Of a stretch of 64,000 nt of DNA, positions 1 through 64,000 are shown in pieces. The notes under the pieces are model-generated. The model saw only the letters and a list, made by a program, of their open reading frames with translations. It searched no databases and was not told the DNA's origin. This DNA is from Paludisphaera borealis. Lineage in GTDB: Bacteria; Planctomycetota; Planctomycetia; Isosphaerales; Isosphaeraceae. The translations under genes were made by a program, and so were the position numbers. Within the stretch, counting starts at the first letter, position 1; every line of letters starts with the position of its first letter. The DNA lies in assembly GCF_001956985.1 (NCBI RefSeq), contig NZ_CP019082.1, forward strand, positions 3,968,001-4,032,000, read 5' to 3'.

Positions 1-1313
1 ACCCACAAGCTTATGCCAGCCGCGGCACCGTCTGGCAAGTTAAGAAGGAGTACGACAAGGCCATCGACGACTACGACGACGCCGTCCGACTCGACCCGAA
101 GTACGCACAAGCTTATGCCGGCCGCGGCGCCGTCTGGCAAGTTAAGAAGGAGTACGACAAGGCCATCGCCGACTACGACGACGCCGTCCGACTCGACCCG
201 AAGTACGCAGTCGCATACGCTCGCCGCGGCGATTCCTGGTACGCCAAGAGGGAGTACGACAAAGCCATCGCCGACTACGACGAAGTCCTCCGGATCAATC
301 CCACCTACGCAATCGCCCACTACGGCCGCGGCCGCGCCTGGTTCGAGAAGAAGGAATACGACAAGGCCGTCGACGACTACGGCGAATCCATCCGGCTCGT
401 CCCGAACGATGCAAAGGCCTATCTGGCCCGAGGCAACGCCTGGCAAGTTAAGAAGGAGTACGACAAGGCCATCGACGATTACACCGACGCCGTCCGACTC
501 GACCCGGCCAACGCGGTCGCCTACAGCAATCGCGCTATCGCCAGACGCGCCAAGAATCAGGACGACGAGGCCCTCGACGACGCTAACGAGGCCGTACGGG
601 TCGGCCCGGCATGCGCACTCGCCTTATACAACCGCGGCACGGCATGGAGCGAAAAGCAGGAATACGACAAAGCCATCTCCGATCTCGACGAGGCGATACG
701 ACTCGATCCGGGGTATGCGGATGCTTACCACAACCGCGGCAGCGCCTGGTATGCCAAGGAGGAGCACGACAAGGCCATCGCCGACTACGACGAATCGATA
801 CGGCTTGCTCCTGGCGAGTCGCTCGCCTACTTCAACCGGGGCAACGCCTGGAGCGCCAAGGAGGATTGCGAAAAGGCCGCAGCCGACTATACCGAGGCCG
901 TCAAGCTCGATCCGGGATTCTCGGCCGCCTACCTCGCTCGCGGCAACGCCTGGTGCGTTATGAAGGATTATGGCAAGTCCGTCGACGACTACAACGAGGT
1001 CGTGAAGCTCGATCCGGCGTCCTCGTACGGCTACGCGGCGCGTGCCTGGATCTGGGCCACCGCGGCCGACGCCGACCTCCGCGACGGCAAGCGCGCCGTC
1101 GAATCCGCCACGCGCGGTTGCGAACTCGACAACTGGAAAATCCCCGGCCACATCTGCATCCTCGCCGCCGCCCTCGCCGAGGCGGGCGATTTCGCCGAAG
1201 CGGTGAAGCGGCAGGAACAAGCCATCAGCGCACTGCCGGCCGACGACCCGGAGCAGGAGTCGTACCGGACCTACCTCGATCTCTTCCGCGCGGGCAAGCC
1301 GTACCACCAGTGA
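1..1313 (+). CDS. TPR-repeat protein, 5' end outside window
   Basis: The frame is open from base 3 to the stop at 1311-1313, so the N-terminus is missing. The visible part is a chain of about ten 34-residue tetratricopeptide units, each of the form W..K.EYDKAI.DYD.A.RLDP.YA.AY..RG. The last unit is followed by a degenerate C-terminal cap that includes DGKRAVESATRGCEL. TPR arrays form a superhelix that binds partner proteins; no catalytic domain is visible, so it is probably a scaffold, or the C-terminal part of a larger enzyme such as a kinase-TPR fusion. The first repeats are nearly identical at DNA level with a 102-base period, which points to recent repeat expansion. The neighbouring membrane gene is convergent. 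Confidence 0.8.
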   Translation, partial: PQAYASRGTVWQVKKEYDKAIDDYDDAVRLDPKYAQAYAGRGAVWQVKKEYDKAIADYDDAVRLDPKYAVAYARRGDSWYAKREYDKAIADYDEVLRINPTYAIAHYGRGRAWFEKKEYDKAVDDYGESIRLVPNDAKAYLARGNAWQVKKEYDKAIDDYTDAVRLDPANAVAYSNRAIARRAKNQDDEALDDANEAVRVGPACALALYNRGTAWSEKQEYDKAISDLDEAIRLDPGYADAYHNRGSAWYAKEEHDKAIADYDESIRLAPGESLAYFNRGNAWSAKEDCEKAAADYTEAVKLDPGFSAAYLARGNAWCVMKDYGKSVDDYNEVVKLDPASSYGYAARAWIWATAADADLRDGKRAVESATRGCELDNWKIPGHICILAAALAEAGDFAEAVKRQEQAISALPADDPEQESYRTYLDLFRAGKPYHQ

Positions 1314-1359
1314 CGGGATCGGGGGCCTTCCGCCGCCAGACCCTCGGCTTCGTCGACGC

Positions 1360-1944
1360 CTACGTGATGTTTCGCTCGATCGACTGAACATCGTCCGACG
1401 GCGGCGACGGGTCGGGGCGGACCATCAAGCGTGCGGCCAGGCTCCCGACCAGGGCGATCACCAACTGCGGCGCGAACGCCATGAGGCTCATGATCGTGAT
1501 GTATCCGATCCCCGGCTCGTCGAGCGAGCGGGGAGCGAACGACCAGACGTTGACGCCGAGGGCTCTCAAGCCATCCCCCGCGAAGCCGAAGTAGGCATTC
1601 CAGATCCACCACGCCGTCGACCCGTGCAGGATCACGTTCGGCCCCCCGGTCGAGGAACGAGCCGAACCGGCCGGGGTCAGGGCCGCCCAGGCCGCGGACG
1701 CCATCATGATCGTCCCGCAGACGAGGAACCCCACCCAGAACGCGCGGGTCCGGCCTCGCGTGTGAAAGAGGCGGAGCAGGGCGAAGTTCAGGGAGAGCGC
1801 GATCGGGACCGTCTGGATCATGGCTTGAAGCCCGAGCCCGAACGTCATCGCCTTGCCGAAGATCGCACGGATCGCGGTGAAGTCGACGGCCGCGATCGCC
1901 ACCACGAACATCGCCGTCCGGACGGGCAGGCGGGGCGGGCGCAT
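1360..1944 (-). CDS. Multi-pass membrane protein of unknown function
   Basis: A 194-residue hydrophobic protein that I do not recognise. It starts MRPPRLPVRTAMFVVAIAAV and has about five predicted membrane helices: residues 10-30, 35-60, 67-90, around 105-125 and 147-172. The tail is short, charged and cytoplasmic-looking (RPDPSPPSDD). The N-terminal pattern of a basic stretch followed by a helix resembles small integral proteins common in Isosphaeraceae. It is convergent with the TPR gene and divergent from the ECF-fusion gene, with about 225 bases between the two starts. No motif allows a functional assignment. Confidence 0.65.
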   Translation of the reverse strand: MRPPRLPVRTAMFVVAIAAVDFTAIRAIFGKAMTFGLGLQAMIQTVPIALSLNFALLRLFHTRGRTRAFWVGFLVCGTIMMASAAWAALTPAGSARSSTGGPNVILHGSTAWWIWNAYFGFAGDGLRALGVNVWSFAPRSLDEPGIGYITIMSLMAFAPQLVIALVGSLAARLMVRPDPSPPSDDVQSIERNIT

Positions 1945-2170
1945 GGCATTGACCCTCGATCGACGGCAGGTGCGGTATGACTTTCCTAGATAGACAGGTT
2001 ACACGCCGAAATCGTCGTAAGTCGAGACGTCGCGCCACGGAGAGCGACATCGTCCGCCGAGCTCGACGGGACGCCCAGTGGATCGCCGACGGAAAAAGAT
2101 GGAACTAACCGGCGTAATTCACCCTCATTATGGGCGAGATTCGTGGGGATGGGACGGAGGACTGAATCCG

Positions 2171-3616
2171 ATGGCGGCTCGAATGAACGGCGAAACGCTT
2201 CGCTGGCTCGACGCCCTCAACCGCGAGGGGTCGATGACCGGGATGAGCGACGGCCAGTTGCTGGAACGATTCCTGGCATCGCCCGGCCCGACGGGCGAGG
2301 CGGCGTTCGAGGCGATCGTCAGGCGGCACGGGCCGCTGGTCTTGGGACTCTGCCGGGGGGTGCTGCGAGACGACCACGACGCCGACGACGCCTTCCAGGC
2401 GACGTTCCTCGTCCTGGCCCGCCGCGCGGCGACCGTCCACGACCGCGACCGCCTCGCCACATGGCTGGGCCGCGTGGCCCGCCGCATCGCCCTGCGGGCG
2501 CGCGAGGAAGCCGCGCGCCGCAACGCCCTCGAAGGGCGACGGGGCGACCTCGACGCGGAGACGACAGATGCCCCCACCGCCGCCCTCGTCGCCGTCGAGA
2601 CCGCGGCGCTCGTCCGCGCCGAGGTCGACCGCCTCCCCGAGCCCGATCGCCTGCTGATGCGGCTGACCTACTGGCAGGGCAGGAGCTACGAGGAAGCGGC
2701 CGACATGGTCTCACGACCGATCGGGACGGTTCGCAGCCGCCTCGCCCGCGCCCGGGAGCGTCTGCGGGACAGGCTGTCGCGCCTCGGCCTGGCGTCGACC
2801 GCGCCGGCGGCGATGACCTCGCCGTCCGATGCGCTGATCGTGCAGACCGTCCGCGCCGCGTCGCGGTACGCGGGCGCGACCAAAGCGGCGGCCCCGGCCG
2901 GGGCGGTCCCGGCGGCGGTGGCCGCGCTCGTTGAAGGAGAGTTCACGATGACGACGACGTTCTTCTGGAAGTCGATCACCGCCGCCCTGCTTGCCGGCGG
3001 GGCCATGACCGCGGGCGCCATGTCGCTCGCCCGGCGCCCCCCCGAACCGACGCCGGCCGCCCCGGTCGCCCGGCCCGCGTCCGAAGCGAAGAAGGCCGAG
3101 GCCAAGCCGCTGCTCGCGAACGGCGGCTTCGAAGAAGGCGAGAAGGACGCCCCCAAGGGTTGGTCGCAAGGGGCCAAGATCCCCGGCGTCGAGTACATCT
3201 GGAGCCGCGACGCGGCCCACGGCGGTAAGGCGAGCCTCGGCCTGAAGAAGACCGCCCAGCGCTACTTCCCCATCGCCGAGTGGTCCCAGAAGATCAAACG
3301 CGAAGGCGATGCGCCCCGGCTGAAGGTCTCGGCCTGGATCAAGGCCGAGAAGGCCGGCAAGGCGATCCTCGACGCCCGGTTCATCGACGGCGACGGCAAG
3401 GCGACCCACGCCTGGGTCTCGTATATCGGTGCCAAAGAGGCCGGCGATCCGCCGGTCACCCACGACTGGAAGCGGTACGAGGGGGTCGTCGCCATCCCGC
3501 CCGGGACCAAGCAGATCGTCGTCGCCCCGCAAATCTACGGCCCCGGAACCGTCTGGTTCGACGACCTCAAGGCCGAGTATACCAACGACCCCGCCATCGA
3601 CCCGACCGGGCCGTAA
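2171..3616 (+). CDS. ECF sigma factor fused to membrane segment and extracytoplasmic domain
   Basis: The N-terminal half is a sigma-70 ECF factor: region 2 at about residues 25-95 (DDHDADDAFQATFLVLARRA) and region 4 at about 130-195 (YWQGRSYEEAADM, then GTVRSRLARARERLRDRL). After a linker, residue 260 begins FFWKSITAALLAGGAMTAG, a single hydrophobic segment. An Ala/Pro-rich spacer follows, then a roughly 150-residue beta-rich domain (NGGFEEGEKDAPKGW, ending VWFDDLKAEY) like carbohydrate-binding or discoidin-type modules. ECF factors with membrane-crossing C-terminal extensions are typical of planctomycetes. I chose the ATG at 2171 because GGAGG lies 10 bases upstream; an in-frame ATG at 2078 is possible. 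A second ATG at 2948 is preceded by AAGGAGA and could start a shorter secreted form. No separate anti-sigma gene is adjacent. Confidence 0.82.
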   Translation: MAARMNGETLRWLDALNREGSMTGMSDGQLLERFLASPGPTGEAAFEAIVRRHGPLVLGLCRGVLRDDHDADDAFQATFLVLARRAATVHDRDRLATWLGRVARRIALRAREEAARRNALEGRRGDLDAETTDAPTAALVAVETAALVRAEVDRLPEPDRLLMRLTYWQGRSYEEAADMVSRPIGTVRSRLARARERLRDRLSRLGLASTAPAAMTSPSDALIVQTVRAASRYAGATKAAAPAGAVPAAVAALVEGEFTMTTTFFWKSITAALLAGGAMTAGAMSLARRPPEPTPAAPVARPASEAKKAEAKPLLANGGFEEGEKDAPKGWSQGAKIPGVEYIWSRDAAHGGKASLGLKKTAQRYFPIAEWSQKIKREGDAPRLKVSAWIKAEKAGKAILDARFIDGDGKATHAWVSYIGAKEAGDPPVTHDWKRYEGVVAIPPGTKQIVVAPQIYGPGTVWFDDLKAEYTNDPAIDPTGP

Positions 3617-3809
3617 GCCCTGCAATCGTGGCAATCGCCCGAGCCTCCACGGTCTCTTCTACCAAACCCGCCCCGGTCCGTTCAGGCGGGGTGTGACGGT
3701 TGTATACTTCCATCCAGAGAGCGCGGGGGATTCCCCGCGCGCCTCGGGCTCGTTGGCAATTCGGCGGCGGTGACGACGAAGTCCAGCCCGCTCGATCGTC
3801 ATCGGGGAA

Positions 3810-4185
3810 AATGGCGCGAACAAACCCAATCGCCACCCGCGAGACGGTTCGAGAGCGAAATGACCGCTCGGGGGGGCGGGCGGCACGGATTCGACGAAAA
3901 ACGCGGCGAACGAACCCAATCGCCGCCGGGGTCGGAAACGCGGCCGGCGGGCCGGGGCAGGGGCTGATCGGGGTCGAAACGGGGCGGTTTCCGCGCGATC
4001 GAAGCCAATCCTTCTGACAGCTCCAATTCGTTCACCCCAAACGACTTAGCGATCTCAAGCCGGGCGTCGCCTCGGCGCGAACGAACCCAATTTCGGGGAG
4101 CGGCCGGACCGGAGACGAGCCCGGCGGGACGAGGTCGCGGGAAGCAGATCCCCGTGGGTTTTGGGTCAAACGAACCCAATCACGC
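3810..4185. repeat. Array of five spaced CGAACCCAATC motifs in a gene-free stretch
   Basis: Between 3617 and 4334 there is no credible gene. The stretch carries five copies of a motif with core ACCCAAT, usually GCGAACGAACCCAATCGCC. The CCAAT part falls at 3826, 3916, 4005 (degenerate, GAAGCCAATC), 4087 and 4176, so spacing is 90, 89, 82 and 89 bases. The DNA between copies is GC-rich and not obviously conserved. The array sits upstream of the hemX/hemA genes. The regular spacing argues against chance. I cannot name a known element of this kind. Confidence 0.6.
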
Positions 4186-4334
4186 CCGGCGGCGGGTTGG
4201 CGGTCTTTCCGGGGGCGAGGGGGGCGGGCCCCCTGGGCTTTCGGGGGCGGGTCCTCTAGAATGGGGGACGCGCGACGAGGCGGGCGGAAAACAGCGGAGC
4301 GGGTGGACGGAGGTCGTGGGAGGGCGTCGACGGG

Positions 4335-5216
4335 ATGGACCGGCTCAAGATCCTGTGTTTCGCCGGGACGTACGGACTGGCGCTGGCGGCCGAGCTGGCG
4401 CGGGTGGTGGTTCGCAATCCGCTCCGATGGCACCTGACGGTGGGCCTGACGTTCCTCGGCTGGTGCGTGCAGACGGCCTTCCTGGCGAACCTGGCGGCGA
4501 CCAGCCCGACCGGCCTGCCGGTGAACTCGGCCTTCGAGTCGGCGATCACGCTGTCGTGGGTCGTCGCCCTGATCGGGCTCTACCTGATGGTGCAGTGGCC
4601 GCGCAAGGTGGCGGTGGGGGTGTTCGTGCTCCCGCTGGTCCTCGGCCTGATCGTGGCGGCCGGCTGGTTCGCCCCCCGGTCGTCGGAATGGCTCGACTGG
4701 GCCGGCGGCGGAATGATCGCCTTCTGGGGCGCGGTGCACGGGATCTTCTTGCTCGCCGGCGCGGTCTGCACCTGCCTGGCGTTCGCGTCGGGCCTCATGT
4801 ACCTGGCTCAGATGAATCGCCTCAAGTCCAAGAAATCGTGGCAGTTCGGGTTCTCGCTGCCGAGCCTTGAGCAGTCCGAGCGGGTGAACCGAGGCGCGAT
4901 CGTGGCGGCGTTCCCGCTGCTGACGTTCGGGCTCTTGATCGGCGTCTTGCTGAGCGTGGTGGAGGCGCGGACGTCGGCCGTCGCGGCAGCCCACGCGATC
5001 TCGTGGAGCGATCCCAAGGTCTTGAGCGCCTTGGGGATGTGGCTGGTATTCGCGGCTCTGTTGCACGCGCGGTTTCGACCGTCGATGAGGGGACGGACGG
5101 TGATGGTGCTGACGATCGTAGCCTTCGGTTTCTTGGTGTTCACCTGGTTCGGAGCCGAGATTCTGCGACTCCCCACGGCCCACGGCGCCTCGCGGACGGC
5201 GGGGAGGGTTCCGTGA
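4335..5216 (+). CDS. HemX/CcsA-like cytochrome c assembly-family membrane protein
   Basis: A 293-residue integral membrane protein with about eight helices. It resembles the HemX branch of the CcsA/CcmC cytochrome c assembly family. Members of that family bind haem or influence glutamyl-tRNA reductase, and hemX is often directly upstream of hemA, as here: the last bases overlap the hemA start as GTGA. The conserved-looking parts are FESAITLSWVVALIGLYL, an AVHGIFLLAG helix with a histidine, and HARFRPSMRGRTV near the C-terminus. A typical CcsA tryptophan-rich WGxxWxWD motif is not visible, which favours HemX over a true haem lyase. The start at 4335 has a GGGAGGG element upstream. Confidence 0.75.
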   Translation: MDRLKILCFAGTYGLALAAELARVVVRNPLRWHLTVGLTFLGWCVQTAFLANLAATSPTGLPVNSAFESAITLSWVVALIGLYLMVQWPRKVAVGVFVLPLVLGLIVAAGWFAPRSSEWLDWAGGGMIAFWGAVHGIFLLAGAVCTCLAFASGLMYLAQMNRLKSKKSWQFGFSLPSLEQSERVNRGAIVAAFPLLTFGLLIGVLLSVVEARTSAVAAAHAISWSDPKVLSALGMWLVFAALLHARFRPSMRGRTVMVLTIVAFGFLVFTWFGAEILRLPTAHGASRTAGRVP

Positions 5217-6546
5217 GGCTGGTGGCCCTTGGGGTCGATCATCGCTCGGCGCCGACGACGGTGCGCGAGGCGCTCGCGTTCAACGACGACCGCGCCGGCG
5301 GCGGCCTCGACGCGCTGGCGCGGACGTTCCCCGGCAACGAGTTCGTGATCCTCTCGACCTGCAACCGGGTCGAGTTGTACGCCGGCGGGCCCGACGACGC
5401 CGCGCCCGAGGTCGACGCCCTCACCGAGTTCCTGGTCGACTTCCACAACATCAAGCCCGACCTGTTCGCCGGCCACCTGGTCAGCTACCACGACGAAGGA
5501 GCCGTCGGCCACCTGTTCCGGGTCGCCGCCAGCCTCGAAAGCCTGGTGCTCGGCGAAGGCCAGATCCTCGGCCAGGTCCGCGAAGCCTACCGCGCGGCCG
5601 TCGACCGCAAAACCGCCGGGCCGATCTTCCACTCGGTCTTCCAGTCGGCCCTCCGCGTCGGCAAGCTCGTCCGCGAGAAGACCGGCATGGACCAGGGCAA
5701 GCTCTCCGTCGCCAGCGTCGCCGTCGACCTGGCCCGCGAAGTTTTCGACACGTTCACGGATAAAACCGTCCTGGTGGTCGGCGCGGGCAAGATGGCCGAC
5801 CTGACGCTCCAGCACCTGAAGGGGCTGAAGCCCGGCCGGATCGTGATCACGAACCGGAGCCCGGAGCGGGCCCAGGCCGCCGCCGAGCGGTGGGGGGGCG
5901 GGTCGCCCCGTTCGAGCAGCTCGGCCAGTCGTTGGTCGAGGCCGACCTGGTGATCAGCACGACGGCGGCGGCCGAGCCGATCGTCACGCTCGACCAGTAC
6001 CAGCGGGTGCAGCGGGCCCGCCGCAACCGGCTGTCGCTGATCCTGGACATCGCGATCCCCCGCGACTTCGACCCCCGGATCGCCGACCTGGACCAGGTGA
6101 CGCTCTACAACGTCGACGACCTCCGGGCGCAGGCCGAGCAGAACCTCCGCCGCCGCCAGAAGGGGGTCGACCCGGCGCTCCTGATCATCGAGCGGGAGAC
6201 GGCCGCCTGCTACGCGCAGCTCCGCCACCAGCAGGCCGCCGGCATGCTCCTCCAGCAGCTCGGCAGCCACGCCGACGCGATCCGCCAGCGCGAGCTGGAC
6301 CGCCTGTTCGCCGCCCACCCGGAGCTGGCCGGGCTCGCCGAGGCCGACCGCGACGCGATCGCCCACATGGCGTCGAGGCTCCAGAACCAGTTCCTCCACC
6401 ACCCCCGCGCCGCCGTCCGCTCGGCCGTCGCCGACCCCGGCCCCCACCACGACCACACCCAACCTCACCCGGTCTTAAGCGCCGTCCGCCACCTGTTCGG
6501 CCTCGGCGCCCCCCCCCCCAAGAACACGCTCAAGAAGCTCCTCTGA
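5213..6546 (+). CDS. hemA: Glutamyl-tRNA reductase, interrupted by a frameshift
   Basis: First committed enzyme of C5 tetrapyrrole synthesis; it reduces glutamyl-tRNA to glutamate-1-semialdehyde using NADPH. The GTG at 5213 overlaps the upstream stop and gives the typical start VRLVALGVDHRSAP. The catalytic cysteine is residue 50 in STCNRVELY. LVLGEGQILGQVREAY and the NADP-binding fold (VLVVGAGKMADL) follow. The frame then ends prematurely at 5953. The rest of the protein (GGRVAPFEQLGQSLVEADLVIS, through the C-terminal dimerisation domain) continues in the -1 frame to 6546. The switch lies at a run of seven G at 5892-5898; eight would restore one frame of about 444 codons, the normal length. 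G_GGG_GGC also fits a -1 slippery heptamer. A sequencing error is the simplest explanation, because the gene is normally essential where C5 synthesis is used. Confidence 0.9.
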
Positions 6547-6672
6547 GACGGCGGAACCGCCCCGCCGGCCGCCCCGCAAAAATTCCCCGAATTTCCCGAT
6601 CGCCGAAGAATCCGGAATCGATTCGAGTGATACAATCTCCTCAGACGATCCACCCACGAACATCGAGCCACC

Positions 6673-7164
6673 ATGTTTTCGGAACCTCGACCACCTCAGG
6701 GCCCTGATCGCGGCGAGACTCCGGTGCTCCAGTTCGTGGGGTTCCGGCTCGCCGACGAAGACTACGCGATCGCGATCACGAAGATCCAGGAGATCATCCT
6801 GATGAAGCCGATCACCCGGCTTCCGCAATCGCCGCCGTTCATCGAGGGACTCATCAACCTGCGCGGGTCGGTGATCCCGATCGTCAACCTGCGGAAGCGG
6901 TTCGGTCTGGTCGCGCGTGAGCTGGACGAGGAGACCCGGACGATCGTGGTGAACGTCCACGACAAGACGGTCGGGTGCATCGTCGACGCCGTGACCCAGG
7001 TGATGCGGATCAACCGCGACCAGATCCAGCCGCCGCCGCTGGGGGTGGCCGCCGGCGCGTACCAGTACCTCGCCGGCCTAGCCCGGCTCGACGATCGGCT
7101 GCTCATCCTGCTCGACATCGAGAAGGTGTTCCAGCCCGAGGAGACGGCCGCCGCAGTCCCCTAA
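6673..7164 (+). CDS. cheW: CheW-type chemotaxis coupling protein
   Basis: A 163-residue single-domain CheW protein. It bridges the receptor signalling tip and CheA in the cytoplasmic chemosensory array. The visible family pattern is FRLADEDYAIAITKIQEI, then PPFIEGLINLRGSVIPIVNL and a LLILLDIEKVF end strand. It is the first gene of the cluster cheW, receptor, cheR, cheA. The 126-base gap upstream is AT-richer and contains TACAAT at 6631-6636 and a 10-base palindrome, GAATCGATTC, at 6615-6624. These could form a promoter or operator for the cluster, though no good -35 is seen. Confidence 0.93.
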   Translation: MFSEPRPPQGPDRGETPVLQFVGFRLADEDYAIAITKIQEIILMKPITRLPQSPPFIEGLINLRGSVIPIVNLRKRFGLVARELDEETRTIVVNVHDKTVGCIVDAVTQVMRINRDQIQPPPLGVAAGAYQYLAGLARLDDRLLILLDIEKVFQPEETAAAVP

Positions 7165-7241
7165 TCGCCGCCCCGGGTCAACCCGCTCGCCTCGCCGAGT
7201 TCCACACCACGTCGCATCCAACCGAGGTTTTCTGAAGGTCG

Positions 7242-9752
7242 ATGACGCCCATGAAACCCGAATCGAACCGACCGGACGACGCCGCGAATCGCCCCGAGGA
7301 GGTCCAGGCGCCGGACGTCGCGGCGAAAAAACCGACGAGGCGGAAGGCCGCGCCCTCCGCGCCGGCGGCCTCTCGGACGAGGCGGTCGATGTCGCAGGCG
7401 ACGGCGGCCTTGGCCGTGGACCTGGAATCCGAGGCGTTGCGCGAGGCCCGCGCCAACGCCCGGGCCTTGATCGAGACCACGTCGGCCATCGTCAAGGCCG
7501 ACACAGTCGACGACGTCGTCCGCGCGGCTCTCGACGTCGCCCGCGCCGAGTTCGGCTGGGCCTACGGCTCGTACTGGAAGGTCGACCCCGAGAAGCACGC
7601 GCTGGCGTTCCTGGTCGAGTCGGGGAAGATCGACGACGAGTTCGGGCGGTTCTCGCGCACCGCCCGATTCCGCGAGGGGGAGGGGCTCAACGGTCAGGCC
7701 TGGCGGCAGCGCGACCTGGTGTTCGCCGACGACCTCTCCATGATGCGCGATTGCAGCCGGGCGCCGCTGGCCAGCCGCGCGGGCGTCCGTTCCGGCGTCG
7801 CCCTGCCGGTCCTGATCGACGGCCGGGTCGTGGGGACGATCGACTTCCTGTCGAGCCGGACCGAGGTCCTCAGCCCGGACCGCCGCGACGCGCTGCGGAT
7901 CATCGGCCAGGTCGTCTCGGACAAGATCTCGAAGCTCGACCGTCAGCTCGAGCTGACGCGGATCATGCAGATGGTCGAGAACGCGCCGGTGAACATGATG
8001 TACGCCGACATGGACATGTTGATCCAGTACATCAACCCGTGCGCCCGCCGCACGCTGCAGAAGATGGAATCGCATCTGCCGATGAAGGTCGATCAGATGA
8101 TCGGCCACTCGATCGACATGTTCCACAAGAACCCCGATCATCAACGGCGGCTGGTGGCCGACCCGCGCAACCTGCCGCGGACGGCGATGATCCAGGTCGG
8201 GCCCGAGCAGTTCGAGCTGACCATCTGCGCGATGAACGACCGCGACGGCCGCTACATCGGGCCGATGGTGACCTGGGTGGTGGTGACCGAGCAACTGGAG
8301 GCCAAGGCGCGCGAGGAGGAGCAGCTCGCCAACGCCTCGGCGATCAATCAATTGCTGATGGCTCTGGGACGCGCGGCCAGCACCGGCGAGGTGGTCTCCT
8401 CGGCCCTGAACTCGGTCCGCGAGGCGTTCGGCTGGTCGTACGGCTCGTTCTGGGAAGTCAACCCGTCGGACCAGACGCTCCGCTGGAGCGCCGACTCGGG
8501 ATCGGTGGCCGACGACTTCCGCCGGGTGTCGGCCGACTCGCGGTTCCGCGAGGGGGAGGGGCTCAACGGCCAGGCCTGGCAGGCGCGCGACCTGATCTTC
8601 GTGCCCGACATCGGCGAGATGAAGGGCTGCTCGCGCGCCCCGGTCGCCAAGCGCGGCGGCCTGAAGTCGGGCGTCTGCTTCCCGGTGTTGCTCGGCGGCC
8701 GCGTGATCGGCACGATGGACTTCTTCACCGAGGAGCGGATCACTCCCTCGGCCAGCCGTCTCGACGCCCTGCGGAACGTGGGCCGTATGGTCTCCGGCGC
8801 GCTCGAGCGGGTGGACCAGCAGACCCGGATCGACCAGGCCAAGCGCGAGCTCGAGGCGCGGGTCAAGGAGCTGATGAACGTGGCGCGGGCCGCCGCCGAG
8901 GGGGACCTGACCATCGCGGTCGCCCACCAGGGCGACGACGACATGGGCCGGCTGGGCCAGGCGCTGACCCGGATGATCGCCGACCTGAAGAACGTGATCG
9001 GCGAGGTCGTCGAGTCGGCCAGCCAGTTCGCCGAGGGGTCGCGGGTGGTCGCCGAGAGTTCCAGCTACCTGAGCGAGTCGGCCCAGAACCAGGCGGCGAC
9101 GGTCGAGCAGATGTCGGCGTCGATCCAGCAGCTCTCGCGGTCGATCCTCGACATCAACCAGAACGCCGGCGCGGCCACGGGTCTGGCCGAGAAGACCTCG
9201 CACCTGGCGAAGCAGGGGGGCGAGTCGGTCGAGCAGGCGATCGAGGCGATGGTGCTCATCAAGAAGTCGAGCGAGCAGGTCAGCGACATCATCCAGGTCA
9301 TCAGCGAGATCGCCAGCCAGACCAACCTGCTGGCCCTGAACGCGGCCATCGAGGCGGCCCGCGCCGGCGAGCACGGGCTGGGCTTCGCGGTGGTCGCCGA
9401 CGAGGTCCGCAAGCTCGCCGAACGGTCGAGCGCCGCCGCCAAGGAGATCACCGCGCTGATCAAGGAGTCGACCCGCCGCGTCGCCGACGGCGCCCAGCTC
9501 TCCGAGAAGGCCGGCGAGTCGCTGGCGCGGATCGTCCAGGGGGTCGAGGAGACGGCCGGCAGCATCGCCAAGATCGCCCAGGCCACCCGCGAGCAATCCA
9601 TCGCCTCCAACGAGGTCGACAAGGCCATCCAGAACGTCTCCAGCCTCACCGAGACCAACGCCTCCAGCTCCGAGGAACTCTCCGCCTCCGCCGAGGAACT
9701 CGGCGCCCAGGCCGCCAGCCTCAAACACGTGATCTCCGGGTTCAAGGTCTGA
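7242..9752 (+). CDS. Soluble methyl-accepting chemotaxis protein, GAF-PAS-GAF-HAMP-MA
   Basis: An 836-residue receptor with no membrane segment or signal peptide, so it should sense a cytoplasmic cue. An Ala/Arg-rich leader (1-60) is followed by GAF 1 (about 75-235, GEGLNGQAW), a PAS-like domain (about 240-350), GAF 2 (about 365-525, again GEGLNGQAW and CSRAP), HAMP (about 530-590) and the MCP signalling hairpin. The hairpin tip is [20 protein letters not shown]. The two GAF domains are clearly duplicated from each other. GAF domains bind small molecules such as cyclic nucleotides or metal/haem cofactors; the ligand cannot be read from sequence. It lies between cheW and cheR/cheA and is the obvious input for that pathway. 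A second ATG three codons in is an alternative start. Confidence 0.92.
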
Positions 9753-9800
9753 CGCCGAAACCGGACGGAGGGAGCGGATGTTCAATCAAGACAGGCCGGG

Positions 9801-9950
9801 GCGAGCATGCCTTCTCCCCTTGCGGGAGAAGGTGGCCGAAGGCCGGATGAGGGGTGGGCGTCATGGGGTTTCGTCGAACGCTTCAGCGATCGGATACCCC
9901 TCATCCGCCGCTGCGCGGCACCTTCTCCCGCAAGGGGAGAAGGGAATTCG
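9801..9950. repeat. MITE-like palindromic repeat, copy 1
   Basis: The ends are inverted copies of CCTTCTCCCC-TTGCGGGAGAAGG (9810-9832 and 9921-9943). Inside are GGCCGGATGAGGGGTG and its counterpart CCCCTCATCCGCC. The left flank GCGAGCATGC and right flank GGGAATTCGG recur around a second copy at 41201-41330, so the unit seems to move as a block. It has no coding capacity. It lies between the receptor gene and cheR. Confidence 0.7.
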
Positions 9951-10137
9951 GCTCCGCGCCGTCTGCAACGCAACCTTGCTTCGCCCCGAGGATCTGCCGC
10001 ATCTCGGCCAGCATATCTTCAGCGGGGGAGACCCTGCCGGCTTTCATGTCGGCGATCGACGCCCGCAAGGCGTCTCGCTGGAAATCGGACAGCGGATTGG
10101 CGTCGTTGAGAAGGTCCAGCATGGCGATCGGCCCCAT
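9901..10137 (-). CDS. Small antitoxin-like ORF with repeat-derived tail
   Basis: A 78-codon frame. Its first 55 residues look like a small addiction-module protein (MLDLLNDANPLSDFQRDAL, then MKAGRVSPAEDMLAEMRQIL). The last 20 or so residues (NSLLPLREKVPRSGG) are translated from the palindromic repeat at 9801-9950. This suggests the repeat inserted at the 3' end of the gene and replaced its natural terminus. No toxin partner is next to it and there is no clear ribosome binding site. It may be a remnant rather than an active gene. Confidence 0.35.
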   Translation of the reverse strand: MGPIAMLDLLNDANPLSDFQRDALRASIADMKAGRVSPAEDMLAEMRQILGAKQGCVADGAEPNSLLPLREKVPRSGG

Positions 10138-10236
10138 TCATGAAATATCGCGTCGAATTGAATACTACTACGTCGAACGGGGGGCGGCGAGACCGATTCG
10201 CTCGCATGGAACGATGCGATGCGGCGCGCCCCGATA

Positions 10237-10319
10237 TTTGTAGGGTGGGCACCGCCCACCGTCCGAATTCCTTGACACGTCGATGGTGAAAAGACGGTGG
10301 GCGGTGCCCACCCTACAAA
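10237..10319. repeat. 83-base inverted repeat (GTAGGGTGGGC type)
   Basis: Perfect 27-base arms at 10237-10263 and 10293-10319 begin TTTGTAGGGTGGGCACC and are separated by 29 bases. The whole unit could form a long hairpin. Inverted repeats with this TAGGGTGGGCACCGCCCACC consensus occur in many unrelated GC-rich bacteria and behave like non-autonomous mobile units (family knowledge). It lies upstream of cheR, next to two other repeats. Confidence 0.75.
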
Positions 10320-10365
10320 ACTACAAAGCAACGAAACCGCACCACGGATCTCGAAACGCCAAGAC

Positions 10366-10417
10366 CCTCATCCGCCCCTGTGGGGCACCTTCTCCCGGGG
10401 GGAGAAGGCATGATCGC
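10366..10417. repeat. Half copy of the 9801/41201 repeat, abutting cheR
   Basis: The segment CTCATCCGCCCCTGTGGGGC followed by ACCTTCTCCCGGGGGGAGAA and GGCATGATCGC matches one end of the palindromic repeat in inverted orientation. It stops only about 13 bases before the cheR start. It supplies both the purine-rich GGAGAAGG and the ATG of a short upstream frame. Confidence 0.6.
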
Positions 10418-10433
10418 AACGGCCTGTTTATGA
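10410..10433 (+). CDS. Seven-codon leader ORF overlapping the cheR start
   Basis: ATG at 10410 reads MIATACL and stops with the TGA at 10431-10433, which overlaps the cheR ATG as ATGA. GGAGAAGG lies 1-9 bases upstream. cheR itself has no Shine-Dalgarno at the proper distance, so translation of cheR could depend on re-initiation from this leader. Its start region derives from the repeat at 10366-10417. The role is inferred from spacing only. Confidence 0.3.
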   Translation: MIATACL

Positions 10434-11260
10434 CCCTCACTGAACTGACCGACGACGAGTTCGCCAGGTTTCTCGCCCTGATCTACCGGGCCTCGGGAAT
10501 CCGGATCGCCGAGACCAAGCGGGTGCTGGTCTCGAACCGGGTTCGGCGTCGGCTGCGGGCGACGGGGATCGAGACGTTCGCCGCGTATTACGCCTTTTTG
10601 ACCTCTCCCGCGGGGGCCGGCGAGATGCCCGCGTTCCTGGACGCCGTCACCACCAACGAGACGTATTTCTTCCGCGACCAGCCGCATTACGACTGGCTCG
10701 GCGACGAGCTGATCCCCGGCCTGTTGAGCGAGGCCGCCGCCCACCGCCGCCCGCGCAGCCTGCGGATCTGGTCGGCGGCGTGCAGCACCGGCGAGGAGCC
10801 GTATTCGATCGCGCTCAAGCTGGCCGACCACCGCGCCGCGCTCCTGGGATGGCGGCTGAGCGTGCTCGGCACCGACCTCAGCGGCGCGGCCCTGATCGCG
10901 GCCAGGGGGGCCGTCTACGAGGAGCGGGCCCTCCAGCGGGTCGACGCCGAGACCCGCAAGAAGCGGTTCGACGAAGACGCCGACGGCAAGCGATGGACCC
11001 TCAAGCCCGACGTCCGATCGCTCGTCGCGTTCCGATCGCACAACCTGCTGAAGCCGGTCGACGCCGAGCCGTTCGACTGCGTCTTTCTTAAAAACGTCCT
11101 CATCTATTTTGATGCGAATTCGAAGCGGACCGTCGTCGACAACGTGCTCGGCTCGATGGCCAAGGGGGGGTTCCTCGTGACCGGGCCCACCGAGGGGATT
11201 CACGGGATGCTGGGCTCGCTCGCCCGGATCAAGCCCTGGCTCTACCAGCGGACCGCCTGA
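10430..11260 (+). CDS. cheR: CheR-type chemoreceptor glutamate methyltransferase
   Basis: A 276-residue SAM-dependent methyltransferase that methylates receptor glutamates for adaptation. The N-terminal helical domain (ELTDDEFARFLALIYRASGI) is followed by TTNETYFFRD, the SAM-binding IWSAACSTGEEPYSIAL, and the late motifs FDCVFLKNVLIYF and GGFLVTGPTEG. The ATG at 10430 is chosen because the CheR domain starts there; the longer upstream frame is repeat sequence. cheA follows after 13 bases, so the two are probably co-transcribed. No cheB methylesterase gene is in the window. Confidence 0.93.
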   Translation: MTLTELTDDEFARFLALIYRASGIRIAETKRVLVSNRVRRRLRATGIETFAAYYAFLTSPAGAGEMPAFLDAVTTNETYFFRDQPHYDWLGDELIPGLLSEAAAHRRPRSLRIWSAACSTGEEPYSIALKLADHRAALLGWRLSVLGTDLSGAALIAARGAVYEERALQRVDAETRKKRFDEDADGKRWTLKPDVRSLVAFRSHNLLKPVDAEPFDCVFLKNVLIYFDANSKRTVVDNVLGSMAKGGFLVTGPTEGIHGMLGSLARIKPWLYQRTA

Positions 11261-11273
11261 GAGGAAATCGGCG

Positions 11274-13607
11274 ATGTCGGGTTTCAACCTGTCCGAACTC
11301 CTGCCGTTCTACCTGGACGAGACCGACGAGAACATCGCGGCGCTCAACGACTCGCTGCTGCGCCTTGAGCAAGACCCGGCCGACGCCAAGGCGTTGGCGG
11401 AAGCGTTCCGGATGTTCCACAGCATCAAGGGGGCGTCGGTGGTCATGGGGTTCGCCCCGGTCAACCGCCTGACGCACCATCTTGAGAGCCTGTTCGACCA
11501 GCTCCGCAACAAGAAGCGGACGCTCGACCGCCCGGTTCTCGACCTGACGTTCCGCTGCCTCGACGAGCTGCGCGACTACCACCGCGAGCTGCGATCCGGC
11601 GGCCAGAGCGAGCGCGACCTGTCCGGCCTGGTCGTCGACGTCGAAGCCGCCGTCAAGACCCCGTCGACCGCCCCGGCGGCGCCCCCGGTCGCGCCTCCGC
11701 CGGCCCCGGCCGTCGTCCCGGACGTCCTCCCCTCGATCCCCCCCGCCGACGGCCAGGAAGTCGTCTGCGTCACGGTGGAGTTCGAGCCCAACCTGCCGCT
11801 GGTCGACATGAAGGCCCGGCTGGTCGCCAGCCGACTGGCCACCCGGGCGCACGTCGTGGCGTCGCAGCCGCCGATCGAGCAGCTTGAGGAGGTCGAGTCG
11901 CTCACGAAGTTCGTCGTCTGGGTGACCGGCGGCGGCGACTTCGACGAGCTGCGCGCCCTGGCCGACGTCGGCGGCGTCGCCCGCGTCCACGTCGAGACCG
12001 CGCGCCAGCCCGAACCCGAACCGACGCCGGCGGCCGTCGTCACGCCGACGGTCGAGCCCCCCGAACCCGTGACTGAGCCCGAGCCCGAAGCCCCCGCGTC
12101 GGCTCCGCCGCCCGTCGCCGCGGTTGCGGCGGGCGAGCCGGCCGTCGGCCCGAAGAAGGCGAAGGTCGCCGAGACGATTCGGGTCGACAGCGACCGGCTC
12201 GACTACCTGATGAACCTGGCCGGCGAGCTGGTGATCAACAAGGCCCGATTCGTCGATATCGCCAGGAGCCTCGACGAGGTGTTCCGCGGGCCGAACGTCA
12301 AGACGCTGGCGAACGAGACCGAGGAGCGGCTCGACGCGATCCTCCGGGGGCTCGACCAGGTGGTCGGCGCGGCCGGCGGCGGTCGTGGGGCGACCACGGC
12401 GGCGGGGACGACCGTGGCGTCGGACGGCTCGATCGACCGCTGGGCGGGGCAGGTCCGTCGGCTCCGCGACGACTTCCGCGAGATCGGCGGCCAGCTTGAC
12501 CGGCTCCGTCAGGGGCGCGACCATCTCAAGACGCTCTCCGAGGCGATCCACAACCTGGGGCGCGTCACCGACGGCTTGCAGAAAGGGGTGCTCGACACCC
12601 GGATGGTCCCCATCGGCCCGTTGTTCGAGCGGTTCCGCCGCGTCATCCGCGATCTCAGCCACGCCTCGGGCAAGGAGGTCGTGCTGCGAATCAGCGGCGA
12701 GAAGACCGAGCTGGACAAGCGGATGATCGACGAGCTGAGCGACCCCTTGATCCACATGGTCCGAAACTCGGTCGACCACGGCCTCGAACCGCCCGACGTC
12801 CGCGAGGCCGCCGGCAAGGCCCGGGCCGGCGCCGTCACCCTCCAGGCCGCCCAGCGCGGCAACAGCGTGGTGATCACCGTGACCGACGACGGCCGGGGGA
12901 TCGACTGCGAGCGCATCCGCCGCAAGATCGCCGCCAAGGGGCTCGTCTCCCAGGCCGTCGCCGACGCGATGACCGAACGCGAGCTGGTCCACTACATCTG
13001 GCACCCCGGCCTGAGCACCGCCGAGACGATCACCGAGATCTCCGGACGCGGCGTGGGCATGGACATCGTCAAGAACCGGATCGACAACCTCAGCGGCGGC
13101 GTCGACGTCCGCACCACGATCGGCCAGGGGACCGTCTTCACGATCCGGCTGCCGCTGACCCTCGCCATCATGTCGAGCCTGCTGGTGCGGATCGAGGGCG
13201 AGGTCTACGCCCTGCCGCTCGACCACATCGACGAGATCGTCGAGATCTCCGGCCGCCAGGTCTTCCCGGTGCAGGGCCGGCCGACCATCGAGATCCGCAA
13301 AAAGATCATCGCTCTGGTCTCACTCGCCGACCTGTTCCACTGGGGAGGCGAGCGCCGGCCGTCGACCTGCGACTTCCGCGACCTCGACGCTTCGTCCAAG
13401 CTCCGGGTCGTGGTCGTCCAGAACGGCGAGACGACCATCGGCCTGGTGGTCGATCAAATGATCGGCATGCAAGAAGTCGTGCTCAAGTCGCTGGAGAAGA
13501 ACTACCGGACCGTCTCGGGGCTCTCCGGCGCCAGCATCCTCGGCGACGGCCGCGTCTCCCTGATTCTCGACGTCGACGCCGTCATCGACCTCGCCGCCGC
13601 CCGCTGA
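11274..13607 (+). CDS. cheA: CheA histidine kinase
   Basis: A 777-residue chemotaxis-type histidine kinase. The Hpt domain has the phosphoacceptor His49 in FHSIKGAS. A Pro/Ala-rich linker follows, then a regulatory domain at about 160-245 and a second Pro-rich linker. The dimerisation domain starts at about 300 (DRLDYLMNLAGELVINK). The ATPase has LIHMVRNSVDHGLE (N box) and the G boxes (GRGVGMDIVKNRI, GQGTVFTIRLPL). A CheW-like domain from about residue 640 (LVRIEGEVYALPLDHI) docks to the receptor array. There is no fused receiver domain and no cheY next to it, so the phosphate acceptor is elsewhere. GAGGAA precedes the start. Its stop is 13 bases from the end of the convergent deiminase gene. 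Confidence 0.95.
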   Translation: MSGFNLSELLPFYLDETDENIAALNDSLLRLEQDPADAKALAEAFRMFHSIKGASVVMGFAPVNRLTHHLESLFDQLRNKKRTLDRPVLDLTFRCLDELRDYHRELRSGGQSERDLSGLVVDVEAAVKTPSTAPAAPPVAPPPAPAVVPDVLPSIPPADGQEVVCVTVEFEPNLPLVDMKARLVASRLATRAHVVASQPPIEQLEEVESLTKFVVWVTGGGDFDELRALADVGGVARVHVETARQPEPEPTPAAVVTPTVEPPEPVTEPEPEAPASAPPPVAAVAAGEPAVGPKKAKVAETIRVDSDRLDYLMNLAGELVINKARFVDIARSLDEVFRGPNVKTLANETEERLDAILRGLDQVVGAAGGGRGATTAAGTTVASDGSIDRWAGQVRRLRDDFREIGGQLDRLRQGRDHLKTLSEAIHNLGRVTDGLQKGVLDTRMVPIGPLFERFRRVIRDLSHASGKEVVLRISGEKTELDKRMIDELSDPLIHMVRNSVDHGLEPPDVREAAGKARAGAVTLQAAQRGNSVVITVTDDGRGIDCERIRRKIAAKGLVSQAVADAMTERELVHYIWHPGLSTAETITEISGRGVGMDIVKNRIDNLSGGVDVRTTIGQGTVFTIRLPLTLAIMSSLLVRIEGEVYALPLDHIDEIVEISGRQVFPVQGRPTIEIRKKIIALVSLADLFHWGGERRPSTCDFRDLDASSKLRVVVVQNGETTIGLVVDQMIGMQEVVLKSLEKNYRTVSGLSGASILGDGRVSLILDVDAVIDLAAAR

Positions 13608-13620
13608 CGCCGAGGCGGCC

Positions 13621-15312
13621 CTACTCGGAATCGTTCGATTGTTCCGCCTCGACGTGCTTCCACCAGGCTGGGTCGCGCAATCGCCGGATGGCGTTGGTCC
13701 CGCAATGTAATTCGCCGGCGCGGATGTGATACGCGTCCCAGACGTCGATGAACGCCACCTTGACGTCGCAAGCGTCCAGCGCCGAAACGATCGCCTCGGC
13801 GAACAGGTCCTTGCCTTCGTGCATCGGGCCATGCGGGTCCGGAACCAAGAAATGGCCGTTCGCGACCAGGCCGTTCACCCCGTTAGGAATGACGGCCACG
13901 CCGTGGTCGAAGAGAACGGGAAGGTGGACGAAGTCGGCTTGATCAAGGTTCAATTCCAGGGCCAGGTGCTTCTCGACGGCCTCGATGTTCGCATCGACCC
14001 GCCGGTTCTCATCCGACGCGGCGACCGAGCGTCGTAGCTCGCCGACGGTCGTCGCGTCGCGCGTGCCCGCGAAGACGGCGACGTCGCCGAGACCTCGTCC
14101 GACCGCGGCGTCGAGCACCTTCCGGGCGGCCCTCGGGCTGGGGAGGAGCACCCGAAAGCCGGCTTCGTTCTTCGCCGGGACGAATTGCACCACCTCGTCC
14201 ACATGCCCGATCATGAGCCACGACGTGTCGATGACGATGGGCGGCCATTGCAGGCCCTGGGCTTCGAGGAACTTCAAGACATCGGGGTGCATGGCCATTC
14301 CGCCCTGCCGCCCCGTCAAGATCCGGCCGTAAGGAAAGCGCCGACGCCGCCCATCCACATGGGGAGGCGTGGCTTCCAGGTTCCCGTATCGATCCGTCCA
14401 GGCCGTGCTCTTCCCGGAGACGCCGGGCTGGACGGTGAGGAAGCCGCACTTCTGGAGCGTCTCCCGCACCCGCGCGTCCAGCTCATTTGAGCCATGCCTC
14501 CAATGCCTTCGGCCGCCGATGAGGGCCGCATTCATCATCCGAGGGCTTTCCGGCGTCGGGTAGGCGAACAGGCCCGGCTGGATCGTGTCTTGCATCCACA
14601 TATCAGACTCGCGCCTTCCTTGATAAGGAACGAGCCTGAATCCCACCGTGGCGGCCTGGACCTTCATCGCTTCGACGGTCGCCTCCGTCGCCTTGTGGTC
14701 GACGATGAGGACGTCGGCCACGGGGTCGAGCGGCGACGGGATCAGGAATGGGGCGACTCGACAAGGGATTCGCACGACCGTCGAGCCGGCCCCTTGAAGG
14801 CCGATCTCCAAGGTGAAGGACGACGCCCAGGGCTGCCTCCCGAGCGGCCTATCGGACTTGGGATAGACCACGGCGACGGCGATCTCGATCACACGGTCCC
14901 CGTCCGCCGGGAGGGAGAAGACGTGGTCCGGCCCGAGCTTGATCCTCAACCAGCCGTGGGCGTCCCGTCGATACAGGCGGATCCGATTTTCACCGATGTC
15001 CTTGCAGGCGATCCGCAGGACGCCGGCGCCGGGCGGAGTCTCGACGCGGACGCGGGCGAGCCGTTCTCCGAGTCCCTCGAATCGCGGATCTTCCGCCTGG
15101 ATTTCATCGAGGTCGGCCACGGAGGTCGGGATCGGAACCGTGATGCAAAATCCCCGCTCGACCGGCTTATCCGTCGCCACGGGCCCGACGAGCGAACCTT
15201 CGTGCAGGAGGTCGGCATAGACGCGGATGTTGGTCGAGGGCTCGCTTCCAGCCGACGCCGTCCCCCAGCAGCAGCCGGCGATGAGCAGCAACCATCGTGA
15301 GAGGCGACGCAT
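13621..15312 (-). CDS. Secreted protein-arginine deiminase (PAD/PADI family)
   Basis: A 563-residue protein with a signal peptide (MRRLSRWLLLIAGCCWGTAS). The C-terminal half matches the catalytic domain of vertebrate peptidyl-arginine deiminases, which convert protein arginine to citrulline in a Ca2+-dependent reaction. All four catalytic positions are present: Asp242 (DMWMQDT, equivalent to PAD4 Asp350), His370 and Asp372 (IGHVDEVVQFVP, PAD4 His471/Asp473) and the nucleophile Cys537 (GELHCGTN, PAD4 Cys645). The N-terminal 200 residues are beta-rich and probably correspond to the immunoglobulin-like PAD domains. PAD-type enzymes are known in some cyanobacteria and other bacteria. Export implies action in the periplasm or outside the cell. 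A start 15 codons earlier is possible but leaves an atypical leader. It is convergent with cheA. Confidence 0.88.
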   Translation of the reverse strand: MRRLSRWLLLIAGCCWGTASAGSEPSTNIRVYADLLHEGSLVGPVATDKPVERGFCITVPIPTSVADLDEIQAEDPRFEGLGERLARVRVETPPGAGVLRIACKDIGENRIRLYRRDAHGWLRIKLGPDHVFSLPADGDRVIEIAVAVVYPKSDRPLGRQPWASSFTLEIGLQGAGSTVVRIPCRVAPFLIPSPLDPVADVLIVDHKATEATVEAMKVQAATVGFRLVPYQGRRESDMWMQDTIQPGLFAYPTPESPRMMNAALIGGRRHWRHGSNELDARVRETLQKCGFLTVQPGVSGKSTAWTDRYGNLEATPPHVDGRRRRFPYGRILTGRQGGMAMHPDVLKFLEAQGLQWPPIVIDTSWLMIGHVDEVVQFVPAKNEAGFRVLLPSPRAARKVLDAAVGRGLGDVAVFAGTRDATTVGELRRSVAASDENRRVDANIEAVEKHLALELNLDQADFVHLPVLFDHGVAVIPNGVNGLVANGHFLVPDPHGPMHEGKDLFAEAIVSALDACDVKVAFIDVWDAYHIRAGELHCGTNAIRRLRDPAWWKHVEAEQSNDSE

Positions 15313-15448
15313 CGACTGACACCCCCGCAATCCATGCGTGACTCGTCGGCTCCACACACGACGTATGCGAAAATCCGCAGCGTATCCTCGACCTCATGGA
15401 TCGCGCGATATTTCCCGGCCTACCTCTCACCGCTGAACATGCCTCGAA

Positions 15449-15889
15449 TCATACGGGCGACGGCAAGCCGGGGACGTCGCAGAGGGGGATGATCGGGTCG
15501 GTCGAGCGGTGCAGCTCGGCGATCGTCACTCGCGACAGGGCCCGCTCGGTGGCGGCGTAGACCTTGTCCAGCTCGCGGTGGAGCGGGCACAGCTTGGTGT
15601 GCGACGGCAGGCCCAGCGGGCAATGGCGGATGCGCTCCAGCTCGCCCACCGCGTTTACCACGTCGAGGATCGTCACTTCCTCCGGCGACTTCGCCAGCGA
15701 GTAACCGCCCCCAGGCCCCGACTGCGACCGCACAAGCTCCGCGCGCACCAGGTCTTGCAGCACCTTGTTCAAATACCGCCTCGGAACCTTCGTCCGCTCG
15801 GCCAGGCGATCGGCCGACTCGGCGCGGTCGGGGTCGCGTCCCAGCCAGACCACGGCCCGCAACGCGTACTCGGCGGTTTTCGGCAACAT
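15449..15889 (-). CDS. Rrf2-family transcriptional regulator, NsrR-like
   Basis: A 146-residue winged-helix repressor of the Rrf2 family ([17 protein letters not shown], helix-turn-helix [14 protein letters not shown], wing [10 protein letters not shown]). The Fe-S region has Cys90 and Cys101 ([12 protein letters not shown]), with a further Cys at 137. NsrR proteins normally show three clustered cysteines that hold a nitric-oxide-sensitive cluster; two of them are clear here. It is divergent from the flavohaemoglobin gene, the classic NsrR target, so a role as nitric-oxide-responsive repressor of hmp and of itself is likely. The start is supported by GAGGGG about 7 bases upstream. Confidence 0.85.
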
Positions 15890-15927
15890 CGGCGATCCCC
15901 TCTGCTTGCAGACGACTGGCTGAAATC

Positions 15928-15945
15928 CTACACCTCTTGGTATAG
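15928..15945. promoter_or_regulatory. Candidate Rrf2/NsrR operator between rrf2 and hmp
   Basis: CTACACC-TCTT-GGTATAG is an inverted repeat of 7-base arms with one mismatch and a 4-base spacer, lying in the AT-richer middle of the 134-base divergent gap. TATAGT at 15941-15946 could be a -10 element for hmp, so a bound repressor would block it. Its assignment to the adjacent regulator is inference. Confidence 0.4.
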
Positions 15946-16023
15946 TAATCGTGACGACCCGCCGACGGCCGCGACCGCGAAGCCGTCGCAACCAATCCCT
16001 CCTGGTTTTGTCGGAGATTCGAG

Positions 16024-17247
16024 ATGCTCAGCGATCGCACCATCCAGATCGTCAAGGCGACCGCGCCAGCCGTGGCCGCGAACGCCGAGGCGATCACCAC
16101 TCGATTTTACACTTTGATGTTCGCGGGGAACCCGGAAGTTCGGGTTTTCTTCAACCAGGCGCACCAGCATTCAGGCGGGCAGCAGCGGGCGCTCGCGGGG
16201 GCGATCTGCGCGTATGCGGTCAACATCGACAACCTCGGGGCGCTTGGCCCGGCGGTCGAGCTGATCGCGCAGAAGCACTGCTCGCTGGGCATCCGTCCCG
16301 AGCATTATCCGATCGTCGGCAAGCACCTGCTGGTCGCCGTGAAGGATGTGCTGGGCGACGCGGTGACCGAGGAGGTGACCGCCGCGTGGGCCGAGGCGTA
16401 CGGCTTCCTCGCCGAGATCTTCATCGCCCGCGAGGCGGAGATCTACCGCGAGCAGGCGGCGGCCGACGGCGGCTGGAACGGGTATCGCCGGTTCGTGGTC
16501 GATCGCGTGGTTCCCGAAAGCGAGATCATCACGTCGTTCTATCTCAAGCCCGCCGACGGTGGCGCCTTGCCTCCGTTCAAGCCGGGCCAGTACATCACGG
16601 TGAAGATCGACCACCCGGTCACGCCGACCTCGCCCCGCAACTACAGCCTGTCCGACCGCCCGGGCGTCGGCCACTACCGGATCAGCGTCAAGCGCGAGCC
16701 GGCCCTGACTCCCGACGCCCCGGACGGCCTGATCTCGAACTACCTCCACGACCACGTCAAGAAAGGCGACGTGCTGAACGTCGGCCCCCCCTGCGGCGAG
16801 TTCACGCTCGACCCCACGGCTTGCATCAAGCGCCCGGTGGCGCTGCTCTCCGGCGGCGTCGGCGTCACCCCGATCCTGTCGATGCTCAAGACCCTGGCCC
16901 ATTCCCAGGTGGACACGCCGATCCACTTCCTCCACGCCGCCCGCAACAGCCGGTTCCACGCGTTCGCCGACGAGGTCCGCGCGCTGGCCGACGCCACCCC
17001 GAACATCCAGGTCCACTTCCGTTACGACGAACCGCTCGCCGACGACGTCGTGCTCCGCCGTTGCGACAGCACGGGCCTCATCGACCTGGCCTTGCTCGAC
17101 GAGTTCCTGCCCGGCAAGGACGCCGACTTCTACTTCTGCGGCCCCAAGCCGTTCATGGAAGGCCTCCACCGCCAGCTCCGCGAATGGGGCGTCGACGACT
17201 CCCAGGTCCACTACGAATTCTTCGGCCCCAAGAGCGACCTCGCCTGA
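16024..17247 (+). CDS. hmp: Flavohaemoglobin, nitric oxide dioxygenase
   Basis: A 407-residue flavohaemoprotein that oxidises NO to nitrate with O2 and NAD(P)H. The globin domain (1-140) has the proximal His85 (QKHCSLGI), Tyr29 and Gln53 of the distal pocket and Tyr95, matching the E. coli Hmp numbering. The FAD domain has RNYSLSD at 205-211 and the NAD-binding part has [15 protein letters not shown] and [10 protein letters not shown]. Length is normal and nothing is missing. It is divergent from an Rrf2/NsrR-like regulator with a candidate operator between them. A hairpin follows the stop. Confidence 0.96.
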
Positions 17248-17264
17248 CGCGGGAAGATCCGAAA

Positions 17265-17289
17265 GCCGCCGACCTACGGTTTCGGCGGC
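17265..17289 (+). terminator. Hairpin downstream of hmp
   Basis: GCCGCCGA (17265-17272) pairs with TCGGCGGC (17282-17289) across a 9-base loop, 18 bases after the hmp stop. No T-run follows, so it would be a weak or Rho-assisted terminator. Confidence 0.4.
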
Positions 17290-17345
17290 AACAACCGTGG
17301 GCGCGCACGGGTTCCGGCTCGGGACGCGTGGCACCCAACGGTTGA

Positions 17346-17375
17346 ACCGTCGGTTCGAATCCCATCGCCCCGACT
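17346..17375 (+). other. tRNA 3'-end-like fragment, possible attachment-site remnant
   Basis: GGTTCGAATCCCATCGCCCC at 17352-17371 looks like the T arm and 3' acceptor strand of a tRNA. No matching 5' acceptor, D arm or anticodon arm can be folded upstream and there is no CCA, so it is not a working tRNA. tRNA 3' ends are common integration sites, so it may be a relic of one; chance similarity to the local GGTTCG-type palindromic repeats is also possible. Apart from this, the hairpin and the repeat at 17537-17623, the stretch 17248-17686 holds nothing recognisable. Confidence 0.2.
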
Positions 17376-17536
17376 TTAAGGATCAACGGCTCTTCGCTGA
17401 ACTTCATCTGCAGAGTGGTTAAGGAGTTCAAATCCAGTCGGCACTCTCGAAGGTTCCAGCCTGCGCAATTGCCAAATTCTTGAGCACGAAGCAACGTAAC
17501 CACGTACACAGAGCGGTTTGCATTTGGGCTGCGCAC

Positions 17537-17623
17537 GTAGGGGCGTCCCTTGTGGGCGCCCGATCGGCGTCGGCGACTGCGGCACCCCCAGGGAATTCGG
17601 GCGCCCACAAGGGACGCCCCTAC
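17537..17623. repeat. 87-base inverted repeat (GTAGGGGCGTCCC type)
   Basis: 27-base arms (17537-17563 and 17597-17623) beginning GTAGGGGCGTCCCTTGTGGG are perfect inverted copies with a 33-base centre. The consensus GTAGGGGCG.CCC..GTGGGCGCCC is a widespread non-autonomous repeat in GC-rich bacteria. It lies between hmp and the hydrolase gene. Confidence 0.72.
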
Positions 17624-17686
17624 AGTAATGCGGTCTTCCGACCACCCCGGATGTGCGCATCCCAAAGGCAAACCGCGCACAGGCCA

Positions 17687-19219
17687 TCAAAATCGAAATC
17701 CGATCAGGTTCCAGTAGAACATGTACGGGACAAAAAGGACCAAGCAAAGTACATCGAGTGAGAAACGGATTCTTCTCGCTGCCGTCCAGCCCTGATCGTG
17801 ACGAGTGCTGACAAGCACGATCAGCAGAGCGACGGTCGCCAGGGTGGAAACGGTCCCCAATAGTGGAACGAACAGCAGGACGGTAGGACAGCTCGGGTGC
17901 AGTTGGTCAAGCACCAACAATGCGGCGATCGAAAACGTGACAAGAATCAGAAAGTTGAGGGCGCCGATCGCGCGTTTCAAGTTCACAACCCTGTTGGATG
18001 CTGGCAAAGCCACACTTTGCCGACGGCGGAATAAGCGGGTTGAACAGCACCAGGCACCTCCGATCGTGTTGGCAATAAAGCTGACGAGGAAGAGAATCCA
18101 CAGGGCTGCCTGGACTGTTCCGTTGCCATACCATCGCAGGCTTTCGTAGCTGGACAACCTGGGAAGAATCCCTGATTCCGGGGCGACGCCCTCCTGTTTC
18201 AGTTTGCCGATCTCCGAAGGGCGATCGATCGCGCTCCAGGCCCCGTCGGTCATCGTTTGCAATGCCCCCGGCGGATAGCCGCGCGACTTGCTCTGAAGCG
18301 CGCCCGTTTCGGAGATTTTCAGATCGTGATTTGTCTGCGGCAGGATGATGATCGTCCAGTTCTCATTGTTCGCCTGAGCCAGCGAATTCTTCAAACCCGC
18401 AACGCTTTCGCCGACCGGAACATGTTGATCCAGTTGTCCCCACATTGCCAGGACCGGCTGGTTCACATGGCCCCACGCGGGATGCACGTATTCGTCCGGT
18501 GGAGGATATGATCGGGGCGCAAACGAAGAGAGACGGAAGCCATCTTGAAATGTTCGCTGCAAATCCTGGTCTACGAGATACAATTTCTCGGCCACGTCAC
18601 GCAATGTGTCCGAAAGCCCATACCTTCGGAACAGGTTGTCACGATAGTAGAACATCATGCCGTCGGCGACGTCTGCCCCCACGACAATGATGAATTTAAT
18701 GTCTTTCGATCGAGACGCCGCGGCGGCGCTGATGTAGGCGCCTTGACTGAGCCCCCAGATGCCGACCTGTGATGGCGCGATCTCGCGGAGCTGCTTCAGG
18801 AAGGCGACAGCGGAAAGAGCGTCATTGACCAGGTTCTCGTAGGGCTCATAACTCTCGTAGGCGCCGCCGGACTGGCCCGTTCCGCGCTTGTCGTAGATCA
18901 ATGCGGCAATACCCTGGCTCGCAAAATACGCACCAACCTCACGGTACGGCTCGCGAGTCTGTGGGCCCGCGCCATGGACAAAGACAACGGCCGGAACAGG
19001 TCCTTCGCTTCTTGGTAAAAGCAGACTTCCGGCTAGCTTGACGCCCTGATTGTGAAACTCGACGCGGTGCTCGTCGAACCCGGATTCCGCCCCGGTTTCA
19101 TCGGCTCTGGCCGCCGGTCCCGCCATCCCCAACACAAACGCGGCGACAGGTATCGCGGCAGCCAACGTCGGTAGGTGGCGGCGCCAGGATGAACCGATCC
19201 GGGACACTAAGTCCGCCAT
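17687..19219 (-). CDS. Alpha/beta hydrolase with C-terminal membrane helices
   Basis: A 510-residue protein. A signal or anchor segment (residues 15-40) is followed by an alpha/beta-hydrolase domain: VPAVVFVHGAGPQ (oxyanion), IYDKRGTGQSGG, nucleophile elbow GIWGLSQGAY, acid WGQLDQHVP, and His in LPQTNHDL. Fusion is unusual: the C-terminal 150 residues form about four membrane helices (AALWILFLVSFIANTIGG, FLILVTFSIAALLVL, and two more). The catalytic domain would face outside. Relatives of this X-Pro dipeptidyl-peptidase/dienelactone-hydrolase-like group are esterases or peptidases; the substrate is unknown. I chose the ATG at 19219 because GAGG lies 6 bases upstream and the signal segment follows; the frame is open to 19519. 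GC content looks lower than neighbouring genes. Confidence 0.75.
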   Translation of the reverse strand: MADLVSRIGSSWRRHLPTLAAAIPVAAFVLGMAGPAARADETGAESGFDEHRVEFHNQGVKLAGSLLLPRSEGPVPAVVFVHGAGPQTREPYREVGAYFASQGIAALIYDKRGTGQSGGAYESYEPYENLVNDALSAVAFLKQLREIAPSQVGIWGLSQGAYISAAAASRSKDIKFIIVVGADVADGMMFYYRDNLFRRYGLSDTLRDVAEKLYLVDQDLQRTFQDGFRLSSFAPRSYPPPDEYVHPAWGHVNQPVLAMWGQLDQHVPVGESVAGLKNSLAQANNENWTIIILPQTNHDLKISETGALQSKSRGYPPGALQTMTDGAWSAIDRPSEIGKLKQEGVAPESGILPRLSSYESLRWYGNGTVQAALWILFLVSFIANTIGGAWCCSTRLFRRRQSVALPASNRVVNLKRAIGALNFLILVTFSIAALLVLDQLHPSCPTVLLFVPLLGTVSTLATVALLIVLVSTRHDQGWTAARRIRFSLDVLCLVLFVPYMFYWNLIGFRF

Positions 19220-19625
19220 AGACGCCTCGGTAGCTCGAACAGATACGGTTGGCGGGGTGGAAAAAGGGACGACCTGTCCCATCAGTTTCCCCCCGATCTC
19301 TTGAGAGATTGGCTCCGTTCCGGAGTCAATACGAGAGAAAGATCCAACGAATATTACACCATCAGTCACCGCCGCAGCTCGGCTTCCCAGCCTCGGACGC
19401 CGACGAGAAAAAGTTCCACCGGCGTCCTGTCGCCCCGACTGGTTCGTAACAGCAAATCCCGCCAACGGTTGCGAGAGCCACTCTTGGCGGGACATGTGAG
19501 CCGAACCGGCGGTTCGCATTCCAGCACCTGGCGGCGCACCACGATCCCGCCGAAGCCGGCCTTGGGGTTCGGCGGCGCGCGAAACGTGCGGCGCGGGGGC
19601 GAAGACCGATCCTCGGGATGGTCGG

Positions 19626-20660
19626 CTAAGGAACCCAGCCGGGCAACACCGCGGCCTGCTTCACCCACGTCGCCATTTGCTCCTCGTCGAGCTGGTCGCC
19701 TTCGCGGATGTCGATCCAGCGCGCGTCCTTGCTGCGCACCGTGCCGCCGGACGGGACCGGTCGCAGCGACATGCCGCGGAAGAAGGTCACCTTGACGTAG
19801 TGGGTGAGGACGTGGAACGACAGGAACCAGCCCTGGCCCTCGATGCCGTAAAACGGCGAGTTCCACCTCACGGCCTTGCGCACGTCGGGCACGCTCCGCG
19901 CGATGAGCGCGTCGAGGCGCTTCCCGAGGTCGCGCTTCCAGCCCGGCATCGCGGCGATGTACGCCTGCACCGGAGCGTCGCCGTCCGCCTTCGCGATTTG
20001 CGGGTTGCCGCCCGAGAGTAGGACGACGGCGACCTTCTCGCCTTCTCGCACCTCGATCGGCTTGACCCCCTTCGCACCTGGCTTGGCCTTCTTCACCGGC
20101 GGGCCATTCCGGGCCGCCGCGGCCTTCACGAGCGCCTTGAACGCGCCGGCGTCGACCTTCTCCCCTTCGTGGATGTCGATAGCCCTTCGCGTGTTGCCTT
20201 CCAAGCTGGAATTGAAGAGGCGCGATGGGTCTGGAATCTTGGCCCCCCGGGCGAACGTGAGCTTCACGACCTTCGTGTACGACTCCCCGGTGCAGACGAT
20301 CCCGTGGTGCGACCAGACCGGAGTGCCCATCCACTTCCACTCCTCGGTCATCTCGGGGTCGGCTTCCAGGATCAGCGCCCGCATGCGGGCCAGGGTCTCC
20401 CCGCGCCATCCCCCCAGGTCGCGAATCCGCTGGTCGATGAGCCGGGAAGCGGGTTCCCCGGTCGCTTGCTCACGGCTCCTTATACCCGCTGGGACGGGCG
20501 CGTCGCCGTCGGCTTTGGCGATTTGCGGATCGCCGCCTGCAAGGAGTTCCAACGGCTTGGCCTCACTTGCACCGGACTTGGACTTGGTGGCCGATTTGCG
20601 TGGCTTGCTTGCGCGCGACGCGCCCTTGGCCTTGGGCTTCGCCTTGCTCTCGGTCATCAT
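19626..20660 (-). CDS. Two-domain DUF1801 (YdhG-like) protein
   Basis: About 344 residues. A Lys/Ala-rich N-terminal tail (about 1-35) is followed by two DUF1801 domains. Domain 1 runs from about 75 to 185 (WRGETLARMRALILEADPEM, EWKWMGTPVWSHHGIVCTG, VKLTFARGAKIPDP). Domain 2 runs from about 235 to 340 (AAMPGWKRDLGKRLDALIAR, VRWNSPFYGIEGQGWF, VKVTFFRGMSLRP). Both are preceded by a nearly identical GG(D/N)PQIAKADGDAPV block, showing internal duplication. DUF1801 proteins have a phage-fold-like structure and unknown biochemical function. Two adjacent ATG codons follow AAGGG; the first is used here. Confidence 0.72.
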   Translation of the reverse strand: MMTESKAKPKAKGASRASKPRKSATKSKSGASEAKPLELLAGGDPQIAKADGDAPVPAGIRSREQATGEPASRLIDQRIRDLGGWRGETLARMRALILEADPEMTEEWKWMGTPVWSHHGIVCTGESYTKVVKLTFARGAKIPDPSRLFNSSLEGNTRRAIDIHEGEKVDAGAFKALVKAAAARNGPPVKKAKPGAKGVKPIEVREGEKVAVVLLSGGNPQIAKADGDAPVQAYIAAMPGWKRDLGKRLDALIARSVPDVRKAVRWNSPFYGIEGQGWFLSFHVLTHYVKVTFFRGMSLRPVPSGGTVRSKDARWIDIREGDQLDEEQMATWVKQAAVLPGWVP

Positions 20661-20916
20661 TCGTCCCTTGTTGTTAGATGCTTCCCAAGTCGCTCTGCAG
20701 CGGCTTGCGTTTGGGTTGCACACCCCTGGCATGCGCCGGAAGCCCTTATCGTTGTCGGGGCGTCCCAGAAAGTAAACCGCGCTAACAGCGTCCTGTCATC
20801 CCGAGTTGCGGGAGAAGGCATTCCCGAAGAAGATATCAGAGTGAGAGTGGCTCGCGACCCGCTCCCGCAACGGCGATTGCGCGGCTTCCAATGAGGAACA
20901 GGGTGATTCGCCTGAC

Positions 20917-21564
20917 ATGCGCTCGAACCGTCCGACATTACCGGAGCGCATTCTGGTCGTCCTGGCGTGCGCCATGATCCTCAAGACGATCGCAAGCACG
21001 GCATCGAACTATCCAGACTACTTCCCTCCCAATTTCGCCTCCGACTTCCTGTGGGGCCGAGAGGGTCATTTCCGGGGCGCCTATCGGTGGGCGTTCTACA
21101 CGCACATCCTGTCCGGGCCCGTCGCGCTGCTCCTGGGATTGATCCTGATCGTTGAGCGATCTCGGCCCCGTTTTCCGACATGGCATCGCCATCTCGGCCG
21201 ACTCCAGGTCGCGTGCGTCTTGTTGCTGGTGACGCCCAGCGGACTGTGGATGGCCTATTATGCCGCGGCAGGCCCCGTCGCGGCGGTCGGGTTGGCGACG
21301 TTGGCGATCGCCACCGCGACCACCGTGTCATTCGGCGCTTGGTCGGCGACGACGCGACGGTTTGCGGATCATCGCCGATGGATGTGGCGATGTTATCTCC
21401 TGCTCTGCTCGGCCGTCGTGCTCAGACTGATCGGCGGGTTGGCGACGGTCACGGGAACGGCCGCCCCGTGGGTCGATCCCCTGGCCACCTGGATGAGTTG
21501 GCTCGCGCCGCTCTCGGCCTTCGAGTTCTACGAGCGGACGAGGCGAAGATTCGGGATTCCTTGA
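20917..21564 (+). CDS. DUF2306 family membrane protein
   Basis: A 215-residue protein with about six membrane helices. It matches the DUF2306 pattern: FYTHILSGPVALLLGLILI in helix 2, TWHRHLGRLQV at the following cytoplasmic turn, and FADHRRWMWRCYLLL before helix 5. The conserved histidines in helix 2 and in RHLG could bind haem or metal, but no function is established for the family. It starts right after a 256-base gap from the divergent DUF1801 gene and is convergent with the DUF1559 gene. Confidence 0.75.
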   Translation: MRSNRPTLPERILVVLACAMILKTIASTASNYPDYFPPNFASDFLWGREGHFRGAYRWAFYTHILSGPVALLLGLILIVERSRPRFPTWHRHLGRLQVACVLLLVTPSGLWMAYYAAAGPVAAVGLATLAIATATTVSFGAWSATTRRFADHRRWMWRCYLLLCSAVVLRLIGGLATVTGTAAPWVDPLATWMSWLAPLSAFEFYERTRRRFGIP

Positions 21565-21579
21565 GGTCGATCGCCCCTA

Positions 21580-22344
21580 TCACCAGTCTCCAGGAATCTC
21601 TTCCCCGCCGGCGATCGATATCAACCCTCGAAGCAGCTTGGCCGGCGTGCTGGCTTTCAGAAACTGCACGTGGCCATCGACGAAGCATGCGTTCACGCCT
21701 CCCGTGTGAGGCAGTTTCGCGTCCGAACCGAGACTCAGCACCAGCGACTCGTCCGCATCGACCGGGGCCATCCAGGGGACGGCGTGCTCCTCGCCGGCCT
21801 CGATCACCATGAGCGTCGACGTGGTGCCGTCGGTGATCTCCGCCAGATTTCGAGGTTGGCCGGGAATCAAGCAGCCGTTCGGAGCGGTGTTCGCCAGGTA
21901 GGTCGTCGTGTTCCCCGGCCCGACCACCGGACATCGAAAGATAGGGAGAGATGTCGCGAGCGCCTTGGCGTTCGCCGGGTCGTTCCAGGGTTTCGTGAGG
22001 TCGATCGTCTGGTAGAGGGACTTCTGTTCGAGATAGGGGAGTATCAGCGTCCGCCAACTGTGCAGCGGATTCCCTTGCGCGTCCACCGTGTACGCGGGCG
22101 GTAAGGCCTTGTGCTCTTGTTCATAGTTGTGAAGCGCCAGCGCGATGCCTTTCAGGTTGTTGACGCATTGAGCGCGGCGCGCGGCATGCCGCGCGCCGCC
22201 ACGATTAAGCGGCAGCAGCAGTGCGATCAGGAGCGCGATGATGCCCACGAGCACGAGGATCTCGGCGAGCGTGAATCCTCGCCCCGAGATCGGCATTGGG
22301 ACGGCGTCGTTGAACTCCGGGTCGTTCTTGAAGTGAGCGGACAT
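21580..22344 (-). CDS. DUF1559 pseudopilin-like protein
   Basis: A 254-residue member of the DUF1559 (SBP_bac_10-like) family, which is strongly expanded in Planctomycetes. The N-terminus carries a prepilin-type cleavage/methylation motif, RGFTLAEILVLVGIIALLIA, and a single hydrophobic helix, so it should be processed by prepilin peptidase and assembled in the envelope. The family signature continues as CVNNLKGIALALHNYEQEH and HSWRTLILPYLEQKSLY, and ends with HTGGVNACFVDGHVQFL. AGGAG lies 8 bases before the ATG. The role of these proteins is unknown; they may be minor pseudopilins. Confidence 0.9.
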   Translation of the reverse strand: MSAHFKNDPEFNDAVPMPISGRGFTLAEILVLVGIIALLIALLLPLNRGGARHAARRAQCVNNLKGIALALHNYEQEHKALPPAYTVDAQGNPLHSWRTLILPYLEQKSLYQTIDLTKPWNDPANAKALATSLPIFRCPVVGPGNTTTYLANTAPNGCLIPGQPRNLAEITDGTTSTLMVIEAGEEHAVPWMAPVDADESLVLSLGSDAKLPHTGGVNACFVDGHVQFLKASTPAKLLRGLISIAGGEEIPGDW

Positions 22345-22524
22345 GGGCGTGACTCCTGATTCGCCTTGCCGGAGCCTGGTTCACCTCGTCACTGGCTTCA
22401 TTCTACTCGTGAGAATAGCCCGAGGGACGGTTGGGGAGCGAAATACGAACCATGACGACGCCGTGGGACGCCCGGCCTCATGAAAATGAGCTGACGGGTA
22501 GTCACGCGGGCAGCCTCCGAATGA

Positions 22525-22549
22525 AAGCCCGAAGCGCCAGCGAGTGAAT
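22525..22549. repeat. Single arm of the AAGCCCGAAGCGCCAGCGAG repeat
   Basis: 25 bases starting AAGCCCGAAGCGCCAGCGAG match one arm of the inverted repeat at 39423-39499. The opposite arm is absent, so this is a solo or decayed copy. The rest of the gap 22345-22587 holds nothing recognisable. Confidence 0.6.
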
Positions 22550-22587
22550 TCCCAATCAGCCCCAGCGTTCAGATGCCCCCCCGAGGC

Positions 22588-23025
22588 TCAGCTCGCGATT
22601 CCGGATTCCAGATAGAAAATCATGTTCCAAAGCCGATCGATCTCCCCGCGCTCGATCACTTCGAGCGGCTTCAACCCGTCGAACGCCGCGTTCGGCGTAT
22701 CGAGCCAGACCGGGATGGCCTCGGCCGCCACGACCTCGGCCAGCCGCTCACGGAACCGCTCGAGTTCCTTGATGCGCCGAACGGCGGGCTCACTCAACGG
22801 CTTACCGCTCTCCCAATCCGCGACGGCTCGCTCCGAAAATCCGGCGAGCCGCGAGAACAGCTTCCGGCTTAGCCCCAGCCGGCTTCGAACCGCGCCTACC
22901 AACGGCGAAGGCTGGAGCGTTGGCCTCGCCGCTTCGCCACGGCGGACAGTCGCCGATGCGACAGCCGATACATGCCCTGACTTCACCGTCCCCAGATTCT
23001 TCTCGGATTTCTTGCTAACGGTCAT
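22588..23025 (-). CDS. Xre-type antitoxin of a RES/Xre module
   Basis: A 145-residue protein. It has a helix-turn-helix (VRSRLGLSRKLFSRLAGFSERAVADWESGK, abbreviated here by its ends VRSRLGLSRK and VADWESGK) and a C-terminal Xre/MbcA/ParS toxin-binding region (NAAFDGLKPLEVIERGEIDR). Proteins of this architecture neutralise RES-domain toxins and repress their own operon. The toxin gene lies 82 bases upstream on the same strand. AAGGAG lies 6 bases before the ATG at 23025. Confidence 0.82.
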   Translation of the reverse strand: MTVSKKSEKNLGTVKSGHVSAVASATVRRGEAARPTLQPSPLVGAVRSRLGLSRKLFSRLAGFSERAVADWESGKPLSEPAVRRIKELERFRERLAEVVAAEAIPVWLDTPNAAFDGLKPLEVIERGEIDRLWNMIFYLESGIAS

Positions 23026-23107
23026 GGCAAACTCCTTGTCGATAAACCATTCTACCGGCCGCAAAGAATCTCAACAAGAATTTCTGCCTGCAAATCTGCA
23101 CGCCGAT

Positions 23108-23695
23108 TCAGAGCCTGGGTGGAAGTTCCTCGGCTCCGAGAACTTCAAGGAGACTGGATCGATCGATGTTCGCGGGGAAGACGATGAGGTTGACGCCATG
23201 CGCCCTCGCCGCCGATGGAACCAACAGGCCCTCTACTCCCGCATGGAAGGCGACGCGCCCCACGGCCTGGGTGACAGCTTCTTCACCTGCCGCTTGCATC
23301 TCTCGCCAGGGTTCGGTTAGGAGCCTTCGTCGTGACAGTCGGAGCGACGAGCAAACCTCTGCGTCCGTGAGATCGAGGAGGCGCTGAAGTGATGCGGATA
23401 CAGCGACCGTCACACGCGGCATCGCCGACGGGATCGACAAGGCGTAGTGATGGAAGTGAGCCAAGACTTCATCAAGCGCCGTGTGCGGATCAAGGCTCAA
23501 ATAGACGGATGGAAAACTCCCCGGTGGATTCCATCTCGCCCCGGATAGTCTCGCCCCAGCACCTGTCAGCAGATCGTGAAGGTTCGCATAGCGGGGCGAC
23601 GCTGAGCGATAAGCGACTCCCTGAAACGGCACGGCGGCCGGAAGCAGGCGAGTGACAGCGCGCTCCAGACGCGGGCTGTCCGGGTGATGGGACAC
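23108..23695 (-). CDS. RES-domain toxin
   Basis: A 195-residue RES-domain protein. RES toxins act on NAD+ (NADase or phosphorylase activity). The conserved Arg is in VAYRSASPRYA, the Glu region in TALDEVLAHF, and the domain pattern GARWNPPGSFPSVYLSLDP is intact; VNLIVFPANI closes the fold. The partner Xre antitoxin is downstream. In most described RES/Xre loci the antitoxin gene comes first, so toxin-first order is unusual. Confidence 0.82.
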   Translation of the reverse strand: MSHHPDSPRLERAVTRLLPAAVPFQGVAYRSASPRYANLHDLLTGAGARLSGARWNPPGSFPSVYLSLDPHTALDEVLAHFHHYALSIPSAMPRVTVAVSASLQRLLDLTDAEVCSSLRLSRRRLLTEPWREMQAAGEEAVTQAVGRVAFHAGVEGLLVPSAARAHGVNLIVFPANIDRSSLLEVLGAEELPPRL

Positions 23696-23734
23696 TGCGG
23701 ATTCTCCGTTGACTCGTCGCGGCCCGGCCCGGCT

Positions 23735-24175
23735 TCACACGCGGGGCGTCTCGTCGTCCAACTTATTCCGCACCGCCTCCAGAAGCACTCGGACTCGTTC
23801 GACCGACGCGTCGAGGTTCTTTTCGACGTCGTGGCCCCAGAGGCGGAGGACGGTCCAGCCTTGGCGGCGGAGGCGCTGGAAGTTGCGGCGGTCGCGGGCG
23901 CGGTTGCGCTCGATCTTGGCTCGCCAGTAGTCGGAGAGCTTGTGCTTCCACTGGGGGTAGCGCCAGCCGTGCCAGAAGTCGCCGTCGACGAAGACGACGA
24001 CGCGGGCTTTCGTGAACACGAAGTCCGGTTTGCCGGGCAAGAGTGCGTAGTTGCGTCGATACCGCCAGCCTCGGCGGTGGAAGGCCGACGACAGAGTCCG
24101 CTCAAGCGACGTGTTCTTGCCCTTCACCGCCTGCATGGTCTTGCGGCGCTGTTCGGGCGTCAGGTTGTCGGCCAC
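23735..24175 (-). CDS. vsr: Very short patch repair endonuclease
   Basis: A 146-residue Vsr protein that nicks beside T:G mismatches made when 5-methylcytosine deaminates. The start MADNLTPEQRRKTMQAVKGK and the sequence TSLERTL are typical. The catalytic region is LPGKPDFVF...VVVFVDGDFWHG with Asp51, followed by IERNRARDRR. It overlaps the end of the cytosine methylase gene by 74 bases in another frame, which fits the usual dcm-vsr pairing and coupled translation. Confidence 0.92.
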   Translation of the reverse strand: MADNLTPEQRRKTMQAVKGKNTSLERTLSSAFHRRGWRYRRNYALLPGKPDFVFTKARVVVFVDGDFWHGWRYPQWKHKLSDYWRAKIERNRARDRRNFQRLRRQGWTVLRLWGHDVEKNLDASVERVRVLLEAVRNKLDDETPRV

Positions 24176-25373
24176 GTTCCGCCCTCGGCGATTCCGCGTC
24201 TCCGTCCTCGTGCGCCCCGGCGAAGACCGGCGACAGGACGTGCTCGTCGATCCATTGTATGACCGGCACGCAGACGGCGTCGCCGAATCCGAACAGGTTC
24301 TGGATCGTGTTGGCGGCCAACGGGAACGTCGGCGCCCCTTGCAGCCGGGCGTACTCGCGGGCCGACATCCAGCGCATCCGCAGCACGCCCCGGTCGACGG
24401 CCACCACGATCTGCTTGCCGCTGCCGCCGCGAGGCGTCCGCAGGCAGCCGGCGACGCCGTCGAACCGGACCTCGGCCCGGGTCGCGCCGGCGCGCTTGCG
24501 GCGGTAGATCGTCCCCACGAACGTCTCGCCCGACTCCACCATGGCGTCGACCCGCTCGCGGTGGCGGTCGCTCATCATATCGTGATGCTTCGTGACGGCC
24601 GCCGCGTCCCACCACGAAGGGTCGTCGCCCAGGTCGATCAGCTCGGCGACGTGCGGCGGCTTGCGGCGGGGGACCGGGACGTCGAAGGCCGTCCAGCCGG
24701 TCGCCAGGTCGATCGCTTTCATCCGGTCGACCAGCTTCGGCGGCCGGACGCGACGGTCGGCGGCCTCGATGCGCCGGGTCCAGTCGTCGGCGATCCAGTC
24801 GGACGGCGACCGCCGCGCGGCGAGCGGCCGGTCGAGGCCGTCGCGGACGCCGACGACGAACACGCGCGGACGGCTCTGCGGCAGGAACCAGCCGGCGTCG
24901 AGCATGAAGGCGTCGAGCCAGTAGCCGAGGTCCGCGAGCGACCGCGCGGCGGCCTCGAAATCCTTGCCGCCCGACGATGTGACGAAGCCCGACACGTTTT
25001 CGAGCAACACCACGCGCGGCCGACGGTCGGCCAACGCCTCAAGCAACTGGACGAATCCGAAGAACGTCGACGAGTGGGAGCCTTCAAACCCGCGCCCGTG
25101 GCCGGCGAGGGAGAGGTCAACGCAGGGAAAAGAGGCCGTCGCCAGGAACGGCCGGCCGGTGATCCGCGCCAGGACTTCTGGGGTGTTCCAGACGTCGCCC
25201 AGGTGGAAATGGCCCTCGGCCCCGAACCGCCCCTCGTAAAGCTGCTGCTTCTTGGGGTCGACGTCGTTCGCGTACGCGCACGACCAGCCCGACCCGGCGA
25301 GCCCCTCGCGCACCAGCCCGATGCCGGCGAAGAACTCGCAGAACGTCTTGTTCGATCTCGCGATGCCCGCCAT
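24102..25373 (-). CDS. dcm: C5-cytosine DNA methyltransferase
   Basis: A 423-residue DNA cytosine methylase. Motif I is CEFFAGIGLVREGL, motif IV SFPCVDLS with the catalytic Cys84, motif VI VLLENVSGF, motif VIII QSRPRVFVVG, and motifs IX/X follow the variable target-recognition part (SAREYARLQGAPTFP). The usual PCQ is PCV here. The 3' end overlaps vsr by 74 bases. No restriction endonuclease gene is adjacent, so it is probably an orphan methylase, or part of a decayed restriction system. The start at 25373 is where family homology begins; a GTG 15 codons earlier is also open. Recognition sequence cannot be read off. Confidence 0.9.
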   Translation of the reverse strand: MAGIARSNKTFCEFFAGIGLVREGLAGSGWSCAYANDVDPKKQQLYEGRFGAEGHFHLGDVWNTPEVLARITGRPFLATASFPCVDLSLAGHGRGFEGSHSSTFFGFVQLLEALADRRPRVVLLENVSGFVTSSGGKDFEAAARSLADLGYWLDAFMLDAGWFLPQSRPRVFVVGVRDGLDRPLAARRSPSDWIADDWTRRIEAADRRVRPPKLVDRMKAIDLATGWTAFDVPVPRRKPPHVAELIDLGDDPSWWDAAAVTKHHDMMSDRHRERVDAMVESGETFVGTIYRRKRAGATRAEVRFDGVAGCLRTPRGGSGKQIVVAVDRGVLRMRWMSAREYARLQGAPTFPLAANTIQNLFGFGDAVCVPVIQWIDEHVLSPVFAGAHEDGDAESPRAERGRQPDARTAPQDHAGGEGQEHVA

Positions 25374-25439
25374 GCCGCGCCCCAAAGTGAATCCGCCGCG
25401 TCGCGGGAATCCTACCACACGGACGGCGGCGGGGCCGGA

Positions 25440-26138
25440 TCAACCCAGTCCGTGCCGCCAGTACCAGTTCCCCAACCACAACGCCAGCACGCACATGTTT
25501 CCAAGCGAGTGCAGCGCGACAGGCACGAGGATCGAGCCGCTCTTGAAGAAGGCCCAGCCCAGGAAGAAGCCCGCCACCAGGTTGTCGGGCGCGGGGTTGC
25601 CATACAGGATGTGCAGCAGCCCGAAGACGACGCCGCTCAGTGCGATCGTCCCCCAGGGTTTCAAGACCGGGACGGCCCCGGCGCAAAAGCCCAGCCGATA
25701 GGTCGCCTCCTCGACGACCGGAGCCATGACGCACATGCTGATCAGCCGCTCCGGTGCGTCCTCGGGACGGATGGAGGGGCTGGGAACTTCCAGGCCCAGC
25801 AGCCATACGCTCGCACCCGCGAGGAGGATGATCGCGCCGATCGCCGCCCCGATGACCAGAGTCGCTACCGACCAGTAGCGGAGCCCCTGGATCGGACGAA
25901 GCGTCAGGCCGACCGAGGCGCGGTCGCCGCGAGCCAGGATCAGGTAGGCCGCCAGCGCGAGGAGGGGCGGGGCGGCTCGCATCCCCCAAAGGTTGGCTTC
26001 GCCACGATGGACGAGCCAGAAGTCGGCGAGGACGACCGCTCCCGCCACAAGACCGGCGACGACCGACCGCAGTCGAGAATCATTCAGCCGCCCGCCGATG
26101 GTCGTCTTCATCGTGCGGGTCGTCGGGAGGCGCGGCAT
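25440..26138 (-). CDS. CPBP-family intramembrane metalloprotease
   Basis: A 232-residue integral membrane protein of the CAAX protease/bacteriocin-processing (CPBP/Abi) family. Motif 1 is VVEEATYRLGF (Glu-Glu and Arg), motif 2 FGLLHILYG and motif 3 VALHSLGNM. About six helices are predicted. Family members cleave within or near membrane helices; bacterial substrates are mostly unknown. It follows the dcm/vsr block on the same strand with 66 bases between them. The start could also be the Met ten residues in. Confidence 0.83.
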   Translation of the reverse strand: MPRLPTTRTMKTTIGGRLNDSRLRSVVAGLVAGAVVLADFWLVHRGEANLWGMRAAPPLLALAAYLILARGDRASVGLTLRPIQGLRYWSVATLVIGAAIGAIILLAGASVWLLGLEVPSPSIRPEDAPERLISMCVMAPVVEEATYRLGFCAGAVPVLKPWGTIALSGVVFGLLHILYGNPAPDNLVAGFFLGWAFFKSGSILVPVALHSLGNMCVLALWLGNWYWRHGLG

Positions 26139-26179
26139 TTCGTCATCGACGTCGACTCCGTTGGCGTCTCTGTCTGGCT

Positions 26180-27031
26180 CTAAAGGCGGGCTGAGATCGC
26201 TCGGGCCAGACGGTCGACCGATCCCGGCGCAAGCGAGGTGAACAAGACCGGCTCGATCAGTTCGAGTTCCTGCAGCCGGGCGACGCCGGCGTTGTCGGTA
26301 GCGACGTCCACTCTCGCGTACAGCGGCCGTTCTTCGAGAGTCCCCATCGCGCGCTCGGCCAGGCGAACCTCGCCAGCGTCGTATTCGCTGCTTGCGTGGG
26401 GCTCGGTGAATCCTCGGACCGCCGACGCGAGAGTCGGGGGACGGTGGACGACGTGGCTGAGGTCGCCGTCGATGAAGACGTACGACCGCTCGCCTTCGGT
26501 CTCGAACGCCGTCAGGTACGGCTGCACCATGATCTCATGATCGGCGGCCAACCGCGCGATCCGAGACTCGACGTCGCGGATCGCCTCCAGATCAACAATG
26601 TAGGTCTCATTCGCCCCGGCGGAAACGGCGGGCTTGACGACGGCGCGTCGCCAGCTCCGTTCGCGAAGGACGTTCCCCAACCTGAAATCGTCGGTGGGGC
26701 CGATCCACTCCGTCGGCGTCACGGCGACGCCTTTTCGTTCCAGATCGCGCAAATACCGTTTATGGACGTTCCCTGTCAGGAGCCGAGGCGGATTGAAAAG
26801 CGAGGCGACTGAGGCGACGCCTTCCGCCCAAGCGAGGAACTTCTCCGGCGCAAGATGGTAATCCCAGGTCGACTGGATGACGACGGCCCTCGCTTCGCCC
26901 CAATCCGCCCGTTCATCGGTCCAGACTTGCGGCCGCGCCTTCAGGCCGAGGCGCCCCAGCGCGTCCAGTATCCCTCGATCATAAGGCCCCAGCTCGGGGT
27001 ACTCGCCGCTGGTGGCGATGAGAATATCCAT
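26180..27031 (-). CDS. ATP-grasp fold protein (glutathione synthetase/RimK-like)
   Basis: A 283-residue cytoplasmic protein. The N-terminal pre-ATP-grasp part has RAVVIQSTWDYHLAPEKFL, then the ATP-grasp core: NPPRLLTGNVHKRYL, VVKPAVSAGANETY (ATP-binding lysine), IMVQPYL, EGERSYVFIDGDLSHVV, and the Mg-binding end LYARVDVATDNAG with LQELELIEPVLF. The family ligates a carboxyl to an amine or thiol with ATP; the substrates cannot be told here. It is 41 bases upstream of the CPBP gene on the same strand. Confidence 0.82.
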   Translation of the reverse strand: MDILIATSGEYPELGPYDRGILDALGRLGLKARPQVWTDERADWGEARAVVIQSTWDYHLAPEKFLAWAEGVASVASLFNPPRLLTGNVHKRYLRDLERKGVAVTPTEWIGPTDDFRLGNVLRERSWRRAVVKPAVSAGANETYIVDLEAIRDVESRIARLAADHEIMVQPYLTAFETEGERSYVFIDGDLSHVVHRPPTLASAVRGFTEPHASSEYDAGEVRLAERAMGTLEERPLYARVDVATDNAGVARLQELELIEPVLFTSLAPGSVDRLARAISARL

Positions 27032-27071
27032 GAGTCCGTCTCTCGCCGTCGAGGGGCGTTCCGTCGTCGTA

Positions 27072-27380
27072 TCAAACCGGCCGACCCGGCCCCTCGTCGC
27101 CGAACGTCCAGATTCTCGTGACCGGAACGCCGAGGTCGTCGACCTTGACCTTCACATTCCGCGACGTCCGGCCCCGTTGCATCACATAGACGATCAGGCG
27201 GCGATCGTAACCGAGCTTGTGGAGGATGAACGCGACGGCCAAACCCGTGAAGGCCACGACCATGAAGAAAACGGCCGCCAGGATCGCGGCGATCAGGCAG
27301 ACGACGCCCATCACGATGAGGATCGGGATCAAGAGGAAGAACGGCACGACTTTGCCCCCGGTCGGTGAAAGGTTTCGCAA
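27072..27380 (-). CDS. Small membrane protein of unknown function
   Basis: About 102 residues. Two closely spaced hydrophobic segments (FFLLIPILIVMGVVCLIAAI and AVFFMVVAFTGLAVAFIL) are followed by a basic cytoplasmic tail containing VKVKVDDLGVPVTRIWTFGDE. The annotated first codon is TTG; a GTG at 27347, with GGGGG upstream, may be the real start. It precedes the ATP-grasp gene on the same strand by 40 bases. Confidence 0.5.
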   Translation of the reverse strand: MRNLSPTGGKVVPFFLLIPILIVMGVVCLIAAILAAVFFMVVAFTGLAVAFILHKLGYDRRLIVYVMQRGRTSRNVKVKVDDLGVPVTRIWTFGDEGPGRPV

Positions 27381-27542
27381 CCGTGGCGCTCATCGTATCA
27401 GACGACCCGAAATCCGGCCATCCCGGCCGTTCGTCGTGGGTGCAACTCCCGATCCTTTCGTACTCAGTCCCGGATGATTTTGTTTCAAAACCAGCGCAAC
27501 GCGCCGCCGGGCGAGGTATCCTCGATTGCGGCGGAGACGTCC

Positions 27543-30131
27543 ATGAAGAACCTCCTTCGCGGTACAAAAAGGCGGCTGGCGATGGTCATCCGGCTCCTCT
27601 TGCTCGCGGTCGTCGTCGGTCTTCCGGGGGCGGCCGACGAACTCCTGCCCGTCACCGTGGAGGTCGTCGATGAGGGGACGGGCAAGCCCGTCGCCGCGTT
27701 CTCCTACCGCGCCCGCTACAGGGCGCCGGGCCAGGTCAGCCCCGAAGTCGAAACCTGGACGAAGGTCGAATCGGCTTCCGGCTCCTTCATCGTCCAGGCT
27801 CCGCGCGCCTGCCGACTGAGCGTCGAATTCCGGTGGATCGACGCCAAAGCCGGGACGGAACTCCGGGACGAATTCATCATTCGTTCGAGCGACGACCCCC
27901 GCCGCGTCGTCATGAAACTGAAGCGCGGGGCGACCGTCCACGGGACCGTCCTCGATGCCGGCACCGGCAAAGCCGTCGCCGGTGCGACCGTGGTCCCTGT
28001 CGTTGTGAGCCTGAAGCGCGACGAGGCCCAGCAGGCCACCACAGACAAGGATGGCCATTACGAACTGCGCGGGGTTGATCTCGAGCAGGGCGTCTGGGTC
28101 TCCCACCCGGACTATGCGCCGCACGAAAGTAAGTTGGATGTGGATAAGCCCGAGGAATCGCGCTTCGACCGTTTCCTGACGCCGTTGCCGGCGAACACCA
28201 ATCTGCAAGGCACGGTGCGCGATCCAGACGGGAACCCGTTGGAGGATGTGACGATCCAGGGCAGCGACGGCCATAGCGCCCAGACGGCTCGCGACGGAAC
28301 CTACGCCGTTCGCGATGCGGGCCGCCACCTGACTTACAAGAAGGAGGGCTACATCGAGAAGGAAGTCCACGGCGACGCGCTCAAGGCCGGACAAGTGGTG
28401 GTACTGGAGCGTAGATATCCGTTGGCGGGACAGGTGTCGCGGCCCGACGGTCGGCCGGTCGAGTCGTTCAGCTTCGAGGTTTCGCCGAACCCGAGCGCGA
28501 ATCCCTGGAACTGGACACATATGCCGATCACGGTGAAGGATCGCCAGGGCCGGTTCTCGATCGGAAATGATCGATCGGGCAGAGCCTGGGTCGGCGTGCG
28601 CGCCGAGGGCTTCGCCGCATGGGAAGGATGGGCCGACGTCGCCGGGGAGAGCAAGCCGCTGATCGTCCGCCTCGACCCCGGCGTCGCGGCCTCGGGGAAG
28701 GTCGTCCTGCCGGTCGGAGCACGCGGGGAGGTCCAGGGCACGCTAGTCCCTCGGCGGATCACGCTGAGTGAGTGGGAATCCGGGAGCGGCTCGTCCGCAA
28801 AGGAGTTCGGAACCCTGACCTCGACCGTCGGCGTCGACGGAGGCTTGCGGTTCGATCACGTCCGCCCCGATCGCTACATCCTCAAGCTCGCCGGCCCCGA
28901 CGTCACGACCAAGGAGCTGGCCTTCGACGTCCCCGCCGAGGGCTTCGATCTCGGCACGATCCGCCTCGCGATCGCGGGGCGGGGCCGCATCGAGGGGTGC
29001 GTCTTCCGGTCGGCGGAGCACGGCGGAGGCGCCTGGGCCTTCGCCAACGGCTACGCGCGCGGCCCCGATTTTCGAAAAGACGACATGGTCGAATTCCTAT
29101 CCGACGAAGATGGCCGGTTCTCAGCCGACGGCGTGCCCGAGGGGCTCGTCAAGGTCGGGTTTCCCTACCACGTCTTCGATGTGATTAACGCCGACGAATG
29201 GGTGGTCCAGGTGCTCGCGGGCCAGACGACCCAGGTGCATCTGCTCGACCCGTCGGAGAGCCGCCCGCTGGCGATCGAATTCCGCATCGGCGACGGCTCG
29301 AAGGAGCAGTACGGTTCGGGGACCGGCCTCGGCGCCAGACGCGGGGTGGAGAACGTCACGACGCGCGAGCCCATGCTCCGCGTGGAGCTAACCCCTCGGT
29401 CTCAGAAGCCGCTCTCCTTCGTCGATCCCGACTGGGAGGAACTCGACGCCCAGCGGCGCATCGTGCACTCCGACGTGACCCCGGGCGAGTACCGGCTGCG
29501 GGTAATCGACTGGCTCGGTTCAAGCGACTTCGAGGAGGGGCTCCTCGCCGAGCAGGACATCGCCGTGCCGACTGGCGAGCGCATGCCCGTCAGGTTCTCA
29601 CTCGGCGCCGGATGCATCACGGGACGAGTTCTCGGCTCTGACGATCTCCTGGACCGGATCGAGGTCATCGCCCAACCTCGCGCAGGAAAGGGCCCGGCTC
29701 GCCGCGCCCGTGCGGACACCGACGGGAATTTCTGCGTCCGCTACCTGGACCCGGGCGACTACACGGTCTTCGCTCACGACCCCAAGGCGGGCTGGCTGCG
29801 CGTCGAGAACGTCGCGGTGGCGTCGAACGCGGTCGACGTCGGCGGACATCGCCTCGCGCCCGGCGGGACGATTCTCGGTTCGATAGCATTCCCCCGTCCG
29901 TGCGCGGTCCCGGACGAGGTCGTCGCGATCGGGCCTGGGGGAGTCGTGCTGAGGCTCCCCTTCGAGGTCTTCTCCAGCTTCGACCGCTTCGAACTCGACG
30001 GCCTGTGGCCGGGCGTCTGGGCGATCACGGTCCGAAGCCTCGGAGACGTCCTCGCGACGACCACGGCCGAAGTCGTCGGCACGGAGAAGGTCCGCGTCGA
30101 CCTGGCGACAAGCATCAAACAAGGCCCATAA
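27543..30131 (+). CDS. Secreted protein with repeated carboxypeptidase-regulatory-like domains
   Basis: An 862-residue protein with a signal peptide (MVIRLLLLAVVVGLPGAADE within the first 45 residues). It is a string of beta-sandwich modules of the carboxypeptidase-regulatory (CarboxypepD_reg) type. Examples are GATVHGTVLDAGTGKAVAGA, LQGTVRDPDGNPLEDVTIQG, PLAGQVSRPDGRPVESF and TDGNFCVRYLDPGDYTVFAH. These modules are common in large planctomycete envelope proteins and probably bind ligands or stiffen the protein; there is no catalytic domain. The ATG at 27543 is preceded by GGAG at 6 bases; the frame is open from 27474. Confidence 0.78.
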   Translation: MKNLLRGTKRRLAMVIRLLLLAVVVGLPGAADELLPVTVEVVDEGTGKPVAAFSYRARYRAPGQVSPEVETWTKVESASGSFIVQAPRACRLSVEFRWIDAKAGTELRDEFIIRSSDDPRRVVMKLKRGATVHGTVLDAGTGKAVAGATVVPVVVSLKRDEAQQATTDKDGHYELRGVDLEQGVWVSHPDYAPHESKLDVDKPEESRFDRFLTPLPANTNLQGTVRDPDGNPLEDVTIQGSDGHSAQTARDGTYAVRDAGRHLTYKKEGYIEKEVHGDALKAGQVVVLERRYPLAGQVSRPDGRPVESFSFEVSPNPSANPWNWTHMPITVKDRQGRFSIGNDRSGRAWVGVRAEGFAAWEGWADVAGESKPLIVRLDPGVAASGKVVLPVGARGEVQGTLVPRRITLSEWESGSGSSAKEFGTLTSTVGVDGGLRFDHVRPDRYILKLAGPDVTTKELAFDVPAEGFDLGTIRLAIAGRGRIEGCVFRSAEHGGGAWAFANGYARGPDFRKDDMVEFLSDEDGRFSADGVPEGLVKVGFPYHVFDVINADEWVVQVLAGQTTQVHLLDPSESRPLAIEFRIGDGSKEQYGSGTGLGARRGVENVTTREPMLRVELTPRSQKPLSFVDPDWEELDAQRRIVHSDVTPGEYRLRVIDWLGSSDFEEGLLAEQDIAVPTGERMPVRFSLGAGCITGRVLGSDDLLDRIEVIAQPRAGKGPARRARADTDGNFCVRYLDPGDYTVFAHDPKAGWLRVENVAVASNAVDVGGHRLAPGGTILGSIAFPRPCAVPDEVVAIGPGGVVLRLPFEVFSSFDRFELDGLWPGVWAITVRSLGDVLATTTAEVVGTEKVRVDLATSIKQGP

Positions 30132-30240
30132 AACGGACTCGGCGAAGTCGGGGTCCAAGACCGCGCCTTGATCAAACGACCGCCGCCGACTACGATCACC
30201 GCCCGGAGGATGCATGCGACCGACCGCAAAGGAGCGAGTA

Positions 30241-32436
30241 ATGCGACGGATGTTGTGGCCGATCGGGTGCGCCCTTCTTCTGGCGACGCCGCCCTTGCGA
30301 GCGGCCGAGGACAAGCCGACGCCGCCCCTGGTCGTTCCCGTCTGGCCCGGCGACGCGCCCGGGTCGGAGAGCTGGACCCGGAAGGAAGTCGAGTACCGCA
30401 ACGACTGGGACCACAAGACGATGGTCCGGAACGTCGTCCGGCCCACCTTGACGGCGTTTCTGCCTGATCGCTCGAAGGCGACCGGGACGGCCGTGATCAT
30501 CTGCCCGGGGGGGGCGTTCCGGTTCCTGTCGTGGGAGAGCGAGGGGACGGAAGTCGCGGAATGGCTGCGGGCGCGCGGCGTCGCGGCCTTCGTGCTCAAG
30601 TATCGGCTCACTGATACGGGGGCCACGGCGGAAGAGTTCCGCGAGGCGATGAAGGAACTCGCCAGCGTCATGGCCAACCGCGACCGCCCGGACGAAGCGC
30701 GCAAGGCCGTCGAGGAACTCGCCAGCGCCGACGGCCGGCAGGCGGTGAAGGTGGTGCGCCGGAACGCGGCCGAGTGGGGGATCGCGCCCGACCGCATCGG
30801 CGTCATGGGCTTTTCGGCGGGAGGCATGGTCACGATGGGGGTCGTGATGAACCACGACGCCGACAGCCGCCCGAACTTCGCCGCCCCCATCTACGGAGGA
30901 CGGACGGGAGACGCCAAGATCCCCGCCGACGCCCCGCCGCTGTTCATCCTCTGCGCCAGCGACGACGACTTCGCCGCGAAGTCGAGCGTCGACCTCTACT
31001 CCGCGTGGAAGAACGCCGGCCGTCCCGCCGAGCTGCACCTCTATTCCAAGGGGGGCCACGGCTTCGGCATGAACAAACGAGGCCTCCCGGTCGACTCGTG
31101 GATCGAGCGGTTCGGCGACTGGCTCGGGGCGCAGGGCTTGCTCAAGCCGGCGGAGGCGAAGGCGAAGAAGACGGCGGATTCAAGCCCGGTGACGTTCAAC
31201 AAGCAGATCGCGCCGCTGCTGTTCAAGCACTGCGTCGAGTGCCACCGGCCGGGCGAGGTCGCTCCGTTCTCGCTGCTGACGTACGCCGACGCCAAGAAGC
31301 GCGCGAAGTTGCTTCAGACGGTCGTCTCCGAGCGCGAGATGCCGCCGTGGAAGATCGTCGAGGGCCACGGCGCGTTCGTCGGCGAGCGGCGGCTGACGGT
31401 CGAGGAGATCGACCGGATCGGCCGATGGGCGGAGCAGGGCGCGCCCGAGGGCGACCCGGGCGACTTGCCGGCGGCTCCGAAGTTCGCCGAGGGCTGGCGA
31501 CTCGGCAAGCCCGACATCGTGATCACGATGCCCAGGCCCTTCGAGGTCCCGGCCGACGGCCCCGACGTCTATCGCAACTTCGTCTTCAAGCTCGACGTGC
31601 CGAAGGGAAAATACATCAAGGCCGCCGAATACCGGCCCGCCAACCGCCGCGTGGTGCACCACGGGCTCATGGCCGTGGACACGACCGGCCGCGCCCGCAA
31701 GGAAGACGACGCCGACCCCGCGCCGGGCTACAAGGGATCGGGGAACATCCCCGGCGAACTCTTCCCCGGCGGCATGGCCACCTGGACCCCCGGCCGCGAC
31801 CCGATCCCCCTGGCCGACGGTATGTCGATGCCGTGGAAGCCGAACGCCGACCTGGTCTTGCAGCTCCACCTCCACCCCAGCGGCAAGCCCGAGGTCGAGC
31901 AGTCGAGCGTCGGCTTCTACCTGACCGACCAGCCGCCGCAGAGGTCGTCGACGGACCTGCTCCTGATCAACCAGAAGATCGACATAGCGCCCGGCGACAA
32001 GTCGTACCGCACGCGCGACGAGCTGACCCTACCGATCGACATGGAGGTCGTGGGCGTCTTCCCCCACATGCACCTGATCGGCCGCGACATCAAGGTCACC
32101 GCCCATCCGCCGCAAGGCAAGCCGTTCTCGCTGTTGTGGATCGACGACTGGAACTTCGACTGGCAGAATTTCTACCAGTACGTCGCGCCCGTGAAGCTCG
32201 CCGCCGGCACGCGGGTCGTGGTCGAGGCCGTTCACGACAACTCGGCCGACAACCCGCGCAACCCCAGCCAGCCGCCGAAGCGCGTCACCTGGGGCGAGGA
32301 GACCACCAACGAGATGACCATCGTCTTCCTCCAGGTCGCCCCCGCCCGCGAACCCGAATTCCGCAAGCTCGCCGAAGCGCTCCGCTCGCGCATGCTCGGC
32401 GCGATCGTCGCCAAGCCATCAGACGTCATCAAATAG
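30241..32436 (+). CDS. Secreted esterase - cytochrome c - Cu monooxygenase-like fusion
   Basis: A 731-residue protein with a signal peptide (MRRMLWPIGCALLLATPPLRA). Part 1 (about 30-305) is an alpha/beta hydrolase like acetylxylan esterases/BD-FAE: VIICPGGAFRFLSWESEG, nucleophile Ser192 in MGFSAGGMV, and GGHGFGM with the likely His. Part 2 (about 315-400) is a cytochrome c-like domain with CVECH at 331-335 (haem c attachment). Part 3 (about 415-725) resembles the type II Cu ascorbate-dependent monooxygenase fold: HH at 473-474 (VVHHGLMAVDT), LQLHLHPSG, and HMH at 609-611. Parts 2+3 form a known planctomycete/acidobacterial arrangement; addition of the esterase is unusual. AAAGGAG precedes the ATG. 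It may couple deacylation of a polysaccharide with oxidative attack; that is inference. Confidence 0.8.
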   Translation: MRRMLWPIGCALLLATPPLRAAEDKPTPPLVVPVWPGDAPGSESWTRKEVEYRNDWDHKTMVRNVVRPTLTAFLPDRSKATGTAVIICPGGAFRFLSWESEGTEVAEWLRARGVAAFVLKYRLTDTGATAEEFREAMKELASVMANRDRPDEARKAVEELASADGRQAVKVVRRNAAEWGIAPDRIGVMGFSAGGMVTMGVVMNHDADSRPNFAAPIYGGRTGDAKIPADAPPLFILCASDDDFAAKSSVDLYSAWKNAGRPAELHLYSKGGHGFGMNKRGLPVDSWIERFGDWLGAQGLLKPAEAKAKKTADSSPVTFNKQIAPLLFKHCVECHRPGEVAPFSLLTYADAKKRAKLLQTVVSEREMPPWKIVEGHGAFVGERRLTVEEIDRIGRWAEQGAPEGDPGDLPAAPKFAEGWRLGKPDIVITMPRPFEVPADGPDVYRNFVFKLDVPKGKYIKAAEYRPANRRVVHHGLMAVDTTGRARKEDDADPAPGYKGSGNIPGELFPGGMATWTPGRDPIPLADGMSMPWKPNADLVLQLHLHPSGKPEVEQSSVGFYLTDQPPQRSSTDLLLINQKIDIAPGDKSYRTRDELTLPIDMEVVGVFPHMHLIGRDIKVTAHPPQGKPFSLLWIDDWNFDWQNFYQYVAPVKLAAGTRVVVEAVHDNSADNPRNPSQPPKRVTWGEETTNEMTIVFLQVAPAREPEFRKLAEALRSRMLGAIVAKPSDVIK

Positions 32437-32660
32437 TGGGGCACGCGTTCACGGACCGAGAGTGACAGTCGCCCAGAAGCAAGCAAGGGCGGCTGCATGA
32501 AGGCCGCTCCAGCCGGCCTGGACTCAGAGGCAACCTCGGAGGGCGCGTCGAAGTTTTTATCCCGCGCCCGTGTCCGAACGGTTGCCCCCTGTTCGTTGTA
32601 CTCACGCAAGGCGGGGGAGAGGCCTCCGCCCGCGTATGCGAAACCGTCTGGAGAACCGTC

Positions 32661-32987
32661 ATGGCGAAGTTTCTGTTCATCTATCGCGAACCCACCGAGA
32701 GCCGCGCCCAGCCGTCACCTGAGGAAATGCAGGCTTTGGGGGCGGCCTGGGGCGCATGGATGCAAAAGTTCAGCTCGGCGATCGTGCCCGGAGGCGACGG
32801 ATTGAAGCCAACCGGCCGAGTCGTCAAGGCTGGACTCGTGACCGACGGTCCCTATGTCGAAGCCAAGGAACTCATCGTCAGCTTCACGATCATCCAGGCC
32901 GACGACTTCGACGCGGCGCTGGCGATCGCCCGCGCGTGTCCGCCCGGACACACGATCGAGATCCGCGAGATGGCCGGCTACGCGTGA
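32661..32987 (+). CDS. YCII/DGPF-domain protein
   Basis: A 108-residue YCII-related protein. It begins MAKFLFIYREPTESRAQPSPEEM and carries the DGPF-type motif as TDGPYVEAKELIVSF, ending ACPPGHTIEIREM. Proteins of this family are genetically tied to ECF42 sigma factors and are thought to be their targets, not classical anti-sigma factors. The stop overlaps the sigma gene start as GTGA, so the two are translationally coupled. GGAGAA precedes the ATG. Confidence 0.88.
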   Translation: MAKFLFIYREPTESRAQPSPEEMQALGAAWGAWMQKFSSAIVPGGDGLKPTGRVVKAGLVTDGPYVEAKELIVSFTIIQADDFDAALAIARACPPGHTIEIREMAGYA

Positions 32988-34258
32988 GCGAACCGCGCGC
33001 ACTGGTGGAGCACTTTTTTCGCCACGAGTTCGGCCGGCTCAGCGCCGTGCTGACCCGGTCGCTCGGCGTGCGCCATCTCGCTCTCGTCGAAGACGTCGTT
33101 CAAGCCGCGCTCGTGCAGGCTCTGGAAACCTGGTCGCGGCGCGGCGTGCCGGAAGACCCGGCCGGCTGGCTCTACCGCACCGCCCGCAACCTGGCGATCG
33201 ACGCGCTGCGGCGGGAGCGAACCCACGCCCAGGCGTTGCCGCGCCTGGCCGAAGACGCCGAGTGGGAATCGTCGCCGCTCGAAGCGCATTTCGCCGACGA
33301 GATCGGCGACGAACCGCTTCGCCTGCTCTTCGTCTGCTGCCACGAAGCGGTGCCGGCCGAATCCCGCGTCGCCATCGCGCTGCGGACGTTATGCGGTTTC
33401 AGCACCGCGGAGATCGCCCGCGCGTTGCTCACCACCGACGCCAACGTCCAGAAGCGGATCGAGCGGGCGCGGGATCGGCTGCGCGAGCTGGACGTGGATT
33501 TCGACACGCCGGATGCGGCCCAGCTTCGCGCTCGGCTGGACGCGGTCCTCGCGGTCGTCTATCTCCTTTTCAGTCAAGGCTGCCACGTCACCCATGGCGA
33601 CCTGCCGATCCGCCGCGACCTGTGCGACGAGGCCCGCCGGCTGGCGCGGATGCTCGCCGCCCATCCCGTCGGCGACGTCCCGGCGGTCCATGCCTTACTC
33701 GCGCTGATGTGCTTCCACGGGGCCCGCTTCGACGCGCGCATCGCTCTCGACGGCGCCATCGTTCTGCTTGAGGAACAGGATCGTTCCGCCTGGAACTGGA
33801 GCGACGTGCGTGAAGGCATGGCGTGGCTCGCCAGGTCCGCCGACGGCGACGAGCTGACGCGCTATCACGTGGAAGCCGGCATCGCCTGGGAGCACTGCCG
33901 CGCGCCGACCTTCGCCGACACCGATTGGGGACGGATCGCCGAATTGTACGACACGCTCGATCGCATCGCGCCGTCGCCACTGCACTCCCTCAACCGCGCG
34001 GTCGCCGAAGCTTACCTGCACGGCCCGCAAGCCGGCCTCGATCGCCTGGCCGCCGTTCTTCCGGAAAGCGTTCCCGCCCGTTATCCCGGTTGGCACACGG
34101 TGATCGGCGAGCTCCATTTCCGCCTCGGCCGACACTCCGCCGCCGAGCGCGCCTGGCGGGAAGCCCTACGCTTCACCACCGCCCGCGCCGATCAAGATTT
34201 CTTGCGTCGCCGCCTCGCCGTCTGCCGGCTCGATGGAGACGAGCCCGCCACGGAGTAA
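32984..34258 (+). CDS. ECF42-type RNA polymerase sigma factor with TPR-like extension
   Basis: A 424-residue sigma factor starting with GTG at 32984, overlapping the YCII gene. Region 2 is at about 15-85 (LALVEDVVQAALVQALETW, GWLYRTARNLAIDALRRE) and region 4 at about 115-170 (VAIALRTLCGFSTAEIARAL, DANVQKRIERARDRL). A long helical C-terminal extension (about 180-420, DUF6596/TPR-like: LFSQGCHVTH, HALLALMCFHGARFDARI, LNRAVAEAYLHGPQAGL) follows. This architecture, together with the DGPF partner, fits ECF group 42, where the C-terminal extension controls activity in place of an anti-sigma factor. No ECF42-type promoter could be identified with confidence upstream. Confidence 0.9.
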   Translation: MSEPRALVEHFFRHEFGRLSAVLTRSLGVRHLALVEDVVQAALVQALETWSRRGVPEDPAGWLYRTARNLAIDALRRERTHAQALPRLAEDAEWESSPLEAHFADEIGDEPLRLLFVCCHEAVPAESRVAIALRTLCGFSTAEIARALLTTDANVQKRIERARDRLRELDVDFDTPDAAQLRARLDAVLAVVYLLFSQGCHVTHGDLPIRRDLCDEARRLARMLAAHPVGDVPAVHALLALMCFHGARFDARIALDGAIVLLEEQDRSAWNWSDVREGMAWLARSADGDELTRYHVEAGIAWEHCRAPTFADTDWGRIAELYDTLDRIAPSPLHSLNRAVAEAYLHGPQAGLDRLAAVLPESVPARYPGWHTVIGELHFRLGRHSAAERAWREALRFTTARADQDFLRRRLAVCRLDGDEPATE

Positions 34259-34318
34259 CGCCAGTCCAAGGAAAGAGACGCGGACGAAAGCGGATGCGGA
34301 CCAACATACAAATAAGAA

Positions 34319-34388
34319 CCCCTCATCCGCCCTTGTGAGGCCCGTGCTCCCGCGGGGAGAGCAGGGGGGAGAGGTCGGATGAGGGGTG
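34319..34388. repeat. Palindromic repeat related to the CCCCTCATCCG family
   Basis: CCCCTCATCCG (34319-34329) and CGGATGAGGGG (34376-34386) are inverted copies; the middle holds CCCGCGGGGAGAGC. It is a diverged relative of the units at 9801 and 41201. It lies between the convergent sigma and WD40 genes and could serve as a bidirectional terminator. Confidence 0.55.
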
Positions 34389-34418
34389 GTCGCGCGTGAA
34401 TCGAGCAGGTCCGGTCAG

Positions 34419-35423
34419 TCAGAGGTCGAGGCCGGTGCCCATGGACTGGTCGACGTCCCAGAGGCGGACGGCGCCGTCGAGGCTGCCGGAAGCGAGGAGG
34501 CGGCCGTCGGGGGAGAAGGCGACGGAGTAGACGTTGCCGGTGTGGCCTCGGAGGATCGCCCGGGGGCGGCCGTCGACGGCGTCCCAGAGACGCACCGTCT
34601 GGTCGTGGCTGCCGGTCGCCAGGAGCGAGCCGTCGGGGGAGAAGGCGAGGGCGGCGACCCAGCCTTTGTGACCTTCGGGCTCGGCGCGAGGGACGCCGCG
34701 GGCGACGTCCCACAGCTTCACGCCGCGGTCGAATCCGCCCGAGGCGACGGTCGCGCCGTCGGGCGAGAACGTCACGGCGGCGGTGCCGTATTCATGGCCG
34801 ATGAGTCGGACGCGGGGCGTCGGCTCGGCGCCGGTCAGGTCCCAGATCTTGACCTCGCCGATCCGGTCTTCGATCGCCGGATCGACCATCGCCGGCACCA
34901 CGCCCGAGCCGGCCGCCAACATCGTGCCGTCGCGCGAGAATTCCACCGACCAGACCGGGGCCGAGTGTTCGGGCAGGCGCATCCGCTCGGCGCCGGTGAC
35001 GGCGTTCCAGAGCGTCACGGTGCGGCCCTCGCCGCCGGCCGTCGCCAGGGTCAGGCCGTCGGGCGAGAAGGCCATCGCGTCGACCTTGCCGGGCGTGCGC
35101 AGCAGGCGGCGGCCGCGGCCGCCCTCGCGATTCCACAAGGTCACCGCGCCGAACGGCTCGCCGTCCCAGCCGGTGCCCAGGCCCGCGACGAGCGAGCCGT
35201 CCGGCGAGAAGGCGACCGCCTCGACCTCGTCCCACACGCCCCGGAGCACGCGCTCCAGCTTCATTCCGGCCGGGCCGGTCCGCAGGTCCCAAAGCTTGAT
35301 CTGTCCGTCCCAGCCGCCGCTCACGAGCGTGCCGCCGTCGGGTGAAAACGCCACCGAGGTCACAACGTCGCTGTGCCGCGCCAGTCCGCCGCGCAGCGGC
35401 TTGGCTTCCATGGTGAGAGCCAT
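34419..35423 (-). CDS. WD40-repeat beta-propeller protein
   Basis: A 334-residue protein made of seven WD40 repeats, enough for one closed propeller. The repeats are typical (SVAFSPDGGTLVSGGWDG, IKLWDL; LAFSPDGSLLATGSHDQTV, RLWDA; SVAFSPDGRLLASGSLDGAV, RLWDV). No signal peptide or enzymatic domain is seen, so it should be a cytoplasmic binding platform. In planctomycetes such propellers are often attached to kinases or stand alone; its partner is unknown. The start at 35423 is followed by another Met at residue 6. The 304 bases upstream (35424-35727) lack genes. Confidence 0.85.
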   Translation of the reverse strand: MALTMEAKPLRGGLARHSDVVTSVAFSPDGGTLVSGGWDGQIKLWDLRTGPAGMKLERVLRGVWDEVEAVAFSPDGSLVAGLGTGWDGEPFGAVTLWNREGGRGRRLLRTPGKVDAMAFSPDGLTLATAGGEGRTVTLWNAVTGAERMRLPEHSAPVWSVEFSRDGTMLAAGSGVVPAMVDPAIEDRIGEVKIWDLTGAEPTPRVRLIGHEYGTAAVTFSPDGATVASGGFDRGVKLWDVARGVPRAEPEGHKGWVAALAFSPDGSLLATGSHDQTVRLWDAVDGRPRAILRGHTGNVYSVAFSPDGRLLASGSLDGAVRLWDVDQSMGTGLDL

Positions 35424-35727
35424 GATTCATCTTCTCCAGGTTGATTCGTCCGCGCCCCCACGCGACTGCGTGAAGCGGCATGAACATCCATGAAATTATG
35501 GACGCAAAAGAGGTGGGCTCACGCCCCCGCTGGCCGGGTGACGCTCGCTCGCCCATGACGTAGACATCCACACGAACCTAATACAACTACCGTGCCAAAC
35601 CCGAGACGAGCGAGCCACGAAACCCGCAACCAAGACGCATCACATTACCTGAACATGCTTTACAACAACGCAACAGACCGCCGAATCGCGTCGTCCGGCG
35701 ACGGCCGCCGGCGGGGGGAGTGGTCGC
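35424..35727. other. Gene-free stretch upstream of the WD40 gene
   Basis: The region is less GC-rich than its surroundings, especially 35570-35690, and probably contains the promoter of the WD40 gene and the 3' trailer of the response-regulator gene. I see no clear promoter consensus, repeat or hairpin. Confidence 0.4.
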
Positions 35728-37194
<1,467 letters not shown>

Positions 37195-37212
37195 GTCCGA
37201 CTCCTCATCGTG

Positions 37213-38544
37213 TCACGCTGTTCGAGTAATGGACGGCAGACGGAGGATGAACGCCGCGCCCCCTTCGGGTCGATTGGTCGCCTGGAGGCTGCCGCCGTGG
37301 TCGCGCGCGATCCGCTGCGAGATCGGCAGGCCCAGGCCCAGGCCCGCCTCCTTGCTCGTGAAGAACGGCTCGAACAACCTCGACAGATGCTTGGGATCGA
37401 CGCCCGGCCCGGTGTCGCCGACGGTCAGATCGACCGACCCGTCGGCCTCCTGTTCGAGCGCGACGTCCAGCCGACCGCCGCGCGGCATGGCGTCGAGCGC
37501 GTTGAGGCCCAGGTTGATCAGCACCCGGCCGATCTGCTCGGCGTCGGCCTCGATCACGATCGGCGTGGCGGGCGCGTGGAAATTCAGTTGCACGCGCTGC
37601 TTGCTCGCCCGGCCCTGCATCAGCGAGAGCGTCTGCGCCGTCACCTCGGCCAGATCGATCCGCCGCCATCGCGGCCGGGCCGGGCGGGCGAAGTCGATGA
37701 ACGCGTTGAGCCGCTCCTCCATCCGGCCGATCTCTTGTTCGATGACGTGCAGGTCTTCCGCCGGCAGGCCTTCCTCCTGGGCCTTCTCGCGCTGAAGCTG
37801 CACCAGCATCGAGATCGCCGTCAGCGGATTGCGCAGCTCGTGGGCCATGCCGGCGGCGATCTGCCCGACGCCGGCCATCTGCTCGGCCTGGATCACCATC
37901 CGTTCGAGCCCCCGCACCACGCCGTAGCCGATCAACAGGCCGGCCGCCGTCGCCACCACGCTCACCCCCACCAGGCCCCAGGCCATCCACGACGCCGTCC
38001 GGTGCATCGCCGCCTGCGACCGCGCGGTCTCCATCGCGTTGTGCAAATCGAGGTCGCGCGCCGCGACGCGGATGTCGGTCTCAAGGATCTCCAGCCCCGC
38101 GCGCCCGGGCGTCGTCGCCGTCTCCAGGTAACGATGGAAGCCGGCCTCCAGCCGGTCGACGATCCGGGCCTCCTCCAGCCCGTGCCCCGCTCGTTTCGAC
38201 TCCTTCAGCAAGTCGCGGACGTGGTCGTGCAGGCCCGACGCCCGGTCGCCGCGTTCGCCGTGCAGCGAGATCACCACCAGCTCGTTGAGGTCCCGCAGCA
38301 GGTCGTCGACGATCCGCCGACTCCGCAAGTTGTCGTCGAGCGCCCGCACCGTCGCGGCCTGCCGACGGTTCAGGTACACCGCCGCAACCGTGCAAGAGAC
38401 CAGAAACACCAGGCTCATCAAAAGCGACGGACCCGCGATCCGAAGCAGCAGAGTGCGCGTTAGCACAAGTCGTTCCCAAAGTGATTCGTCATCGAAGTTC
38501 CGCCGGCCCACCACATCAATCGCGTGTGCATAGCTTGGGCACAT
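37213..38544 (-). CDS. Membrane sensor histidine kinase
   Basis: Up to 443 residues. The first membrane helix (AGPSLLMSLVFLVSCTVAAV) and second (SWMAWGLVGVSVVATAAGLL) flank a helical periplasmic sensor region of about 130 residues. The HisKA domain has the phospho-His in GMAHELRNPLTAISML. The HATPase has NLGLNALDAMP (N box), DTGPGVD and LFEPFFTSKEAGLGLGLPIS (G2/F boxes). It is the partner of the NtrC-type regulator. The annotated first ATG at 38544 lies inside a palindrome (38536-38551); a GTG at 38466, directly before LTRTLLLRIAG, may be the real start. Confidence 0.9.
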   Translation of the reverse strand: MCPSYAHAIDVVGRRNFDDESLWERLVLTRTLLLRIAGPSLLMSLVFLVSCTVAAVYLNRRQAATVRALDDNLRSRRIVDDLLRDLNELVVISLHGERGDRASGLHDHVRDLLKESKRAGHGLEEARIVDRLEAGFHRYLETATTPGRAGLEILETDIRVAARDLDLHNAMETARSQAAMHRTASWMAWGLVGVSVVATAAGLLIGYGVVRGLERMVIQAEQMAGVGQIAAGMAHELRNPLTAISMLVQLQREKAQEEGLPAEDLHVIEQEIGRMEERLNAFIDFARPARPRWRRIDLAEVTAQTLSLMQGRASKQRVQLNFHAPATPIVIEADAEQIGRVLINLGLNALDAMPRGGRLDVALEQEADGSVDLTVGDTGPGVDPKHLSRLFEPFFTSKEAGLGLGLPISQRIARDHGGSLQATNRPEGGAAFILRLPSITRTA

Positions 38545-38551
38545 CTGCCCA
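38536..38551. promoter_or_regulatory. 16-base palindrome upstream of the kinase/regulator operon
   Basis: TGGGCA-CATC-TGCCCA is a perfect inverted repeat with 6-base arms. It overlaps the first possible ATG of the kinase gene, which argues for a later start. It could be an operator for the two-component operon or for the divergent gene at 38732. Direct repeats TTCTCAACAA at 38616-38625 and 38686-38695 lie in the same AT-rich gap. Confidence 0.3.
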
Positions 38552-38731
38552 GGAAGCTGGCTTCGCGGGCGGAGCCCGATCCGGCCCGCCTTTCGATGCT
38601 ACGCCCTAACTCGTGTTCTCAACAATCTTTATGCTATTTTTATTCGACCATTCCGGATCGCGGCATAAGAATGGCTATTGAGGGTTTCTCAACAACTTCT
38701 CCCTTGCTTCAAAAGTTGGTCGGAGACATCG

Positions 38732-39397
38732 ATGAGCGAGCCAATCAACCACGGGATCGTCGAGCGCCTTGAGAGGCTGGAAGCCGCCAACGGGATCTTG
38801 CAGCAGGAATGCCGGCGCTGGCGGCGTGGGAGTCTGGCGGCGGCGGCGGCCGTCGTGATTCTGGGGATCACCGGCGCGGGCGTGGCCGCGCGGATCGCCC
38901 CGATGCTTGAGGCCAACGAGTTCGTGCTCCGCGACAAGGACGGCAAAGCCCGCGCGGCGCTGGCGATCCGCGACAAGGACGGCTCGCCCGGACTCGCGTT
39001 CCTCGACCACAAGGGGCAGGTCCGGCTGTCGTTCGACCTGGGCTCGCGCGACGTCGAGGGCTCGGACGACGCCAAGGCCAAGGACCGGCCCCCGTTGCGC
39101 GAGACGCCGGGGGTGAACATCTATGACGAGGACGGCGGCCTCCGCGCCGCGCTGACGATCCGCCCCGACGGCACGCCGGGCCTCGGCCTGTTCGACAAGG
39201 ACGGCCAACCCCGACTGTCGCTCGACCTGTGCACCGACGGCTCGGCGGGCCTGAACCTCTACGGCGAAGCCGCCGCGCTCCGCGCCGCCCTGGCCGTCCG
39301 CCCCGACGGCTCACCCGGCCTCGGCCTGTTCAACAAACAAGGACAGGTCGTCCAGTCGATCGACCTCGCCCCGGACGATCGCTCGGCGGTGCATTGA
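38732..39397 (+). CDS. Membrane-anchored repeat protein of unknown function
   Basis: A 221-residue protein. An N-terminal coiled-coil-like stretch (IVERLERLEAANGILQQEC) precedes one membrane helix (GSLAAAAAVVILGITGAGVA). Beyond it are four or five units of about 35 residues with the pattern LRDKDGKARAALAIRDKDGS, PGLAFLDHKGQVRLSFDL; IYDEDGGLRAALTIRPDGTP, GLGLFDKDGQPRLSLDL. Such DKDG-rich repeats suggest a beta-helical or calcium-binding extracytoplasmic domain. I do not know a function. GGAG lies 6 bases before the ATG. The gene is divergent from the sensor kinase. Confidence 0.7.
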   Translation: MSEPINHGIVERLERLEAANGILQQECRRWRRGSLAAAAAVVILGITGAGVAARIAPMLEANEFVLRDKDGKARAALAIRDKDGSPGLAFLDHKGQVRLSFDLGSRDVEGSDDAKAKDRPPLRETPGVNIYDEDGGLRAALTIRPDGTPGLGLFDKDGQPRLSLDLCTDGSAGLNLYGEAAALRAALAVRPDGSPGLGLFNKQGQVVQSIDLAPDDRSAVH

Positions 39398-39422
39398 ACG
39401 AAAGCGCCGGGCCAGGCTCCAG

Positions 39423-39499
39423 TACAAGCCCGAAGCGCCAGCGAGTGAATGGTTCCAGCGGCCTGCCGCCGATTCACTCGCTGGCGCTTCGGGCTTGTA
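39423..39499. repeat. 77-base inverted repeat (AAGCCCGAAGCGCCAGCGAG type)
   Basis: 28-base arms (39423-39450 and 39472-39499) are perfect inverted copies around a 21-base centre. A solo arm is at 22525-22549. The unit has no coding capacity and lies just after the repeat-protein gene, where the hairpin could also end transcription. Confidence 0.72.
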
Positions 39500-39550
39500 T
39501 CCGGACCATCCCGACCCCCCATTTTCATGAGGGTTTGTATCGGGGGGAAA

Positions 39551-39979
39551 TCACCGGGGGCTGTTGGGCAGCCAGGGCTTGTGCATGTGGACGTTGCGGC
39601 CGGTGCCGAACTCGCGGTTCGATGAGCTGATCGGCCTGCCGGCGTTGCTCGCCCGGACGATGGGGCGGGCCGGGGCGGCGGCGACGGCCGAGGGGGCGGC
39701 GGCGGTTCCCGGGGTGTAATCGCGCCAGCCGGCGGCCGGATCGTAGTACCGCCAGGCGGTCGCCGGAGCGTAACCCTGCCAGCCGCTGGGGTTCGTGGGA
39801 TAGTAGTAGACCGGCGGCTGCACTGCGGCCGCGGGCGCGGCTGCGGCCGGCTGGGCCGCGTAGGTTGGGCCGTAACCGTTCCACTGGGTCTGGGCGCTCG
39901 CCTCGGAAGGCATGGCCGCGAAAGCCAGGGCCGCCGCGATCAGGGCCGCAGACGATGGGAGAAATCGCGTGCGCGTCAT
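39551..39979 (-). CDS. Small secreted Ala/Pro/Tyr-rich protein
   Basis: A 142-residue protein with a signal peptide (MTRTRFLPSSAALIAAALAF, cleavage near AMPSEASA). The mature part is low-complexity (QPPVYYYPTNPSGWQGYAP, AWRYYDPAAGWRDYTPG), ending with NREFGTGRNVHMHKPWLP. It has no catalytic motif and is probably a structural or cell-wall protein. The ATG at 39979 is chosen since the signal peptide starts there; the frame is open further upstream. Confidence 0.6.
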   Translation of the reverse strand: MTRTRFLPSSAALIAAALAFAAMPSEASAQTQWNGYGPTYAAQPAAAAPAAAVQPPVYYYPTNPSGWQGYAPATAWRYYDPAAGWRDYTPGTAAAPSAVAAAPARPIVRASNAGRPISSSNREFGTGRNVHMHKPWLPNSPR

Positions 39980-40336
39980 ATCCGTCTCGCTTTCTTCGAT
40001 AGGAACCGCGTCGCCCCGCTTGAGCCGAGTTGACCCGGGGATGCTGATTTGCATCGGCTCACGTCGACGAATCGATGAGCCGTGGCTTCGCCGACAGGAA
40101 TGAGCAGCCGAAGCGCATAGTAGGTCGTATAAGAACAACACAAATCCGGCGCCAGGCCGCCGGGAGCCTCGTCCACGACCCGAGCGGACTACTCCTAAAT
40201 CATTATAGGCGTTGCGCTTGCTCGTCCCTGAAAAAACTTCCTCGCGGGATTGGGACGATTCTTCAGAATCGCCGACCCCTGGTCGCCAAACGACCAGACT
40301 GATCGTCCAGCGACCACCCGATTGACGGGCTCGGAA
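39980..40336. other. Gene-free stretch between the secreted-protein gene and birA
   Basis: No credible gene or repeat is visible. The part 40120-40260 is AT-richer and may contain the promoter for the small secreted protein, which reads leftwards. birA ends at the right edge. Confidence 0.4.
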
Positions 40337-41107
40337 TCAGCGGTCGCGGAGGACCTGGCCGCCGAAGAGCTGATGAACTTCCCGGCCGTCGTCGACGAGC
40401 AGGGCGCCCTGGGGGTCGATCCCTCGGGCGGTGCCCAGCAGGGTGCGAGGGCCGAGGGCCACCCGGATCGGTCGGCCGAGCAGGAGGTCGAGGCGGGCCC
40501 ATTCGGCGGCGAGGCCGGGGTCGTCGGCGGCCAGCCGGGAAAGGTCGATCGGAAACCGTCTCAGGAACGCGGCGAGGAAGACCGGGACGGCCTCGGGCGA
40601 CAGCGGTTCGGGCTGGAGCGCGCTCAGCGAGGTCGCCATCCGCTCGACGGCGGGGGGGGCGAGGTCGGTCCTGGTCGCCACGTTGAACCCGACGCCGATC
40701 AAGATCCGGTCCCCCTTTTCGGTCTCGACCCGCTCCGGGAGGATGCCGCCGATCTTCCGCGCGCCGATCTCAACGTCGTTCGGCCAGCGGACGCCGACGC
40801 CGGGGTCGACCAGGCCCAGAGCGGCGACGGCTTCAATCAGGCTGACGGCCGTCGCCAGCGCGAGCCGGGGCTCCTGGTCGAGCCGCAGGTCGTAGGCGGC
40901 GGGGTCGAGGGCCAGGGTGAACGTCAGCGAGCCCTCGTCGGACCACCACGCGTTCTGCCGCTGCCCGCGCCCCCGCGTCTGCCGCCGCGCCCAGACCGCG
41001 AACGGCAGCTCGCCCGCCCCGCCCGCGACCATCGACCGCGCGACCGTGCTGGTCGACCCCAGCTCGTCGAAGCTCCAGATTTCCTTGACGAACGGCCATT
41101 CGCTCAT
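40337..41107 (-). CDS. birA: Biotin--[carboxylase] ligase
   Basis: A 256-residue BirA-type enzyme that makes biotinyl-AMP and transfers biotin to carboxylase lysines. The substrate-binding part has STSTVARSM, TRGRGQRQNAWWS (the biotinyl-AMP-binding GRGxxxxxW loop), SLTFTLAL, and the catalytic VRWPNDVEIGARKIGGIL. The C-terminal SH3-like domain (GTARGIDPQGALLVDDG) is present. There is no N-terminal DNA-binding domain, so it is the monofunctional (class I) type. It lies downstream of the pyruvate carboxylase gene on the same strand, a natural substrate partner, with a repeat element between. The start at 41107 omits a spurious upstream extension. Confidence 0.93.
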   Translation of the reverse strand: MSEWPFVKEIWSFDELGSTSTVARSMVAGGAGELPFAVWARRQTRGRGQRQNAWWSDEGSLTFTLALDPAAYDLRLDQEPRLALATAVSLIEAVAALGLVDPGVGVRWPNDVEIGARKIGGILPERVETEKGDRILIGVGFNVATRTDLAPPAVERMATSLSALQPEPLSPEAVPVFLAAFLRRFPIDLSRLAADDPGLAAEWARLDLLLGRPIRVALGPRTLLGTARGIDPQGALLVDDGREVHQLFGGQVLRDR

Positions 41108-41200
41108 CGTCGGGCGGCCTTGTGTTGCAATCCAATTATCGCGGCGTCTAATGCGGCGGGGCCACACCGCGGTCGCGGGAGGCCATCAAAACCAGCCGTC

Positions 41201-41330
41201 GCGAGCATGCCTTCTCCCCTCGCGGGAGAAGGTGGCCGCAGGCCGGATGAGGGGGGCGCGACAGCCTGCGGATTCACCCCTCATCCGCCCCTTCGGGGCA
41301 CCTTCTCCCGCAAGGGGAGAAGGGAATTCG
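41201..41330. repeat. MITE-like palindromic repeat, copy 2
   Basis: The end motifs at 41210-41232 and 41301-41323 match those of the unit at 9801-9950, including flanks GCGAGCATGC on the left and GGGAATTCGG on the right. Only the centre differs in length and sequence. It sits between pyc and birA. Confidence 0.7.
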
Positions 41331-41365
41331 GATCCAGCCCGTCTATAACCCGGCTGCAAACAGCC

Positions 41366-44300
41366 TCAGCTCTCCGCGAGCTTCAGCAGCAGGTCGCCGG
41401 CTTTGACCTGGAGGCCGACGGTGGCGGGGAGTTCGACGACGCGGCCGGCGCGGTCGGCGGTGACGGTGGTCTCCATCTTCATGGCTTCGATCGAGAACAG
41501 CTTCTGCCCCTTGCGGACCGGGTCGCCGACGGCGACCGACACGCGGACGATCAGGCCGGGCAGGGGGGCGCCGATCTGGAGCGGGTCGTTGGGGTCGGCC
41601 TTGGGGGTCTCGATCACCGACGAGGCGAGCGAGCGGTCGGTCGTCTCGACCTCGCGCGGCTGGCCGTTCAGCTCGAAGAAGACGGTCCGCTTGCCGTCGG
41701 CGTGGGGCTCGCCCACGGCCAGCAGCTTGACGATCAGCGTCTTGCCCGGCTCGATCTCGAACGCGTTCTCCTCGCCGGCCTCGGCGCCGTAGAAGAACAG
41801 CGGCGTGGGCAGGACCGACGTGTCGGAATACGTCTGCTCGTGGGTGACGAGGTCGGGGTAGACGCGGGGATAGATCAGGTAGCTGAGGACGTCGCGGTTC
41901 GAGACGTCGGCGGCCTCGACGTCCCCCTTCAGCTCGGCGACCTTGGCGCGGGTGGCTTCGAAGTCGGCCGGCGGCAGGTTCGCGCCGGGGCGGTCGGTGA
42001 GCGGGGGACGGCCCTTGAGGATGCGTTCCTGGAGCGCCGGCGGGAAGCCGCCGGGGGGCTGGCCGAGGCGGCCTTCCATGAACTCGACGACGCTGTCGGG
42101 GAAGGCGAGTTCGCGGTCGGGGTCGACGACGTCGTCGGGCGTCAGGTTGTTGGCCACGAGGAACAACGCCATGTCGCCGACGACCTTCGACGACGGCGTC
42201 ACCTTGACGATGTCGCCGAACATCTGGTTGACCTCGGTGTAGGCGTTGCAGACCTCGATCCAGCGCGGGGCCAGGCCCAGGCCGGCGGCCTGCTGGTAGA
42301 GGTTCGTGTACTGGCCGCCGGGCATTTCCAGATCGTAGAGGTCGGCGGCGGACGACTTCGGGCCGGACTCGAACGGGGCGTAGAGCTTGCGGACCTCTTC
42401 CCAGTACCGGCTGACGTCGATCAAGGTCTGGTGGTCGACGCCGGTGTCGCGGTCGGTGAACCGGAGCGATTCGACGATCGCGTTGAGGCTCGGCTGCGAG
42501 GTCAGGCCCGACATCGAGGCGACGGCGCCGTCGGCGACGTCAAGACCCACCGCGGCCGACATCAACACGCTGGCGGCTTGCGCGCCGCCGATGTCGTGGG
42601 TGTGGAAGTGGATCGGCAGGCCGACCTCCTGGCGGAGCGTCTCGACCAGCTTGACGGCCGCGTACGGCTTGCAAAGCCCGGCCATGTCCTTGACGGCGAT
42701 CAGGTTCGCCCCGCGCTTCTCCAGGTCCTTGGCCATCGACACGTAGTACTTCAGATCGTACTTGGGACGCCTGGCGTCGAGGAGGTCGCCGGTGTAGCAG
42801 ATGGCCGCCTCGCAAAGGCCGCCGGCCTGGCGGATCGCCTCGATGGCGTGCGCCATGTTCGGCACCCAGTTCAGCGAGTCGAAGACGCGGAACAGGTCGA
42901 TGCCGGAGGCCGTCGACTCCTTGACGAACTCGGTCACTACGTTGTCGGGATAGCTCGTGTAGCCGACGGCGTTCGAGCCCCGGAACAGCATCTGGAAGAG
43001 GATGTTGGGAATCCGCTCGCGGAGGGCGGCCAGCCGCTCCCACGGGTCTTCCTTGAGGAACCGCATCGAGGTGTCGAACGTCGCGCCGCCCCACATCTCG
43101 ATCGAGAACAACTGGGGCAGCCGGTGCGCGTAGACCTCGGCGATCCGGAGCATGTCGCGGGTCCGCAGCCGGGTGGCCAGCAGCGACTGGTGGGCGTCGC
43201 GGAACGAGGTGTCGGTGACCAAAAGCGGCTTCTGGTCGCGAATCCACTTCGAGAACCCCTCGGGCCCCATCGCCTTGAACCGCTGCCGCGAGCCGTCGGG
43301 GATCGTCTCGCCGTGGTTGTAGGCCGGGATCGCCGGCTCGGTCGGGAGGACCCGCGACGCGTCGCGCTTCACGCCCGGAAAGCCGTTGACCACGACGTCG
43401 GCCGCGTAGCTCAAAAGCTTGGTCGCCCGGTCGCGACGCGCCTCGAACTGGAACAGTTCGGGCGTCGAATCGATGAACCGCGTCGTGCACCGGCCGGCGA
43501 GGAACTCGGGGTTCGTGATCACGTTCAGGAGGAACGGGATGTTGGTTTTGACCCCGCGAATCCGGTACTCCTGGAGCGCCCGTTCCATCTTAGAGGCCGC
43601 GTCCTCGAACCGCCGGGCGTAGGCCGAGACCTTCACCAGCAGCGAGTCGTAGAACGGCGTGATGATCGCGCCCGAGGTCGCCGAGCCGCCGTCGAGCCGC
43701 AGCCCCGGGCCGCCGGACGACCGGTAGTGGGTGATCCGCCCGTAGTCGGGCATGAAGTTGTTGGTCGGGTCCTCGGTCGTGATCCGACACTGGATCGCGT
43801 AGCCCGAGGTGTGGACCGAGTCCTGGCCGTCGATGCCGATGGCCGGGTTCGACAGCGGCTCGCCCTGCGCGATCAGGATCTGGCTCTTGACCAGGTCGAC
43901 GCCGGTGACGATCTCGGTGACGGTGTGCTCGACCTGGAGCCGGGGGTTGACCTCGATGAAGTAGAACGTCCCGGTCTCGTCGTCGACCAGGAACTCGACG
44001 GTGCCGGCGTTCTCGTAGCCGACGGCCCGACCGATCTTGATTGCGGCGTCGCAGATCGCCTGGCGGAGACTCTCGTCGAGGTTGAACGACGGGGCGATCT
44101 CGATGACCTTCTGGTGCCGCCTTTGGATCGAGCAATCGCGCTCGAACAGGTGGACGAGGCCGCCGTGCTTGTCGCCGAGGAGCTGGACCTCGATGTGCTT
44201 GGCCTTGCGGATGAACTTCTCAATGAAGGCGTCGGCGCAACCGAACGCCGCCAGGGCCTCTCGGCGGGCCTGTTCGAGCGCGTCGTCGAAGTTCTCGGCC

Positions 44301-44824
44301 TTCTCGACGACCCGCATCCCGCGGCCGCCGCCCCCCATCGACGCCTTGACGATCACCGGGAAGCCCATCGCGGCGGCGGTCTTGCGGGCGTCGTCGCCGG
44401 GGACGAGCGGTTCGCTCCCCTCCAGCACCGGCACGCCGGCCTGCTTCGCGAGCGCCCGCGCCGCCACCTTGTCGCCGAGCTTGTCGAGGATCTCGGGCGT
44501 CGGCCCGACGAAGACGATGCCCGCATCCGCGCAGGCGCGGGCGAACTCGGCGTTCTCCGACAGGAACCCGTAGCCGGGGTGGATCGCCTCGACCCCCTTC
44601 TCGCTCGCCAGATTGACGATCGACGCGATATCGAGGTAGCTGCGGATCGGCTCGCCCGCCTTGCCCACCTGGTACGCCTCGTCGGCCTTCAGCCGGTGCA
44701 GGGCGAAGCGGTCCTCGTGCGAGTAAACGGCGATCGTCCGAATTCCCAGCTCATGGGCCGAGCGGAAGATGCGGATGGCGATCTCGCCCCGATTGGCGAC
44801 CATCAACGTGCGAAACGGAGTCAT
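41366..44824 (-). CDS. pyc: Pyruvate carboxylase
   Basis: A 1152-residue single-chain pyruvate carboxylase; makes oxaloacetate from pyruvate, bicarbonate and ATP. The biotin carboxylase domain (1-455) has KASMGGGGRGMR (ATP loop), FIEVNPRLQVEHTVTE and the catalytic region. The carboxyltransferase TIM barrel (about 530-830) has DTSFRDAHQSLLATRLRT, FSIEMWGGATFDTSMRFL, VKDMAGLCKPYA and HTHDIGG with metal-binding His. The C-terminal biotin carrier domain has the biotinyl lysine in EAMKMETTV. The start at 44824 gives the family N-terminus (TLMVANRGEIAIRIFRSAHE); the frame is open far upstream but that is not protein-like. birA follows on the same strand. Confidence 0.97.
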   Translation of the reverse strand: MTPFRTLMVANRGEIAIRIFRSAHELGIRTIAVYSHEDRFALHRLKADEAYQVGKAGEPIRSYLDIASIVNLASEKGVEAIHPGYGFLSENAEFARACADAGIVFVGPTPEILDKLGDKVAARALAKQAGVPVLEGSEPLVPGDDARKTAAAMGFPVIVKASMGGGGRGMRVVEKAENFDDALEQARREALAAFGCADAFIEKFIRKAKHIEVQLLGDKHGGLVHLFERDCSIQRRHQKVIEIAPSFNLDESLRQAICDAAIKIGRAVGYENAGTVEFLVDDETGTFYFIEVNPRLQVEHTVTEIVTGVDLVKSQILIAQGEPLSNPAIGIDGQDSVHTSGYAIQCRITTEDPTNNFMPDYGRITHYRSSGGPGLRLDGGSATSGAIITPFYDSLLVKVSAYARRFEDAASKMERALQEYRIRGVKTNIPFLLNVITNPEFLAGRCTTRFIDSTPELFQFEARRDRATKLLSYAADVVVNGFPGVKRDASRVLPTEPAIPAYNHGETIPDGSRQRFKAMGPEGFSKWIRDQKPLLVTDTSFRDAHQSLLATRLRTRDMLRIAEVYAHRLPQLFSIEMWGGATFDTSMRFLKEDPWERLAALRERIPNILFQMLFRGSNAVGYTSYPDNVVTEFVKESTASGIDLFRVFDSLNWVPNMAHAIEAIRQAGGLCEAAICYTGDLLDARRPKYDLKYYVSMAKDLEKRGANLIAVKDMAGLCKPYAAVKLVETLRQEVGLPIHFHTHDIGGAQAASVLMSAAVGLDVADGAVASMSGLTSQPSLNAIVESLRFTDRDTGVDHQTLIDVSRYWEEVRKLYAPFESGPKSSAADLYDLEMPGGQYTNLYQQAAGLGLAPRWIEVCNAYTEVNQMFGDIVKVTPSSKVVGDMALFLVANNLTPDDVVDPDRELAFPDSVVEFMEGRLGQPPGGFPPALQERILKGRPPLTDRPGANLPPADFEATRAKVAELKGDVEAADVSNRDVLSYLIYPRVYPDLVTHEQTYSDTSVLPTPLFFYGAEAGEENAFEIEPGKTLIVKLLAVGEPHADGKRTVFFELNGQPREVETTDRSLASSVIETPKADPNDPLQIGAPLPGLIVRVSVAVGDPVRKGQKLFSIEAMKMETTVTADRAGRVVELPATVGLQVKAGDLLLKLAES

Positions 44825-45201
44825 CAAATCTTCCCGACGGCCTGAGGACTGGAACAGTACAAGTGGACGAGCGCGATGCGCAGGCCGACGATTATCCCAG
44901 ATTCCCCAGCCAGTGGCTATCCGGAAGACGCGCCGCCGCCCCCTGTCATCTACCACGCGTGGGGAAAACGGCGGCAGATGGCCCGCGTCCATCCGCGGTC
45001 GAGCCCGAGCGGGCCTCCCGTCTTGAAAGACTCGTGCCCGCGACCGAACTCGCGGCTGCCTACAATGTGAGGAGCAGGCGCTCGATCGGATCGGCCTCCA
45101 ACCCGAAACCGAGCATTCCCCCCCTGACGGCGGTCGGGGAGCGAGCCGCTTTCGTCGAGTAGAGATGTGATACCGTCGAGAATCACCGAGACGAGATCGA
45201 C
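44825..45201. other. Divergent gap between pyc and the carbonic anhydrase gene
   Basis: 377 bases without a credible gene. It must hold the promoters of both divergent genes. I see no strong promoter consensus or repeat. Confidence 0.4.
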
Positions 45202-45948
45202 ATGAACCACGAAACCATGCTTCCTCGCACTCATCGCCGGCTGATCTTGGCGTCATGCCTCCCCCTGATTACGGCCTGCGCCCTCTGCGTTGTAGCGTCG
45301 CAGGTCGTCGGCGAGGACAAACCGGCACCCGGCCCCTCGCCGGCGGAGTGCCTGAAACTCCTGAAGGACGGCAACGCCCGTTACGTCGCCGATCAACGGC
45401 GATTCGCCAACCTCGATCGCAAGCGGATCGCCGAGACGGCGGCGGCCCAGTTCCCGTTCGCCACGGTGCTGGGATGTTCCGACTCGCGAGTCCCGATCGA
45501 ACACCTCTTCGACGCCGGGATCGGCGACCTCTTCGTCGTGAGGGTCGCCGGCAACGTCTGCTCGGACCACGAGGGTGGTTCGATCGAGTACGCTGTCAGC
45601 CACCTCAAGACGCCGCTGGTCGTCGTGATGGGGCACACAGCCTGCGGGGCGGTCACGGCGGTCGTCGAGAACGCCACCACGGGGAGGAGCTTCCGTCACC
45701 TCTCCGAGCACATCATCCCGGCCTACCGGGAGGCCTGGAGCGAACACCCCGACCTGGGACACGACGACCTGATCACCGAGACGGTCCGGCATAACGTCCG
45801 GCGGGCGATAGCCGACCTGATCAAGGGCAGCCCGCTCGTCCGGTCACGGGTCGCATCGGGCGAGTTGAAGGTCGTCGGTGCGGTCTACAACCTGAAGACC
45901 GGGGGGGTCGACTGGCTCGACGAGAAGGGGGTGCCGCCGTCGCCTTGA
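45202..45948 (+). CDS. Exported beta-class carbonic anhydrase
   Basis: A 248-residue beta-carbonic anhydrase with an N-terminal export signal (LILASCLPLITACALCVVAS, about 14-33). It interconverts CO2 and bicarbonate. Zinc ligands are Cys92 (GCSDSR, with Asp94/Arg96), His145 and Cys148 (GHTACGAV). The family regions NLDRK/LGCSDSRVPIEHLFD and FVVRVAGNV are intact. Export puts it in the periplasm, unlike the usual cytoplasmic form. It is divergent from pyruvate carboxylase, which consumes bicarbonate. A second Met at residue 6 is an alternative start. Confidence 0.9.
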   Translation: MNHETMLPRTHRRLILASCLPLITACALCVVASQVVGEDKPAPGPSPAECLKLLKDGNARYVADQRRFANLDRKRIAETAAAQFPFATVLGCSDSRVPIEHLFDAGIGDLFVVRVAGNVCSDHEGGSIEYAVSHLKTPLVVVMGHTACGAVTAVVENATTGRSFRHLSEHIIPAYREAWSEHPDLGHDDLITETVRHNVRRAIADLIKGSPLVRSRVASGELKVVGAVYNLKTGGVDWLDEKGVPPSP

Positions 45949-46059
45949 ACGAAAGCGGCGGATGGTCCGGGTTCGTACTCGGCCCCGGGCGGACGGACCG
46001 AGACTCCTCCCCCGGCTTCGAGACGACCCGGGGCCGCCCGCCGTGGACCGGAAATCCCC

Positions 46060-46961
46060 CTAGTTGCGCCGGGCGCGGTGCTCGGGGAAGTCGGACTCGT
46101 ACCGCTTCACCAAGGACTCGACGTCGGCCCCGGTCAGGTAAAGCCTGCCCCGGATCGTCTTGGTCTCGCCCGGCTTCAGGCCGCCGATCCGGAAATCGGA
46201 ATGCAGACAGACGATAACGCCCTGGAAGAGCTCCTGGTACGGCTCCCACGCCGTCGCCAGGATCTGCTTGCCGTCCGCCGAGAAGCAGCCGATCAGGCCG
46301 TTGGAGGGGACCAGGGAGCTCAAGGGACGTGGGTTGACGTCGGCCCGATCGACGTGTTCTGGACGCCAGACCTGGCCGGGCGTGTACCGCGCCTTGGTCG
46401 CCCAGGGGCGCGTCGGCATCCGGGACAGCCGGTCCTCGACGAAGAGGAAGCACTTCGGCAGGTAGGTTTCGGAGTCGCGCTCCGGTTTGACCCCGGTGGA
46501 GGCGGCGACCCGCACGCAGGGCTGGGCCCAATGGGCCCGAGACGCTTGAGCGGTCGGGTTGGCGGAGGTCAGGCGGAAGTCGACCTCGTCGCGGCCGGCC
46601 CGAATGTCGTGGTCGACGACCACCCCGTCCTCCAGGGTGGTGCGGAGCCGAATCCGGCGGCCGTCCGAGCTGGCCTCGACCTGCCTGGTCTCGTGCGGGA
46701 TCACCGTCTCCTTCCAGTCGCGGTCCGTCGAGCCGGGGCGGCAGAACGCCTCCGGATACCAGATCCTCACCTCACCTCCGGGAAGGTCCCGGCCCCGAAC
46801 GGTCAGCATATTGTCGGCCCACGACAGGACGAGCCCTTCGTCGGCCGTGCCCGGGCCGGCCGGGGCGCGGGCCGTGGTCGCTGTGAAGGCGAGAAGCAGC
46901 GTCAGAAGACAGCCGCGCCGGACGTTCCGGCGCGGACCGAGTCGAGAGACGGAATCGTCAC
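46060..46961 (-). CDS. Secreted protein of unknown function, early frameshift
   Basis: About 300 residues. A hydrophobic signal-like stretch (GCLLTLLLAFTATTARA) is followed by a beta-rich domain (LVLSWADNMLTVRGRDLPGG, VRIWYPEAFCRPGSTDRDW, CVRVAASTGVKPERDSETYL, PSNGLIGCFSADGKQILATA, RLYLTGADVESLVKRYE). I do not recognise a family. The main frame has no start codon near the signal peptide. A GTG at 46961 overlaps the stop of the upstream gene as GTGA and reads MTIPSLDSVR, but only joins the main frame if two bases are removed, or one is missing, near CGCGCC at 46934-46940. So the gene is either frameshifted or mis-sequenced here. Confidence 0.6.
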
Positions 46962-47727
46962 GAAGGCGTCGGCGATCGGGCCTCGGAGTCTCCGGTCTTC
47001 GTCGCGGCCGTGAAGGCTCCCGCGTGAGCGGCGGCGGCCCCCATGGCGACCGACAGCCCGCACAAGGCGTCGGCCAGCGGCATGTCGGTCTTCGCACGCG
47101 GGAACGCGAACACGCCCGCGAGCTGGAATACGGCCGCCCCGAGCGCCGCGCCGATCAGCCCCCCCAGGGCCGTCCGGACCACGAGGCCAGCCCTCGCGCG
47201 CAGCCCAAGGCCGAACGCCAGGCCGCCCGCCGCGCCCAGGGCCGCCCAGACGGCGGCGTGGCTGATCAGGGGGAGGAGGAGGTCGCCCGAGATGGGGTCC
47301 GGGTATCGGAAGTACGGGATGAAGACGCCGAAAGCGGCCCCGGCGCCCGCCGCACCTCCGAAGACGAGCCCGACGACCCCCGCGACGACGGCCCTGCGCC
47401 GCGCGAGCCCGCCCGCCCGCCCGCCCGCCCGCCAGGCCCAGGGCCATCGCCGCGCCGCGAACCCCATAGGCCATCACCGCCCGCTTCACATCGGAACGGT
47501 CCGCCGACGCGGCCGTCACGATCCCCTTGGCTTCGCCGTTGACATTCACATCCTCAATCTCGGTGGGGACGCGATGGACGACCGCTTCGGTCGCCAGCCA
47601 GCTCAGCGCGGAGGCGATCGCGCACGCCGCAAGGGCGGCGACCCATGCATCGGCGCCGCGCCGGTCCGCGCCCCGCCTGCATCTCGGCGGACCCGGCCGG
47701 ATTCGGACCCGCTTCGGGCAAGGTCAT
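46958..47727 (-). pseudogene. Membrane protein gene with two frameshifts
   Basis: An ATG at 47727 has AGGAGG in ideal position and reads MTLPEAGPNPAGSAEMQAGR, but the coding quality then moves to the +1 frame near 47653 (DAWVAALAACAIASALSWLA, then VVHRVPTEIEDVNVNGEAKG and AVMAYGVRGAAMALGLAGG). It shifts by +1 again at the GCCC repeat at 47407-47433 and continues GLARRRAVVAGVVGLVFGG to the stop at 46958. The joined product would be about 255 residues with five or more membrane helices. Function is unknown. The stop overlaps the next gene's GTG. Deleting one 4-base repeat unit would repair the second shift only. It may be a decaying gene or a stretch of base-calling errors. Confidence 0.6.
47407..47433. 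repeat. GCCC tetranucleotide repeat (6.75 copies) inside a gene
   Basis: Twenty-seven bases of pure GCCC units (GGGC on the coding strand) fall exactly where the reading frame of the membrane-protein gene changes. Gain or loss of a unit changes the frame by one base. Confidence 0.85.
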
Positions 47728-48376
47728 CGGCGCCCCCTCCTGATCTATGCCTGCTCACATCTTGCTACGGAGCATCAACCCATATGAAATCCGATCGAGT
47801 CGGCCTGCCGCTTCGCAGCGCGCGCCGAGCGACCGTGATGAACGCGCGCAGCCGTGCGCGCTCGAATTGCACCTGCTCCATTAACCATATCGTCGTGCTA
47901 GCCGAAGACCGGCCGCGAAGGGTTCACCATGACGCGGGCGATGGGATCCCCGGCCCAAGGTCCTACGGATGGACGAACATGTCCTCGGTAATACACGATC
48001 CCATTCCGTCCCGAAAGATAATGTCGCTGGTCGACCAGCGGTCTTGCGGAATTCTCGCGGGAGACGGGTAAAGACCGATCCACTCAATAGTCTGCTTGCC
48101 AATGACTTGAGAGCTGAATCTCATGCCATCCACAAGCGACCATTTTTCGTTTTAATGAAAGATATTTCACGATCGCGCATCTTTGTGGATCTGCAAGGTG
48201 CGAAGCAATCCCTGAATCTGGCGGTGATTCGGATCGATTCCACGCTCGTCTTTCATCGTGGGGATTCCTCCGAGCCGGAGATTAGCCGGGAACCCCGAGA
48301 TATTGGGCGGGAGAAAGGGGGGCGCTTCTCAACTTTCGACGGGGGGTTCTTTGGCCTGCTCCCCATTTCCTGCGCC
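47728..48376. other. Gene-poor gap with a possible gene fragment
   Basis: 649 bases without a convincing gene. On the minus strand, 47898-48083 reads RHYLSGRNGIVYYRGHVRPS, then AGDPIARVMVNPSRPVFG, which has protein-like composition and may be the C-terminal relic of a lost gene; I could not assign it. The part 48090-48300 is AT-richer and contains no repeat that I recognise. Confidence 0.35.
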
Positions 48377-49084
48377 CTACCCGACGACCTCGGCGTGAGT
48401 TCCTTGAGAGGCGGGCTTTCGGGCGGACACGAACAGACTGCCGAGTTCGCGGTGTTTCGAGTCGAGCGATGGATCGAAGGCGCGCGGGCGGACGTCGATG
48501 AATCCGGCCGCTTTCAGCACTTTCTCAGCCGTCTCCAGGTCGTACGCAAATCGATGTTCCGTCCCCTGGCGAAAATGGTAGTTGATGTGCTCCAGTCGAG
48601 TCGTACAAGTCTCGGGGTGCCACCCATGCTCGCGGCACGCCTTGAAGTAAGGGGCTTCAGCCCCTTCGCGGTAGTCGGTCAGCGGCCACTCCGTGCCGGG
48701 CACGCTGAACCGGAATTCGCCACCGGGCTTGAGCACCCGCAGGCACTCTCGGAACAGTAAAGAGATCGGTTCGGGGTAGTCGATATGCTCGAAGCAGTGC
48801 TCCGAAAAGATGAGCTCACAGCAGTCGGATTCGAACGGCAGCCCCAGCCTGAGGTCGAGTGTGACATCCCCACCAGGGAAAAGATCGACGTTCAGAAATC
48901 CCTCCTTGCGGTGACGTCCGGAACCCAGGTTGAGCCTTGCCGGTCGCAGCAAGGACTGCTTACGGATTCGACGAAGCCCAGACCGGTGATAGGAAGCGAT
49001 GGCCCGTTCCGTCTGAAGAGTCCGCAGCGCGGCGATTTCTCCCGGAGACAACAGCCGTCGCACGATAGGCTTGATAAGGTTCAT
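48377..49084 (-). CDS. Class I SAM-dependent methyltransferase
   Basis: A 235-residue methyltransferase. Motif I is RLNLGSGRHRKEGFLNVDLF, the acidic region is VTLDLRLGLPFES, and the catalytic-loop region is LIFSEHCFEHIDYPE, followed by LRVLKPGGEFRFSVPG. The type with LNLGSG...GFLNVD is often seen in sugar or lipid biosynthesis clusters, but no such partner lies next to it; its substrate is unknown. The start at 49084 has GAGGTG upstream; an ATG at 49156 is in frame but less likely. Codon usage seems less GC-biased than neighbours. Confidence 0.83.
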   Translation of the reverse strand: MNLIKPIVRRLLSPGEIAALRTLQTERAIASYHRSGLRRIRKQSLLRPARLNLGSGRHRKEGFLNVDLFPGGDVTLDLRLGLPFESDCCELIFSEHCFEHIDYPEPISLLFRECLRVLKPGGEFRFSVPGTEWPLTDYREGAEAPYFKACREHGWHPETCTTRLEHINYHFRQGTEHRFAYDLETAEKVLKAAGFIDVRPRAFDPSLDSKHRELGSLFVSARKPASQGTHAEVVG

Positions 49085-49385
49085 ACCACTGCACCTCTGA
49101 AATTCGGCGGCCGAGGAACCGAAGATGAGCAGCGAGGCGTCGGATGGTTGGTTCAAGGATGGGGGCGACTCCTCCTGGACTGTAACGGCGCCCCCAGGAA
49201 TCGTCAGAAGCCGACGCCTAGGCGGCTTCGTTCAGTCCAGAATACTTCACCACGTAACAGATCCAACCGCACCATACAAGAGTACGGTTTCTCTTCTTCT
49301 CAGCGAGGGGGAAGATAAGATGATGGGGAGCAGGCCAAGTAGCCTTCCCCACGTACAAGAGTTGGTGGCGATTCCTGCACGGCCC
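49085..49385. other. Gene-free gap before the SLOG-family gene
   Basis: Both flanking genes are on the minus strand, so this holds the promoter of the methyltransferase gene. The part 49240-49330 is AT-richer. No repeat or hairpin is obvious. Confidence 0.35.
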
Positions 49386-49886
49386 CTAACTGAACAACCG
49401 ACTGTTCGCCACCTCGTGGAGGAACATCATCAGGAAAACCCTGGCCTTCGCTCCAATCCCGGGGAAGAGGCTTTCCCTGGGGCCGGCGATGGTGAGAACG
49501 ATCTCATCGCTCGGAAAACAAGCCAGTTGTTCCACCATGATCCCTGCTTGCTCGACGGCGGAGAGCGCCGAGAGGTCGCTGGTCGGATAGAACGGCCTCC
49601 CATACTGCCACCAGTACGGCTTGTCTCGGAGATGGCCCGATGAGACCGCCGGGCCGATCCACTGCGTCATCACGGCGTCGCGCGCGTTCCGAAACGTGCG
49701 AGCCGGGTAGCCTGGCGTCGGAGCCTCGACCATCCCGTACATCGCGGCGAACTCGGGGCGGGGGCCGTCCTCGGTCAACCAGCCCTGGGGCATCGCCCCG
49801 CCGGTCGCCAGGCCCAGCCGCTTCGCCGCGCGAAGCGCCGCCTGGTCCACGCCGCTCTGCCCGCCCGATAGGATCTTGAGTTTCAC
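49386..49886 (-). CDS. SLOG-fold/putative molybdenum carrier-like protein
   Basis: A 166-residue protein beginning with GTG and MKLKILSGGQSGVDQAALRA. The GGQ(S/T)GVDxAAL motif and following GGAMPQGWLTEDGP match the putative molybdenum carrier branch of the SLOG/Rossmann (YpsA, LOG) superfamily, which binds nucleotide-type ligands. RTFRNARDAVMTQW and VMVEQLACFPSDEIVLTIAG-like segments (here IMVEQLACF) are consistent with the fold. AAGG lies about 10 bases upstream. It is 49 bases after the FAH-family gene on the same strand, likely one transcript. Confidence 0.75.
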   Translation of the reverse strand: MKLKILSGGQSGVDQAALRAAKRLGLATGGAMPQGWLTEDGPRPEFAAMYGMVEAPTPGYPARTFRNARDAVMTQWIGPAVSSGHLRDKPYWWQYGRPFYPTSDLSALSAVEQAGIMVEQLACFPSDEIVLTIAGPRESLFPGIGAKARVFLMMFLHEVANSRLFS

Positions 49887-49935
49887 GACGCGAGTCCTTG
49901 CTTGGGTCTCCCCCGAGAGGTTTCCGGATCGACGC

Positions 49936-50910
49936 TTAATAATCCTCTTCGGTCTCGGCCTCGACCGGGTTTTCGAGGGTTCCGATCGGGGCGATGGTCG
50001 CGCGGACGAGGTCGCCGGGCTTGAGGTAGGTGCCGGTGGCCGAGCCGACGCCGGAGGGGGTGCCGGTGGCGATCACGTCGCCGGGCTCCAGGGTCACGAA
50101 CTGGGAGAGGAACGCGATCACGGCGGCGACGGGGAAGACCATCTCGGCGGTCGTCGCTTCCTGCTTGATCTGGCCGTTGACCGTCAGCTTGATCGGCAGG
50201 TCCTGGGGGTCGTCGACGGCGTCGGCCGAGAGGATGCAGGGGCCCATGGGGCAGAACGTGTCGTGCCACTTGCCGTGCTGCCAGTCGAAGAACTTGTCGC
50301 GATCGCGGGTCTTCCGCCCCGGGTTGGGCCGGAACCCGCGGTCGCTGATATCGTTGACCACCGTGTAGCCCGCCACGTAATCGAGCGCCTCGGCCTCCGT
50401 CACGTCGCGGCAGCGGCGGCCGATCACGACGCCCAACTCGCACTCCCAGTCGATCTGGTCGGGCGAGGCGGTGGGGATCTCGATCGGGTCGCCCGGATGG
50501 GTCAGCGTGGTGCTCGGCGGCTTCATGAAGACGTAAGGGAACGTCTCCTCGCGCTCGGCGGCGGTCCCCCCGCGCTCGGCGACGTGCTTGGCGTAATTGC
50601 CGGCCAGAAACAGGAGCTTCGACGGGTTCGGCAGCGGCACGAGCAGCCGCACCTCGTCGCAAGGGATCGTCAGCTCGTCCCGATCCATCACGTCGAGCCC
50701 CTCGATCCAGGCGTCCAGCTCGCGGGCCAAGGCGTACGACTCGCCCGCCGGCGGCAGCAGGTCGAGCAGATCCTCCGTCGACGGCAACAACAGCTCACAC
50801 CCGGTCTCGCGGCTGTACATCTCGGCCGCCTGGTCGAGCGGGATCACCACGTCGTCGCCGTAAAACCCCGTCAAGATCAAGTCGTCGAACCGGAACCGAC
50901 AAACGCGCAT
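49936..50910 (-). CDS. Fumarylacetoacetate hydrolase-family protein
   Basis: A 324-residue FAH-superfamily enzyme. The C-terminal catalytic domain (about 95-320) has LFLAGNYAKHV, PYVFMKPPSTTLTHPGDPIE, the metal-binding DWECELGVVIGRRCRDV, VAGYTVVNDISDRGF and GDVIATGTPSGVG. The family hydrolyses or decarboxylates beta-diketo-acids such as ureidoglycolate, acylpyruvates or catechol-pathway intermediates; the substrate cannot be chosen. Residues 1-90 form the usual N-terminal region. GAGGAG is 7 bases upstream of the ATG. Confidence 0.92.
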   Translation of the reverse strand: MRVCRFRFDDLILTGFYGDDVVIPLDQAAEMYSRETGCELLLPSTEDLLDLLPPAGESYALARELDAWIEGLDVMDRDELTIPCDEVRLLVPLPNPSKLLFLAGNYAKHVAERGGTAAEREETFPYVFMKPPSTTLTHPGDPIEIPTASPDQIDWECELGVVIGRRCRDVTEAEALDYVAGYTVVNDISDRGFRPNPGRKTRDRDKFFDWQHGKWHDTFCPMGPCILSADAVDDPQDLPIKLTVNGQIKQEATTAEMVFPVAAVIAFLSQFVTLEPGDVIATGTPSGVGSATGTYLKPGDLVRATIAPIGTLENPVEAETEEDY

Positions 50911-51170
50911 CCGATGGCTCCTCGCCCCTCAAAACAACGTGCCCCCCCAACGAATCCACCCGACCCCTACAGTGTAGCCGAACCGCCGCCGCGCCATCAG
51001 CCTCCCGCCCGCCCACCCCCGAGCGCAATCTCCGAACGGCTCGCCGAGCAACCGCCAAACGATCCCATTGGCTTGACCAAGCGACACCGCCTATCGTATC
51101 GCACAAAAAACGTCAGTTTGAACAAAGACGCTTCCAGGCAACGTGACTTCCAGCGATTTTGAAATGAGTT

Positions 51171-51199
51171 TTGACACGAACGGATTGCGGGGCGATGAT
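51171..51199 (+). promoter_or_regulatory. Candidate sigma-70-type promoter for the FkbM gene
   Basis: TTGACA at 51171-51176 is separated by 17 bases from GATGAT at 51194-51199 (four of six to TATAAT). It lies about 125 bases before the ATG at 51323, in an AT-richer part of the 412-base gap 50911-51322, which otherwise contains nothing recognisable. Confidence 0.35.
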
Positions 51200-51322
51200 A
51201 CTCGGGTGATCACCAACGCGGGAACGCGGACGAGGGGCACCGAGAACCGGCGCCGCCCCGAGCTTGATCTTTCAGAAGTACGTGGCTCTCGGCGCAAACG
51301 TCCCGCGAACAGGAGAGGTCGA

Positions 51323-52213
51323 ATGGCGAGCGATTTGAGCAGCGTCGAACCGGAGCCCGGATCGCCGGAAGCGCGGCTTGATCGCTGGGTCCGCAAGCTC
51401 AAGGAGGACGGGCTCCGTCGAATCCTTTCCCGGCGTTTTGCGTACCAGCGGTACAAAATCAGGGTCGGTTCCGAGCGGCTGTACATGCGGGCCTTCGCCC
51501 GCTACATCAAGGCGACCGGTAATCGGGTGAAGGCCTACGGGCTCGAGTTCGCCGTCGAGTCCCCGGCCGTTTCGTACGAGCAGAAGTACCGGCTCTACAC
51601 CTTGGAATACGAGTTCGACGAGATCCGGCTCCTCAAGGAACACTTGGACCCGTCGCTGCCGACGGTCGAGTTCGGCGGGTCGATCGGGATCGTGGCCTGC
51701 ATCACCAACCGCAGCCTCCAGCGGCCGGCCGAGCACGTCGTCGTCGAGGCCAACCCTCGGGTCGTCCCGGTGCTCGAGGAGAATCGCAAGATCAACGACT
51801 GCCGGTTCGAGATCATCCAAGCGGCGGTCGGCTACGGCGGTCCCACGGTCGACTTCTATTTCGGCGACAACTGCATGACCGGCTCAACCTGCCACCCCGA
51901 CCGCGAGAAGAGCACCGTCCCCACGGTCAACCTGAAATCGATCCTCGACGACCGCGGCTTCGAGCGGATCAACCTGATCGTCGACATCGAGGGCGCCGAA
52001 ATCGCGATGGTCGCCAACGAACTCGAGACCATCAAGCAACGGGTCCAGCTCCTCATCGTCGAGACCCACGAGCGCTTCCTCCGGAAAGGCGAGACCGCCC
52101 TGATGATCCAAGCCCTGGAGAACGCGGGCCTGGCGATCGTCGCCGGCGACCGCGCCGAGCCGTTCGTGCTCGCGTTCCGTAATCGCAACCTCGACGGCGG
52201 GTCCGCGTCGTAA
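51323..52213 (+). CDS. FkbM-family methyltransferase
   Basis: A 296-residue protein of the FkbM methyltransferase family, which O-methylates sugars or polyketides. The motif region PTVEFGGSIGIVACITNRSL replaces the usual DxGxxxG, followed by VVVEANPRVVPVLEENRKIN, and FERINLIVDIEGAEIAMV (DIEGAE, the FkbM signature VDxEGxE). VQLLIVETHERFL closes the domain. Residues 1-60 are a charged extension. AGGAGAGG just before 51323 decides the start. No sugar-biosynthesis cluster is adjacent. Confidence 0.83.
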   Translation: MASDLSSVEPEPGSPEARLDRWVRKLKEDGLRRILSRRFAYQRYKIRVGSERLYMRAFARYIKATGNRVKAYGLEFAVESPAVSYEQKYRLYTLEYEFDEIRLLKEHLDPSLPTVEFGGSIGIVACITNRSLQRPAEHVVVEANPRVVPVLEENRKINDCRFEIIQAAVGYGGPTVDFYFGDNCMTGSTCHPDREKSTVPTVNLKSILDDRGFERINLIVDIEGAEIAMVANELETIKQRVQLLIVETHERFLRKGETALMIQALENAGLAIVAGDRAEPFVLAFRNRNLDGGSAS

Positions 52214-52411
52214 GTCCCCTCGCGAGCGATCGAGCGAAACCCAGCCGTCGTCCTCGCCACCAGCCCCGTCCGACCCGACCCTTGCCCAATTCGCTATTAA
52301 TCCGATAGGATTATCGCAGATTCAGCCGGCCGCGATCAAGGCGCGTCGCGCGGCCTGGAATTTGGAGGCGGATTCGGGCGCGCGCGATGGTTTCAGGAAT
52401 GCGAGACGAGC

Positions 52412-54607
<2,196 letters not shown>

Positions 54608-54663
54608 GCCTGGGTGTCGCGTGACGGTTTCCGAACCCGTGAGAGCGAGCCTCGGCTTGTTCC

Positions 54664-54688
54664 CCCGGGTTCGGAACCCGAACCCGGG
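54664..54688. terminator. GC-rich palindrome between convergent genes
   Basis: CCCGGGTTCGG-AAC-CCGAACCCGGG is a perfect 11-base-arm hairpin between the sulfatase stop (54607) and the convergent surface-protein stop (54747). A related palindrome is at 59892-59912 and a weaker one near 59099-59122; all are followed by similar GGCCACCCG or GGACCGCTCG. They are therefore a repeat family that could act as bidirectional terminators. No T-run is present. Confidence 0.5.
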
Positions 54689-54746
54689 CCACCCGACCGG
54701 ATCAGCGAGAAGCACTTGCGGGCGAACGTCGTTAGGTTGAACTGCC

Positions 54747-57700
54747 TCAGCGTCTCGCTCTCAAAGCGGCAGCCCGGCTGGCGAACACTCGCCCGGAAAC
54801 GCTGGAGCTGCGCATGAAGCCACGAGGTTTTACGAGAACGGCTCGTCGGATCGGCGGGTTGAGCGCCGTAAGCCCCAACCTCGCCGCGAGCCCGCCCGTG
54901 ATGACGACGTTGTCGATCAAGGCCGAGTTCTTGCTCCCCGCCGCACTGACGCCGACGATGGCAAGCCTATGCGAGCCGGAGAGCTTGACCGTGAACGCGT
55001 TGCTCGTGAACAGGACGTAGCGGCCGTCGCTGGTGGGGCTGGCCGTGAAGTCGCCGACGATCTGCTTGTCGATCTTGACCTGGAGCGACTGCATGTTGAC
55101 GCTCCCGTCGTCGAGCCTACGCTGGGCCACCAGGAAGCTGACGGCGTACGCTCCGCCCGCCGTCAGATTCACCATCTGGCTGATGCCGCCCTGGTCTTCG
55201 ATGAAGGCGACCTGCGACCCGACGGGCGCCGGATTGTTTCTCGTGTAAACACTGCCTGTCCCGGCGACGCCGGCGGAGCCGTTGAACGACCAGGAGACGT
55301 TCGGACCGCTCGGGTCGACCGTGTAGTACGGGGCGTTGGTCTGTGGCGGGTTGGTGAAACTCGGGTTGTTGACGAGGACCCTGGGGATGGTCATCTGCGC
55401 GGCGTCGATCGTTATGGTGATGGGGGTCGTGGTTGAGATCGCGTTCTGACTCAGGATGATCGTCGGGTTCTTCGCATCGTCAACCCCATTCGGGAAGTAG
55501 ATGAGCGTCGTTCCCGGGACGATGAAACCCGGCGCCGAGATATACGCTCCCACTTGTCCGGGGCCTGGCGTGAGGATTTGGTTGAGGGTCCTGAGTGGAT
55601 TCGGACCCGTCAGCGTGATGACCGAATACCCCTTGTAAGCGCCGTCCTGCTGAATGCCGATGGTCGCCGTGGTCTGGATGCTGCCCCACTTCGTGGTCGG
55701 GAACCATTCTTCCTGGTTGGTAAGCGGAGTCGCATGGCTTAGCTTGCCCGTCCCCTTGGTCCCCGCGAATCCGATTTGAAGATTACTGGGGAAATGATTG
55801 GAGTCATCTCCCCTGGGTCCGGTCGCGGAAGGATTGGCCAGGTCGTCGTCGATGGAGAAGCCGTACCCCGTCAATCCCGCCACCTTGTGGACGAACCACA
55901 CATAGGGATCAAGATTGTAGACGTTGAATTTCTGGCCGCCCGTGTACGTTTTGGGGTCGGGATACCAGAGCGACTGATCGGGGACCTGATAGTAATCATA
56001 AACCCCGCGCAGGATCGACTTCGCGATGTCGCGAGCCTCACCCACGAGAATGGTGCCCCAGGCACTCTTGTCATGGGTCGGAAGGTTCGCCCAGAACTTG
56101 ACCACATGGGCGACCAGATTCATCGAAGTGGGCAGATAGGGGGACGGCGGAAGGCCGACGGCCTGAATCGCCATCGACTCATAAACGGATGCCGCGAACA
56201 GTTTGGCGTTCTGCTGGTCGGCAGGGGCGAACGACAGATCGTACGGATGTGTATATTGGGCCGACACCGCATCAAGGGCGAGCGTCTGCGGCTTGCCGAA
56301 GGTGTATGTCTGGGTCGGCGGCGTATTGGCATCAGGGAGCTGACTGAGGTAGATCGTGTTCCCATCGATCTTGAGGATCGTGGTCCCCGCGGGGATGCCC
56401 TGGGCGGCCGTCACCGTCATTCCCACGGCCAGCGGCACGGCGGGAGGGGAAGTCAGTGTGATCTGGTTCGTCAAGAGCTGAGGTCCGCCGCCGATACTGC
56501 TGTAGACGACGGCGCCCTGAGCGGTCTCGGTCGTGAAATTCGCGAACTGTTTGACATAATAGTTCGCCCAGGAATACCAGAGATTGGTGATGGCGGCGGC
56601 CGCGTAATCGGTGCCCGTACGCTGGAAGACGTAGGACATGCCGACGCCCGTGGGCAAGGTGCGGCCGTCCGCGAGCTTCACGACGGCGGTGCCCCCCGTG
56701 ATATCCGCCGTGGCTTTCGCCCCTTTGCCCCGGCCGCTGGGGTCGAAGAAGGTGATCGTCGGCGGCGAGGTGTAGCCGCTGCCCGGATTCACCAGGCCCA
56801 CGCTTTCGATCTCGCCGTTCTTGCCGATGTTGACCTGGCCCACGGCGTCTACACCGTTGCCGTTGGCGCCGCTGATGATGACCTTGGTGTTCGGCCCGTA
56901 ACCCGAGCCCCCCGCGCCCGGCGTGATGTTGATGGCGCGCACCTGGGAAGAGGGATTGTAGCTCACCAGCGTTCCCAGCACCCCCTGATACTTGGGGTCG
57001 CTCGTCGAGATCGTGAAGCTGATCGCCTGCTTGCTCGCCACCATCGAAGCGATGTTCTGAATAAAGACCGCGCGCTGGCCCGGGCCGAATTCCAGAGGAA
57101 GCATCGTCGCATTGGGATCGTTTAAAACATCCCCGCCCGCGCTGGCCTGGATCGCTCCGCCGCCGCTGCTCGAAAGCAGCCATCGGTTATTGTCGTAATG
57201 GGACCGATTCACCGCGGGGTCGCCCACGTGGACGTTCAGCGGACTGTTGTCGAATATGTTGGATCCCGAGGGGATGATGTACTCGTTCGGGTTGGGATTG
57301 TAATATTGCGGCCAGCCCGCTCCGCCGAAATAGTAGTCTCCGACCGACGCCGGACCTTGGTTCGTGACGAAGCTCTTGATCAAGGACGTAAGCGTCGCGG
57401 CGTCCTTGTTTGAACCGTGCCAGCCGAAGTCTTTGTTGGGAAGGTAGTATTGCAGGTTGTTCGATTGAACCGACCCCGATGTAATCGGGACGTTGCTCGC
57501 TTCCATGGACGCAGGCGCGGAGAGTTTGTTGACGTTCGTTACGTCATAGTTCAGGAGGGCGAACGTCTGAAAGGAATCATCAATGAAATTCTTCAGGTAA
57601 GGATCACGGAACGTCACTTCCGCCGGCTGGGACGGGGCGTCGTCCGACGTGGTGAGGGGCGGCGACGTGGAGTAATAGAACATGACGAGAGGGCTTTGGC

Positions 57701-58355
57701 CGACCGGGTAGTTGGAGCCTCCTTGCACCCAGGTGGAGTTGCTGACGATCTGCCCATTTCCAGCAGTACTGATTTGGGCGCTCGGATCGTAGCCGAACAG
57801 CGTGCCCGCCGGGGCGTTCATGGGCGTGGTCAAGTTCGTGCCGTCGGTCACCAGGCTGATATTGTCTCCATCCCACAGTGCCAGCGGCACCTGAAAGGTG
57901 ATGGTCGCCCCCGAGGGTAGACCCAGGTATTTCGACCCGTCGGACTTGGCGTAGCCCACGTACTCGCGAAACTCCCCGGAATGCAGATCCTGGGGGTCGT
58001 AGTAACGGTTCAGGGAATCATTCGGATCCTTTCCGTCATTCGCGGTCCTGAGATACGGATAGAGGGTGTCCGTTCCGTAGTTCGTGATCGTGATCGTTTT
58101 GGCCGCGCCGGACGCTTCCGGCGAAGGGATGTTCGCCTTGCCGTTGCCATCCTTGTTCAGAGGCGCTGCTTCACCGTTCCAGAAGATCGTCGACAGCGGT
58201 ACGACGGGATTGGTGATCGGGATCGGAATATCAGCGCTCATCAAGCAGCGATCCTCCAGTTGCAGGAGCTGGAGCCTGAGCGAAGGATCGTGCCGGACGC
58301 GCCGTCGCTTGCCGCCGACGATTCCACCAATCCGCAAGGCAAGACTCTTTGGCAT
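54747..58355 (-). CDS. Giant surface protein with LEPR-XLL-like N-terminal motif
   Basis: A 1202-residue protein. Residues 1-45 are basic and end in LQLLQLEDRCLMSADIPIPI, which matches the LEPR-XLL type N-terminal signature (LE.R.L.SA) of large planctomycete surface proteins. The long middle part is beta-rich and Asn/Gly/Thr/Ser/Pro-rich (TITNYGTDTLYPYLRTANDG, GGSGYGPNTKVIISGANGNG, VNPGSGYTSPPTITFFDPSG). It includes a segment with W/Y-rich YDYYQVPDQSLWYPDP that recalls glucanase-like folds, but I see no defined catalytic pair. The C-terminal roughly 170 residues (PYYTVDPSGPNVSWSFNGSA to SALIDNVVITGG) look like a carbohydrate-binding module of the DUF642 type. A basic tail follows. Start at 58355 with AGGAT upstream. 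GC content is lower than its neighbours. Confidence 0.78.
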   Translation of the reverse strand: MPKSLALRIGGIVGGKRRRVRHDPSLRLQLLQLEDRCLMSADIPIPITNPVVPLSTIFWNGEAAPLNKDGNGKANIPSPEASGAAKTITITNYGTDTLYPYLRTANDGKDPNDSLNRYYDPQDLHSGEFREYVGYAKSDGSKYLGLPSGATITFQVPLALWDGDNISLVTDGTNLTTPMNAPAGTLFGYDPSAQISTAGNGQIVSNSTWVQGGSNYPVGQSPLVMFYYSTSPPLTTSDDAPSQPAEVTFRDPYLKNFIDDSFQTFALLNYDVTNVNKLSAPASMEASNVPITSGSVQSNNLQYYLPNKDFGWHGSNKDAATLTSLIKSFVTNQGPASVGDYYFGGAGWPQYYNPNPNEYIIPSGSNIFDNSPLNVHVGDPAVNRSHYDNNRWLLSSSGGGAIQASAGGDVLNDPNATMLPLEFGPGQRAVFIQNIASMVASKQAISFTISTSDPKYQGVLGTLVSYNPSSQVRAINITPGAGGSGYGPNTKVIISGANGNGVDAVGQVNIGKNGEIESVGLVNPGSGYTSPPTITFFDPSGRGKGAKATADITGGTAVVKLADGRTLPTGVGMSYVFQRTGTDYAAAAITNLWYSWANYYVKQFANFTTETAQGAVVYSSIGGGPQLLTNQITLTSPPAVPLAVGMTVTAAQGIPAGTTILKIDGNTIYLSQLPDANTPPTQTYTFGKPQTLALDAVSAQYTHPYDLSFAPADQQNAKLFAASVYESMAIQAVGLPPSPYLPTSMNLVAHVVKFWANLPTHDKSAWGTILVGEARDIAKSILRGVYDYYQVPDQSLWYPDPKTYTGGQKFNVYNLDPYVWFVHKVAGLTGYGFSIDDDLANPSATGPRGDDSNHFPSNLQIGFAGTKGTGKLSHATPLTNQEEWFPTTKWGSIQTTATIGIQQDGAYKGYSVITLTGPNPLRTLNQILTPGPGQVGAYISAPGFIVPGTTLIYFPNGVDDAKNPTIILSQNAISTTTPITITIDAAQMTIPRVLVNNPSFTNPPQTNAPYYTVDPSGPNVSWSFNGSAGVAGTGSVYTRNNPAPVGSQVAFIEDQGGISQMVNLTAGGAYAVSFLVAQRRLDDGSVNMQSLQVKIDKQIVGDFTASPTSDGRYVLFTSNAFTVKLSGSHRLAIVGVSAAGSKNSALIDNVVITGGLAARLGLTALNPPIRRAVLVKPRGFMRSSSVSGRVFASRAAALRARR

Positions 58356-59132
58356 CTGGATTCGATCCTCAGCTTCAGGTGTGAGTCGCGGTTTTCGCCT
58401 GCGCGACGCCGGGTGACGGATCAGCGACTGAACCCACCATTCTAGTGAAGAAAAAACCAGCAATTCAACACACAGCCCCCCTCGTTCGCCCAGATCTCCA
58501 GAGCCGGGCAATCGAAAACGGCGCGGCCGAAGCCATGCCTTGCTCAGATTGTTCAGGCGGCGAGGGCTCGAGGTCGATGAACTTGACCGTGTTCTTCGAG
58601 CCGGACGGCTCGATGCACGTGATGCGATGAATCAACGCCCGATTCTCGCGCACTGCCAGGTCTTGCATCTTTGTGCCTGCTCGTATGTGCCCGCTCGACC
58701 GTTGACGTCGTTGCGAGCATCGGTTTGAGCGTGTCGACGACTTCGTCCGATTTCATGCCGAACCTGCACGACTCGCAACGCGAAACCTTGGGATGCCACA
58801 CGGTGATCCCGCTAGTGTTCGGCACGAGATTTGAGGCGAGAGTTGGAAGCAAGCCGATTTGTAGCCGGCCTCTGTGAGGCCGGTCCCAGGCCGATGTGGA
58901 GTGCGGCGGCTTGCCGCCGCGCTGAACACGCGGCCCAGGCGGGAGCAAGCTCCCGCACTCCAAAAGAGGAGGCCGGTCCGGTCCCAAGGCGCGCGTCCCG
59001 AGGTCACAGGCCCGGCCACAACCATGCGGGCCGTCTCACGCCGCCCGATCGGTATCGCGCGGCCGTGAGCAATCATCGCGCCGAACTCTGATGCCTCCCC
59101 GGGTTTGAATTCCGAACCCGGACCGCTCGCCC
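58356..59132. other. Gene-poor gap upstream of the surface-protein gene
   Basis: No convincing gene. The left part holds the promoter of the surface-protein gene. A short minus-strand frame at 58465-58668 (NRALIHRITCIEPSGSKNTV) has some protein-like character but no recognisable family. The right part is repeat-rich: GCCGGCCTCTGTGAGGCCGG at 58863-58882 and the palindrome at 58898-58961. Confidence 0.35.
58898..58961. repeat. Palindromic repeat (GGAGTGCGGCGGC type)
   Basis: The ends GGAGTGCGG (58898-58906) and CCGCACTCC (58953-58961) are inverted copies. Inside are two smaller hairpins, GCGGCGGCTTGCCGCCGC and GCGGGAGCAAGCTCCCGC. Just upstream, GCCGGCCTCTGTGAGGCCGG is another hairpin. This looks like nested insertion of short palindromic units. 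Confidence 0.6.
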
Positions 59133-59183
59133 GACGCCTTGGCGAACGCGCGTTCGAGCCGCGTTTCCATGATCTTGATCTCC
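59133..59183 (-). pseudogene. Remnant of an antitoxin gene start (duplicate of 60377-60427)
   Basis: These 51 bases match 60377-60427, the ribosome binding site and first codons of the intact antitoxin gene, with two mismatches. Read on the minus strand from 59170 it gives METRLERAFAKAS and then loses similarity. It is the truncated end of a second copy of the locus. The rest of that copy is found at 59774-59883. Confidence 0.7.
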
Positions 59184-59346
59184 TCGTTTAGCAGAAACCG
59201 CTGTGTCACGGCATGGCCACCGGGCAGAAACTCGCGGACAATCGAGTATCCCCATGAAGGGCAAGGTTCGCATCGCTACGATCAAGTGGAATTGGTTCCT
59301 GCGGCGCTCGGCCTCCTTTGAAGTCGAGCTGGGCGGCGGAGAGCAT

Positions 59347-59715
59347 ATGCAACTACTCGAATGCAAACCGCAGCTCCGGGCCGTCGCGGCCCTTGTCGGT
59401 TGTATTGTTGGGGCCGGCCTCATGGGCGGCGTCGGTTACACCCACCGCACCAGCGTGGCTACAGGCGCTTTCGCCGGTGCGGTGTTGCTCGGTATGCTCT
59501 GCCACGGCGTCGCAGCGGGCACGATGAGCGCGGCGACGCTCTGCGCCGTGCTCTTCGGGCTGTTCTTCGCCATGGTCGGTCCAGGTTACGATGACTATTC
59601 AGGCATCATGGTGATCCCCATGGCGCTGTTCGGAGCTATCATCGGCTGGCTATTCTTCGGGCGTCGGCGATCCCAAGGGCCTCTGGGTTCTTTGGATCGA
59701 AGACCTGCGGATTGA
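59347..59715 (+). CDS. Small membrane protein of unknown function
   Basis: A 122-residue protein with about four membrane helices (LRAVAALVGCIVGAGLMGGV, ATGAFAGAVLLGMLCHGVAA, LCAVLFGLFFAMVGPGYDDY, IMVIPMALFGAIIGWLFFG), ending in a basic GRRRSQGPLGSLDRRP tail. GGAGAG lies 5 bases before the ATG. I do not recognise a family. It sits between the two halves of a split duplication (59133-59183 and 59774-59883), so it may have been brought in by the event that split them. Confidence 0.55.
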   Translation: MQLLECKPQLRAVAALVGCIVGAGLMGGVGYTHRTSVATGAFAGAVLLGMLCHGVAAGTMSAATLCAVLFGLFFAMVGPGYDDYSGIMVIPMALFGAIIGWLFFGRRRSQGPLGSLDRRPAD

Positions 59716-59773
59716 GGCCTCGCGATCAGGGGCATTTTACCCCGACGCCCCCGGCGCAGGCATGGGCGCGGAA

Positions 59774-59883
59774 CGGCCTCGACAACGGGCAAGTCGAGCG
59801 TCCGAGTTCTACGCGCGGACCGCGAACCGCAGCTTCGCCGACGACGACCGGGGGTTGTCCCGCTTCTCCTCGGCGGAGGCGCG
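59774..59883. repeat. Duplicate of the rsmH 3' end
   Basis: About 110 bases are nearly identical to 60467-60576, which encode the C-terminus of RsmH (SSAKLRFAVRA) and its trailer. This copy is non-coding. Together with the antitoxin remnant at 59133-59183 it represents a second copy of the 60377-60576 block, split by about 590 bases. Confidence 0.75.
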
Positions 59884-59891
59884 TGGCACCA

Positions 59892-59912
59892 CGGGTTCGG
59901 AGGCCGAACCCG
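59892..59912 (-). terminator. Palindrome after the toxin gene
   Basis: CGGGTTCGG-AGG-CCGAACCCG forms a 9-base-arm hairpin 18 bases beyond the toxin stop. It belongs to the same palindrome family as 54664-54688 and could end the toxin-antitoxin transcript. Confidence 0.45.
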
Positions 59913-59929
59913 GGCCACCCGCCCGCCCA

Positions 59930-60199
59930 CTAAAGCTGCGTCAGCAAGTGGTCGTACTCGGCATGTGACCCGATCCAGAACCAGACCACCGTGTCTCCGT
60001 CCCGCGTGCACAAGGCGCGATAGCTGATGCCAACGCGGGCCGAGTACATGAGCGGGGCGGCGTTGACCTGCTTGAAATGCAGGCCGGGATGCGTCGGGTC
60101 GGCCTGAAACAGGCGATAGGCCGCACGCGCCTGGCGTTGGACGTGCGCGGGAAGCTCGGAGAACAACTCGCGAAACCTTCGGGTGAGGTGCGAGTTCAT
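59930..60199 (-). CDS. RelE/ParE-like toxin
   Basis: An 89-residue RelE/ParE-superfamily protein (FRELFSELPAHVQRQARAAY, HPGLHFKQVNAAPLMYSARV, ISYRALCTRDGDTVVWFWIG, HAEYDHLL). Members inhibit translation or gyrase; which applies is not clear. The small upstream antitoxin gene overlaps by ATGA. The His/Tyr at the end (SHAEYDHLL) fits the family's active-site region. Confidence 0.83.
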   Translation of the reverse strand: MNSHLTRRFRELFSELPAHVQRQARAAYRLFQADPTHPGLHFKQVNAAPLMYSARVGISYRALCTRDGDTVVWFWIGSHAEYDHLLTQL

Positions 60200-60414
60200 A
60201 ACCGATCCGGGTCCAGCTTCTCCGTCATCCCGCCCCGGAATTCCGCGAGCGCCTGTTCGGCGAGGCGGCTGAGCTTATGGGCCGATCCGGCGATCGCTCG
60301 GTCGAAGTCGTCCTCGACCGCCAGCTCGGCCAGCAATCGAGTCGCCAGGACGTCTTGCTCGGCTTTCGGCAGCTTCGACGCCTCGGCGAACGCGCGTTCG
60401 AGCAGCGTTTCCAT
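60196..60414 (-). CDS. Small antitoxin paired with the ParE-like toxin
   Basis: A 72-residue helical protein (METLLERAFAEASKLPKAEQ, DVLATRLLAELAVEDDFDRA, ending EKLDPDRL). It is of the size and position of antitoxins paired with RelE/ParE toxins and overlaps the toxin start by four bases. GGGAGA precedes the ATG. Its first codons and leader are duplicated at 59133-59183. Confidence 0.78.
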   Translation of the reverse strand: METLLERAFAEASKLPKAEQDVLATRLLAELAVEDDFDRAIAGSAHKLSRLAEQALAEFRGGMTEKLDPDRL

Positions 60415-60502
60415 GATCTTGATCTCCCGCGTTGGAACCCGTCACAACCAGGGTCATTCTATACCGACGGCCTCGACGACGAGCAAGTCGAGCGCCCGAG
60501 TC

Positions 60503-61543
60503 TTACGCGCGGACCGCGAACCGCAGCTTCGCCGACGACGACCGGGGGTTGTCCCGCTTCTCCTCGGCGGAGGCGCGGACGACGTCTTCGGCGATCGAGG
60601 CGTAGGAGCCGTCGCGCAGGCCTTCCTTGAACGCCGATTTCACCCGGCGGTCTTCGCCGGAGTGGAACGACAGGATGGCGACCCGGCCGCCCGGTTTCAG
60701 GCACGCCGGCAGGGTCCGGAGGAACTCCGCCAAGACCCCGAACTCGTCGTTCACCGCGATCCGGAGCGCCTGGAAGACGCGGCGGGCGACGTCCTCCGGA
60801 ACGACGGGCAGTCGGGCGCACGCCTCGTACACGACCGCGGCGAGCGCCTGGGTGGTCGCGAAAGGTTCGCGGGCGTGGGCGCGAAGGATGGCGCGGGCGA
60901 TGTCGCGGGCGTGGGGCTCGTCGGCGTTCTCGGAAAGGAGCTGAGCCAGGGCCGATTCGCCCAGCTCCGACAGCAGGGCGGACGCGGGGCGGCCTCGGTT
61001 CGGGTTCATCCGCATGTCGAGCGGGCCGGCCGTCTTGAAGCTGAAGCCGCGCGCGGGGTCGTCGATCTGCATGGAGGAAAGCCCGAGATCCGCGAGCAGC
61101 AGGTCCGCCCCCTCGGGCGCCTCGGCGGCGAGGAAACCCCGCAGCCCCGCGAAATTCAACCGTCGCGCGACGATCGATTCGGGAGGAAAGCCGAGGCCCC
61201 GGAGCCTGGCCTCGGTCTTGGGCAATTCGATCGGATCGGCGTCCAGGCCGAGCAGCCGCCCGCCCGGCTGGACGGCGGCGAGGAGGGCGCGGGCGTGACC
61301 GCCGTACCCCAGCGTGCAATCGACGGCGACCTCCCCCGGCCGAGGCGCCAGCACGCGGAGGATCTCGGCCGTCATGATCGGCCGATGCGTCCCGGCGGGC
61401 GTCTTCCCCCCGGAGATCACCTTCGCCACGTCGTCGGGGTAGCGGTCGGGTTGGAGTTCCTTGTATTTCTCGTGGAAATGACGAGGATTCCTGCCGCTGT
61501 ACCGCGCCCGACGCTTCGGCTTTTCGGGAGTGGGTTCGGTCAT
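60503..61543 (-). CDS. rsmH: 16S rRNA (cytosine-1402-N4)-methyltransferase
   Basis: A 346-residue RsmH (MraW). Methylates N4 of C1402 in 16S rRNA, fine-tuning the P site. Motif I region is AVDCTLGYGGHARALLAAVQ, with GLDADPIELP, LLLADLGLSSMQIDDPARGF, the insert FATTQALAAVVYEACARL, FQALRIAVNDEF, and GGRVAILSFHSGEDRRVK. It begins with a 50-residue basic extension (KPKRRARYSGRNPRHFHEKY). It is usually in the dcw division cluster after mraZ; here it stands alone beside a toxin-antitoxin pair, as expected for planctomycetes that lack FtsZ. Its 3' end is duplicated at 59774-59883. Confidence 0.94.
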   Translation of the reverse strand: MTEPTPEKPKRRARYSGRNPRHFHEKYKELQPDRYPDDVAKVISGGKTPAGTHRPIMTAEILRVLAPRPGEVAVDCTLGYGGHARALLAAVQPGGRLLGLDADPIELPKTEARLRGLGFPPESIVARRLNFAGLRGFLAAEAPEGADLLLADLGLSSMQIDDPARGFSFKTAGPLDMRMNPNRGRPASALLSELGESALAQLLSENADEPHARDIARAILRAHAREPFATTQALAAVVYEACARLPVVPEDVARRVFQALRIAVNDEFGVLAEFLRTLPACLKPGGRVAILSFHSGEDRRVKSAFKEGLRDGSYASIAEDVVRASAEEKRDNPRSSSAKLRFAVRA

Positions 61544-61673
61544 GTGCGGGTGAAGTTCCGAGGACGATCCTGATCCAACTTCGCCGTCTTCCCCAATGCC
61601 CAAAGTGGCCTGATGAACCACGAGGTATCGGGGTACCAACCCCGCAGTGGGATGGTTTCACTGCAGCGCGAGG

Positions 61674-61940
61674 TTAGGCGTCGCCGCGTTCACGACGGGC
61701 ATTGACTGTATTACGGGCCTTCTTATCCTTCGCGAGCCGCTCGACAGCCTGCTCGGGAGTTGGGATAGTTCGATCGGTTCTGATTGTGTGCCAGCACCCG
61801 CAATTTGGGTCTGGGCAGCCACACGATGTGATGGTTACGGGGTGCTGGGTCAGCCCCTCCCGCTTTTGGACGGCGTTCGTGCGTTGTTCGCTCTTGATCG
61901 TGTCGATGATCGCGCCACGTCGGAGAAATTTGCCCGCCAT
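61674..61940 (-). CDS. Small cysteine-containing protein of unknown function
   Basis: An 88-residue frame. Residues include SCGCPDPNCGCWHT, a four-cysteine knot that could bind a metal or Fe-S cluster, followed by a basic helical tail (ERLAKDKKARNTVNARRERG). AAAGGTG precedes the ATG at 61940. It lies upstream of rsmH on the same strand. Composition is less GC-rich than neighbours. No family recognised; could be a real small protein or chance. Confidence 0.4.
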   Translation of the reverse strand: MAGKFLRRGAIIDTIKSEQRTNAVQKREGLTQHPVTITSCGCPDPNCGCWHTIRTDRTIPTPEQAVERLAKDKKARNTVNARRERGDA

Positions 61941-62131
61941 CACCTTTCGCCTCCGCCTCCTTTGTACGCACAAAGGATCTATTGAACCCACATAATCCTC
62001 GGACGCACCCATGGAAATCGGGCGGTTCGGGCCCCAGGGCGTAGCCCGAGACATTCTAACCGATCACCTCGGCGCAGGCCACGGCGGGGCGGCTGTGGCG
62101 GAATGCCCAATGCCACAGCCGCCCGTCTCGG

Positions 62132-63592
62132 TCAACGGCGTCTGGGAGGAGTCTGCTTGCGGTCGCCGGGTTCTTGGGTCGGGGGTTCCTGGTCGGCGCC
62201 GGGGAGTTGGGGCTTGGGCAGGTGGTCGCCTTCGTAGAGGGCGCGGGTGAGGGTGTGGACGGTGTCGGGGAATTGCGGGGGGGTCGCCCGCTCGGAGCCG
62301 AACCGGAAGGCGGCGGTCAGGTCGCCGAAGGTCCGGCGGCGCCAGTCGCTGATGTTGGGCTCGGCGACGCCGGTGAACTTCTCCAGGAACTGGAGCACCG
62401 ACGTGTGGTCGAACGGCTGGCTGCACACCCAGCCGCCGGCGGTCCACGGCGAAATCACGATGCAAGGGACGCGGAACCCGCCGCCGATCGGCAGGCCGTC
62501 CACGAACTCCCGCGGCGTGCCGGGGGGCGGGACCGGCGGCGCGACGTGGTCGAAGAGGCCGTCGTTCTCGTCGTAGTTGAGGATGAACGCCGTCTTCGCC
62601 CAGACCTCGGGGTTGGCCGCGATCGCGTTCAGCTTGCCGGCGATGAACGCCGCTCCGGCCGCCGGGGTGAAGTCGGGGTGCTCGGACTGGCGGCTCGTCG
62701 GGATGATCCACGACACCGCCGGCAGCTTGTCGTTGATCGCGTCGTGCTCGAACTTCCCCTCGGGCTCGCGCACCATCCCGCGTTTGTACAGCTCGGAATC
62801 CTTGGGCGCCTCCTTGAACGCCTTGAAGTGCTCGAGCACGTTGCAGCCGTAGTTGTCGGTCTGCTGGTAGACCTTCCAGCTCACGCCGGCCTTCTGGAGC
62901 CGCTCGGCGTAGGTGGTCCAGCGAAAGCCGCCGGGGGCCGCGTGGTTGTCGGTCAACGGCCCGCCCGCCTCGCCGTCGGGGTCGATCGTGCCGGTCATCC
63001 AGTACATCCGGTTGGGCCACGTCGGGCCCATGACCGAGCAATAGTAGTCGTCGCAGATCGTGAACGCCTCGGCCAGGGCGAAGTGGAACGGGATGTCGGC
63101 CCGCGTGTGGTAGCCCATCACGTAGGGGGCGACGGCGCCCTCGGCCTTGCGGTGGGCCGGCAGCCAGTTGTCCATCTTGCCGCCGTTCCACGAGGCGTGC
63201 TGAACCGCCCAGGCGTGGCTGGTCGACGGGATCTTCTGCGCGCTGGTGGCGCGGGTGTCGAGATGGAACGGCAGCAGGCGGCCGCTGGGGTTCTCGGGGT
63301 CGGGCTGGTGGAAAACCGACCGGCCGTCCGACAAGGTCAGGGCCGACGGGTCGCCGAAGCCGCGAACCCCCGCCATCGTCCCGAAGTAGTGATCGAACGA
63401 GCGGTTCTCCTGCATCAGCAGAACCACGTGCTTGACGTCGCTCCACGACCCCTGGGCGGGGGGAGTCCGCGCCAGGGCGCGCTGCACGTTCGGCGGCATC
63501 AACGACGTCGCGGCGGCCATCGCCGCGGCGGATCGCAGCAGACGGCGACGGTTCATTCTAAGCGCGCTGAGGACGTCCGCGTCCTGATTCAT
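62132..63592 (-). CDS. Tat-exported phosphoesterase (phospholipase C-type)
   Basis: A 486-residue phosphoesterase of the phospholipase C/acid phosphatase A family. A twin-arginine signal (MNRRRLLRSAAAMAAATSL, from residue 13) indicates folded export. Catalytic motifs are VVLLMQENRSFDHYFGTMAG (metal-binding Glu/Asn), the region HTRADIPFHFALAEAFTICD, GPTWPNRMYWMTG, and the C-terminal FILNYDENDGLFDHVAPP (metal-binding Asp/His). It hydrolyses phosphate esters, possibly phospholipids, outside the cytoplasm. A Pro/Gln-rich tail ends the protein. The transglutaminase-like gene is directly upstream on the same strand. Confidence 0.9.
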   Translation of the reverse strand: MNQDADVLSALRMNRRRLLRSAAAMAAATSLMPPNVQRALARTPPAQGSWSDVKHVVLLMQENRSFDHYFGTMAGVRGFGDPSALTLSDGRSVFHQPDPENPSGRLLPFHLDTRATSAQKIPSTSHAWAVQHASWNGGKMDNWLPAHRKAEGAVAPYVMGYHTRADIPFHFALAEAFTICDDYYCSVMGPTWPNRMYWMTGTIDPDGEAGGPLTDNHAAPGGFRWTTYAERLQKAGVSWKVYQQTDNYGCNVLEHFKAFKEAPKDSELYKRGMVREPEGKFEHDAINDKLPAVSWIIPTSRQSEHPDFTPAAGAAFIAGKLNAIAANPEVWAKTAFILNYDENDGLFDHVAPPVPPPGTPREFVDGLPIGGGFRVPCIVISPWTAGGWVCSQPFDHTSVLQFLEKFTGVAEPNISDWRRRTFGDLTAAFRFGSERATPPQFPDTVHTLTRALYEGDHLPKPQLPGADQEPPTQEPGDRKQTPPRRR

Positions 63593-63604
63593 GGGGGCCT
63601 CTCT

Positions 63605-64000
63605 TCACCATGATGGATGGGTCGTTCCCGGGTCGACGTCGTCCAGGACCACCCGTTCTCCCTGGGCTTGAGTGCCATACTGCGCCCTCGAACAGCCGCC
63701 CGCAACCACCCGCTTCCCCCGCCAACCCGCGACTTCCCGAACCTCGACGGACTGCTCGGTGAGCGTGTTGGGGACCCACGAGGTCGTCATCGCCACGTCG
63801 GCGGCGTCGCGGCCCATGGCGATCGGGATCAGCGCCGGGCGGATGCCTTCGAACGTCGCGTCGACGTTGTGCCAGGTCCCGCCCAGATAAACCTGGACGA
63901 AGCCGTGGAAGTCGGGCGGATCGAGCCCCAGGGCGTAGCCCGAGACGTAGCGGGCCGGGATGTTGAGCGCCCGGCAGAAGGCGATCACCAGGTGGGCGAA
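63605..64000 (-). CDS. Transglutaminase-like protein, 5' end outside window
   Basis: The frame is open to the right edge, so the start is missing. The visible C-terminal 130 residues have the transglutaminase-fold end: CRALNIPARYVSGYALGL, catalytic His in DFHGFVQVYL, and catalytic Asp in GTWHNVDATF, followed by PALIPIAMGRDAADVAMTTS. The catalytic Cys lies outside the window or just before the edge. Bacterial members act as peptidases or cross-linkers. The gene ends 12 bases before the phosphoesterase start, so they are likely co-transcribed. Confidence 0.8.
   Translation of the reverse strand, partial: FAHLVIAFCRALNIPARYVSGYALGLDPPDFHGFVQVYLGGTWHNVDATFEGIRPALIPIAMGRDAADVAMTTSWVPNTLTEQSVEVREVAGWRGKRVVAGGCSRAQYGTQAQGERVVLDDVDPGTTHPSW

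Follow-up and report, generated by a model that had tools for sequence, protein, structure and literature searches.

An in-frame fusion of an acetyl-xylan-esterase-like domain to a haem c and PHM-like copper module, seen in a single genome

The question raised by this locus is whether one gene in the 64-kb window (the whole stretch of DNA analysed here, 64,000 nt) truly encodes a single protein with an esterase, a site for c-type haem and a copper domain, and if so, what that combination might do. The original prediction placed a single polypeptide at nt 30241–32436, with an esterase, a CVECH haem site and a copper domain marked by HH and HMH, and both coordinates and motifs proved to be right. 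It also took the protein to be exported, and the N-terminus does look like an export signal, as judged by eye, so that the protein is probably exported. The features that define the gene and its junction are as follows.

30241–32436, + strand: fusion-protein gene, 731 residues, stop codon included in the coordinates (open-reading-frame reading)
30229–30234, + strand: AAGGAG, Shine-Dalgarno-like site, 6 bases before the ATG at 30241 (read directly)
30241–30306, + strand: signal-peptide-like N-terminus, residues 1–22 (judged by eye)
31141–31188, + strand: linker, residues about 301–316, with pLDDT <50 at residues 307–311

The frame (nt 30214/30241–32436, + strand) has no internal stop over its full length, and the ATG at 30241 is its likely start because of the AAGGAG at nt 30229–30234. 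The G+C content at the third codon position lies between 0.88 and 0.98 in each 180-base window along the gene, including the junction, and so gives no sign of a frame break. The esterase is joined to the remainder of the protein (the haem and copper domains, here called the module) in frame and at domain borders, and neither a stop nor a remnant of a signal peptide or of intergenic DNA lies in between. A second signal peptide or an intergenic remnant was sought in the linker and none was seen; the nearest module relative does have a signal peptide, by eye, and the lack of one in the linker suggests a real fusion. The three parts are far from chance, since homology with other modules spans about 390–415 residues at E-values down to 3.7e-214 and homologous esterases align at E-values down to 1.5e-125. 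The original prediction had itself raised the possibility that the join was an assembly artefact. A sequencing or assembly error linking two genes would agree with the absence of the join from every independent genome searched, but is highly improbable given the clean in-frame join at domain borders, the even codon composition, and the position of the gene inside a 7,497,544-base (7.5-Mb) contig of a genome that consists of 3 contigs and has a completeness of 99.93. Compared with the nearest relative, mismatches at codon positions 1/2/3 were 0.21/0.16/0.39 for the module and 0.24/0.22/0.49 for the esterase. The mismatches at third positions are about double those at first and second positions, so both halves would appear to have been constrained, a signal that dates mostly from before the fusion. 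A model of the full-length protein gave a pLDDT of 89.5 and a pTM of 0.62, with low confidence in the linker, and the relative placement of the two halves in this model is uncertain.

The N-terminal half carries the features of an alpha/beta-hydrolase serine esterase, i.e. a Ser-Asp-His triad, a GxSxG motif and the corresponding fold (Z up to 28.3).

30316–31140, + strand: alpha/beta-hydrolase esterase domain, about residues 26–300 (Pfam, alignment, structure match)
30814–30816, + strand: nucleophile S192 in GFSAGG (esterase alignment)
30964–30966, + strand: triad residue D242 (esterase alignment)
31057–31059, + strand: triad residue H273 (esterase alignment)

Residues 146–281 match the Pfam hydrolase families Abhydrolase_3 (4.9e-9) and DLH (7.9e-9), and S192, D242 and H273 are invariant in all 18 aligned esterases (the fusion and 17 homologues). 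Structure prediction, which had been proposed as a check, returned an esterase fold for this half and a PHM fold for the copper domain (below). The full-length model had matches to 6a6o, an acetyl ester-xyloside hydrolase (Z 28.3, rmsd 2.0, 228 aligned residues), to a planctomycete esterase from Thermogutta (Z 25.2) and to BTAxe1 of B. thetaiotaomicron (7dwc; Z 24.2, rmsd 2.5, 213 aligned). The scores for NCBIfam AxeA1 (117.7 bits, equivalog cut-off 700) and PaeX, a pectin acetylesterase (111.4 bits, equivalog cut-off 550), fall far short of the cut-offs, so neither name is assigned and the half is described as acetyl-xylan-esterase-like. Fold and triad are shared with BTAxe1, 6a6o, AxeA1 and PaeX, but unlike that group the present esterase is tied to an oxidative module, and around residues 125–160 it carries a long insert, mostly helical, relative to several aligned relatives. 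It would most likely cleave small acyl groups (acetyl) off sugars or comparable esters. Five separate esterase genes are found elsewhere in the same genome at E-values up to 1e-5.

The gene setting of esterase relatives was inspected in four of the 54 matching plasmid records. The relative on a Hymenobacter plasmid is flanked by GH43 and another glycosyl hydrolase, the one on a Deinococcus plasmid adjoins GH3 with GH78 close by, and that on a Caulobacter plasmid is clustered with a glycosyl hydrolase, a tannase/feruloyl esterase and rhamnose genes, while the fourth lies among hypothetical genes, with the nearest carbohydrate gene, a beta-galactosidase, about 3 kb away. The original prediction had considered that the esterase might be a separate gene in all relatives; this held for the relatives found, except for one that is itself half of a larger protein. 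In genome G234 an 846-residue frame (L087:9042–11579, minus strand) encodes a Tannase/feruloyl-esterase domain (E 5.3e-89) followed by an esterase of the same type, 60% identical to the present one; the partner therefore differs, and the esterase is C-terminal there. The esterase half plausibly acts on plant-type glycan esters.

The C-terminal module begins with the haem domain.

31189–31500, + strand: c-type haem domain, about residues 317–420 (module alignment, Pfam scan)
31231–31245, + strand: haem-attachment motif CVECH, C331-V-E-C334-H335
31339–31341, + strand: M367 of MPPW, candidate second haem ligand (module alignment)

C331, C334, H335 and M367 are invariant in all 59 aligned modules, and M367 would be the axial haem ligand. 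The fusion's own module scores below the Pfam cut-off of 27 bits both for Cytochrome_CBB3 (13.6 bits) and for Haem_bd (15.0 bits); Cytochrome_CBB3 matches 54 of the 59 modules at E-values up to 0.1. The copper domain follows.

31504–32409, + strand: PHM-like dicopper domain, about residues 422–723 (alignment, profile, structure match)
31657–31662, + strand: CuH-type ligands H473 and H474 (HH; alignment with PHM)
31867–31869, + strand: CuH-type ligand H543, aligned with the His of PHM VLQVHY
32065–32073, + strand: CuM-type ligands H609 and H611 (HMH), aligned with PHM HTH
32314–32316, + strand: CuM-type ligand M692, in a weak alignment with PHM DEM

All six candidate PHM-type copper ligands are invariant in 59/59 aligned modules. 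A profile built from these 59 sequences found PHM chains at an E-value of about 2e-9, with HH, H and HxH aligned to their PHM counterparts; M692 is aligned with DEM of PHM in a weak second stretch alone (1.1 bits). The module model (pLDDT 90.8) gives a copper domain that matches PHM 6ala (Z 22.2, rmsd 2.9, 263 aligned) and human DBH 4zel (Z 21.9, rmsd 3.8, 288 aligned), and all PHM and DBH structures were matched at Z 17.3–22.2, with Foldseek E-values of about 1e-12. The next family among the structure matches, of PNGase type, follows from Z about 7.7–7.8; SCOP places PHM and PNGase F together. Pfam Cu2_monoox_C scores 15.7 bits on the fusion's module (cut-off 23), with no Cu2_monooxygen match listed; the homologue L003 passes for Cu2_monoox_C (34.5 bits) and stays below the cut-off for Cu2_monooxygen (21.9 against 30). 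At E-values up to 0.1 the two families match 47 and 21 of the 59 modules, respectively.

The C-terminal 300 or so residues are thus alike in fold to PHM (1phm, 6ala) and DBH (4zel) at Z about 22, and all six copper ligands are matched by alignment, the Met weakly, at an overall identity of 12–18%. Unlike PHM and DBH, the protein is bacterial, has a haem c domain ahead of the copper domain and carries an esterase. In PHM, two copper sites are supplied by ascorbate, and the HxH...M set of CuM is where O2 binds; the known substrates of PHM and DBH are peptides and amines. The description of the domain as copper-monooxygenase-like in the original prediction holds in the specific sense of a PHM/DBH-like type, and does not extend to an LPMO. 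The latter identity was rejected: the His brace of an LPMO requires an N-terminal His, whereas the N-terminal part here is an esterase and the copper domain, with its PHM/DBH fold, begins some 420 residues from the N-terminus.

The haem c plus PHM-like copper module is a widespread bacterial family. Homologues occur also on Myxococcota and Acidobacteriota contigs, and four further copies (E up to 1e-5) are present in the fusion's own genome. Partners were surveyed in 61 module genes (65 rows minus the four duplicates L058, L085, L088 and L089), which are best matches rather than a random sample, most of them with 1.5 kb of flank, and redoxins were detected with a profile built from 8 fused proteins at E-values up to 1e-5. 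A redoxin is fused to the module in 29 (25 N-terminal and 4 C-terminal fusions) and encoded by a neighbouring gene, on the same strand and within the stretch fetched, in a further 10, whereas 21 have no redoxin within the stretch and one, the fusion gene, has the esterase. At L014 and L015 a redoxin was still absent within up to about 9 kb (L088, L089). The esterase as the module's usual partner was accordingly rejected, as that role belongs to the redoxin (39/61 fused or adjacent). Redoxin - cytochrome c - PHM-like proteins of Planctomycetota and relatives, for which the searches made turned up no name, share the whole C-terminal module with the present protein (33–70% identical in the alignment of 59), and differ in that their usual partner, fused or adjacent, is a redoxin and not an esterase. 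Other attachments are more scattered: TPR repeats in L084 (library scan), TPR-type matches below curated cut-offs in L044, in L050 a C-terminal redoxin together with a weak EF-hand match, and in L046 a Solibacter-type domain.

The maximum-likelihood tree covers 59 modules (the duplicates were left out of it and of the alignment, as were L049 and L078, whose modules are cut by contig or frame ends), and in it the fusion's module is sister to L013 with support 100/100. L013 is not fused to any partner and begins with a signal-peptide-like stretch of its own; a separate redoxin gene lies directly ahead of it. In genome G014, a patatin-like phospholipase frame (L085:8691–10022, minus strand) overlaps the frame end of the nearest module relative by a few bases. 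Among the literature matches listed, titles and abstract openings included no publication on the module family or the fusion, and no biochemical data on family members.

The order esterase, haem, copper was found in the fusion's genome alone among all genomes searched. The search for this three-part order, also proposed originally, thus recovered the known case and no second one in the genomes and plasmids covered. The nearest relatives of the two halves, 71% identical for the module and 69% for the esterase, come from two other genera of the family, where each is encoded on its own. In 45 genomes of the family a full-length match occurred in the fusion's genome only, among the matches listed. 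With the esterase as query, 13 of 397 genomes in a sample of the class matched at E-values up to 1e-45, and of the 14 matching places listed, the only one joined to a module was the fusion gene's own. Two samples of the phylum likewise gave no other fusion, 15 of 392 genomes matching the whole protein (E up to 1e-118) and 8 of 324 the esterase (E up to 1e-35), with the fusion's genome counted in both. None of the 54 matching plasmid records covers 80% of the fusion protein, and none of five loci retrieved from other phyla has both halves. These genome samples (59, 45, 397, 392 and 324 genomes) overlap one another, and because scoring covered only the top candidates of each genome (for most genomes 18 in the sample of 59, 24 in that of 45, and 6, 2 and 7 in those of 397, 392 and 324) and the outcome for the 59 and the 45 genomes applies to the matches listed, a weaker fusion could be missed. 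A module was absent from 33 esterase loci (a count in which some loci overlap and show one place more than once, most with 1.5 kb of flank), and an esterase of the fusion's type was absent from the other module loci fetched, so neighbouring genes give no evidence of a single pathway. The fusion is, then, a new combination of known families and parts.

The gene lies in a stretch of about 7.0 kb that is specific to this genome.

27381–34418, no strand: genome-specific stretch of about 7.0 kb with the fusion gene (compared with congeners G002 and G003)
27474–30131, + strand: gene for an 885-residue protein with CarboxypepD_reg repeats, 109 bases upstream of the fusion gene and on the same strand

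Between relatives of the same flanking genes, G002 and G003 hold 2.8 and 2.0 kb of other DNA, alike in the two (77% over 1686 bases) and with no DNA match to the 7.0-kb stretch. The upstream flank is kept in order in both congeners (relatives of nt 24102–25418 and 27072–27380, the latter only 35–47% identical), as is the downstream flank from nt 34419 onward (WD40, sigma-54 regulator and kinase genes), while genes at nt 25440–27031 were also unmatched in the G002 and G003 stretches. In G004 the downstream flank genes alone were matched, within the stretch fetched. The nearest relatives share no gene neighbourhood: apart from the fusion-gene halves, there was no synteny in the stretches of G014, G016, G234, G019 and G031, where the residual matches involved overlapping or antisense reading frames, plus one match of 34%.

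Besides the fusion gene, the 7-kb stretch carries the CarboxypepD_reg protein, a YCII protein and an ECF-type sigma factor. The CarboxypepD_reg gene is a possible transcription neighbour of the fusion gene; relatives of its product are 47% identical in congener G003 and 44% in G001 (8 genomes searched). At nt 32661–34258 the frame that comes after the YCII protein gene overlaps it and encodes an ECF-type sigma factor with DUF6596. The G+C content of the stretch is much like that of its surroundings. No tRNA lies at its edges (the only one in the window is at nt 58895–58965), and around it there are no inverted or long repeats, just four short direct-repeat pairs. Promoter-like sites were sought and none found, three terminator-like sites are all on the minus strand (shuffled mean 1.8), and no RNA family reached its gathering score within the 64-kb window.

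As to anatomy and general chemistry, we favor (probability roughly 0.6) an exported esterase tied to a haem-fed dicopper oxygenase of PHM type. Two existing genes would have been joined into one bifunctional enzyme. Electrons would enter via the c-type haem, a route suggested by the fact that this haem invariably precedes the copper domain, and pass to the CuH-type site, while the CuM-type site with O2 would hydroxylate an activated C-H bond, the haem standing in for soluble ascorbate. Export, haem loading, copper loading, both activities and the electron route are all inferred here, and as a working guess the fusion co-localises two exported enzymes. A more specific version, in which the enzyme acts on a glycan or small molecule capped by an ester and the esterase frees a hydroxyl or carboxyl next to the C-H that is hydroxylated, with haem c again replacing ascorbate, is a long shot; if it is true, no earlier PHM-type enzyme would, to our knowledge, have contained its own electron donor as well as its own hydrolase for activating the substrate.

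Other readings were weighed against this one; the readings overlap, and the confidences attached to them do not sum to one. The original prediction supposed a shared acetylated polymer, deacetylated by the esterase and then oxidised by the module once exposed. The carbohydrate-gene settings of three of the four plasmid relatives (Hymenobacter, Deinococcus, Caulobacter) and the Tannase partner in G234 lend this some color, but the gene context does not support it: the esterase and module do not co-occur elsewhere in the loci fetched, the module's usual partner is a redoxin, the fourth plasmid relative is removed from carbohydrate genes, and no glycoside hydrolase is present among the 7 neighbours of the fusion gene scanned within the window. 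Moreover, the module resembles enzymes of peptides and amines rather than an LPMO, and we consider oxidation of the same polymer quite doubtful. The module may instead be an exported copper/haem unit for electron transfer or redox sensing, with a redoxin partner, that is carried along with the esterase. The frequency of redoxin as a fused or adjacent partner points this way, and the variety of other attached parts (TPR-type, weak EF-hand, Solibacter-type) suggests a generic module. Both copper sites would, on the other hand, be superfluous for a pure electron carrier, yet all six PHM-type ligands, including the HxH...M set of CuM, are kept throughout the alignment, and we regard a non-oxygenase role as unlikely.

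The join might also be a recent accident in a variable region, with no joint function and with one or both halves possibly idle. Its occurrence in a single genome, its place in a genome-specific stretch, and the stand-alone nearest relatives of both halves all agree with this, and with one genome there is no second natural copy that would show retention by selection. Against it, the triad and all ligand residues are retained and third codon positions have diverged about twice as much as the others, though the latter is mostly a pre-fusion signal. We think an accident somewhat unlikely, and keep the bifunctional, haem-fed oxygenase as the preferred reading.

Taken alone, the fusion is another domain shuffle in a planctomycete-type genome, and the wider haem-copper family is more interesting than the fusion itself. 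A possible class of substrates can be approached through the esterase fusion. Should the module be active, it would represent a large bacterial family of PHM/DBH-type oxygenases with a built-in haem c electron donor, and would answer how enzymes of this type can run without ascorbate.
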